Shown piece after piece: positions 1-34,701 of a DNA stretch of 34,701 nt. The notes below the pieces were generated by a model. The model made no database searches and was not told where the DNA came from. It worked only from the letters and a program-made list of their open reading frames with translations. The position numbers and the translations under genes were made by a program. Position 1 is the stretch's first letter, and each line of letters begins with the position of its first letter. Location: NCBI GenBank assembly GCA_022800815.1, contig JAAWRC010000034.1, positions 1 through 34,701 on the forward strand. Direction: 5' to 3'. The DNA is from Lachnospiraceae bacterium (GTDB lineage Bacteria > Bacillota > Clostridia > Lachnospirales > Lachnospiraceae).

Positions 1-1
1 T

Positions 2-385
2 ACAAATGTTTTGATTTCTGGTGTGTTTTTTGGCGGATTTCCGAGAGAAATTCTTCGTGCTGTTGTTGGTCAGAAGATAACAGCCTGCGCTACGACAGAA
101 ATTATTAACGAATATGAAGAAATTGTGCAGGAAATGATTGACAGAAAACAAGGACATATCAATAGAGCGATTTTAAGCCCACTAATTAAAACTATGGAAA
201 TTATCGAACCTGTTACTCATGTCGAAATATGCCGTGATCCTGACGATAACAAATTCCTGGAATGCGCAAAAGATTCTTATGCTTTATATATTGTCAGTGG
301 AGATAAAGACCTGCTTGTGCTTGAAAAATATGAAAACATCCAAATCGTGACAGCAAAAGGCTTTTACGAAAAATATATGCTATAA
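2..385 (+). CDS. PIN-domain toxin, COG1569-like (5' end outside window)
   Basis: The reading frame is already open at base 2 and starts T-N-V-L-I-S-G-V-F-F, the usual beginning of a PIN-domain protein once the first catalytic Asp (in a D-T-N-V context) has been cut off by the window edge. Further expected acidic residues are present: E in EIINEYEEI, D in CRDPDDNKF and D in SGDKDLL. PIN proteins of this type are Mg-dependent ribonucleases acting as toxins of type II toxin-antitoxin pairs, with the antitoxin usually just upstream, here outside the window. Base composition is clearly more AT-rich than the genes after 1200, suggesting acquired DNA. The TTG at 11 is not a convincing start because homology continues upstream of it. 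The family call is good; toxicity and partner are inference. Confidence 0.8.
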   Translation, partial: TNVLISGVFFGGFPREILRAVVGQKITACATTEIINEYEEIVQEMIDRKQGHINRAILSPLIKTMEIIEPVTHVEICRDPDDNKFLECAKDSYALYIVSGDKDLLVLEKYENIQIVTAKGFYEKYML

Positions 386-470
386 CATAGTTGACTTTTA
401 GCATATATTGTTATATAATTCTTTTCCACACACTATATATTGTATTTATAAAATAAAAGGAGATGGACTA

Positions 471-916
471 ATGAGTAAACGAGTTTATATTAGCGCAGAC
501 TACTCACCAAATAACGGCGACCGTAATGTTGTTGACCTTCTTAACACATGGGGCACTGACAATCGGCATAAAGTGGACTTTGTAGACACAGCAAAAGTAG
601 TTTCTGGAAGTATTTCAAAAGACCCTGATTGTCGTCCTTGTGATTTAAAACAAGAATTTAACCAGCAAATAAATGTTTCTTCTGCTGTCATTTTTGTGAT
701 TGGAGATAAAACCGCTTCTCGCCAAGCAGGTAATAATTGTTCAAGAGCAACAAAAGACCAGATTGATTGTAGTTGTACTCCATATAAGCAAAATGCTAAT
801 GGTTCTAAGATTTGTAAAATAAGTCAAATTTTTCTTACGAATCTGCGGAAGATGTTGGTAATGTAAATTCATATTCTTATCTTTGTTGTGATTGTAGTGA
901 TCAAGCTTTTTTGTAA
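471..916 (+). pseudogene. TIR-like (possible defence-type) protein, frameshifted and truncated
   Basis: An ATG at 471 follows a good AAAGGAG site. The N-terminus SKRVYISADYS, followed by a DR..VV.LL..WG pattern, resembles TIR-like domain proteins found as orphan or defence genes. The frame runs cleanly to about residue 120 (SKICKISQIF) and then slips at the T-rich run near 826-833. The original frame stops at 866. The next frame continues with family-like sequence (SYESAEDVGNVNSYSYL) and stops at 916. Relatives, as I recall them, are around 200 residues, so the C-terminal part is also missing. It is best read as a dead gene. A sequencing error could explain the slip, but not the early end at 916. 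The exact TIR subfamily is uncertain. Confidence 0.6.
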
Positions 917-985
917 CACTTGTGTAACACCATTTTATCTTCAATAAAACGATAATCTACAATCGGAGAAAAGGAGGATATCATT

Positions 986-1108
986 ATGAACTTATCGTTA
1001 TTGGAATTAACGGAACGTTTAGTTCCCATCTCAGATTTCAGCCAGGGAAAGGCAGGAAAGATTTTAGAGAAACCAAAGAAAAAGCAGCCATACTGGAACG
1101 ACTGCTAA
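986..1108 (+). pseudogene. Phd/YefM-like antitoxin remnant
   Basis: A very strong ribosome binding site (AAAGGAGGATATCATT) precedes the ATG at 986. The 40-residue product starts MNLSLLELTERLVPISDFSQ followed by GKAGKI. The ERxVPISDFSQGKAGKI pattern is typical of the N-terminus of Phd/YefM-family antitoxins. After about residue 28 the sequence becomes unrelated (KPKKKQPYWNDC) and stops, so most of the DNA-binding and toxin-neutralising parts are missing. No toxin gene follows; the next gene is a leftward MATE pump. I read it as a remnant of a lost type II toxin-antitoxin pair. Confidence 0.5.
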
Positions 1109-1201
1109 AAAAACGAAAATATTCGTTTGCTAAGGCTTGCAGAGGGGCGGGCAAATGACAACACGGATTCCTTTGAAGCCTTCGTGGGTGGTCTTGATCT
1201 C
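1109..1201. other. Boundary between AT-rich island and GC-rich core
   Basis: There is no gene here. A small dyad, AAACGA-AAATAT-TCGTTT (about 1111-1128), lies just before the base composition rises to the level seen in the rest of the window. No transposase, integrase or clear attachment repeat is visible. Confidence 0.35.
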
Positions 1202-2548
1202 TCACTCTCTCGTCAGCTTTCTGACCCAATTTCCATAGTTGACCTCCAAAAAGGCGGGAACGCACTTGAAGAGCTGGTCGGCGTTCAGGCAGCAGACCAC
1301 CACCACCGGGGAGGCCTTCACCACGAAGGCCATGAAGAAGGACAGGGGCAGGACGATGCCCCAGATGCTGATTAAGTCCATCTTGACCACGAAGCCCGCA
1401 TGGCCACCGCCCCGGATGATGCCGTTGTTGGTGGGCATCTGGTAGGACATGCCCACGCACACCACGCTCAAGATAATCAGGAAGGTGTCGGCCATCTCCT
1501 TGGTTCCGGGCGACAGATCATAAAGGCTTAAGATCGGGATGCGGATGAAAAAGAGGAGGATGCCGGAGCAAATTCCGATCAACAGGAACATTTTTTGAAG
1601 TCTCTTCGCCTGCGCCTTCACTTCCCCCATGTCTCCGATGCCGACAGCCTTTCCGATCAGGACGGATGCCGTGGCGGCCGCCCCCACCGCCGTGGATTTC
1701 ACCATCAAAAACAGAGTGGAGGCCACGCTGTTTGCCGCGATGGCGGCCGCTGTCATGTGGCCCAGAATCACCGTCTGGAGGGCTGTATTTAAGCCCCACA
1801 GGCCCTGGACAAAAAACACCGGCGTGGTCACCCGAAAATAATCCTTGGAAAGCTGCCGGTCCATGTAAAAATAATCCCGGACCTTAAGACGCAGCCGCCG
1901 CTCCTTCCTCGCCACATAATAAATCAAAACGGCGCATTCCAAGACCCTGGCGGCCAGCGTGCCGATGGCGGCCCCGGCAACGCCCAGTTCCGGTGCGCCG
2001 AATCTTCCGTAAATCAGCACGTAATTGATGCCGCAGTTGACGAAAAACGCCATGACGGAGAGATACAGGGCGATTCTTACCACCTCCACACTGCGGAGGG
2101 AAGCCAATAGCAGCTGTGTCACGGCAAAAAACAGGTAGGTGAACCGAATCAGACGGATGTAGCGCACTCCCTCTTCAATAATCGGCATGTCCGTAGTGAA
2201 AAGGCCCACCGCCTGATAGGGGAAAACCGACACCAGAAGAAAGAGCAGCGCCGCCACCGAAAGTCCGGTCCACATGGCCGTGGCCATAATCCGCTTCATG
2301 GGTTCCGTCTGCTTTTTTCCCCAATACTGGCTGCAAAACATCACCGCACCCTCTCCCAGGGCCATTGTCATCTGCTGAAAGACAAACTGAATCTGGTTGA
2401 CGGCGGCCACCCCCGAAAGGGAGGTTTCACTGTAAGCGCCAAGCATCATATTGTCCGCCAGATTGACACTCAAGGTGATCACATTCTGAAGCACCAGAGC
2501 GATGTAGATGGAAAAAAAGTTTTTATAAAAGCCTGTTCTCTGTTCCAT
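1202..2548 (-). CDS. MATE family efflux transporter
   Basis: This 448-residue polytopic membrane protein begins MEQRTGFYKNFFSIYIALVLQ, followed by NVITLSVNLADNMMLG, the first-helix pattern of MATE pumps (NorM/DinF superfamily). It has about twelve hydrophobic segments in two related halves; the second half opens near PVFFVQGLWGLNTALQTVILG. MATE proteins export cationic drugs or metabolites by Na+ or H+ antiport in the cytoplasmic membrane. Length is normal for the family. The start is supported by AAGGAG nine bases before the ATG. It lies 73 bases downstream of a second MATE gene on the same strand, so the two may be co-transcribed. The two proteins are not close copies, so this is not a recent duplication. 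Substrate unknown. Confidence 0.93.
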   Translation of the reverse strand: MEQRTGFYKNFFSIYIALVLQNVITLSVNLADNMMLGAYSETSLSGVAAVNQIQFVFQQMTMALGEGAVMFCSQYWGKKQTEPMKRIMATAMWTGLSVAALLFLLVSVFPYQAVGLFTTDMPIIEEGVRYIRLIRFTYLFFAVTQLLLASLRSVEVVRIALYLSVMAFFVNCGINYVLIYGRFGAPELGVAGAAIGTLAARVLECAVLIYYVARKERRLRLKVRDYFYMDRQLSKDYFRVTTPVFFVQGLWGLNTALQTVILGHMTAAAIAANSVASTLFLMVKSTAVGAAATASVLIGKAVGIGDMGEVKAQAKRLQKMFLLIGICSGILLFFIRIPILSLYDLSPGTKEMADTFLIILSVVCVGMSYQMPTNNGIIRGGGHAGFVVKMDLISIWGIVLPLSFFMAFVVKASPVVVVCCLNADQLFKCVPAFLEVNYGNWVRKLTRE

Positions 2549-2621
2549 GTCAGGACACTCCTTCTCCCTTTTTCTTCTGTTCTCCTATAGCAACGTCTAT
2601 TCTCCTCTTATATTCTTTTCG

Positions 2622-3977
2622 TCAATCCTTTTGTGCCAGCTTCCCCGCTGTCCGTCTAATGGTCAGGCAATAGACGGGCAGCAGATACAAACAGGCAGAT
2701 ACCCAGGCCGTCTGATCCGCAAAGCAGATCGCCGTAAAGCCGAAGGCTCCCACAAAACAAAGGCTCACCGTACTCCTTGCGATCATTTCCACCACTCCGG
2801 AAAATATGGCCCGGCCCGCATAGCCCAGCCCCTGGATACTCAGCCGAAGAACGTTGAGGATTCCCAGGCTCCAGAAAAAATATCCCAAACAGCGCAGATA
2901 TTTGGCCGCCGCATCCAGAACCTCTGCTGCTTCTCCGCCCACAAACAGCATGGAGAGCATTCTTCCTCCAAAGATCAAAATAAGGCCTGCAAGAATTCCA
3001 TAGGAAACGGCAATCACCAGCCCCTCCCTGACCCCCTGGCGGATCCGGTCCAGTCTTCCGGCTCCCAGGTTCTGTCCGCAGAAGACGGACACCGAGGAAG
3101 CAATGGCGTCAAAGGGACACATGGTAAACTGCTTGATCTTGAGGGCCGCCGTGAAGCCGGAGACATACACACTCCCCAGACCGTTGTTGGCCGACTGCAT
3201 GACCATGCTTCCGATGGCCGTGATGGAAAACTGGAGTCCCATGGGGAGCCCCATGGAGAGAAGCTCCTTAGAGACATCCCCCTCCAGACGGCAGTTCTCT
3301 CTGCCGGGGTGAAGGAGCGAGACCTTCTTATAAATAAAGAAGAGGCAGAGAAGCCCGCTGACCGCCTGGGAGGTAACGGTGGCAATGGCCGCACCCGCAC
3401 AGCCCCAGCCAAAGCCAACGATACAGAGCAGATCCAGGACAACATTTAAACCCGCCGAGACCACCAGAAAGACAAAGGGCGTCCGGCTGTCTCCCACCGC
3501 CCGCAAAATGCTGGCCAACAGATTGTAAAGAAGGGTAAAGGGAAGTCCCAGGAAAATCACCAACAGATAGCGGTAAGCATTCCCGTAAAGCTCCTCCGAA
3601 ACGGAAAGAATCCGGAGAATCCAGGGACATAAGAACACGCAGAGCGCCGTCAGAACCACCGCCACCATCCCCGTCAGGGCCGCGCCGCTGAATATGTAAT
3701 GCTTCATCCGATCCAGTCGTCCCGCTCCAAAGCCCTTCGCCACCGGAATGCCAAAGCCGGTACAACAGCCAATACAAAATCCCAGCACCATAAACTGAAC
3801 GCTGCTGGTGGAACCAACGCTGGCCAGGGCATCCGCCCCCAATACCCGCCCCACGATGGCCGCATCAATAATATTGTAGGTTTGCTGCAGCAGATTTCCC
3901 ACCAGCAGCGGGAGGGCGAACTGAAGGATCAGTCGAAACGGCCTTCCCTCCGTCATACTTTTTGCCAAAACCGTCAT
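2622..3977 (-). CDS. MATE family efflux transporter
   Basis: This 451-residue MATE protein has the motif-rich N-terminus FALPLLVGNLLQQTYNIID and then AAIVGRVLGADALASVG, characteristic of the DinF/NorM superfamily. About twelve hydrophobic helices follow, and a second-half repeat starts near GLPMGLQFSITAIGSMVMQ. It is expected in the cytoplasmic membrane as a cation-coupled drug or metabolite exporter. The start is debatable. The only ribosome binding site, GAAGGAG, abuts the ATG at 3977 with no spacer, but is nine bases from the in-frame TTG at 3968. Translation may therefore begin at 3968, three codons later. A consensus promoter lies at 4022-4050. Substrate unknown. Confidence 0.93.
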   Translation of the reverse strand: MTVLAKSMTEGRPFRLILQFALPLLVGNLLQQTYNIIDAAIVGRVLGADALASVGSTSSVQFMVLGFCIGCCTGFGIPVAKGFGAGRLDRMKHYIFSGAALTGMVAVVLTALCVFLCPWILRILSVSEELYGNAYRYLLVIFLGLPFTLLYNLLASILRAVGDSRTPFVFLVVSAGLNVVLDLLCIVGFGWGCAGAAIATVTSQAVSGLLCLFFIYKKVSLLHPGRENCRLEGDVSKELLSMGLPMGLQFSITAIGSMVMQSANNGLGSVYVSGFTAALKIKQFTMCPFDAIASSVSVFCGQNLGAGRLDRIRQGVREGLVIAVSYGILAGLILIFGGRMLSMLFVGGEAAEVLDAAAKYLRCLGYFFWSLGILNVLRLSIQGLGYAGRAIFSGVVEMIARSTVSLCFVGAFGFTAICFADQTAWVSACLYLLPVYCLTIRRTAGKLAQKD

Positions 3978-4021
3978 CTCCTTCGTTAAAATTCAAAAAG
4001 CATCTGATTGTTGCGTCCCTC

Positions 4022-4050
4022 ATTATAGATACTTTTCATCCTCCTGTCAA
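4022..4050 (-). promoter_or_regulatory. sigma-A-type promoter of the MATE pair
   Basis: Read on the minus strand: TTGACA (4045-4050), 17-base spacer, TATAAT (4022-4027). Both hexamers match the consensus fully. It points to the MATE gene starting at 3977. Confidence 0.75.
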
Positions 4051-4099
4051 TAAGAGAATACGGCAATCCCCGGCCGCCTTCCGGGAGACCCTTCCCTCC

Positions 4100-4128
4100 T
4101 TGCAAACTGGTCCCCCACATGGTATAAT
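4100..4128 (+). promoter_or_regulatory. sigma-A-type promoter of the MBL-fold hydrolase
   Basis: TTGCAA (4100-4105), 17-base spacer, TATAAT (4123-4128), about 34 bases before the start codon at 4162. It is divergent from the MATE promoter, 50 bases away. Confidence 0.7.
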
Positions 4129-4161
4129 GCCGACAGAAATCCACGTTGGGAGGAAGAATCC

Positions 4162-4965
4162 ATGGAAGAACTTTACGTGTTCGGCACGGGGAACGCCCAG
4201 GCCACCCGCTGTTACAATACCTGCTTCGCCATTCGGGACGGAGAGGAATATTTTCTCGTGGATGCGGGGGGCGGCAACGGCATCCTCACGGTCCTGGAGG
4301 ACATGGAGGTGCCTCTGACCCGGATCCACCATATTTTCGTCACCCACGAGCACAACGACCACGTTCTCGGCATGGTCTGGATGATCCGGATGATCGCCAC
4401 GGCCATCTTAAAGGGAAGCTACGAGGGAAATCTGAACGTTTACTGCCATGCGGGGCTGGTGGACACCATCCGGACCCTGTGCGCCCTGACGATCCAGAAA
4501 AAATTCTGCAACTGCATCGGGGATCGGATCCTCCTGCTCCCGGTTGAGGACGGGGAGACCAGACACATCCTCGATTATGACGTGACCTTCTTTGACATCC
4601 TGTCCACCAAGGCGAAACAATTCGGCTTCACCACCGTCCTGAAAAACGGGAGGAAGCTGACCTGTGCCGGCGACGAGCCCTACAATCCCGGCTGCGAGCG
4701 CCATGTGGCCGGAAGCGACTGGCTGCTCCACGAAGCCTTCTGCCTCTACGGCGACCGGGAACGGTTCAGGCCCTACGAAAAGCATCACAGCACAGTGAAG
4801 GACGCCTGCGAGCTGGCCGAACGCCTCCGGATCCCCAACCTGGTCCTCTGGCACACCGAGGACAAGGACCTCGGCCATCGGAAGGAACGCTACCTCGCCG
4901 AGGGAAGGCTCCACTATTCCGGAAACCTTTACGTTCCGAACGACGGGGAACGGCTGGCCCTGTAG
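4162..4965 (+). CDS. MBL-fold metallo-hydrolase (RNase Z-like)
   Basis: This 267-residue protein has the metallo-beta-lactamase metal motif THEHNDH at residues 61-67 (H62, H64, D66, H67), a preceding FLVDAGGGNG strand-loop, a later Asp in CAGDEPYN and a His pair in EKHHSTV. Together these can bind the two zinc ions of the fold. Overall layout is closest to RNase Z/ElaC-like hydrolases. It lacks an obvious long exosite arm, so it need not process tRNA. It is probably cytoplasmic, as no signal peptide is seen. GGGAGG precedes the ATG. It stands alone between divergent MATE genes and aroC, which has its own promoter. Substrate unknown; phosphodiester or thioester hydrolysis are both possible. 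Confidence 0.85.
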   Translation: MEELYVFGTGNAQATRCYNTCFAIRDGEEYFLVDAGGGNGILTVLEDMEVPLTRIHHIFVTHEHNDHVLGMVWMIRMIATAILKGSYEGNLNVYCHAGLVDTIRTLCALTIQKKFCNCIGDRILLLPVEDGETRHILDYDVTFFDILSTKAKQFGFTTVLKNGRKLTCAGDEPYNPGCERHVAGSDWLLHEAFCLYGDRERFRPYEKHHSTVKDACELAERLRIPNLVLWHTEDKDLGHRKERYLAEGRLHYSGNLYVPNDGERLAL

Positions 4966-5004
4966 GCCGCCACTCCTCTTTCATGAAGAAAACGTAAAAA
5001 TCCA

Positions 5005-5033
5005 TTGTCCTCTTCTCTCCCATGGTCTATAAT
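5005..5033 (+). promoter_or_regulatory. aroC promoter
   Basis: TTGTCC (5005-5010), 17-base spacer, TATAAT (5028-5033), about 34 bases upstream of the aroC ATG at 5067. Confidence 0.65.
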
Positions 5034-5039
5034 GACCAT
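5022..5039. promoter_or_regulatory. Dyad centred on the aroC -10 box (possible operator)
   Basis: The sequence ATGGTC-TATAAT-GACCAT has perfect 6-bp inverted arms that enclose the -10 hexamer exactly. A repressor bound here would block RNA polymerase. That this is an operator is inference from position and symmetry only. Confidence 0.35.
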
Positions 5040-5066
5040 AGAAATTGTTTTGGATCGGAGGTACAC

Positions 5067-6212
5067 ATGCCAGGTTCAACATACGGAAAACTGTTCACCT
5101 TCACCACCTGGGGCGAGTCCCACGGAAAGGCGCTGGGCGTCGTCGTGGACGGCTGTCCCGCCGGACTCCCCCTCTGCGAGGAGGACGTCCAGGCGTTTTT
5201 AGACCGGAGAAAGCCCGGCCAGAGCCGCTATGCCACGAAACGGGCCGAGGACGACGCAGTGGAGATCCTCTCCGGTGTCTTTGACGGTTTCACCACCGGC
5301 ACCCCCATTTCCATGGTGGTTTTCAACAAGGACCAGCGTTCCAGGGATTATTCGGAGATCGCTTCCTGTTACAGGCCCGGCCACGCCGACTACGGCTTTG
5401 ACGTAAAATACGGCTTTCGGGATTACCGGGGCGGAGGACGCTCCTCCGGCAGGGAGACCATCGGGCGGGTGGCGGCGGGCGCCGTCGCCATGAAGATCCT
5501 GGCCGCCCTGGGCATCGAGGTTCACGCCTATGCGGAGGAGATCGGCGGGATCCGCTGCGAGACTGTGGATCTCTCCCTCTGCGGCGAAAATCCCTTTTAC
5601 ATGCCGGACCCCGCAGCCGCCGAGCGGGTCCGGGAAGCGGCCGAGAAGCGGATGGCCGAACAGGATTCCATGGGTGGCATCATCGCCTGCCAGGTCAAGA
5701 ACATGCCCGCCGGCATCGGGGAGCCCGTCTTTGAAAAGCTGGACGCCAACCTTTCCAGGGCGCTGTTCTCCATCGGCGCCGTCAAGGGCGTGGAAATCGG
5801 CGACGGCTTCGCCGCAGCGAGAAGCTCCGGAGGGAGGAACAACGACCCCTTCCTCCCTCCGGACAGAGAGGGCGGTCCCCTGAAAAAGGCCTCCAACCAT
5901 GCGGGCGGCATCCTGGGAGGCTTAAGCGACGGCTCCGACATCCTGATTCGGGCCGCCGTGAAACCGACGCCCTCCATCGCAAAGGAACAAAAAACCGTCA
6001 CCCGAGAGGGTCGTCCGATCACCATCTCCATCAAGGGACGCCACGATCCCATGATCGTTCCCCGGGCCGTGGTGGTGGTGGAGGCCATGACGGCAGTCAC
6101 CCTGGTAGACATGCTGTTTGTCGGCATGACGGCCCGGATGGAGTCGGTCTGCCGCTTCTTCGGCCGTGACCGGGCCGTCCCCGGCCGGGCGGAAGAATCC
6201 GGAAAACCGTAA
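5067..6212 (+). CDS. aroC: Chorismate synthase
   Basis: The product is 381 residues. It converts 5-enolpyruvylshikimate-3-phosphate to chorismate (EC 4.2.3.5), the last common step of aromatic amino acid biosynthesis, using reduced FMN in the cytoplasm. Family signatures are present: TWGESHGKALGVVVDG near residues 12-27, RPGHADYGFDVKYG, then FRDYRGGGRSSGRETIGRVA (the main chorismate synthase signature), QDSMGG, and a C-terminal RHDPMIVPRA block. Length is normal. The start at 5067 is preferred to the in-frame ATG at 5022 because GGATCGGAGG lies seven bases before it and family N-termini begin just before STYGKLFT. No other shikimate gene is adjacent in this window. No FMN reductase is fused. 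Confidence 0.98.
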   Translation: MPGSTYGKLFTFTTWGESHGKALGVVVDGCPAGLPLCEEDVQAFLDRRKPGQSRYATKRAEDDAVEILSGVFDGFTTGTPISMVVFNKDQRSRDYSEIASCYRPGHADYGFDVKYGFRDYRGGGRSSGRETIGRVAAGAVAMKILAALGIEVHAYAEEIGGIRCETVDLSLCGENPFYMPDPAAAERVREAAEKRMAEQDSMGGIIACQVKNMPAGIGEPVFEKLDANLSRALFSIGAVKGVEIGDGFAAARSSGGRNNDPFLPPDREGGPLKKASNHAGGILGGLSDGSDILIRAAVKPTPSIAKEQKTVTREGRPITISIKGRHDPMIVPRAVVVVEAMTAVTLVDMLFVGMTARMESVCRFFGRDRAVPGRAEESGKP

Positions 6213-6307
6213 TCGACGTGGCCGTGCCTGTAACAGAAAACCGGTCGGACACCGGATCATTTCCACATCAGTTGGCACCACGCCACAGACAAGGAGGTAT
6301 TTCTTTC

Positions 6308-6946
6308 ATGTACAACATTCTCTGCTTCGGAGATTCCAACACCTGGGGCTACGCCCCCATGGAAAACCGCCGCTTTACGGAAACGGAACGGTGGCCCGGA
6401 CTCATGGCCGCCGCCCTGGGGGACGAATTCCACGTGCTCGAGGAAGGCCTCAACGGACGCACCACCGCCTTCACCGATTATCTGGAACCCTACCGGAACG
6501 GTCTTGATACCGTGGCCCCCTGCATCTTAAGCCATGCGCCTTTGGACTTCGTCATCATCATGCTGGGCACCAACGACACCAAGCCCCGCTTCTGCGTCTC
6601 CTCCGGGGAGATCACCGAGGGCATGTCCAACCTGATCCGAAAGCTCCGCTTCTACTATCCGGTGGACAAGTATCCCATGCCCCCCATCCTGCTGGCGGCC
6701 CCCGGTCCCCTGGACCCCGCCAGGGAGGAGTACTGCTTCGACGCCTCCTCCGCCAGGAAGATCGAGGAGCTTCCTCCCCGGTACGAGGCCCTTGCGAGGG
6801 AGCTTAACTGCATGTACTTTAACGCCCAGACCGTTCTCACGAAGGACGACCTGGTAAAGGACGGCATCCACCTGAAAATCGAGGGACACGCAAAGCTGGC
6901 ACGAGCTTTCACGGGAATTGTGAGAGGATATTTCAGAAAATCCTGA
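6308..6946 (+). CDS. SGNH/GDSL hydrolase (arylesterase-like)
   Basis: This 212-residue protein carries the SGNH blocks in order. Block I is CFGDSNTWG near residues 5-13, with the nucleophilic Ser. A Gly is in EEGLNGRTT (block II), block III is IMLGTNDTK with Asn, and block V is KDGIHLKIEGH with the Asp-x-x-His pair. Such enzymes hydrolyse esters or act as acyltransferases; substrate cannot be read from sequence. It has no signal peptide, so it is likely cytoplasmic. AAGGAGG upstream supports the ATG at 6308 rather than 6218. The gene starts 95 bases after aroC on the same strand and could be read from the aroC promoter. It is convergent with a PfkB-type kinase. Confidence 0.9.
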   Translation: MYNILCFGDSNTWGYAPMENRRFTETERWPGLMAAALGDEFHVLEEGLNGRTTAFTDYLEPYRNGLDTVAPCILSHAPLDFVIIMLGTNDTKPRFCVSSGEITEGMSNLIRKLRFYYPVDKYPMPPILLAAPGPLDPAREEYCFDASSARKIEELPPRYEALARELNCMYFNAQTVLTKDDLVKDGIHLKIEGHAKLARAFTGIVRGYFRKS

Positions 6947-6954
6947 AAACGGAC

Positions 6955-7015
6955 GGCGCAGGGCCCTTCCCGCACAGACGAGTCTGTCTTGCCTGTGCGG
7001 GAAGGGCCCTGCGCC
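6955..7015. terminator. 23-bp perfect hairpin between convergent genes
   Basis: Arms 6955-6977 and 6993-7015 are perfect reverse complements over 23 bp (GGCGCAGGGCCCTTCCC...), with a 15-base loop. It lies between the SGNH gene (rightward) and the PfkB gene (leftward), so it probably stops transcription from both sides. There is no U-run on either strand, so it is not a textbook Rho-independent terminator; it may instead act as a 3' stabiliser. Confidence 0.6.
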
Positions 7016-7028
7016 CATGATAGAGATT

Positions 7029-8036
7029 TTATTTCACCCCGTAGGCCTCATACAGCTTCCTCGTCTCCGAGACGGAGCGGAGGCCGCCGATGGCATCGCC
7101 GGCGGAGAGGTTGGCGGCGGCGGTGGCCGCTCCCATACGGAGGGCCTCCCTCACGGAGAGCTCTTTATAAATCGAATAAAGAACCCCGGCGCAGAAAGCG
7201 TCCCCCGCCCCCACGGCTCCCACGACGTACCCCTCCGGAAGCTTTAAGGACGGTTCCTCAAAATACGTTCCTTCCTCGTCCACGGCGCATCCAAGCTCCG
7301 GTGCGTGGATCACCACCCATTTCGCCACGCCGGACTCCTTTAGTTTCCTGCAGATCTCCGGAAGTCGTTCTCTTTCCAGCTTCCCATTCGCATCCCTCGG
7401 GTCGACCCCGGCGAGCATGCCGCCCTCGATCTCGTTCACGATCAGGTAGTCCGTATATTTTAAGGAGGGAAGCACCAACTGCTTCATCCGCTCCGCACCC
7501 CTGGTGCTGGCCACGTCCATGGCCGTCAGGATTCCCCTCTCCTTCACGTCATGAAGAAACCTGGCCATTATCGTGCCATACTCCCCGTCAGCCCGGTCCA
7601 TGCTGTCAAGAAGGGCCCCGTAGCCCAAAAGCATGAGCCGCACGTCCAGCCGGTCAAGGTCCACATGCTCCGGCGCAAACAGACGACAGGTCCCCCTGTC
7701 ATGGAAAAAGGTCCTCTCCCCCGTGCTCTCTATGGTCATCACGTCGGAAAAGGAGGTGGCCGCCAGGGGGGTTCTCTGAATCCCCGCCGCATCGATCCCG
7801 TATCCGGAAAGCTGTTCAATCACAAATGTGCCATTGTCGTCGTCCCCCACCAGCCCCAGGCTCTTCACCGGGATGGAGGGGTCGAGAAGCTTCACCCCGC
7901 AGGCCGTATTGGCCGCACAGCCGCCAATCCCGCGGCTGATTCCGCTGATATCCGCGATCATCCCCTTTTCCGGATATCCGTCGATCATTTTAATGGTGTC
8001 TACCACCAGGGTCCCCGCAACTGCAACTCCGTCCAT
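7029..8036 (-). CDS. PfkB family carbohydrate kinase
   Basis: This is a 335-residue ribokinase-fold kinase. The N-terminal GTLVVDTIKMIDGYPEKG and GGCAANTACGV segments form the substrate side. The C-terminal signature GAVGAGDAFCAGVLYS contains the catalytic Asp and the anion hole (GAGDAF). Members phosphorylate sugars or nucleosides with ATP in the cytoplasm. The substrate is not predictable, but the 'PEKG...GGCAAN' arrangement fits sugar kinases of the fructokinase/ribokinase group. GAGGAGG precedes the ATG. It starts 33 bases after the end of rho on the same strand and has no visible promoter of its own, so it is likely co-transcribed with rho. Confidence 0.9.
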   Translation of the reverse strand: MDGVAVAGTLVVDTIKMIDGYPEKGMIADISGISRGIGGCAANTACGVKLLDPSIPVKSLGLVGDDDNGTFVIEQLSGYGIDAAGIQRTPLAATSFSDVMTIESTGERTFFHDRGTCRLFAPEHVDLDRLDVRLMLLGYGALLDSMDRADGEYGTIMARFLHDVKERGILTAMDVASTRGAERMKQLVLPSLKYTDYLIVNEIEGGMLAGVDPRDANGKLERERLPEICRKLKESGVAKWVVIHAPELGCAVDEEGTYFEEPSLKLPEGYVVGAVGAGDAFCAGVLYSIYKELSVREALRMGAATAAANLSAGDAIGGLRSVSETRKLYEAYGVK

Positions 8037-8069
8037 AAAAATACCCTCCTCGTAAAAAAACTCTCCGCC

Positions 8070-9641
8070 TTAAACCTTCAACTTTCCTACCATGGCCATG
8101 AATTCCCGGTTGCTCCTGGTATGGCGGAAGAGGTCCAGAACCCGCTCCACGGACTCGTCGGCCTTCAATCCCCCCGTCGCCTTCCGCACGACCTCCACGG
8201 CGGCCTGTTCCTCCGGGGTCAGCAGAAGGTCGTCCCTCCTGGTGCCGGACTTTAAAATGTCGATGGCCGGGAAGATCCGCTTCTCCGAAAGCTTGCGGTT
8301 CAGCATGAGCTCCATGTTGCCGGTGCCCTTGAACTCCTCGAAGACCACGTCGTCCATCCGGCTTCCCGTCTCCACCAGGGCCGTCGCCAGGATCGTCAGG
8401 CTCCCGCCCTCCCTCATGTTCCGGGCCGCACCGAAAAACCGCTTGGGCATGTGGAGGGCCGCCGGGTCCAGGCCGCCGGAGAGGGTCCTGCCGCTGGGCG
8501 CCACCGTCAGGTTGTAGGCCCTGGCCAGCCTGGTAATGCTGTCCAGGAGGATCATCACGTCCCGCCCGTGCTCCACCAGCCGCTTGGCCCGCTCCAGGAC
8601 CATCTCCGACACCCGTTTGTGGTGCTCGGGAAGCTCGTCGAAGGTGGAATAGATCACCTCTACGTTGGGCCCCTCGATGGATTCCTTGATGTCCGTCACC
8701 TCCTCCGGCCGCTCGTCGATCAGGAGGACGATCAGGTGCATGTCCCTGTGGTTCCTGGTCACCGCCTTGGCGATCTCCTTCAAAAGGGTCGTCTTTCCCG
8801 CCTTGGGCTGGGAGGCGATCATCCCCCTCTGCCCCTTGCCGATGGGGGAGAGCAGGTCCACGATCCGCATGGAAATGCTTCCGCCGCTCATCTCCAGATG
8901 GATCCGGTCGTTGGGGAAGATCGGCGTCAGGTCCTCGAAATTGGGCCGCCGCTCCGCCACCCCCAGGGGAAGGCCGTTGATCTTCGACACGTACAAAAGG
9001 GCCGCAAATTTCTCCGCCGAGGTCTTCACCCGCTGGCTGCCGCTGACAATGTCCCCGGTCTTCAAGTTAAAGCGCCGGATCTGGGAGGGCGACACGTAGA
9101 CGTCGTTGTCCCCCGGCATGTAGTTCTCGCACCGGATGAAGCCGAATCCGTCCGGCATCACCTCCAGGATCCCGTGGGCCGGGATCCCGCTGTCCAGGTT
9201 CTGCAGCTCCTCCGGATTGATGTTGGGCGCCACGGAGGGCTGCTTCGTCTCCGCCGCAGGTGCTGCTCCCCTCTGGCCGGGCACGGACGCCCCTCCCCTC
9301 TGGCCGGGTGCGGCAGGCCCTCCCCTCTGGGCGGGAGCTCCGGAGAAGGCCTGTCTCCTCTGCGTCCCTTCCTGGGACGGGGCGCTCCTCCTCTGATATC
9401 CCTCCTGAGACGGCGTTCCCCGTCTCTGATACCCCTCCTGTCTGGCCGGGGCCTGACGTGCGGGAGCCTCCCCGGCCGCCCCCTCCGTCTCCTGGGACGC
9501 CGACGTCTCCCTGGCCTTGTTCTCCTCTATAATGCTCTCAATCAGCTCCGCCTTCTTTTTTCCGCTAATGCTCCTGATCTCCAAATCCTTCGCAATCTGA
9601 CGTAACTGCGCCAGCGAAAGGGTTTCCAGCTTTTCCCTCAT
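8070..9641 (-). CDS. rho: Transcription termination factor Rho
   Basis: This 523-residue hexameric RNA helicase ends transcription at Rho-dependent sites. Domains in order: Rho N-terminal helical domain (1-45, [13 protein letters not shown]); a low-complexity insert (about 50-135) with repeats of QEGYQRR and QRGG; the CSD-like RNA-binding domain (157-230, [14 protein letters not shown]); and the RecA-like ATPase with Walker [10 protein letters not shown] near 278-285, Walker [17 protein letters not shown], and the R-loop region further on. Length exceeds E. coli Rho (419) because of the insert. AAGGAGAG precedes the start. Arg/Gly/Gln-rich inserts are known in Rho of some Firmicutes and Actinobacteria and may add RNA binding or condensate formation; here that is inference. 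A PfkB kinase follows in the same transcript. Confidence 0.97.
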
Positions 9642-9761
9642 AATCTCTCCTTTTCCTTCATCACTCTGCTCTTTCTGAAATACGGGATTTTTTAAGACTG
9701 CCGCCGCTCAAAAAAGCGGCAAATGTAGAATTTCAGACGCTCCAGAACTCACTATAAATTC

Positions 9762-9790
9762 AGTGTACCACAACTAACGAAACTTTACAA
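9762..9790 (-). promoter_or_regulatory. Candidate rho promoter
   Basis: Minus strand: TTGTAA (9785-9790), 17-base spacer, TACACT (9762-9767), 120 bases upstream of the rho start. Each hexamer matches the consensus at four of six bases. The leader between contains a small hairpin (TGCCGC...GCGGCA, about 9699-9721) that could serve in autoregulation. Confidence 0.4.
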
Positions 9791-9812
9791 TGTCGGATTT
9801 AAACTTATATCA

Positions 9813-9885
9813 GAAAGTGAAAAGCCCTGTCGGCAGCCATTCCCACAACATGAGACTGAAACTGCCGCCCGGGCTTTTCACTTTC
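9813..9885. terminator. Long hairpin downstream of the ABC permease
   Basis: Arms 9813-9836 and 9862-9885 pair over 24 positions with two mismatches (GAAAGTGAAAAGCCC pairs perfectly), with a 25-base loop. It lies just after the leftward permease stop at 9907. The run of T in the second arm on the minus strand is short. It is probably the operon's terminator. Confidence 0.55.
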
Positions 9886-9906
9886 CTGTTTCAAAGATAC
9901 TGGAAC

Positions 9907-12660
9907 TCAGATATTCTCGTCCTTCAGCACATCCACCACGTTGGCCTTCTTGATCTTTCTGGAGGAATACCACATGGTGACTCCCACCACCAGCATGACG
10001 CTTATGACGGCCACGATCACCTGGTTCCAGAGGATGTAGAAGCCGGTCGCAATGGCGCTGGCAATGGCGGCGTAGATGCCGAACATGAGGATCAGGCCGA
10101 TGGGCAGCCCGTAAAGCAGGGCCTTCAGCCCGTAAAACACGCTCTCATAGGCGATCATCCGGTTAAACCGCTTCGGGTCCATTCCCACCGACTTGAGCAT
10201 CGCATACTCCCGACGCCTTAAGGCCATGCTGGTGGAGATGGTGTTGAAAATGCTGGTGACGCAGATGAGGGCCGTCAGGATGATGAAGCCGTACACGAAC
10301 ACATTGATCAGGAGCAGCGTATTGTTCACGCTCTCCATCTCCTGCTTATAGCTGTAGGCATAGATGTTCCCCTCGTCCTGCCGCAGGTCGTCAAGATCCT
10401 CCATCAGAGCCTCGTAATCGTCACTCATGATCAGAAGCTGCCGCTCGCCGCCCACGCCATTTCCGTCAAGATCAAATTTCACGACATTCTCAATAGTTGT
10501 ATACACCAGAACATGATTGATATTATCACTGTAGCCACCTCCCAGGGGGAGCTCTTCCGTCGCCCCCGCCACGTCCATTGCAAATGGAGTCAACACGTCC
10601 ACGAAGTCGCTGTCGTCCTCCCTCGCCACCACTCCCTCTGCCGGAAGCTCCGAATTCTTTTCGATCACGGACCACTGGCTGCCTTCAATGACGTCCCCGG
10701 TCTTTACGTCAAAAATCTCCTTCCAGGAATGACGGCCGTTCGTCACGTCACCTCTCCGGTTGATCAGGATGACCCCCGCCTTCGACTCGTCGAAGAGCAG
10801 TTCCTTGTCCGCACCCACCTGGTCCGCAAAGGCCGAGAGGCTCTCCCTATCCAGTCCGACCACGTGCAGGTTCATCAGGTAAGGCCCCATGTCCTTTCCG
10901 CCGAGGAGGGTCGCGCTCCCGTTTTCCTCCAGCGCCCCTCTCGTGTCCTCGGCGAGACTTCCGCCGTCAGTGAGGAACACCTGCGCAAAACCGCTCACCT
11001 GGGTCACGCAGCTCGTGATATGGTCCATGGCCCGCACCTTCTCGGCCCGCTCCTCCAGGCTCTCCTGTCTGGCCTTCTCCTGCGCATCTTCGTCCTCTTC
11101 ACCGGCGGAATCCGCTTCCGCCCCACCGAGGCCGGGCTCCGGGTAGATCGTCACGGAGACATCCGGCAGGTTGGCGGAATCCACCCCGATCCCCATCCGA
11201 TAAGCGCCCTTTAAGTAGGCCGTAAAGGAAGACACGCTCAAATACAGGGCAATGCAGAAGATCAGGGAGAGGACCGTCGCCCGGTAACGCTTCTTATTCC
11301 GCTTCAGGTTCTTTAACGCCAGCTCTCCCTCAAATCCAAAAAGCTTCCTGGTGAGCCTTGAGGTCTTCACCTGTCTCGTGGACAGCTTGATGTCCTGATT
11401 CTGGCGGATGGCCTCCACCGGAGTGATCTTCGAGGCCCGCTTCGCCGGGATCCAGGCCGATATGAGGATCGTCACCGCCGCCAGGACGACTGCGCCCAGG
11501 ATCCCCGGCCAGGAGACGATCACCCGCATGGCCACATGTTCCATCCCAAAGGAAACGCCGAAAGTGCTGCTCACCAGCCCTCTGATACACCTGGTGGTCA
11601 CGAACACGCCCGCAAAGCCAAGGAGCAGCCCCAGGGGAATGCCGATGATTCCCAGGATCACCGCCTCCGTGAACACGGAGTTCCGCTTCTGCTTCCTGGT
11701 GGCCCCCACGCTGGCCAGCATCCCCAGATACCGGCTCCGCTCCGAGATGGAGATGGCGAAAGAACTGTAGATGACCGCCACGGAGCCCGCCGCCACGATG
11801 AGCATCATCACCCATTTGACCCGGTTGAGCATGGTCACGATGGTGTCATTCCCGGAAAGCATGTAAAAGGACAGGAGGCTGTTGTTAAAGGAATGCGTCA
11901 GATTGAGTTCTGCCGCCTTGGCATCGCCCCAGTCAAACAGGCCGTTGTCCAAGTCCTTCACCTGGACCCGCACCGTCACCATCTCGTCTGCCGCAAGCCC
12001 GCTCTCATCCAGCCAGGTGACGGCCGTGTAGGAACCCTGGCTGTAGCCCTCGAAGGTAGGGCGCTCCATGATCCCCACCACCGTGTAGGTCTCCTCGTGG
12101 GTATCCTCCAGCGTCTCCTCCCCCTCGTAATACGGGTAATAGACCGGTGCCTCCTGGTCTCCCTCCGTCGTATGGATCACCCTGGTGCCGGGACGCAAGG
12201 TGATGGTGTCGCCCACCTTCCACTTGATGCCGCCGTTGGTCTCCAGGTGTTTCGGCAGGACGATCTCGCCCGCCGTCTGAGGAAATCTCCCTTCCAGCAG
12301 CGTGAGAGGGTATTCCTCCATGGCATCCTGGTTGTAGGCCCGGATGGCCAGATAGGGCTTCGCCTCATTCCCGCAGCCCTCCAGAAGGGCCGCCCCCACC
12401 TCCTTACTGACCATGGCCTTTTTCACTTCCGGATCCTCCCGAATCTCGGAGATCTGACCGGGAGCGACTTCGTCGAAATCCACATGCCACTCACCGTCCG
12501 TGGCGATCTCCTGCTGCCGCGCCATGTCCAGAAAGGATTCCGCAAAGGCGGAGATGGCCATGATGAGGGCCACGGAGAGCATGATCCCCAGGATCGTGAC
12601 GATGGTCCTCTTTCTGTTCTGTTTCAAATGCTGGACCGTCACCCTGCTTACGATATTCAT
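9907..12660 (-). CDS. ABC transporter permease, FtsX/MacB-type, two-repeat
   Basis: This 917-residue permease has the layout of large FtsX-family proteins. TM1 is in TIVTILGIMLSVALIMAIS, followed by an extracytoplasmic domain of about 230 residues and three TM helices around 270-430 ending in an AKRASKITPVEAIRQ motif. A second TM1 (ATVLSLIFCIALYLSVSSF) and a second extracytoplasmic domain with an acidic stretch (AGEEDEDAQEKARQ) follow, then three C-terminal helices. The ATG at 12660 overlaps the TGA of the ATPase gene by four bases (ATGA), and GGAGG lies upstream, so translation is coupled. Such ATPase/permease pairs export or sense antimicrobial peptides or lipids. The TGTCAC repeats upstream of the operon suggest two-component control. 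Substrate unknown. Confidence 0.92.
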   Translation of the reverse strand: MNIVSRVTVQHLKQNRKRTIVTILGIMLSVALIMAISAFAESFLDMARQQEIATDGEWHVDFDEVAPGQISEIREDPEVKKAMVSKEVGAALLEGCGNEAKPYLAIRAYNQDAMEEYPLTLLEGRFPQTAGEIVLPKHLETNGGIKWKVGDTITLRPGTRVIHTTEGDQEAPVYYPYYEGEETLEDTHEETYTVVGIMERPTFEGYSQGSYTAVTWLDESGLAADEMVTVRVQVKDLDNGLFDWGDAKAAELNLTHSFNNSLLSFYMLSGNDTIVTMLNRVKWVMMLIVAAGSVAVIYSSFAISISERSRYLGMLASVGATRKQKRNSVFTEAVILGIIGIPLGLLLGFAGVFVTTRCIRGLVSSTFGVSFGMEHVAMRVIVSWPGILGAVVLAAVTILISAWIPAKRASKITPVEAIRQNQDIKLSTRQVKTSRLTRKLFGFEGELALKNLKRNKKRYRATVLSLIFCIALYLSVSSFTAYLKGAYRMGIGVDSANLPDVSVTIYPEPGLGGAEADSAGEEDEDAQEKARQESLEERAEKVRAMDHITSCVTQVSGFAQVFLTDGGSLAEDTRGALEENGSATLLGGKDMGPYLMNLHVVGLDRESLSAFADQVGADKELLFDESKAGVILINRRGDVTNGRHSWKEIFDVKTGDVIEGSQWSVIEKNSELPAEGVVAREDDSDFVDVLTPFAMDVAGATEELPLGGGYSDNINHVLVYTTIENVVKFDLDGNGVGGERQLLIMSDDYEALMEDLDDLRQDEGNIYAYSYKQEMESVNNTLLLINVFVYGFIILTALICVTSIFNTISTSMALRRREYAMLKSVGMDPKRFNRMIAYESVFYGLKALLYGLPIGLILMFGIYAAIASAIATGFYILWNQVIVAVISVMLVVGVTMWYSSRKIKKANVVDVLKDENI

Positions 12661-13388
12661 GAGCGCACCTCCCGCTGCCATCCGGCCTCTCTGGCCCGGC
12701 TCTCCCTGCCCCTCTGCCACTGGTCGCCGGAAATCTGTCCGTCCTCGATGGAGATCACCCGGTCCGCCTGGAGAGCGATCCGTTCATCGTGGGTGATGAT
12801 GACCAAAGTCTGATGGTATTTTAAGTTGGATTCCTTGAGAAGCTCCACAATCTCCGCACTGTTTTTCGAATCCAGGTTCCCCGTGGGCTCGTCGGCCAGC
12901 ACGATGGCCGGGTGGTTGATGAGCGCCCTTCCGATGGAAACTCTCTGCTGCTGTCCGCCGGAAAGCTGGTTGGGCAGGTGGTTCATCCGTTTCGCAAGTC
13001 CCAATACCCCGGCGAGCTCTTTCAGATAATTCATATCCGGTTTCTGTCCGTCTAAGAGAAGGGGAAGGGTCAGGTTCTCCTTCACGTTGAGTACCGGGAG
13101 CAGGTTGTAAAACTGATAGATGAGACCGATCTGCCTTCTCCGGAAGATCGCCATCTTCGTCTCGTTTAACTCATAGATGGACGTCCCATCGATGACCACG
13201 TTCCCGGAGGTGGGACGGTCCACGCCTCCCAAAATGTGGAGCAGGGTCGACTTCCCGGAACCGGAGGGTCCCACGATGGCCACGAATTCTCCCTTCTCCA
13301 CCGTAAAGGACACATTTCTGAGAGCGTCCACTCTGGTGTCGCCCACGCCGTAGGTCTTACATAAATTCTCCACTCGCAATACTTCCAC
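12657..13388 (-). CDS. ABC transporter ATP-binding protein, MacB/LolD-type
   Basis: The product is 243 residues when started at the GTG at 13388. GGAGG lies nine bases before that GTG, and family proteins begin at EVLRVENLCKTYG. The alternative ATG at 13427 adds 13 unrelated residues and has no good ribosome site. Motifs: Walker A GPSGSGKST, Q-loop YQFYNLLPVLNVKENL, ABC signature LSGGQQQRVSIGRAL, Walker B IVLADEPTGNLDS and switch His in IITHDERIAL. It powers the FtsX-type permease that overlaps its stop codon. This MacB/LolD class usually works by mechanotransmission on peptides or lipids rather than by classic import. Confidence 0.95.
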   Translation of the reverse strand: MEVLRVENLCKTYGVGDTRVDALRNVSFTVEKGEFVAIVGPSGSGKSTLLHILGGVDRPTSGNVVIDGTSIYELNETKMAIFRRRQIGLIYQFYNLLPVLNVKENLTLPLLLDGQKPDMNYLKELAGVLGLAKRMNHLPNQLSGGQQQRVSIGRALINHPAIVLADEPTGNLDSKNSAEIVELLKESNLKYHQTLVIITHDERIALQADRVISIEDGQISGDQWQRGRESRAREAGWQREVRS

Positions 13389-13453
13389 GTCTTCATTCCT
13401 CCATACTTTTCTATTGATAAACTGCACGTTTTTCTCTTGTCTGATTCCATCCT

Positions 13454-13493
13454 ACCATAACAGCGTGACATTCCGGTGACAGTTTTGGTGACA
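13454..13493 (-). promoter_or_regulatory. Candidate promoter with three TGTCAC direct repeats
   Basis: Minus strand: TGTCAC occurs at 13488-13493, 13476-13481 and 13465-13470, spaced 12 and 11 bases, so all lie on one face of the helix. The middle copy overlaps a -35-like CTGTCA (13477-13482), 17 bases from TATGGT (13454-13459). Tandem half-sites at helical spacing overlapping a weak -35 are typical of OmpR-family response regulators. No two-component genes lie in the window, so the regulator would act in trans. The spacing is read from the sequence; function is inferred. Confidence 0.45.
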
Positions 13494-13531
13494 ATTCTGT
13501 CATATTAAAGAAACCAGAATGGATTCAGGGC

Positions 13532-13560
13532 TTAACAAATTTTTTTGGATGTGGTATAAT
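13532..13560 (+). promoter_or_regulatory. Promoter of the lactonase-family gene
   Basis: TTAACA (13532-13537), 17-base spacer, TATAAT (13555-13560), about 50 bases before the TTG start. It is divergent from the ABC operon promoter. Confidence 0.7.
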
Positions 13561-13611
13561 TTCCGCAGATATGACGCCGTACAAACCTTAAACAAGACTG
13601 GAGGGTACATT

Positions 13612-14670
13612 TTGGGAAAGAGATATGCAGCATACGTAGGTTCTTACACATATATCGGCAACAGCAAGGGCATCACCATTCTCGACGTGGACGTGGAGAA
13701 CGGAACCATGACCAAGCGGAAGGAGGTCCCGATCTTCAACGCCTCCTACGTCTCCGCGTCCAGGGACGGCTCCCGCCTCTATTCCATCGCCGACAACGGC
13801 ATCGTCAGCTACCGGATCCTGCCGGACGGAGACCTGGAGCGCATGGGCCTCGCCACCATCCGCGGCATGAGGGGCTGCCACATTTCCACCGACCCGCAGC
13901 AGAAATTCATGTTCGTGTCCGGCTATCACGACGGCAAGGTGACGGTGCTTCGCATCAACGAGGACGGCAGCGCCGGCGAGATCACCGACGGCTTCTATGA
14001 CAAGGGCATCGGCAGCATCGCCGAGCGGAACTTCCGCCCCCACATCAGCTGCTCCCGCCTGACGCCCGACGGGAAATTCCTCTGTGCCGCCAACTTGGGG
14101 ATCGACCAGATCCGGATCTTCCGCTTTGACAGGGAATCCGGGAAGATCAAGCTGGTGGACACGGTCCGCTGCGAGCTGGAATCCGCCCCCCGCTTCTTAA
14201 GGTTCTCCAAGGACGGGAAATTCATGTATGTGATCTCGGAACTGAAAAACTATATCACGGTCTATTCCTATGACGGGAGCTCCGGCTATCCGAAATTTGA
14301 GCTTCTTCAGACCATCCCCACCGTGGGAAAGAACCCCAGCAAAGTCAATGCCGCCGCCGCACTCCGCTTCGGCCCCGCCGGCAAGCTGATCCTCTGCTCC
14401 AATGCGGGAGACAACAGCATCGGCATCTTCGAGCGGGACGAGACGACCGGGCTCCTCACACAGCGGACGGTGCTTCCCATCAGCGGCGAATATCCCAAGG
14501 ACATCGGCATGATGCCCGGCGGGAAATATATCTACTCTGTCAACCATGAGACCAGCACCATGACCTTCTTCACCTGGGTGCCGGAGAAGAATTATTTCTT
14601 TATGCACGCCGCCCCCTTGAGGATCGACCAGCCCAACTGCTGTGCGCTGGTGGAGCTCAAGGACGCATAA
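13612..14670 (+). CDS. Lactonase family beta-propeller protein (6-phosphogluconolactonase-like)
   Basis: This 352-residue protein belongs to the seven-bladed beta-propeller lactonase family (YbhE/Pgl type). Repeating blades are visible: YVGSYTYIGNSKGITILDVD at the N-terminus, ISTDPQQKFMFVSGYHDGKV, RPHISCSRLTPDGKFLCAAN, RFLRFSKDGKFMYVISEL and GMMPGGKYIYSVNHETSTM. Family members open 6-phosphogluconolactone or muconolactone rings; the cellular substrate here is not certain. The start is a TTG at 13612, six bases after GGAGGG. The upstream in-frame ATG at 13519 is rejected because it lies before the promoter at 13532-13560. It is probably cytoplasmic and monocistronic. Confidence 0.88.
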   Translation: MGKRYAAYVGSYTYIGNSKGITILDVDVENGTMTKRKEVPIFNASYVSASRDGSRLYSIADNGIVSYRILPDGDLERMGLATIRGMRGCHISTDPQQKFMFVSGYHDGKVTVLRINEDGSAGEITDGFYDKGIGSIAERNFRPHISCSRLTPDGKFLCAANLGIDQIRIFRFDRESGKIKLVDTVRCELESAPRFLRFSKDGKFMYVISELKNYITVYSYDGSSGYPKFELLQTIPTVGKNPSKVNAAAALRFGPAGKLILCSNAGDNSIGIFERDETTGLLTQRTVLPISGEYPKDIGMMPGGKYIYSVNHETSTMTFFTWVPEKNYFFMHAAPLRIDQPNCCALVELKDA

Positions 14671-14681
14671 AATGGGTTTAC

Positions 14682-14771
14682 GAAAGAAAATGGCTTCCTT
14701 TTTATAAAATTTTCAAAAAAGCGCCCGGCGCTCTTTCATCTGCTTTGTCGAAAAGGAAGCCGTTTTCTTTC
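14682..14771. repeat. Hairpin element with 21-bp inverted ends
   Basis: Arms 14682-14702 and 14751-14771 (GAAAGAAAAYGGCTTCCTTTT) pair over 21 bp with one G-U-compatible difference. An inner hairpin AGCGC-CCG-GCGCT lies at 14720-14732. It sits just after the lactonase gene and may also terminate it. The arm sequence resembles the ends of the large palindrome at 23383-23634, which suggests one family of mobile hairpin repeats. Confidence 0.55.
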
Positions 14772-14857
14772 TGATCCGGCCCGAGAAAAGGAAGGGGCCC
14801 CGGCCGGACTTATGTGGCGCAAACGACAATTCTCAGCAGCTAATCAAGTCCATGGCC
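14753..14857. repeat. 105-bp direct repeat, decayed copy of the radA 3' end
   Basis: This is identical to 15652-15756 at 99 of 105 positions with no gaps. It contains the last codons of radA in minus orientation, reading M-D-L-I-S-C-stop in place of M-D-L-I-G-R-stop, plus about 75 bases of radA downstream DNA. All six differences are G or C in the intact copy and A or T here, as expected for an unselected copy. With its partner it brackets the type III toxin-antitoxin locus. Confidence 0.9.
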
Positions 14858-14883
14858 TTTTTAGAGGATTTTTCGGTAAGTGG

Positions 14884-14912
14884 TTGACATAGAATGGCAT
14901 GGTACATATAAT
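14884..14912 (+). promoter_or_regulatory. Consensus promoter of the type III antitoxin RNA
   Basis: TTGACA (14884-14889), 17-base spacer, TATAAT (14907-14912): a perfect sigma-A-type promoter. Transcription would begin near 14919, just before the RNA repeats. Confidence 0.8.
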
Positions 14913-14918
14913 AATAGC

Positions 14919-15045
14919 ATAGGGGAACGAAAATTTCCCGTAAAATAGTGTTCGCTCCCTGATATGCGGCTTATAAATGTTCAGGACGACAAATAGTGTC
15001 CGCTCCCCGATATGCGGCTTACAAATGTTCGGGATTAAAATGTTC
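14919..15045 (+). ncRNA. Type III antitoxin RNA, CptI/ToxI-like repeats
   Basis: Two direct repeats of 48 nt (14943-14990 and 14991-15038) and the start of a third (AAATGTTCG) lie between a perfect promoter and a hairpin that precedes the toxin gene. This is the arrangement of type III antitoxin loci, where each repeat is cut out by the toxin and folds into a pseudoknot that inhibits it. Each repeat has a 5-bp stem: CCTGA/TCAGG in the first and CCCGA/TCGGG in the second. The U-A to C-G double change keeps pairing and is direct evidence of a selected RNA fold. Repeat length (48) and number (about 2.2) fit the CptIN family as I recall it. The 5' end is estimated from the promoter. Confidence 0.75.
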
Positions 15046-15075
15046 GTAGCGCTCTGCCCTTTGGCAGGGTGCTAC
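15046..15075 (+). terminator. Hairpin between antitoxin repeats and toxin gene
   Basis: GTAGCGCTCTGCC-CTTT-GGCAGGGTGCTAC folds into a 13-bp stem with two G-U pairs. In type III loci a partial terminator in this place lets antitoxin RNA outnumber toxin mRNA. It is followed by TCTCACATAG rather than a U-run, so read-through should be substantial. Confidence 0.6.
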
Positions 15076-15096
15076 TCTCACATAGGAGATTTCTTC

Positions 15097-15594
15097 ATGC
15101 TGGATGCACAGCTATATTTCCTTTCGGATCAGTATTATCAGGATTTCCCCGACGATAAGCTTATGAAAAACAAAGATGTTATAAATGGGATGCCACATAA
15201 TCGTCCCTGTTTTTTTGCGTTCGAAGACTCCAAAACAGCCGGTATTTACTGGATTGTCCCGATTTCATCAAGATATGAGAAATTCAGACGGATCGAGCAG
15301 GAGAAGATAAAAAAATACGGACGCTGCAATACTATTCGCTTTGGCGTCGTCCTTGGCAGAAATACGGCGTTTTTGATCCAGAATATGTGTCCTGCAACGG
15401 CCAAATATCTGACGGCATACATAGACAAAAACAAATGCCCCGTTCGAATTGATGGCCGAGTGGCTTCTGACGTGGAGAAAAATGCCCGAGGTGTCTTGGC
15501 TATGGCAAAACGTGGAGCAAAGGTTATTTTTCCGGATGTGTTTAAAATCTACCACGGACTGGAGCAGCAACTTCGGCAGGATATCCTGCCTTAA
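15097..15594 (+). CDS. Type III toxin-antitoxin toxin, CptN/ToxN-like endoribonuclease
   Basis: This 165-residue basic protein starts MLDAQLYFLSDQYYQDFPDD, with AGGAG eight bases before the ATG. The early 'RPCFFAFEDSKTAGIYWIVPISS' block (a short-substrate beta-barrel strand with P-I-S) and the later K-rich region match the size and style of type III toxins. ToxN-family proteins are endoribonucleases of about 150-175 residues that cut mRNA and their own repeat RNA. Identification rests mainly on context: perfect promoter, tandem 48-nt repeats with a covarying stem, intervening hairpin, then this gene. Subfamily CptIN, known from gut Clostridia, is the best fit. GC content is lower than the neighbours, and the locus is bracketed by 105-bp repeats, so it was probably acquired. 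Confidence 0.72.
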   Translation: MLDAQLYFLSDQYYQDFPDDKLMKNKDVINGMPHNRPCFFAFEDSKTAGIYWIVPISSRYEKFRRIEQEKIKKYGRCNTIRFGVVLGRNTAFLIQNMCPATAKYLTAYIDKNKCPVRIDGRVASDVEKNARGVLAMAKRGAKVIFPDVFKIYHGLEQQLRQDILP

Positions 15595-15651
15595 ATGCAA
15601 CAGTCTCCGATCCGTTCATTTTCCCGCCCCAATCCAGAAAAAATCTTTAAT

Positions 15652-15756
15652 AAGGAAGCCGTTTTCTTTCTGATCCGGCCCGGGAAAAGGAAGGGGCCCC
15701 GGCCGGGCTTATGTGGCGCAAACGACAATTCTCAGCGGCCGATCAGGTCCATGGCC
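15652..15756. repeat. 105-bp direct repeat, intact radA 3' end copy
   Basis: Second copy of the repeat at 14753-14857, 899 bases further on. This copy is continuous with radA (stop codon at 15732-15734). It also carries one arm (GAAAGAAAACGGCTTCC, minus strand) of the hairpin element at 14682-14771. Confidence 0.9.
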
Positions 15757-17147
15757 TCCCCCACGTTTTTCACGCCGACGAGCCGGATGCCCCGGGGCGG
15801 GTCGGCGATGCGGGAAAGGCATACCTGCGGCAGGACGCAGATGGTATATCCCAGCTTGGCCGCCTCCTGAACCCGCTTTTCCGCCATGCTCACGGCCCGC
15901 ACCTCACCGGAAAGCCCCACCTCGCCGAACACCATCATCCGGTCGTCCACCGGGGTGTCCCGGTGGCTGGAGGCCAGGGCCAGGACGATCCCCAGGTCCA
16001 GGGAGGGCTCGTTGACCCGGATGCCTCCGGCGATGTTCACATAGACGTCGCAGTCGGAAAGATGTATCCCCGCCCGTTTTTCCATCACTGCAAGGAGAAG
16101 GTTCACCCGGTTGTAATCGGTTCCCGCCGCCGTCCTTCTCGGCATGCCGAAGTTGGTCCGGCACACCAGGGCCTGGATCTCCAGGAGCACCGGCCTGGTT
16201 CCCTCCATGGAGCAGGCCGTCACCGAGCCGGAGGCCCCCTCCGGCTTTCCGCTCAGCATGTATTCGGAGGGGTTCGCCACCTCGGAAAGGCCGTTCCCCC
16301 GCATCTCAAAGACGCCGATCTCGTTGGTGGAACCGAACCGGTTTTTGACTCCCCGAAGGATCCGGTAGGGCACGTTCCGCTCCCCCTCGAAATAGAGCAC
16401 CGTGTCCACCATGTGCTCCAGCATGCGGGGGCCGGCCATGGTCCCCTCCTTGGTCACGTGCCCCACGAGAAAAATCGTGATGTTATGTTCTTTTGCAAGG
16501 CGGAGCAGGATCTGGGTCGACTCTCTCACCTGTCCCACGCTTCCCGGCGCACTTCCCGCATCCTCCCGGTACATGGTCTGGATGGAGTCGATGACCACCG
16601 TCTCCGGCTTCTCCCCGACGATCACCTCGGAAATCAAATCCAGGCCGGTCTCGCACAGGAAAGTCAGTTCTCCGGAAAACTCCCCCAGACGGTCCGCCCG
16701 GAGTTTGATCTGGCTCAGGGATTCTTCCCCGGAGATATAGAGCACCCGGTGACCGTCCCCGGACAGGTTCCGGCAGACCTGGAGGAGCAGGGTCGATTTC
16801 CCGATACCGGGATCGCCTCCCACCAGCACCAGGGAGCCGCTCACCAGGCCGCCCCCAAGCACCCGGTCAAGCTCCTCCATCCCGGTGGAAGTCCGCTCCT
16901 CGCAGGAGGTCTCGATCTCCGACAGTTTTTTGGGACGCAGCCCGCCAGACGCCGGAAACCGTCCGGAGACCGCACCGCCTCCCAGGACGCCCGCACTTTT
17001 AAACCGCCCGCCGGACGTCCCGGCTTTCTGAGCGGGAGCCTCCACAAACGTATTCCACTCACGGCATCCCGGACACTGTCCCATCCACTTGGCCGACTCG
17101 TAGCCGCACTCCTTACAGAAAAACATCGTCGCCTTCGCTTTCGCCAT
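15732..17147 (-). CDS. radA: DNA repair protein RadA
   Basis: This 471-residue RecA-related DnaB-type helicase processes recombination intermediates by extending D-loops. Domains: an N-terminal C4 zinc finger CKECGYESAKWMGQCPGC (residues 8-25), a RecA-like core with Walker A GGDPGIGKSTLLLQ near 105, the RadA-specific KNRFGSTNE motif near 255, and a C-terminal Lon-protease-like domain without catalytic function (VNIAGGIRVNEPSLDLG). GGAGG five bases before the ATG at 17147 favours that start over the ATG at 17159. In many Firmicutes radA directly follows clpC. Here vsr, a broken methyltransferase and a small gene lie between them. Its 3' end is duplicated upstream of the type III toxin-antitoxin locus. 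Confidence 0.97.
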   Translation of the reverse strand: MAKAKATMFFCKECGYESAKWMGQCPGCREWNTFVEAPAQKAGTSGGRFKSAGVLGGGAVSGRFPASGGLRPKKLSEIETSCEERTSTGMEELDRVLGGGLVSGSLVLVGGDPGIGKSTLLLQVCRNLSGDGHRVLYISGEESLSQIKLRADRLGEFSGELTFLCETGLDLISEVIVGEKPETVVIDSIQTMYREDAGSAPGSVGQVRESTQILLRLAKEHNITIFLVGHVTKEGTMAGPRMLEHMVDTVLYFEGERNVPYRILRGVKNRFGSTNEIGVFEMRGNGLSEVANPSEYMLSGKPEGASGSVTACSMEGTRPVLLEIQALVCRTNFGMPRRTAAGTDYNRVNLLLAVMEKRAGIHLSDCDVYVNIAGGIRVNEPSLDLGIVLALASSHRDTPVDDRMMVFGEVGLSGEVRAVSMAEKRVQEAAKLGYTICVLPQVCLSRIADPPRGIRLVGVKNVGEAMDLIGR

Positions 17148-17164
17148 CTTCGCCTCCATACGAT

Positions 17165-17206
17165 AAAAGGGGCTTCGCAGGCTGTATACCGGCCCTGCGA
17201 AGCCCC
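17165..17206 (-). terminator. Rho-independent terminator
   Basis: Minus strand: GGGGCTTCGCAGG (17194-17206) and CCTGCGAAGCCCC (17169-17181) form a 13-bp stem, followed by TTTTAT. It ends the small gene at 17219-17632 just before radA, so radA needs its own start of transcription or read-through. Confidence 0.8.
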
Positions 17207-17218
17207 CTGTATTTTCTC

Positions 17219-17632
17219 CTATCTCTTCTTAATCTCCACGACCGCCTGCGCATCCCCGGATAGTTCCACGCTCAGGGTAAGCTTCCCGCTCCGGTTCGTC
17301 CTCATGACGCCCGCATCCTCGGAGCCGATCTTCACGTCGTACTCGCAGTCGTCGGAGAGCCCCAGGGTGATCTGGGCGTCCTGCCCGCCCTCGACGGTAA
17401 AGGAAACCCCCGTGTCCGCCGCTGCGAAATCGTTCACCGCCGTTCCCGGAACGGACTCGTACACGAACATGCCGTTCCTCTCCAGCTTCGTGATATCCCG
17501 GTAGGTCTTCACCTTATAGAGATCTCCCTTAAACTCGTAATCCTGAAGCTTCGCCTTCACATCCAGCGTGTAATCCCCAAAACTGATGGTTCCGTTTTGT
17601 TCCGTCCGTATCAACTCTTTTACCGCCGCCAT
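17219..17632 (-). CDS. Conserved small protein, often labelled 'endosialidase' in Clostridia
   Basis: This 137-residue protein starts MAAVKELIRTEQNGTISFGD, followed by YTLDVKAKLQDYEFKGDLYKV. It is rich in short beta strands and ends SVELSGDAQAVVEIKKR. I recognise a family common in Lachnospiraceae, where automatic annotation sometimes says endosialidase. I see no catalytic motif that supports this name, and the size is far too small. A PGTAVNDF segment and two beta-sandwich-like halves suggest a binding or regulatory protein. It has no signal peptide. AGGAGG lies eight bases before the start. It has its own terminator before radA. Function unknown. Confidence 0.75.
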   Translation of the reverse strand: MAAVKELIRTEQNGTISFGDYTLDVKAKLQDYEFKGDLYKVKTYRDITKLERNGMFVYESVPGTAVNDFAAADTGVSFTVEGGQDAQITLGLSDDCEYDVKIGSEDAGVMRTNRSGKLTLSVELSGDAQAVVEIKKR

Positions 17633-17965
17633 CGCTTAATCCTCCTGGTTCGTTCAATGAAATTTTGCCACGGGCATTTTCGCTTTGCGAAATTCTTTCT
17701 GGTTGTCCTTATTATAGTATAGAATCCGAGTTTTTTCCAGATGTTCCGGCAAAAAATTCATTCCCCGAACACATTTTTTAAAAAACCGGGCACGTCGAAC
17801 TTTTCTTTTCTGGCATGTCCTGACACCAGCCTCCTCCAACAGCCCATTCTGTCGGCAAGCCCCCCGCCATTCACTTCCAGGTCGCCCTGGCCCCCCGCCG
17901 AAAACGGGTCCCGCATGGAGGACGACACCACTCCGTGGTTTGCCACCAGCCAGAGAGTGAACCGT
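17633..17965 (-). other. Non-coding stretch with possible gene debris
   Basis: This covers 333 bases between the small protein gene and the end of the broken methyltransferase. A -10-like TATAAT (minus strand, 17711-17716) probably serves the gene starting at 17632; its -35 is weak. A minus-strand open frame of 78 codons (17758-17994) overlaps the methyltransferase end, but it has no ribosome site and no recognisable similarity. It may be scrambled remains of the deleted methyltransferase region. Confidence 0.4.
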
Positions 17966-18292
17966 TCATTTGACCAGGTCGACAATGCTGTCAAGATGAT
18001 ATTCCTTCACCGGAGCGCCGCGCTTCCCGAAATAGTTCGTCCATGCGGCCTTCGCCTCTGGTTTGATGTCGTTGGCGAATATCGCATGAAACCTCGTCTT
18101 CCCCAGCCGCACCCAGTCGTCGTCGACCCTGTCCATGCTCCAGTCACCGTTGACCTGCGGATTCACGGATCTCTCAAGCACGCGGAAATCGCCCTCAAAG
18201 CCCAGGTCGATTCCGCCGCACCCGGAAAAAAGCGATATCAAGCTCAGCGTTTTATCTGTCAAAATAGATCCCTTCATGTCCGTCACCGTCAT
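17966..18292 (-). pseudogene. Truncated DNA (cytosine-5)-methyltransferase
   Basis: The 108 residues contain motif I of C5 methyltransferases, LISLFSGCGGIDLGFEG (SAM-binding FxGxG), and the following FANDIKPEAKAAWTNYF region (motif II). The frame stops right after HLDSIVDLVK, before the motif IV Pro-Cys catalytic loop and the target-recognition domain. A full enzyme would be over 300 residues, so it cannot methylate. It starts 15 bases after vsr on the same strand. Vsr repairs T:G mismatches from deamination of methylcytosine, and the pair is a common unit. The missing part is not found elsewhere in the window. Confidence 0.85.
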
Positions 18293-18307
18293 AGTCTCTT
18301 CCGCATT

Positions 18308-18754
18308 TCAATACAGCTCCATGTAATCGTTCATTTTGTTGTCAAAAATCGTCTCCTCCACCACCCGCACGCATTGTTTCGGATTTTTCAATATGTCATT
18401 CCCCCAAAAGCGGATGATCGTCCACCCCAGGAACAACAGCTTTTTGTCATTTTCCCGATCCCGCTCCATGTTTCTCTCGATCTTTTTCACCCAAAAATCC
18501 GCATTGTTTCCTTTCAGCAGCCTGGGTCTCAAAACCTCCCAGTCCTTTCCATGGAATAATTCACCGTCACAGAATATCGCTATCTTATATTTGGTCAGGA
18601 CAATGTCCGGCGTGCCCGGCAAGCCTTTATAGTTTTTCCTGTACCGATATCCCTGCCGCCACAGCTCCCTGCGAAGCGCCAGCTCAATACTGGTATCCTT
18701 GCTCCTGATGCGGCTCATGGCCCTGTGCCTTTGTTCCTTGTTCAATACGTCCAC
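18308..18754 (-). CDS. vsr: Very short patch repair endonuclease
   Basis: This 148-residue protein carries the Vsr core: N-terminal RHRAMSRIRSKDTSIELALR (DNA-binding, ends in the conserved S-K-x-T), then PGTPDIVLTKYKIAIF with the catalytic Asp at 50, and GELFHGKDW with His 68. The E. coli Phe-Trp-His wedge reads Leu-Phe-His here. Vsr nicks 5' of the T in T:G mismatches left by deaminated 5-methylcytosine. The start is GTG at 18754, with a weak G-run upstream. It lies 38 bases after clpC on the same strand, without a visible promoter, and may be read from the clpC operon. Its methyltransferase partner is broken, so it is now probably an orphan. Confidence 0.92.
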   Translation of the reverse strand: MDVLNKEQRHRAMSRIRSKDTSIELALRRELWRQGYRYRKNYKGLPGTPDIVLTKYKIAIFCDGELFHGKDWEVLRPRLLKGNNADFWVKKIERNMERDRENDKKLLFLGWTIIRFWGNDILKNPKQCVRVVEETIFDNKMNDYMELY

Positions 18755-18792
18755 GGTACGTTATCCCCCCCACGGCGTCGCCTCTTCCTCTG

Positions 18793-21243
18793 TTATTCCC
18801 CGCAGGCAAACAGGAGCTTCCCGTCCGCCGCCGATATGGTCACCGTGTCCCCCTTCTTCACGGTTCCGTCCAGGATTTCCTCCGCCAGCTTATCTTCCAC
18901 CTCGCTCTGAATGGTACGGCGCAGGGGTCTCGCCCCGTACTTCTGGTCGTAGCCCTTGTCGATGATGAAGGCCTTCGCCGTCTCGTCCAGCAAAAGGGTG
19001 ATCCCCATCTGTGCCTTCGTCCGCTTCGCAAGGCTCTCCATCATGATGTTCACGATCTCGCCCATGTGCTCCTTGTTTAATGCGTGGAAGACAATGGTCT
19101 CGTCGATTCGGTTCAAAAACTCCGGTTTGAAGATCCGGCGGACCTCCTCCATGACGCCGTTCTTCATATATTCATAATCCTCCGTCTCGCTGCCCACGGT
19201 CCCGAAGCCCAGACGTTTCGGCTCGATGATCCGGGAGGCGCCCGCATTGGAAGTCATGATGAGAATCGTGTTCTTGAAATCAATCTTCCTGCCCTTGGAG
19301 TCGGTGACGTGGCCGTCGTCCAAAATCTGTAAAAGAATGTTGAACACGTCGGGATGGGCCTTCTCGATCTCGTCGAAAAGGATGACGGAATAAGGATTCC
19401 GGCGCACCTTCTCGCTGAGCTGCCCGCCCTCCTCGTAACCCACGTAGCCGGGCGGGGAACCGACGATCCTGGAGACGCTGTGCTTCTCCATGTATTCAGA
19501 CATGTCCACCCGGATCATGGCGTTCTCACTGCCGAACATGGCCTCCGCCAGAGCCTTGGAGAGCTCCGTCTTCCCCACGCCGGTGGGCCCCAGGAACAGG
19601 AAGGAACCGATGGGCCGGTTCGGGTCCTTAAGCCCCACGCGGCCCCTGCGGATGGCCTTGGAAACGGCGCTCACCGCCTCCTCCTGTCCCACGACCCGCC
19701 CGTGGAGAACCCCCTCCAGGTTTTTAAGCCGCTCCGCCTCCCCCTCGGAAAGCTTCTTCACAGGAATCTTCGTCCAGCCGGACACCACGTCCGCAATCTC
19801 GTTCTCCGTCACGTAGAGCTTCTTACCGCTCTTCTCCTTCTCCCATCTGGCAAGAAGCTTTTCCTTCCGCTCCTTTTTCTTCTCCTGCTTTTTCTTGATT
19901 TCCCCCGCCTTCTCGTAGGCCTCCGCCTGAATGGCCGCCACCTTCTGCTCCTCCAGGCGGGCGTACTCCTCCTCCAGCTTCCCGATTTCCTCCGGCATCA
20001 TGTAGGTCGTCAGCCGCACCTTGGAGGAGGCCTCGTCGATCAGGTCGATGGCCTTGTCCGGCAGAAACCGGTCATTAATGTATCTGGCGGACAGCTTCAC
20101 CGCCGCCTCGATGGCGTCCGGCGTGATCGTCACCTGATGATGCTCCTCGTACTTGTCCTTGAGGCCCTTTAAAATCGCCACGGCCTGGCCTTCCGACGGC
20201 TCCTCCACCATCACCGGCTGGAACCGCCGCTCCAGGGCCGCATCCTTCTCGATGTATTTCCGATACTCGTCGATGGTGGTCGCCCCGATGAGCTGAATCT
20301 CGCCCCTCGCCAGGGACGGCTTTAAGATGTTGGAGGCGTCGATGGCACCCTCCGCCCCGCCCGCACCGATAATCGTGTGGATCTCGTCGATGAACAGCAG
20401 CACGTTCCCGTCGGAGCGCACTTCCCTCAGCACGTTCTTGATCCGCTCCTCGAACTCGCCCCGGTATTTGGAGCCGGCCACCATGCCGGAGAGGTCCAGG
20501 GTCACCACCCGCTTCTCCTTCACCGTGTCCGGAACGCTCCCCTCCACGATCTTTCCGGCCAGGCCTTCCGTGATGGCGGTCTTTCCCACCCCGGGCTCGC
20601 CGATCAGACAGGGATTGTTCTTCGTCCTCCTGCTCAAAATCTGAATGACCCGGTCAATCTCGCGTTCTCTGCCAATGACCGGGTCCAGCTTCCCCTCCCT
20701 GGCCAGAGCCGTCAGATCCCTGCTGTAATTGTCCAGGGTCGGCGTGGTGCTCTTTCCCTTTCCCCTGCCTCTTCCCTCGAACTCTTCCTTGTACCTGGAC
20801 GTATCCGCTCCCATGGCCGCCAGCAGGTCCACGTACATCCTCTGGAAATTCACGTTCATCGTGGCCAGCAGCCTGGCCGCCGAGCACTCGTTGTCCTTCA
20901 GCATGGCGATGAGAATATGCTCCGTGCCGATCAGGGACGATTTAAACTGGGCCGCCTCCTTGTAGCTGTTCTCCAGAATCCTGGCCGCCCTGGGGGAATA
21001 GCCGCCCCGCTCCGCCATGTGCACCGGGGACGCCGGGGCGATCAGCTTCTCGACGAGGGCCAGAACCCGCTCCTCCGTGATTCCGTAGCCGGCGAGTATC
21101 TGGGCGGCGGCGCTGGTGCCCTCCTTAAGAAGCCCCAGAAGAATGTGCTCCGTCCCCACGTAGCCCTGCTCCAGGGCTCCGGCCATCTCTGCGGCAAGCC
21201 GGAGGACCTCCTCCGCCTTGCCCGAAAATCTATCGTTATACAT
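18793..21243 (-). CDS. clpC: ATP-dependent Clp protease ATP-binding subunit ClpC
   Basis: This 816-residue class I Hsp100 unfoldase feeds substrates to ClpP and, in Firmicutes, degrades arginine-phosphorylated proteins marked by McsB. Domains: two Clp-N repeats ([11 protein letters not shown] at 33-42 and [11 protein letters not shown] at 108-118), NBD1 with Walker A GEPGVGKT at 214-221, a middle coiled coil with UVR-like segment ([21 protein letters not shown]), NBD2 with [11 protein letters not shown] near 545, and a C-terminal D2-small domain ([11 protein letters not shown]). Length matches B. subtilis ClpC (810). It is last of the canonical genes in gntR-mcsA-mcsB-clpC and starts 18 bases after mcsB. 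The linker [15 protein letters not shown] between N and NBD1 is basic. Confidence 0.97.
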
Positions 21244-21261
21244 GTCATCCTCCTCTACGTC

Positions 21262-22293
21262 TTAGACCAGCTCCGGCAGCATCTCCTGAACGTAGGCCGC
21301 CCTGGCCTGGTTCAGATCGGTTTCCTCCTTCTTTGAAACAAGCATCCGGATATTAGCCGGCTGAACCTCCATCATCAGCCGATGGACATTGACCGGCTTC
21401 TGAAACTGTAACAGCCCCTCCATCTCCCCGGCCCGCACCTGGGATAGATACGTCATCGCTTCCTTTACACTCAACTTCCTGGCGTACCGGAGCACCCCGT
21501 AGGACTTGAAAATCTCATCCTCCATGTCGGAGCGGTGGCTCTTCAAGGTCACGGACTTCATCTTCCTCTCGCTGGCCGCCAGCCGGTCGGCCATCTGCTT
21601 CACCAGGGAGATCACCTCCTCCTCGGTGACTCCCAAAGTCTTCTGGTTGGAAATCTCATACAGGGAGCCGTAATTTTCATTTCCATCCCCGTAAACGCCC
21701 CGGACGGCCACGCCGAACCGGCCCATCTCCGCCACCAGCTTGCCAAACCGCTTCCCGGCGGAGAGCATGGGCAGGTGCAGCGTCACCGCCGCCCGAAGCC
21801 CCGTCCCCACGTTGGTGGGATAGGCCGTCAGATATCCGTATTTTTCATGAAAGGCATAATCAAACCGCTCGTTGACATAGTCATCCAGGCGGTTCGCCTC
21901 CTCCCAGAGCTTTAAAAGCTCCGCCCGTCCGCTCATGCACTGAAGGCGCACGTGGTCCTCCCTGGCCAGGGTAATGCTCACGGCCTCGTCCTCAGACAAA
22001 AGCAGGCTCTCCGTCCCCGCCTCCCTGGCCCCGGCCCCGTTGAGTGCGCGCCGCTCCCTCAGCGCATCCCGCTCCGTCTCGCCGACCTCGGAGAGGGAAA
22101 ACCGCCTGAAATCCCGTCCGCAAACGCTTCCGATATCTTTAAGGCCCTCCGAAAGCTTCTCCGAAAGCTCCCCGCGCCCTTCCTCCGAAAGCTTCACCGG
22201 AAAGGGGTAATGCGCGAGATTGCGCACCAGCCGGATCCTGGAAGCCACAAAGACATCATGCTGGTTTTCCGTCTCCTGATACCATTTAAGCAT
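21262..22293 (-). CDS. mcsB: Protein arginine kinase McsB
   Basis: This 343-residue member of the ATP:guanido phosphotransferase family phosphorylates arginines in proteins and so marks them for ClpCP. Motifs: ASRIRLVRNLAHYPFP near residues 17-32 (family SxRxRxxRN nucleotide contact), EDHVRLQCMSG (phosphagen-kinase-like E-D-H), YPTNVGTGLRAAVTLHLP (C-terminal catalytic block; McsB usually has Thr here rather than the Cys of creatine kinase) and RGVYGDG, the phospho-arginine-binding region. It overlaps mcsA by eight bases and precedes clpC by 18, as expected for one transcript and complex. Confidence 0.95.
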   Translation of the reverse strand: MLKWYQETENQHDVFVASRIRLVRNLAHYPFPVKLSEEGRGELSEKLSEGLKDIGSVCGRDFRRFSLSEVGETERDALRERRALNGAGAREAGTESLLLSEDEAVSITLAREDHVRLQCMSGRAELLKLWEEANRLDDYVNERFDYAFHEKYGYLTAYPTNVGTGLRAAVTLHLPMLSAGKRFGKLVAEMGRFGVAVRGVYGDGNENYGSLYEISNQKTLGVTEEEVISLVKQMADRLAASERKMKSVTLKSHRSDMEDEIFKSYGVLRYARKLSVKEAMTYLSQVRAGEMEGLLQFQKPVNVHRLMMEVQPANIRMLVSKKEETDLNQARAAYVQEMLPELV

Positions 22294-22843
22294 GTTCTCC
22301 CAACCTCTCCTTCAGCTCTCTGATCTCGTCCCGGTAACGGGCCGCCGCCTCGTATTCCTCCTCCTTGATGGCCTCCTTCAGCCTGGAGTCCAGAAGCTCG
22401 ATGCTCCCCCGAAGCCTCGCCTCCTCGTCCTCCTCCGTCCCGGACCGCCCGTCCTCGCGGTTGTAGAGGGGCCTCTTCCCCGTGTGGGTGTCATTCCCCT
22501 GCACCTTCTTGATATTCTCACTCATCAGAAGGTCAAAGACCCGGTAGCAGTCCGGGCAGCCGAACCGGCTGTCCTTCACAAAGTCGCTGTAGGCCGTATG
22601 GCAGGTGGGACAAGTCACCTGGTTCACGTCGAGCTCGTCATTCTCCCCGCCGTCCGCATTGAGTCCGAACAGGTCAGCCAAAAGCTTTCCGATGGGATAG
22701 TCCGTGTCAAACACGGCGCTGTAATGTCCGAAATCCATCTCCCTGGCACAGTGGCTGCACAGATTGTACTCCGTCTTGACACCGCCGACCACCTCCGTAT
22801 AACGGATATTGGCCTCTCTCATTTTACACTTTTCACACAACAT
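22286..22843 (-). CDS. mcsA: Activator of protein arginine kinase McsA
   Basis: This 185-residue zinc protein activates McsB. It has four Cys pairs in zinc-finger spacing: CEKC (3-6), CSHC (about 30-33), CPTC and CPDC near residues 80-105. A UVR-type helical hairpin sits at the C-terminus (SRLKEAIKEEEYEAAARYRDE...), the element that contacts McsB or ClpC. The start at 22843 is preferred because homologues begin MLCEKC. An open frame continues upstream without ribosome site. AGAGGAAC lies before the ATG. It follows the GntR regulator by 25 bases and overlaps mcsB by eight. Confidence 0.93.
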   Translation of the reverse strand: MLCEKCKMREANIRYTEVVGGVKTEYNLCSHCAREMDFGHYSAVFDTDYPIGKLLADLFGLNADGGENDELDVNQVTCPTCHTAYSDFVKDSRFGCPDCYRVFDLLMSENIKKVQGNDTHTGKRPLYNREDGRSGTEEDEEARLRGSIELLDSRLKEAIKEEEYEAAARYRDEIRELKERLGEHA

Positions 22844-22868
22844 GGCTGTTCCTCTCTTATCTAAAGGG

Positions 22869-23285
22869 CTATTTGACATCTTCCTCGGGGTCCTCGAACC
22901 CCCTCTTCCCGCAGGCGCACTCGAACTGGTCCAGTACCGAATCCACCAGCTCGTGAACTTCTGTGCGGCTGATATTCTTGCAGGCCGCCTTGGCAAGCAA
23001 CACCTGCATGCCGGACATGAGTTCCTCCATGGCCCGGATCTTGTCAAAATCCACGGCGATCACGGCCCCCCGTCTCCGGTCCAGCTTCACGAAGCCCTCC
23101 TGTCTAAGAACCGAATACGCCTTATTTACTGTATGCATGTTGATCCCGATGGTTTCGGCCAGACTCCGCACCGAGGGAAGCGTGTCCCCCTCCCGTATGG
23201 CGTCGGTGGCGATGCCAACGATAATCTGATTCCGAAGCTGCATGTAAAGCGCCTCGTCGCTGTTAAAATCAATCTTTATTATCAT
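22869..23285 (-). CDS. GntR family transcriptional regulator heading the clpC operon
   Basis: This 138-residue regulator has a winged helix at residues 10-78: YMQLRNQIIVGIATDAIREG, the TLPSVRSLAETIGINMHTV recognition region and RQEGFVKLDRRRGAVI wing. A short C-terminal helical tail (about 60 residues, with CACGKRG) carries no ligand-binding domain, which places it in the small YtrA-like group. Position is notable: first in the transcript gntR-mcsA-mcsB-clpC, where ctsR is usually found. It may take over CtsR's repressor role and control itself through its own promoter, which carries an ATACGTAT dyad next to the -10. The Cys-rich tail could sense stress; that is speculation. Start at ATG 23285 is unambiguous. 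Confidence 0.9.
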   Translation of the reverse strand: MIIKIDFNSDEALYMQLRNQIIVGIATDAIREGDTLPSVRSLAETIGINMHTVNKAYSVLRQEGFVKLDRRRGAVIAVDFDKIRAMEELMSGMQVLLAKAACKNISRTEVHELVDSVLDQFECACGKRGFEDPEEDVK

Positions 23286-23323
23286 TCTCTCACCCGGCCT
23301 CTTTCGTTATATTTGTTATACGT

Positions 23324-23352
23324 ATGATAGCACAGTTCTCCCGAGATTGCAA
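23324..23352 (-). promoter_or_regulatory. Promoter of the gntR-mcsA-mcsB-clpC operon
   Basis: Minus strand: TTGCAA (23347-23352), 17-base spacer, TATCAT (23324-23329). The 8-bp palindrome ATACGTAT (about 23319-23326) and TATAAC direct repeats follow immediately, at the expected transcription start, an obvious place for a repressor. No CtsR box (GGTCAAA direct repeats) is seen. Confidence 0.6.
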
Positions 23353-23377
23353 GCAGGAGAATGTTTCCTGCTTTTTT
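23351..23377 (+). terminator. Rho-independent terminator on the plus strand
   Basis: AAGCAGGA-GAATGTT-TCCTGCTT with an 8-bp stem and six T on the plus strand (23351-23377). No rightward gene precedes it, so it would stop antisense transcription from the clpC operon or shield the downstream palindrome. Confidence 0.6.
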
Positions 23378-23382
23378 GAGGG

Positions 23383-23634
23383 GACAGACGAAAGAAAACC
23401 GGTTCCTTTATGAGTGTCTCAAAAATACCCCTTCCCTCCTGCTGCGGACACGTCGGTTTTGTGGATTTCACTGCGCCGCTTATCTGCAGGCAATTTTACT
23501 GCTATAGAAGCAGGCAGCAAAAATTGCCTGCGCTATGCTCATGAAATCCACAAAATCTTCCTATCGTCCGCCTCAGGAAGGAAGGGGTATTTTTATCTTA
23601 TTCTATAAAAGGAACCGCTTTTCTTTCTGGCTGT
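23383..23634. repeat. 250-bp imperfect palindrome (MITE-like element)
   Basis: The whole stretch is self-complementary with interruptions. End motifs GAAAGAAAACCGGTTCCTTTAT and GAAAGAAAAGCGGTTCCTTTTAT (minus strand), AAAAATACCCCTTCC, TTTTGTGGATTTCA and the central CAGGCAATTTT are each found in both arms. The centre lies near 23510. No open frame is carried. With the similar ends at 14682-14771 it looks like a non-autonomous hairpin element. It fills most of the 409-base gap between the gntR promoter and the aldolase gene. Confidence 0.7.
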
Positions 23635-23694
23635 CTGCTCAATATAAAAAGGGCAAAAGCTTCTTTGGGCTTAAAAATCAAAGACAATTGCCTG

Positions 23695-24672
23695 TCAAAA
23701 GTTGTCCAGCAGGGACTTGTAAAACTCGCAGTAATCCTTCCGCTTCTCAGAGGTAAATTGGATGGCCTCCCTGGGATGGCGGTTTAACTGGCCCGTGAAC
23801 ATGTACTGGAGGTCGAAGCCCCAGGTGATGCCCTGCTCCTTTAAGGGCAGCATGTATTTCTCGATGAAGATCAGCAGGCTGTAGAGGTTGTACTTGGGAT
23901 TTTTTAAGAAGCCCAGCAAAAGCTCCATGGCGCAGTTTCCCGCTCCCCGCCCCATGCCCTGGGCCGTGGCGTCCAGGTAGGAGATCCCGTAGGACATGGT
24001 CTCGATGGTGTTGGCGAAGGCCAGGTTCTGGTTGTTGTGGCCGTGGAAGCCCACTTTCTTCCCCGTCTTCTCCGCCGCCGCCAGATAGACCCTGGCCAGG
24101 GCCGAGGCGTTCTCCGGGTACAGGGAGCCGTAGCTGTCCACCAGGTAGACCACGTCCACGCTGGAATCGCAGACCATCTCCAGGGCCTCCTCCATCTGGT
24201 TCATGTTCGCCTGGGAGACCGCCATGATGTTGCAGCAGGTCTCATAACCCAGGTCGTGGAAGTACTCGATCATCTCCACCGCCGCCGGGATCTGATGCAC
24301 GTAGCAGGCCACCCGCACCATGTCGATGACGCTCTCGCTCTTTGGAAGGAAATCCGTTTTATAATCGCAGCGGCCCACGTCCGCCATGACGGAGATCTTC
24401 ATATCGGAGACGTTCTCCCCCACGATGCCCCGGATGTCCTCCTCCCTGCAGAACTTCCACTTCCCGAACTTCGTCTCATCGAACAGCGCCCTGCTGGCCT
24501 TGTAGCCAAACTCCATATAGTCCACGCCGCTCTTGATGTTGGTCTTATATAATTCCCGGACAAACTCATCCGTAAATTCAAAATTGTTGCACAGCCCCCC
24601 GTCCCGGACCGTCGCATCAACCACCTTCACGTCCCGGCGGACGCCCATTAAATTGCCTTTTCTCGATGTCAT
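23695..24672 (-). CDS. HMGL-like aldolase domain protein
   Basis: This 325-residue TIM-barrel enzyme belongs to the DRE-TIM (HMG-CoA lyase-like) family. The N-terminal VVDATVRDGGLCNNFEFTDE carries the catalytic Arg-Asp. HGHNNQNLAFANT near residue 205 holds the metal-binding His pair. The following DATAQGMGRGAGN loop is typical of the 4-hydroxy-2-oxovalerate aldolase branch. No LeuA regulatory domain is present, so it is not isopropylmalate synthase. Reaction is probably a retro-aldol or Claisen type with a 2-oxo acid; substrate unknown. The start at 24672 follows a GGGAGA site; the upstream ATG at 24744 lies among low-complexity Arg/Gly codons and is rejected. It is transcribed from a perfect promoter at 24776-24804. 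Confidence 0.85.
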   Translation of the reverse strand: MTSRKGNLMGVRRDVKVVDATVRDGGLCNNFEFTDEFVRELYKTNIKSGVDYMEFGYKASRALFDETKFGKWKFCREEDIRGIVGENVSDMKISVMADVGRCDYKTDFLPKSESVIDMVRVACYVHQIPAAVEMIEYFHDLGYETCCNIMAVSQANMNQMEEALEMVCDSSVDVVYLVDSYGSLYPENASALARVYLAAAEKTGKKVGFHGHNNQNLAFANTIETMSYGISYLDATAQGMGRGAGNCAMELLLGFLKNPKYNLYSLLIFIEKYMLPLKEQGITWGFDLQYMFTGQLNRHPREAIQFTSEKRKDYCEFYKSLLDNF

Positions 24673-24749
24673 GGTATTCTCCCTCGATTTCTGTCTTGTC
24701 CGACCCGCCCTCCCGGGTCTGCCATTCCTTCCCGGCCGCCTCACTTTAT

Positions 24750-24761
24750 CACTTTAAAGTG
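24750..24761. promoter_or_regulatory. 12-bp palindrome CACTTTAAAGTG downstream of the aldolase promoter
   Basis: A perfect dyad lies 15-26 bases downstream of the -10 box, with an extra half-copy (CACTTTA, 24742-24748) next to it. Another near-dyad, GTGTGTTAGCGTGTGT, lies between it and the -10 box. Position suits a repressor site; the regulator is unknown. Confidence 0.4.
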
Positions 24762-24775
24762 TGTTAGCGTGTGTA

Positions 24776-24804
24776 ATTATAACACCGTCCCCCGCATTTG
24801 TCAA
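24776..24804 (-). promoter_or_regulatory. Consensus promoter of the aldolase gene
   Basis: Minus strand: TTGACA (24799-24804), 17-base spacer, TATAAT (24776-24781). Both hexamers are perfect. Confidence 0.8.
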
Positions 24805-24845
24805 CCACAGAGCGGCTTTAGTTTCCGTATTTTGTATTGTCGTGA

Positions 24846-24902
24846 GAAATACGGAAGAAAAGCGGTTCTGGCTTAGAAAAAACCGATTTCCTTCCGTATT
24901 TC
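24846..24902. repeat. Imperfect hairpin between divergent promoters
   Basis: GAAATACGGAAG (24846-24857) pairs perfectly with CTTCCGTATTTC (24891-24902). A third complementary copy (CCGTATTT, about 24826-24833) precedes the first arm, so two alternative hairpins can form. The inner arm AAGAAAAGCGGTTC resembles the ends of the palindrome at 23383-23634. Confidence 0.5.
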
Positions 24903-24946
24903 CCGCAGCCATAAAAATATGGAAACCTGACTACCGCCGGAACCGG

Positions 24947-24975
24947 TTGACATTCCCCCGGTCGGCGGATATACT
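24947..24975 (+). promoter_or_regulatory. Promoter of the aldo/keto reductase gene
   Basis: TTGACA (24947-24952), 17-base spacer, TATACT (24970-24975), 60 bases before the ATG at 25035. Confidence 0.75.
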
Positions 24976-25034
24976 CTTTAATAAAGAAACGACCTGTCAC
25001 GTTTCAGGCCAAACACCCTGTGAGGAGGTATCTT

Positions 25035-26060
25035 ATGGTTACAGTAACACTCGGCAAGACCGGAATCACCGTCAATAAAAACGGCTTCGGCGCCCTGCCC
25101 ATCCAGCGGATTTCCAAGGAAGAGGCCGCCAGGCTGCTCCGGAAGGCCTATGAGAACGGCATCCAGTTTTTCGACACGGCCCGCGCCTACTCCGACAGCG
25201 AGGAGAAGGTGGGCTACGCCTTTAAAGGGATCCGGGAAAAGCTCTTCATCTCCACCAAAACAGCAGCCCAGAATGCGGATGATTTCTGGAAGGACTTACA
25301 TACCAGCCTGAAAAATCTGCAGACGGACTACGTGGACATTCTTCAGTTCCACAACCCGGCCTTCTGTCCGAAGCCCGGCGACGAGTCCGGCCTCTATGAC
25401 GCCATTTTAAAAGCCAAGGAGCAGGGGAAGGTCCGCCATATCGGCATCACCAACCACAGGCTCCACGTGGCCATGGAAGCCATCGAATCGGACCTCTACG
25501 AGACCATGCAGTTCCCCTTCTGCTATCTGGCCACGGACAAGGACGTCGCCATCGTCGAGGCCTGTAAAAAGCACGGCATGGGCTTTATCGCCATGAAGGC
25601 CCTGTCCGGCGGCCTCATCACCAACTCCGCCGCCGCCTACGCCTTCGAGGCCCAGTACGACAACGTGCTCCCCATCTGGGGCGTCCAGAGGGAGAAGGAG
25701 CTGGATGAATTCTTGTCCTACATCGACAATCCGCCGGCCATGACGGAGGAGATGGCCGCCTACATCGAGAAGGAAAAAGCCGCCCTCTCCGGCAGCTTCT
25801 GCCGCGGCTGCGGTTACTGCATGCCCACCTGTCCGGCCAAGATTCGCATCAACGACTGCGCCAGGATGTCCCTGATGCTGCGCCGCGCCCCCTCCGCCGC
25901 CTGGCTCACCCCCGAGATGCAGGCCGTGATGGCGAAAATCGACGACTGCGTCCATTGTGGAAAATGTATGGAAAAATGTCCCTACGGTCTCAACACGCCG
26001 GAGCTTTTGCAGGAAAATTACAAGGACTACAAAGAAATTCTGGCCGGAAAGCCGCTGTAA
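25035..26060 (+). CDS. Aldo/keto reductase with C-terminal 4Fe-4S ferredoxin domain
   Basis: This 341-residue protein has two parts. Residues 1-250 are an aldo/keto reductase barrel with FDTARAYSDSEEKVG (catalytic Asp and Tyr), ISTKTAAQ (Lys) and ILQFHNP (His). Residues 255-315 carry two ferredoxin-type Cys sets, CRGCGYCMPTC and CVHCGKCMEKCPYG, both with C-x2-C-x2-C-x3-C spacing, though a second C-P follows only in part. This fusion is common in anaerobes and is thought to couple NAD(P)H oxidation or reduction to ferredoxin-like electron flow. Substrate not predictable. The ATG at 25035 is preceded by GAGGAGG. Monocistronic, with promoter and terminator seen. Confidence 0.9.
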   Translation: MVTVTLGKTGITVNKNGFGALPIQRISKEEAARLLRKAYENGIQFFDTARAYSDSEEKVGYAFKGIREKLFISTKTAAQNADDFWKDLHTSLKNLQTDYVDILQFHNPAFCPKPGDESGLYDAILKAKEQGKVRHIGITNHRLHVAMEAIESDLYETMQFPFCYLATDKDVAIVEACKKHGMGFIAMKALSGGLITNSAAAYAFEAQYDNVLPIWGVQREKELDEFLSYIDNPPAMTEEMAAYIEKEKAALSGSFCRGCGYCMPTCPAKIRINDCARMSLMLRRAPSAAWLTPEMQAVMAKIDDCVHCGKCMEKCPYGLNTPELLQENYKDYKEILAGKPL

Positions 26061-26084
26061 GCGCATTCCGGTCCCGACTGCGCA

Positions 26085-26109
26085 GGGCCGCCAGGAGGCG
26101 GCCCTTTTT
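26085..26109 (+). terminator. Rho-independent terminator of the aldo/keto reductase gene
   Basis: GGGCCGCC-AGGA-GGCGGCCC followed by five T, 25 bases after the stop codon. Confidence 0.85.
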
Positions 26110-26154
26110 CATCGCACAGGATTCGGCACGCAGGCCTTTTCCGGGCGTCCCGTC

Positions 26155-26925
26155 TTAAAAGGCCTCTCTCTTTCCATAATACTCATACACTGCATATTCC
26201 CGGTCAAAGTGATAGCCGAGCTTTTTCGCCAGCCCCACTGAATGGAGGTTCTGCGCATCCCAGCTCGGATAAAGCCCCCTCTCCAAGCAGGCGAGGATCA
26301 ATCCCGCACTGCAGGCGTAGGCAAGCCCCTTTCTCCGGTAGGCTTCCTTCGTGCCGACCTCGATCTCGATGCCGCCGTGATAGCTGGAATAGGAGGAGGT
26401 CCCCGCAACCAGCTCCCCGCCCCTCACGACGGCCATTCCAAGTCCCAGCCGCCTGTAGGCGTCATAGTCCGGATAATTGCCCACGAAGTCCCGGCTCCAT
26501 TTCTCCTCTAAACACCGATGGTACAACTCCTCGTCGATCTGTCTCAATTCGTATTCCGCCGGGAGGGACGAGGCGGCCTTTAAAAGCCCGTTCCTGTCAA
26601 AGACCTCCGGCTCCTTCCGGATCGCATAGCGGAGTACCCGTCTCACCTTCGCCCCAAGGCAGGATTCGATCAGCCTCTCCCAGGCCTTGGAGCCCGGCAC
26701 GAAAATATGGAACTCCAGCTCCCCGAACAGACGCAGCAATTCCTCCGTGGGCTTTCCGCCGAAAAAACTGAAATCTCCCAGGATCGCCCTGGCCGCCCCC
26801 GGCCGCCCCGCATCGTCCCCGTAGACCTCCCCCATGACCCCCTGCAGACAGGAAAACAGGGTGGTGTCCGTACATCCCTCAAACAAAGCTCCCGCCCGCT
26901 CCGGCTTTTCCAGCTTCACAATCAT
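26155..26925 (-). CDS. GNAT family N-acetyltransferase
   Basis: The product is 256 residues. The C-terminal half is a GNAT domain: ELVAGTSSYSSYHGGIEIEVG (beta4-beta5), then the acetyl-CoA loop EAYRRKGLAYACSAGLI (R/Q-x-x-G-x-A pattern, here RRKGLA) and the closing WDAQNLHSVGLAKKLGYHF, where Asn-x-x-S-x-x-L-x-x-K-L-G-Y is diagnostic. The N-terminal half matches the extended GNAT family with a preceding regulatory or second GNAT-like fold (PF12746 type). The acceptor is unknown. GAGGAGG precedes the ATG. It lies 94 bases after an AAA ATPase gene on the same strand, with a weak hairpin between them. Confidence 0.85.
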   Translation of the reverse strand: MIVKLEKPERAGALFEGCTDTTLFSCLQGVMGEVYGDDAGRPGAARAILGDFSFFGGKPTEELLRLFGELEFHIFVPGSKAWERLIESCLGAKVRRVLRYAIRKEPEVFDRNGLLKAASSLPAEYELRQIDEELYHRCLEEKWSRDFVGNYPDYDAYRRLGLGMAVVRGGELVAGTSSYSSYHGGIEIEVGTKEAYRRKGLAYACSAGLILACLERGLYPSWDAQNLHSVGLAKKLGYHFDREYAVYEYYGKREAF

Positions 26926-26974
26926 TTAACGTTCCTCCTCTCTGTCATCCTTCGCCGACAATTGCGAAACGTGA

Positions 26975-27014
26975 AATTGCGGGAATATTCAACAAATTTT
27001 TGAAATCCGCAATT
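26975..27014 (-). terminator. Weak hairpin after the AAA ATPase gene
   Basis: AATTGCGG (minus strand, 27007-27014) pairs with CCGCAATT (26975-26982), with a partly paired inner part. No U-run follows. Another AATTGCG copy at 26959-26966 could compete for pairing. Confidence 0.3.
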
Positions 27015-27019
27015 GCCCG

Positions 27020-27763
27020 TCACTCCTCTTCCTCCAAAAGTTCTTTTATGATCCTCTCCCTCTCGTTGATAAAAAGCTCCGTGAGCCGGTAGCTCTCCGT
27101 CTCCTCGTAGCCGCAGGGAAAGAGTCCTTCTCCGTCAAAGGAATAGATCTCCGCCCCCGGAATCGCCAGCAGGATGGGGGAATGGGTCGCAATCACGAAC
27201 TGGGACCCCCGCTCCGCCATCTTTGCGATCTGGATAAAGAGGGCAAACTGTCTCTGGGGGGACAGCGCCGCCTCCGGCTCGTCCATGATGTAAAGCCCCG
27301 CCTCCACAAAGGACTGAAAATAGGCCAGGAAGCTCTCCCCGTGGGACTGCTCGTGGAGGGACTTCCCGCCGTACCTGGCATAGTAGACCGATTTTGCGGT
27401 CCTGTCCCGGTAATCCTCCGCCTTGCTGGCCACGTTGAAAAAGCTCTCCGCCCGGAAAAAATAGCCGTTTTTCGGCCTCCGGAAGCCCCGCACCACCCTG
27501 AGGGCCCTGCCAAGCTCCGACACGTCGTCGAAGGTGGAGAACCGATAGTCCGCCGTTCCCCCCTCCGGATTGAAGCCGCAGGCCACGGCAATAGCCTCCG
27601 TCAGGGTCGACTTCCCCGTCCCGTTCTCCCCCACGAAAAAGGTGATGTTCTTTTTAAAATCCAGCCGCCCCATCTCCTTTAGGGCCGGGATTTCCCGCAG
27701 GTAGGAGTCCTCCCCCACCTCCGGCCAGTCGATGAAAATGCTCTGAATGAATCTGTCGTTCAT
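27020..27763 (-). CDS. AAA family ATPase (ABC/RecF-like, OLD-like core)
   Basis: This 247-residue protein has Walker A FFVGENGTGKSTLTEAIA near residues 41-58, a signature-like SHGESFLAYF segment, Walker B AGLYIMDEPEAALSPQRQ with the catalytic Glu, and an H-motif FVIATHSPILLA. It is a compact ABC-type ATPase like those in the RecF/SMC class and in several small phage-defence genes. Here it lacks a nuclease or membrane domain, so on its own it is probably a housekeeping or orphan ATPase of unknown role. GGGGAGG precedes the ATG. It could share a transcript with the GNAT gene downstream. Confidence 0.85.
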   Translation of the reverse strand: MNDRFIQSIFIDWPEVGEDSYLREIPALKEMGRLDFKKNITFFVGENGTGKSTLTEAIAVACGFNPEGGTADYRFSTFDDVSELGRALRVVRGFRRPKNGYFFRAESFFNVASKAEDYRDRTAKSVYYARYGGKSLHEQSHGESFLAYFQSFVEAGLYIMDEPEAALSPQRQFALFIQIAKMAERGSQFVIATHSPILLAIPGAEIYSFDGEGLFPCGYEETESYRLTELFINERERIIKELLEEEE

Positions 27764-27869
27764 GTCCGCCTCCCCGTAACAGTCCCCCTTATAACCGCCT
27801 TCCTGAAGCTACACTGTCTGAATGATTTTGTGGAATGATCTGCCGAACCCGTTCCCTGGCAACCGCCAT

Positions 27870-27932
27870 AAAAATGCTCCTTTTCAATAAGAATTGTCAT
27901 ATCCGAATTCTTACCAAAAAGGAGTCATTTTT
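27870..27932. terminator. Long hairpin downstream of tmRNA
   Basis: AAAAATG-CTCCTTTT..ATAAGAATT pairs with AATTCTTAC..AAAAGGAG-TCATTTTT over about 25 positions with small bulges; loop about 10 bases. On the minus strand it is followed by CATTTTTATGG. It probably terminates ssrA, 52 bases beyond its mature 3' end. The A/T-flanked symmetry could work on both strands. Confidence 0.65.
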
Positions 27933-27983
27933 CAGGGACGCAAATTTTTACACTTTCACCCTTGTAAGCCAAGGATCTTTAAG

Positions 27984-28329
27984 TGGACCTGAGGGGAATC
28001 GAACCCCTGTCCGAAAGCCCTTCCATTCAGGTTTCTCCCATCACAGTCTTTTCTTTTTGATTCCCCCGTGAGAACGCCAAAAGACAGGCTTCCCCACTCG
28101 GTAGCTTCATCATTCTTCCACCTCCGCAAAGCTTAGAAGGCGAAGTTCCTCGCATCGTCGATGCCGGGATCCTAAGCTGCGAGAGACCTAGGGCCGACAG
28201 CTGCAATTAAGCAGCGTACGCTAACTGTTCGTCTGCGTTTATATTTAGGTTTTCCATGTTGGTGACGCAGCCACGGTCTGCGGATGGCTTCCCAAACTTC
28301 TGAACCCCCGTCGAAACCAGTACAAGCCC
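27984..28329 (-). ncRNA. ssrA: Transfer-messenger RNA (tmRNA)
   Basis: The 5' part on the minus strand reads GGGCTTGTACTGGTTTCGAC, the conserved tmRNA start. The 3' part ends with the T-arm CAGGGGTTCGATTCCCCT and the acceptor CAGGTCC-A. The acceptor stem GGGCUUG/CAGGUCC pairs at all seven positions, two as G-U. The tag reading frame ends N-A-D-E-Q-L-A-Y-A-A-stop, a good ClpXP/ClpAP-type degron (YAA). The 3' CCA is not encoded (A is followed by CTT) and must be added by nucleotidyltransferase. tmRNA with SmpB frees stalled ribosomes. Length about 346. The true 5' base may be 28330. Confidence 0.95.
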
Positions 28330-28364
28330 CGGTTTGATCAGGAACAGTTGTCTGACGTACCTGT

Positions 28365-28393
28365 ATTATAGGCCCGGAGCAGGAGATTGTCAA
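28365..28393 (-). promoter_or_regulatory. Consensus promoter of ssrA
   Basis: Minus strand: TTGACA (28388-28393), 17-base spacer, TATAAT (28365-28370). The transcript would start near 28358, leaving a leader of about 29 bases to be removed by RNase P. Confidence 0.85.
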
Positions 28394-28477
28394 GGAAAAT
28401 GTCCGGTATTTTTTCCCTTCACTGACTTAAACAGAGATCTGCCGCGGGAGAATTTAATTGTATACGGCCGGATCCCT

Positions 28478-28524
28478 TGCTGTAATGGACCCTATGGGAA
28501 CCCGGAGAGCCACCCATTACAGCA
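28478..28524 (-). terminator. Hairpin at the end of the ABC operon
   Basis: TGCTGTAATGG (minus, 28514-28524) and CCATTACAGCA (28478-28488) pair over 11 bp with a 25-base loop. The first arm includes the stop codon of the ABC ATPase gene. No U-run follows. Confidence 0.5.
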
Positions 28525-29212
28525 CCCGCCCCCGGTCCATCTCCGTCACCGTGTCGCAGAGGATTTCGATGTCCTCCCTGTTGTGGCTGGCCAGAAGGAT
28601 GGTCTTTCCAAGGCCCCTGAGCTTTAAAAGGATGTTCCTGATATCCTCCACCCCCTGGTTGTCCAGGCCGTTCATGGGCTCGTCAAGAATCAGGAGCGAC
28701 GGATTCTCCATGATGGCCTGGGCCAGGCCGAGACGCTGCCGCATGCCCATGGAATACTTCCCCACGTGTTTTTTGCCGGACGGGTCCAGCCCCACCAGCC
28801 GGATCACCCGCCGGATCTCCTCTTTTCCGATCACGTTTTTGATTCCCGCCAGAAAGCTCAGGTTCTGGAAGGCGTTATAATTCGGCAGAAAACCCGGCAT
28901 CTCGATGATCACCCCTGCGTCCGGCGGAGATTCGATATCCTTCCCGACGGACTTTCCGTCCACCAGAATCTCTCCTCGCTCCATTTTCAGGAAACCGCAG
29001 ATGCATTTGAACAACACCGTCTTCCCGCTTCCGTTCCTGCCGACGATCCCGTGGATCTTCCCTGATCCAAAGGAAAGGGACACGTCGTCCAGGGCCCTGT
29101 ATTCCCCAAAGGTCTTCGTCACATGGCGGATTTCAATTTTGTTTTTTTCGGACCGCTCCTGATTTCCGGCGGGTGATCCTTTGCATTCCTCCGTCTTTCG
29201 CTTATCTCTCAT
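28517..29212 (-). CDS. ABC transporter ATP-binding protein (ABC-2 exporter type)
   Basis: The product is 231 residues when started at 29212, where GGAGG is five bases upstream. Walker A GRNGSGKTVLFK, Q-loop-like PGFLPNYNAFQNLSFLAG, signature YSMGMRQRLGLAQAI (degenerate S-M-G-M in place of S-G-G), Walker B LLILDEPMNGLDNQG and the H-loop ILLASHNREDIEIL are present. The extended charged N-terminus (KRKTEECKGSPAGNQERSEKN) is unusual for the family. Position after two permeases and a lipoprotein suggests an exporter or immunity-type complex. Last gene of the leftward operon starting at blaI. Confidence 0.92.
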   Translation of the reverse strand: MRDKRKTEECKGSPAGNQERSEKNKIEIRHVTKTFGEYRALDDVSLSFGSGKIHGIVGRNGSGKTVLFKCICGFLKMERGEILVDGKSVGKDIESPPDAGVIIEMPGFLPNYNAFQNLSFLAGIKNVIGKEEIRRVIRLVGLDPSGKKHVGKYSMGMRQRLGLAQAIMENPSLLILDEPMNGLDNQGVEDIRNILLKLRGLGKTILLASHNREDIEILCDTVTEMDRGRVL

Positions 29213-29226
29213 GGCTTCCTCCTTCC

Positions 29227-30087
29227 TCATATATCCTGTATCGTGTACAGATCTTTTTTCACGATCCCGATGCGGGCCGCAAGGACGCATCCCGCAATCA
29301 GCACCACAAAAGCCAGATAAATATACAGCGGAGACGGCGCCGCCCCGTAGCCCCTTCGGTTATAATTCTCCGGATTGATCCACGACGGAGGAGAAAGATA
29401 ATAAGCAAAATAGGAAACCGGCGGCAACGCACCGCTTATGATGACCGGGGTCAGGCCCATGGCCATGCAGATGACCGCCCCCGCCCCCTGCTTGAGCAGC
29501 AGATTAGCGGCGTAACTGACCACCCCCACCAAAATAGCGTTAAGCCATGCTGCAAGCCCGGCGATCCCCATGGCCTCCAGGGGGGAATACCTGGACATAA
29601 TGATGTAGGACAGCGAAGTCAGTCCCGACTGGCTGGCAAGGTTCGTCTGCCCCAGGGAACCGATCAGGCGGCCCCATTCATTGGCAAGGCTCAGTTTCGG
29701 AATAGCAAAGACGGCGGGCAGAAGGGAAACGACCGCCGTATAGAGGAGTGACAGCACCCCGATATACAGGATATTTCCCCAAAACCACGTGCGTCGGCCG
29801 GCCCTCAGAATCTGCCAGCCGCTGTTGTCGTACAGGAAAGGCGCATCGCAGAACAGGAGCACCGCACCTAAAATGAAAAACATCTGGTTCCCGGATTTCA
29901 CCATGAGGAGCGGAAATACCCAGGCCGAGACTGTCTCCCCCAGGGAATACGCAAGCCGCCGCACCTGAACCATATAAAAGGCGATGGTCATGGCAAACCA
30001 GGCAAAGGCCAGGTACAGCCTCGGATTTCCGGAAATGCGTTTCAAATTCCCTGCACATATGCGAAAAACCTGTCTCCCCTTATCCAT
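29227..30087 (-). CDS. ABC exporter membrane protein
   Basis: This 286-residue protein has about six hydrophobic segments: LYLAFAWFAMTIAFYMV, WVFPLLMVKSG.., FFILGAVLLFCDAPFL, ILYIGVLSLLYTAVVSLLPA, AAWLNAILVGVVSYAANLL, and YIYLAFVVLIAGCVLAARIG. There is no signal peptide. It has no strong motif but the ABC-2 layout. Its start overlaps the previous permease by eight bases (30080-30087), so the two are translationally coupled and probably form a heterodimer. Function as a permease is inferred from context. Confidence 0.8.
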   Translation of the reverse strand: MDKGRQVFRICAGNLKRISGNPRLYLAFAWFAMTIAFYMVQVRRLAYSLGETVSAWVFPLLMVKSGNQMFFILGAVLLFCDAPFLYDNSGWQILRAGRRTWFWGNILYIGVLSLLYTAVVSLLPAVFAIPKLSLANEWGRLIGSLGQTNLASQSGLTSLSYIIMSRYSPLEAMGIAGLAAWLNAILVGVVSYAANLLLKQGAGAVICMAMGLTPVIISGALPPVSYFAYYLSPPSWINPENYNRRGYGAAPSPLYIYLAFVVLIAGCVLAARIGIVKKDLYTIQDI

Positions 30088-30886
30088 GAATGCGCCTCCT
30101 CTCCACCCAGGACAAAAACACCAGGCCCTCCAGACAGATCAGGCTTCCGAAATATAAAAAGACACAGGGCATCAGGAACCGGATATCCGCAATCTTTTCC
30201 GCCAGCCATCCGCCACGGCTTAAAATGTTGTACCAGCGTGCGATTCCGTGTAGTTCCAGTACCCCGCAGGCCACGACGCTTCCATAATAAAAAAGGGCCG
30301 GGGAGCTTAACAGCACGAAAGGATTTTCTATTTTCGGGGAAAGCATCAGGGCAAACACCGCCAGAAAGGCATATCCCACCGCCTCCGTCGAGATCGCACA
30401 GACGAAGTAAAGAACCGGCGTAGGCCCCAGCATCAGATCCGTATAGACATTCCGGCTGCTTTTCAACAGGGCCTCCGCCTCCTCCCCGTGGATCATTGGA
30501 AAAAAGAGCCCCATCACGAGATAACACAGGGCATACCCCAGAAAGACCGCCAAAAAAGCCCCCGTCGCCGTGACGATCACATGGGAACAACAGTAGGCGG
30601 AATCTCCCACCCGGCTAATGATGCCATGAATATAATTGTGGCGGACATCCTCCCTGTAGCTCAACCCAAAGGGAAACGCCGCCAGAACCGTCATGATCAG
30701 AAAAAAGCTGGTAGCAGAACCATGAAACTGCACCAGGCCGAAAACCGACAGACTGCTTCTGTAAACCCAGATGTCCGGGACCAGACCGACCGCCGTGATA
30801 AACGCCACCAGCAAAACCACAAAGTAAAAATTTTTCGCTTGAAACAACCGTCGAAAATCCGACTTCAGCATCCTGAAAAACGTCAT
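30080..30886 (-). CDS. ABC exporter membrane protein
   Basis: The product is 268 residues from the ATG at 30886, preceded by GAGGGGGAG. Upstream in-frame codons lack a ribosome site. It starts MTFFRMLKSDFRRLFQAKNF, typical of ABC-2 permeases (amphipathic start helix before TM1). About six TM segments include FYFVVLLVAFITAVGLV, FFLIMTVLAAFPFGLS, VIVTATGAFLAVFLGYALCYLVMG and a C-terminal CVFLYFGSLICLEGLVFL. The YREDVRHNYIHGIISR loop after TM2 is characteristic of ABC-2 transporters. Pairs with the 286-residue permease and the downstream ATPase. Substrate unknown. Confidence 0.82.
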   Translation of the reverse strand: MTFFRMLKSDFRRLFQAKNFYFVVLLVAFITAVGLVPDIWVYRSSLSVFGLVQFHGSATSFFLIMTVLAAFPFGLSYREDVRHNYIHGIISRVGDSAYCCSHVIVTATGAFLAVFLGYALCYLVMGLFFPMIHGEEAEALLKSSRNVYTDLMLGPTPVLYFVCAISTEAVGYAFLAVFALMLSPKIENPFVLLSSPALFYYGSVVACGVLELHGIARWYNILSRGGWLAEKIADIRFLMPCVFLYFGSLICLEGLVFLSWVERRRIHG

Positions 30887-30927
30887 CTTCTCCCCCTCTG
30901 CCACAATTTCCCTCTGGCCATTCTTCC

Positions 30928-32025
30928 CTACTCCACGATTTCTTCTCCAGTCACCGCATTGACATAAATATTTTTCGTGATTCCCGTTTCGCCTGGCTGA
31001 AAGGAAAAGCACCAGGCCGGCACAAACTCGTACTCCCAGTTTATGTTCTCTGTGGAAAGGGGAAAGGGGTAATAGACCAGCCGCATCTCGTTCACTTCGA
31101 CCGTCCCGTACATCAACATCCGGAACTTCCTTTCCAGCGTCTCATATACCTCGTCCATGGGAACCGCTTCCTTTACGTCTTTTTCCAGAATCTCATAGTT
31201 TCCAGCACAGGAAACGTATTCGATTCCATCCCGGGTACATACGACGACGATTTCCCCGCTGGGCACGTAAATCCCATCCTTTCTTACATTATGCGAATAA
31301 TTGGCTGTCAGCGGCAGTCCGTTTACCACCTGCTCCATCCGAATGTCATAGCAATCATCCGCCTCTGTAAAATCATAACCTGGCGTATATCCCGCCTGCT
31401 CTTCTTTTTCTTGTCTCTCCTGCTCTGCCAGCAGTTCTTCATGGGACACGGAATAAACCCGAAAAGGCCGGGCACCCTCCATTCCAATCGTCTCCGTCCA
31501 GTAGCGTTCCGCCTTTTTCTCCGCCTCCTCTGTCGTGGAAAAAGTAAATTCCCGCCTGACAACCTTCGCCATTTCTCCCATTACATTATGTTCAAACAGC
31601 TGGCGCTTTCGTTCGGCCTTGTCCGTACTGATGTTGAGGCCCCCTGTCAAATTAATAAGTCCCGGCTGGGGCTCCTGTCCCTTTTCGATCCAGATATCCC
31701 CCCGATACATTACGCCTTCTTCGTCTCCCAAGTCCGCAAAGCCTCCGTCCTCCCAGGCATCCTCCGAAATTTCCGGATACAGCCGGCCGGCCAGCGTTCT
31801 TCCATGAAAAAACACGTTTTTTACCCGGCAAATTTCCACCTTCCCGTCCCAGTCCTCCGGAACCTCGGCAACTGCGTCCAGCGTGACGCCCTCCCCCAAC
31901 TCCCTGCTAATCTGTTCTCCATTCCGGGGAAATGACTTTTCCTCCGCCATCCCGCTTTTCCCGCAGCCCGACAGGACAACCAGTGCAAACAAGAACAAAA
32001 AGGAAGTCCTTCTTTTTTTCATCAT
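30928..32025 (-). CDS. Lipoprotein of the BlaI/BlaR1-linked ABC operon
   Basis: This 365-residue precursor starts M-M-K-K-R-R-T-S with AGGGGAG a few bases upstream. A hydrophobic stretch (FLFLFALVVLSG) ends in a lipobox, L-S-G-C, so the mature protein is a membrane-anchored lipoprotein of about 345 residues. The body is rich in Glu/Lys. The C-terminal third (WEYEFVPAWCFSFQPGE...NIYVNAVTGEEIVE) resembles a PepSY/DUF6034-like fold; I recall similar proteins beside M56 proteases and ABC exporters in Clostridia. It may be the substrate-binding or inhibitory partner of the exporter, or a target of the BlaR1-like protease. Function unknown. Confidence 0.82.
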   Translation of the reverse strand: MMKKRRTSFLFLFALVVLSGCGKSGMAEEKSFPRNGEQISRELGEGVTLDAVAEVPEDWDGKVEICRVKNVFFHGRTLAGRLYPEISEDAWEDGGFADLGDEEGVMYRGDIWIEKGQEPQPGLINLTGGLNISTDKAERKRQLFEHNVMGEMAKVVRREFTFSTTEEAEKKAERYWTETIGMEGARPFRVYSVSHEELLAEQERQEKEEQAGYTPGYDFTEADDCYDIRMEQVVNGLPLTANYSHNVRKDGIYVPSGEIVVVCTRDGIEYVSCAGNYEILEKDVKEAVPMDEVYETLERKFRMLMYGTVEVNEMRLVYYPFPLSTENINWEYEFVPAWCFSFQPGETGITKNIYVNAVTGEEIVE

Positions 32026-32046
32026 CTTTTCTCCCCTCACATTCAC

Positions 32047-32070
32047 GGGCGTCTGCGAGTATTGACGCCC
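32047..32070 (-). other. Hairpin ahead of the lipoprotein gene
   Basis: GGGCGTC-(10 bases)-GACGCCC, 22 bases before the lipoprotein start. It could be an RNA processing or attenuation site between the secreted-protein gene and the rest of the operon. Confidence 0.35.
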
Positions 32071-32108
32071 CTCCTATACCGCTTATCATTTTAAAAGCGC
32101 ACAAGTCT

Positions 32109-32534
32109 TTACGGAAGCCACTGGAAATTCTGATACATGGCTCTCCCCGTGAAATCACAATCATTCAGGGTTGCCTGTAAAACATATAACGAGTTACGGT
32201 GAATGCTGCCATAAGTCCCGTATACCGTCTGATTGTATCTTGTAAACAGCATCCTTCCGCTCGCCCCTCCGGCACCATTGGACAATGTGGAATACGCCGT
32301 AATATTTCCGTTTCCGTCAAGCGCATTGCTGGTAACCCCATTATGGGATGCCAGACTTTTAGCCATTGCCTGGGAATTGGTGTTGTTTTTGGTGACCGCC
32401 GGAGATTTCAGTGGCTGGCCATTATATTCGTAGGCGAACATATGATAGGAATCCGCCAGCGCCACCACCGAAAACAGCGTCGCCATCGCAAAAACGGCAA
32501 TCAGCATCCTTGTTACTTTCCTTCTTTTACTCAT
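32109..32534 (-). CDS. Small secreted protein of unknown function (candidate effector or bacteriocin-like)
   Basis: This 141-residue precursor starts M-S-K-R-R-K-V-T-R-M with AAGGAGG nine bases upstream, then a hydrophobic segment MLIAVFAMATLFSVVALA and a probable signal-peptidase site after A-L-A. The mature part (about 115 residues) is rich in Asn, Ser, Thr, Tyr, has a single Cys (NDCDF) and pairs such as YNGQP, YNQTVYGTYGS and FTGRAMYQNFQW, suggesting a beta-sandwich. Size, secretion, aromatic ending and position between BlaR1 and an ABC exporter recall lactococcin-972-like or DUF2712-like secreted proteins, but I could not match any motif. The ORF has its own upstream dyad region. Unknown function. 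Confidence 0.8.
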   Translation of the reverse strand: MSKRRKVTRMLIAVFAMATLFSVVALADSYHMFAYEYNGQPLKSPAVTKNNTNSQAMAKSLASHNGVTSNALDGNGNITAYSTLSNGAGGASGRMLFTRYNQTVYGTYGSIHRNSLYVLQATLNDCDFTGRAMYQNFQWLP

Positions 32535-32707
32535 TCTCAGTACCCTCCTTTTTTCCGCCCTCACTCGCATCCGGGCCCAAGTTTATGTTATCCCTTTACA
32601 GGGTATAACCGTAAAAACAACTTTCTTTTTAAATCTTCTTTTTATTAAATATTTAATATTACATTTTATTAAGCAGAACGAGAGGAGAGACTTCCCCTCT
32701 CCCGCTC
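32535..32707 (-). promoter_or_regulatory. Intergenic control region of the secreted protein gene
   Basis: Contains a perfect 16-bp palindrome TATTAAATATTTAATA (32643-32658) and a second dyad TTTAC-GGTTATACC-CT-GTAAA (minus strand, 32595-32615). A GC hairpin (GGAGAG..CTCTCC) follows the blaR1 stop. These could mark a separate promoter with operators for the BlaI-like repressor; no clear -35/-10 pair was found. Confidence 0.4.
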
Positions 32708-34084
32708 TCAATAAATGTAATAGCTCACCTCCACTTCGATCGCCACGTCGGACTGATTTTCCACGTACACCTTATGGGTTCCGTTTTTCTCCACTTTAAA
32801 TGTATGTACAATCTTTCTCGTAGAAGACACCGCCCTCCGGCCTCCGTCCGGTTCAATGATTCCAACCCTCGTCAGTTTATCTCCAGGACGCACCAAAGCT
32901 GTTACATCAATCTCGTCTCCCACACTGCATGAAAAACCCGGCGTCCTTTTCGAAGTATTTACCGGAATGCTCCAGGCCGTCTTCGCCCTCGCCTCCTCCT
33001 CCGACATCTCAATCTCAATCACACCGCTCTCCGTCCCCGCCGGAATCCGCACTTCCTCCAGCTCCTCCGGCTCCTGGATTTCCTCCTCATACACGACCAT
33101 GGTCGCATCCTTGACGGCCGTATAGCCCGCCAGGAATCCCTTCCCCGCCGCATAGGAGGTGAGGGAAGCCACCGCCGCAAACAAAACCGAAAGACAAAGG
33201 ACCGTCCCCCTCTTCCACTCTCTTTCGTAACGATATCCCTTCATCATCCGAATCCTCCTCTCGATGCTGGTTCCGTTCTCATACAAAGACATGGGCAGCC
33301 GATTTCCGCCTCCGCTCCCGCCATCCTTTCTGGACATCCTGAGAATGACGTCAAAATATTCGGAAAAGTCCGCCGGCGCACCCTTCCTCCCGCACATGTC
33401 CCGGTCACAGGAAAACTCGTTCCAATCCATAATGTCCCGGAACATGAAACAGAACACCGGATTGAACCAGTAAACCCGGAGCAGCCAGGACAGCAGGCAT
33501 TTCCAGGCCAGATCCCCGTTTCTGATATGAGTCAGCTCATGGCCGATCACGACCCGGAGACTCTCTTCCTCCTGAGGGGCTGCCGGAAGCAGGATCACCG
33601 GCCGGAATACGCCGCTGACCTGGGGAATCTTGCAGGAAAGATTCCCGTGAACCGCAACCTCCCTCCTTATCCCATAGGCATTCCGAAGCTCCTCCAGGAT
33701 ATCGGACGCTTCGTCTGAAGCATCCAGGCTGCACTTGTGCAGCCGTTTCAACTGCATCCTCGCCCTCAGATATCGGAACATCTGCCAGCAAAATCCAACG
33801 GCCCAGATAAAAAACAGCCATCTGAGAACCACAAGCAGTATCCGGCTGACTCCGAAATCATCGTTCCAGCCTCCGTCCGCCCCGTGTGACGCGCCCAGCG
33901 CCATCAGGAACACGAAGGGAATCGTCCAGAACAGGATGACCAGCTTCGACGAAACGATGATCCAGTCATATCTCTTCTTTGCCTTAAAAATCTTCTCCGC
34001 GACTTTCCAAAGCCCGTAGGCCAGGCTTCCCGTCAGAGACGTGTACACGATACAGAAAAACCACTCACTGCCTTCCAGGCTCAT
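32708..34084 (-). CDS. BlaR1/MecR1-like M56 membrane protease and sensor
   Basis: This 458-residue protein has four N-terminal membrane segments (including LVILFWTIPFVFLMALGAS and ILLVVLRWLFFIWAVGF) and an M56 metalloprotease site VIGHELTHIRNGD (residues about 180-192) with the zinc His-Glu-x-x-His. A further membrane segment (VLCLSVLFAAVASLTSYAAG) leads to an external C-terminal domain of about 140 residues. That domain is beta-rich and acidic (EEEIQEPEELEEVR) and has no penicillin-binding SxxK motif. So it senses something other than beta-lactams. In this family the protease cleaves the BlaI partner. It overlaps blaI by 20 bases. Confidence 0.9.
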   Translation of the reverse strand: MSLEGSEWFFCIVYTSLTGSLAYGLWKVAEKIFKAKKRYDWIIVSSKLVILFWTIPFVFLMALGASHGADGGWNDDFGVSRILLVVLRWLFFIWAVGFCWQMFRYLRARMQLKRLHKCSLDASDEASDILEELRNAYGIRREVAVHGNLSCKIPQVSGVFRPVILLPAAPQEEESLRVVIGHELTHIRNGDLAWKCLLSWLLRVYWFNPVFCFMFRDIMDWNEFSCDRDMCGRKGAPADFSEYFDVILRMSRKDGGSGGGNRLPMSLYENGTSIERRIRMMKGYRYEREWKRGTVLCLSVLFAAVASLTSYAAGKGFLAGYTAVKDATMVVYEEEIQEPEELEEVRIPAGTESGVIEIEMSEEEARAKTAWSIPVNTSKRTPGFSCSVGDEIDVTALVRPGDKLTRVGIIEPDGGRRAVSSTRKIVHTFKVEKNGTHKVYVENQSDVAIEVEVSYYIY

Positions 34085-34448
34085 GGATCAAATCCTCCAG
34101 CTTCTGAAATTCTTCTTCTGTCAGCTCCTCCTCCTCCCGCAGGGCGCAGGTGAAGGCCTTCAGGGGCTTCTTCCCCCAAAAACTGGCCATCTTCCCCATC
34201 ACGTGCTCCAGATACTCCTCCTCGCTGATAGCGGGCGTGTAATCGTAAGCCCGACCCGCCTGCTCCATGTGGAGGAACCCCCGCCTCACCAGGCTCCGGA
34301 TATAGGTGGAAACGGTCTGATAATGCCATGCCTTTTTATAGCGTTCCGTGGCCGCCGCATAGATGTCCGCCAGCTGCACCGGCTCTCCCGCATCCCAGAT
34401 GACCTTCATCACGGTCAGCTCGCTGGCCGGCAGTTCCTGAATGTCCAT
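34065..34448 (-). CDS. BlaI/MecI/CopY family repressor
   Basis: This 127-residue winged-helix repressor starts MDIQELPASELTVMKVIWDA. LQxxE-type family features are seen: P-A-S-E-L-x-V-M-K-V-I-W-D, WHYQTVSTYIRSLVRRGFL (recognition helix and wing start), YDYTPAISEEEYL and a C-terminal dimerisation helix EEELTEEEFQKLEDLI. BlaI-type proteins repress their operon until cleaved or displaced. AGGGGAG precedes the start. It opens the seven-gene leftward operon and overlaps blaR1 by 20 bases, so it likely represses the secreted protein, lipoprotein and exporter. Confidence 0.93.
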   Translation of the reverse strand: MDIQELPASELTVMKVIWDAGEPVQLADIYAAATERYKKAWHYQTVSTYIRSLVRRGFLHMEQAGRAYDYTPAISEEEYLEHVMGKMASFWGKKPLKAFTCALREEEELTEEEFQKLEDLIHEPGRQ

Positions 34449-34499
34449 ATGCTTTTCTCCCCTTCCCTCATTTTAATTATCAATTGCATTTATAGTTAT

Positions 34500-34528
34500 A
34501 TATTATAATATTTCTCCGGTTCTGGCAA
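34500..34528 (-). promoter_or_regulatory. Candidate blaI operon promoter with overlapping palindrome
   Basis: Minus strand TTGCCA (34523-34528), then TAATAT (34500-34505) at 17 bases, or TATAAT (34502-34507) at 15. The perfect palindrome ATATTATAATAT (34500-34511) covers the -10 region and could be the operator for the BlaI-like repressor. Confidence 0.45.
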
Positions 34529-34541
34529 GTGTTTTTGGCTC

Positions 34542-34570
34542 TTGAATCCTGCTGCCAAATGTGCTATATT
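34542..34570 (+). promoter_or_regulatory. Promoter of the type I antitoxin RNA
   Basis: TTGAAT (34542-34547), 17-base spacer, TATATT (34565-34570). It points rightward into the antisense RNA that overlaps the toxin 3' end. Confidence 0.6.
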
Positions 34571-34576
34571 AGGCAT

Positions 34577-34684
34577 AGAAAAAGGGAAAGCCATAGAAAC
34601 GGCTACCCTCCGAATAAGTTTTAGCAGTAACCTTTTACAAGGTCAGCCGTCACTATTGGCAGTAGTGGCGGCTATTTTCGTTTT
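34577..34684 (+). ncRNA. Antisense RNA of a type I toxin-antitoxin pair (candidate)
   Basis: About 108 bases from the promoter at 34542-34570 to a strong terminator. There is no open frame with a ribosome site. The opposite strand carries the 3' end of a short toxin-like gene and that gene's own terminator (AGCC-GTTTCTAT-GGCT followed by TTCCCTTTTT, minus strand, about 34583-34605). Overlapping converging RNAs of this design are known for small hydrophobic holin-like toxins of Firmicutes, and I recall very similar 3' sequence next to such genes. The RNA start is estimated. Confidence 0.5.
34645..34684 (+). terminator. Rho-independent terminator of the antisense RNA
   Basis: AGCCGTCACTA-TTGGCAG-TAGTGGCGGCT has an 11-bp stem with one G-U pair, followed by ATTTTCGTTTT. 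Confidence 0.75.
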
Positions 34685-34701
34685 CCCTTAAAAACTGTGT
34701 A
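34672..34701 (-). CDS. 3' end of a short hydrophobic (holin-like) type I toxin gene, cut by window edge
   Basis: Minus strand from the window edge reads Y-T-V-F-K-G-K-R-K-stop in one open frame. A basic tail after a membrane helix is the normal end of these 25-35-residue toxins. Only nine residues are visible, so the call rests on the conserved-looking 3' region and the antisense RNA beside it. Confidence 0.4.
   Translation of the reverse strand, partial: YTVFKGKRK

Follow-up and report, generated by a model that had tools for sequence, protein, structure and literature searches.

What kind of element occupies positions 14884–15594 of the 34,701-nucleotide stretch of Lachnospiraceae DNA analysed here (the window), and how did it come to lie beside a radA-like gene? 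The initial annotation had read the locus as a type III toxin–antitoxin system, best matching CptIN. That call was sound: the observation is confirmed and the interpretation supported, with sequence profile, fold and RNA structure in agreement. In kind, the locus is ordinary, a further member of the CptIN family of type III systems, whose original classification is reportedly that of Blower in 2012. A chromosomal type III module, inserted beside radA, with its antitoxin RNA presumably processed and held in complex with its toxin, is the explanation that we regard as almost certain. What our analysis adds is a leader hairpin and an insertion signature, both of which we infer from comparison.

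Locus architecture and the CptN toxin

All elements of the module lie on the plus strand. A promoter scan found a sigma-70-type promoter (14884–14912), in which TTGACA (14884–14889) and TATAAT (14907–14912) are separated by 17 nt and match the consensus at 12/12 positions; it had been called perfect, and it is. The left limit of homology among related modules falls near this promoter. Beyond a 5′ leader hairpin of the antitoxin transcript (14920–14942) lie two CptI repeats, previously given as 48 nt each; both are present, with lengths of 48 nt (14943–14990) and 47 nt (14991–15037). The partial third repeat noted earlier, AAATGTTCG, begins at 15038 and runs to 15046; AAAT follows the last unit in relatives as well, and a third processing site is presumed here. 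Between antitoxin and toxin, folding recovers the 13-bp hairpin of the initial annotation at 15046–15075, the 13 bp counting two G–U pairs. The cptN toxin gene (15097–15594) encodes 165 aa. Read upstream, its frame has no stop as far as 14977, for a mechanical ORF of 205 aa, but because AGGAG (15084–15088) precedes the ATG at 15097, that ATG was taken as the start, which agrees with the 165-residue gene and ribosome site originally described.

The encoded protein is a CptN toxin with a predicted ToxN/Kid-like RNase fold. It matches the NCBIfam CptIN equivalog NF047359 at 191.4 bits against a cut-off of 90 (E = 7.2e-57), and phmmer against the PDB returned CptN from E. rectale (4rmo) at E = 1.2e-22, the five remaining matches having E values of 0.4 or worse. 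An AlphaFold model built with 19 aligned sequences (pLDDT 88.8, pTM 0.85) allowed the comparison with ToxN/CptN folds that had been proposed as a check: Foldseek placed 4rmo top (TM 0.80/0.85), followed by MazF and CcdB proteins, in agreement with the resemblance of CptN to the Kid toxin described in the available text of the E. rectale study (PMC4627078). With a score of 191 bits against 90, the toxin is not hard to recognise, contrary to what had been expected. The related expectation, that such a gene would often be annotated only as hypothetical, held in part: five relatives on plasmids all carry the label ‘hypothetical protein’, and neither PADLOC 2023 nor any Pfam model, ToxN (PF13958) included, matches the window toxin, but the NCBIfam model recognises it.

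Serines S57 and S58 are invariant in the 19 aligned proteins and present in 4rmo, where they correspond to both serines of the Ser-Ser-Arg triad of E. rectale CptN. Candidates for the arginine are R59, which follows the serine pair and is replaced by Lys, Gln or Asn in many relatives, and R36, which is invariant. Asp81 of E. rectale CptN has no counterpart in the window toxin, for which the alignments show a gap or Leu, and its Ser85 aligns with Thr90 (counted by hand on the alignments). Since the available text on E. rectale CptN has these two residues specifying adenine at the cut, and neither is kept here, the cleavage specificity of the window toxin may differ.

Could the window hold a decayed copy, devoid of toxin–antitoxin function? 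Apparently decayed relatives exist: the cptN genes of L036 and L052 align as two pieces, that of L037 has an internal gap and that of L095 contains stops. In the window, however, ORF and hairpin are intact, the promoter is perfect and both pseudoknots are able to pair, and we give decay almost no credence.

Antitoxin pseudoknots and flanking hairpins

The two window repeats are 91% identical across 44 nt. Both confirm the double change in stem S2 reported earlier, CCTGA/TCAGG versus CCCGA/TCGGG (14958–14962/14981–14985 in repeat 1 and 15006–15010/15029–15033 in repeat 2). A second stem, S1, which the initial annotation had missed, lies at 14952–14955/14966–14969 and 15000–15003/15014–15017 and takes the forms TCGC/GCGG and CCGC/GCGG. 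From this one pair of repeats it had been argued that the RNA fold is under selection, a view upheld by comparison of 73 distinct units in 86 loci.

Our alignment held 87 units (2 from the window and 85 from other loci; 73 distinct), drawn from 86 loci including the window. In the pseudoknot arrangement 94.5% of cells were paired, against at most 40.7% with the partner slid by 1–3 columns, a comparison that favours the chosen structure because it was picked by eye from the same sequences. Two-sided change was found in 9/10 pairs, and shuffles reached the CptI values in 0/500 cases on four of five measures and in 18/500 on the number of pair types. Columns 9 and 29, the outermost S1 pair, are paired in 36/70 sequences; the window’s type lacks this pair. 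Because paired cells, two-sided changes and shuffles agree across relatives, the window antitoxin RNA is, on comparative sequence evidence, a CptI H-type pseudoknot. Folding of the repeat unit, suggested at the outset as a check on this structure, gave a divided answer: single-unit MFE folds, from a program that predicts no pseudoknots, contained none and did not improve on shuffles (z 0.11 and 0.16), whereas covariation across relatives supports the fold. Rfam returned nothing of note at the locus, two sub-threshold matches to the hairpin being taken as chance.

At least one repeat unit was found in 90 of the 95 loci searched, L079 being omitted as its contig begins inside the gene; L009, which has only 89 bases upstream of the toxin, L086, L091, L095 and L096 had none. 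Among plus-strand loci with at least two units, 83/84 had exactly two and L066 had three, and AAAT occurred within 12 nt after the last unit in 79/84 loci. Two observations stand apart. In L034 (5787–5933), the starts of the two units are ~105 nt apart and a hairpin-like stretch separates the units, whereas other arrays are contiguous. The toxin of L053 is 52% identical to that of the window, yet its antitoxin repeats are 90% identical at the DNA level, hinting at an exchange of antitoxin and toxin halves or at slow repeat evolution.

On its own, the window’s leader hairpin is modest (−7.1 kcal/mol, z −1.8). Across relatives, a stem of 5 bp or longer closing a 3–8-nt loop directly before repeat 1 was present in 64/72 distinct leaders (78 loci), compared with a mean of 15.4 and a maximum of 27 in 300 rounds of shuffling, and with 19/73 for a control stretch 75 bases further upstream. 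As the leaders average just 35% ungapped identity, this hairpin appears to be kept in structure and not in sequence. A limited literature search found no earlier mention of it, which is weak evidence of absence. A role in the stability or first cut of the CptI precursor is conceivable, but we suggest it with some hesitation. As for the hairpin between antitoxin and toxin, the 46-nt stretch containing it folds at −24.3 kcal/mol (z −5.7 versus shuffles). The hairpin has no clear T-run and was not listed by the terminator scan; the printed folds of relatives’ loci also show a hairpin before the toxin, with L081 a clear exception. The window hairpin is a putative attenuator.

In the working that we propose, a single promoter would drive one transcript containing the 5′ hairpin, two pseudoknots, the attenuating hairpin and the toxin message. 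Three AAAU sites, the putative cutting sites, bracket the two pseudoknots; CptN, as an endoribonuclease of ToxN/Kid fold, would cut the precursor at these A-rich junctions. The two released pseudoknots would then hold CptN, presumably as a 2:2 complex, and three such junctions around two pseudoknots would fit the heterotetramer of E. rectale CptIN. If the locus were lost, or fresh RNA no longer made, the presumably toxic CptN would be freed, which would make the module addictive and maintained. The initial annotation had added that such systems can abort phage infection. For CptIN this finds no support in the available text on the E. rectale module, which stabilised a plasmid and made no difference against >200 coliphages in E. 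coli (PMC4627078), an outcome that fits a selfish, maintained module better than proven phage defence. Phage defence by the window module is possible.

A 106-bp direct repeat beside radA

The module is flanked by a direct repeat of 106 bp (left copy 14753–14858, right copy 15652–15757; no strand assigned), with 6 differences between the copies (94% identity). The right copy covers the 3′ end of an intact gene on the minus strand (15732–17159) together with the region downstream of that gene, which we take from its sequence to be radA, a name that fits its domains. The left copy is a relic comprising 26 nt of the radA coding end and the downstream region. No further copy was found in the genome. 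Among genomes of the same genus the nearest is G004, which is colinear, has no sequence corresponding to 14730–15697 and shows no CptN match; of the 106 bp it holds 60, in one copy, without ~70 bp next to the junction, so that the ancestral state is shown for 60 bp of the repeat only. Over these 60 nt there are 5 differences between the two copies; compared with G004, the left copy has 4 and the right copy 3. As the left copy retains two G004 states lost from the right copy, the site differences fit duplication in place, although 60 nt make a weak test. The CptIN module thus appears to have entered beside radA with a 106-bp duplication at the junction, by a presumptive insertion mechanism.

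The same arrangement could have arisen if a donor with CptIN beside radA supplied the module by a single crossover or homologous import, the repeat being a recombination scar with one native and one imported copy. Identity to G004 is indeed mosaic along the window, at 0.97 to 1.00 (mostly >0.99) over 9.9–13.4 kb, 0.94–0.96 over 13.4–14.65 kb, 0.91–0.95 over 15.65–16.4 kb and mostly 0.81–0.93 from 16.4 to 23.1 kb, a pattern of divergence that probably reflects recombination; moreover, the 80 aligned intergenic bases left of the module are only 0.85 identical. Yet the coding identities on the left (0.94–0.96) and right (0.91–0.95) are alike, so no sharp import breakpoint is visible at the module, and the differences between the repeat copies match duplication in situ, on 60 nt only. 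Furthermore, 9/10 other same-genus genomes have no CptN match, and the distant match in G006 lies on a contig other than that of its radA. Import therefore strikes us as unlikely, if still credible. A distinctly improbable alternative is that the module is what erosion has left of a larger site-specific island that occupied the 3′ end of radA. The att sites of many islands duplicate a gene 3′ end, as is seen here, but there is no integrase between the two repeat copies and, where repeats are seen across loci, the module alone is the usual unit. Insertion of the module with duplication at the junction is the reading that we prefer.

The G006 locus (L093) is a distant CptIN whose repeats are of the E. 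rectale type, with 35–38% toxin identity; the genus therefore took up at least two different CptIN lineages. Two other ideas were dropped. For an insertion hotspot beside radA, in two same-genus species (L100 and L101) the lactonase gene and radA are separated by other genes, and no such gene is seen in L105 and L106. For a cassette-integron origin of the window arrangement, attC was sought in the right copies at 14 flanking-repeat loci; no paired motifs were found, and a lone GTTRRRY motif occurred in L055.

Elsewhere in the window, a second segment absent from G004 (17759–18791) lies 2 kb from the CptIN module, with no flanking repeat found. It contains a Vsr-type endonuclease gene (18308–18754) and a short N-terminal fragment (17966–18292) whose cytosine-methylase match is weak, and is perhaps a decayed restriction–modification remnant. 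At the left end (11–866), neighbouring genes encode a PIN_3-domain protein and one whose ThsB TIR-like match is weak; these may be defence or toxin genes. A tmRNA gene with the tag ADEQLAYAA lies on the minus strand at 27981–28329.

Bracketing across CptIN loci and known systems

The window cptN is the only copy found in its own assembly. Among 391 sampled genomes of the class Clostridia, CptIN was found in 15, the window’s included (12 over the cut-off), and ToxN in 36 (35 over the cut-off). Five plasmid records carry CptN relatives at <60% identity, and no record in the phage collection matched CptN. For comparison of loci we kept 80 of 105 encoding a relative in bacterial genome contigs, together with 7 in contigs labelled viral (label as given) and 8 of 61 relative genomes, the window’s own included. 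Relative to the toxin start, the 37 homologous loci compared match the window at the DNA level only from about −232 to +486 (in L007 and L009 the upstream sequence runs out). Eight near-identical, non-Veillonella module pairs (86–96%; L003/L006, L008/L018, L010/L013, L011/L013, L016/L018, L017/L026, L021/L022 and L021/L032) lose homology at −210 to −226 and +484 to +555. Five pairs have longer common flanks (L010/L011, L022/L032, L023/L089, L040/L043 and L056/L074), and homology stops sooner in pairs where a copy is broken or limited by its contig. Because homology stops at the module edges, which relatives in unrelated contexts place ~210–230 bp before the toxin start and ~485–555 bp after it, the CptIN module appears commonly to travel alone.

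Is bracketing by direct repeats general? In a wide search of 84 non-Veillonella loci (repeats of at least 38 nt and at least 80% identity, up to 5.5 kb on each side, less at contig ends), 10 were bracketed at 752–1284 bp spacing, and just 5 repeat pairs, in 4 loci, had a larger spacing of 1.6–9.0 kb. Within the tight range (500-bp flanks), bracketing repeats were found at 13/96 CptIN loci (10/84 plus 3/12 from the class-wide sample) versus 2/234 control genes from the same loci, under the same length and identity cut-offs (p = 3.5e-6). The 96 include two duplicates (L089 = L023 and L123 = L046, L123 being one of the 12 from the class-wide sample), neither bracketed, without which the count is 13/94. 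Six Veillonella loci, L009, L079, L095, L096 and the short-flanked L007 and L084 were left out of the main counts, and L136–L138, unplaceable by tblastn, were omitted from the class sample. A 296-nt repeat in L125, at a spacing of 1803, falls outside the tight set. With a looser cut-off, 16/89 CptIN loci were bracketed versus 14/513 control positions when Veillonella was included, 8 of those 14 being from Veillonella, and 11/83 versus 4/234 when it was excluded (p = 1.2e-4). ToxN loci, examined as a contrast, had a bracketing repeat in 1/27 testable cases (30 fetched), at a spacing of 1843, and the difference from the 13/96 CptIN loci was non-significant (p = 0.07 for 0/27 in the tight range; p = 0.30 for 1/27).

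At least four of the 13 bracketed loci are multi-copy elements: the L129 and L134 repeats, as found when seeking empty sites, are pieces of multi-copy sequence dispersed in their own genomes, and those of L071 and L091 occur >2 times locally. Clean two-copy cases genome-wide are the window, L013 (64 nt, identical) and the full-length L061 repeat, in which the last 38 nt of a gene and a terminator-like hairpin are duplicated, the terminator half alone recurring in 6 other places. The L020, L069 and L048 repeats are two-copy within the fetched locus, and in L021 and L076 there are two direct copies, which contain internal palindromes. A second empty site was sought among relatives of L013, where the best of 397 genomes, at only 71%, was too far. 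In Veillonella (L055, L057, L058, L060 and L070), CptIN lies within arrays of ~200-nt highly structured repeats, several hundred bases apart, with few ORFs between them in L057. The multi-copy repeats, these arrays and the ToxN contrast all speak against a pattern general to the family.

These comparisons lead us to a tentative proposal, which we hold with less than even confidence: CptIN modules would be mobile without a transposase and duplicate their target, and the CptI 5′ hairpin would be kept in structure rather than sequence. With the same reserve, the mobile unit might run from promoter to toxin only (~0.75 to 1.2 kb). The duplicated target, again tentatively, might span ~40–140 bp and, in the clearest cases, consist of the 3′ end of a gene together with the terminator, the neighbour being left intact. 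For a single site, the window locus gives before-and-after states of a stand-alone addiction module entering a chromosome. The spread of transposase-less modules could be studied on a cargo of 0.8 kb and, if the proposal is true, the insertion mechanism becomes testable on very small cargo.

Among known systems, the closest is E. rectale CptIN (4rmo), which, as far as the available text describes it (PMC4627078), shares with the window the toxin family, predicted fold, two repeats, S1/S2 H-type pseudoknot and serine pair. The window toxin has 165 aa versus 155 in E. rectale, with 31% identity in the structure alignment, and its repeat units are 47–48 nt versus 45. L092 and L094 have repeats like the E. 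rectale sequence, and toxins 37% and 34% identical to that of the window. ToxIN has the same genetic plan, a pseudoknot antitoxin and the RNase fold predicted for the window toxin but, according to the accessible parts of two reports, differs in its ToxI repeats of 34–36 nt, present in 2.8–5.5 copies, and in forming a heterohexamer (PMC5086642, PMC4627078). The bracketing itself resembles what has been called ‘insertion with long target duplication’ in restriction–modification systems, some of which, in the available text of a 2013 review citing Nobusato 2000 and Furuta 2010 (PMC3874152), insert with long, variable target duplications of ~100 bp. Similarly, the window holds an addiction module without a transposase, flanked by a duplication of ~100 bp and absent from a relative; unlike those cases, it is a type III toxin–antitoxin module and not a restriction–modification system. 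If the tentative proposal is true, insertion with long target duplication would extend from restriction–modification genes to RNA-antitoxin modules.
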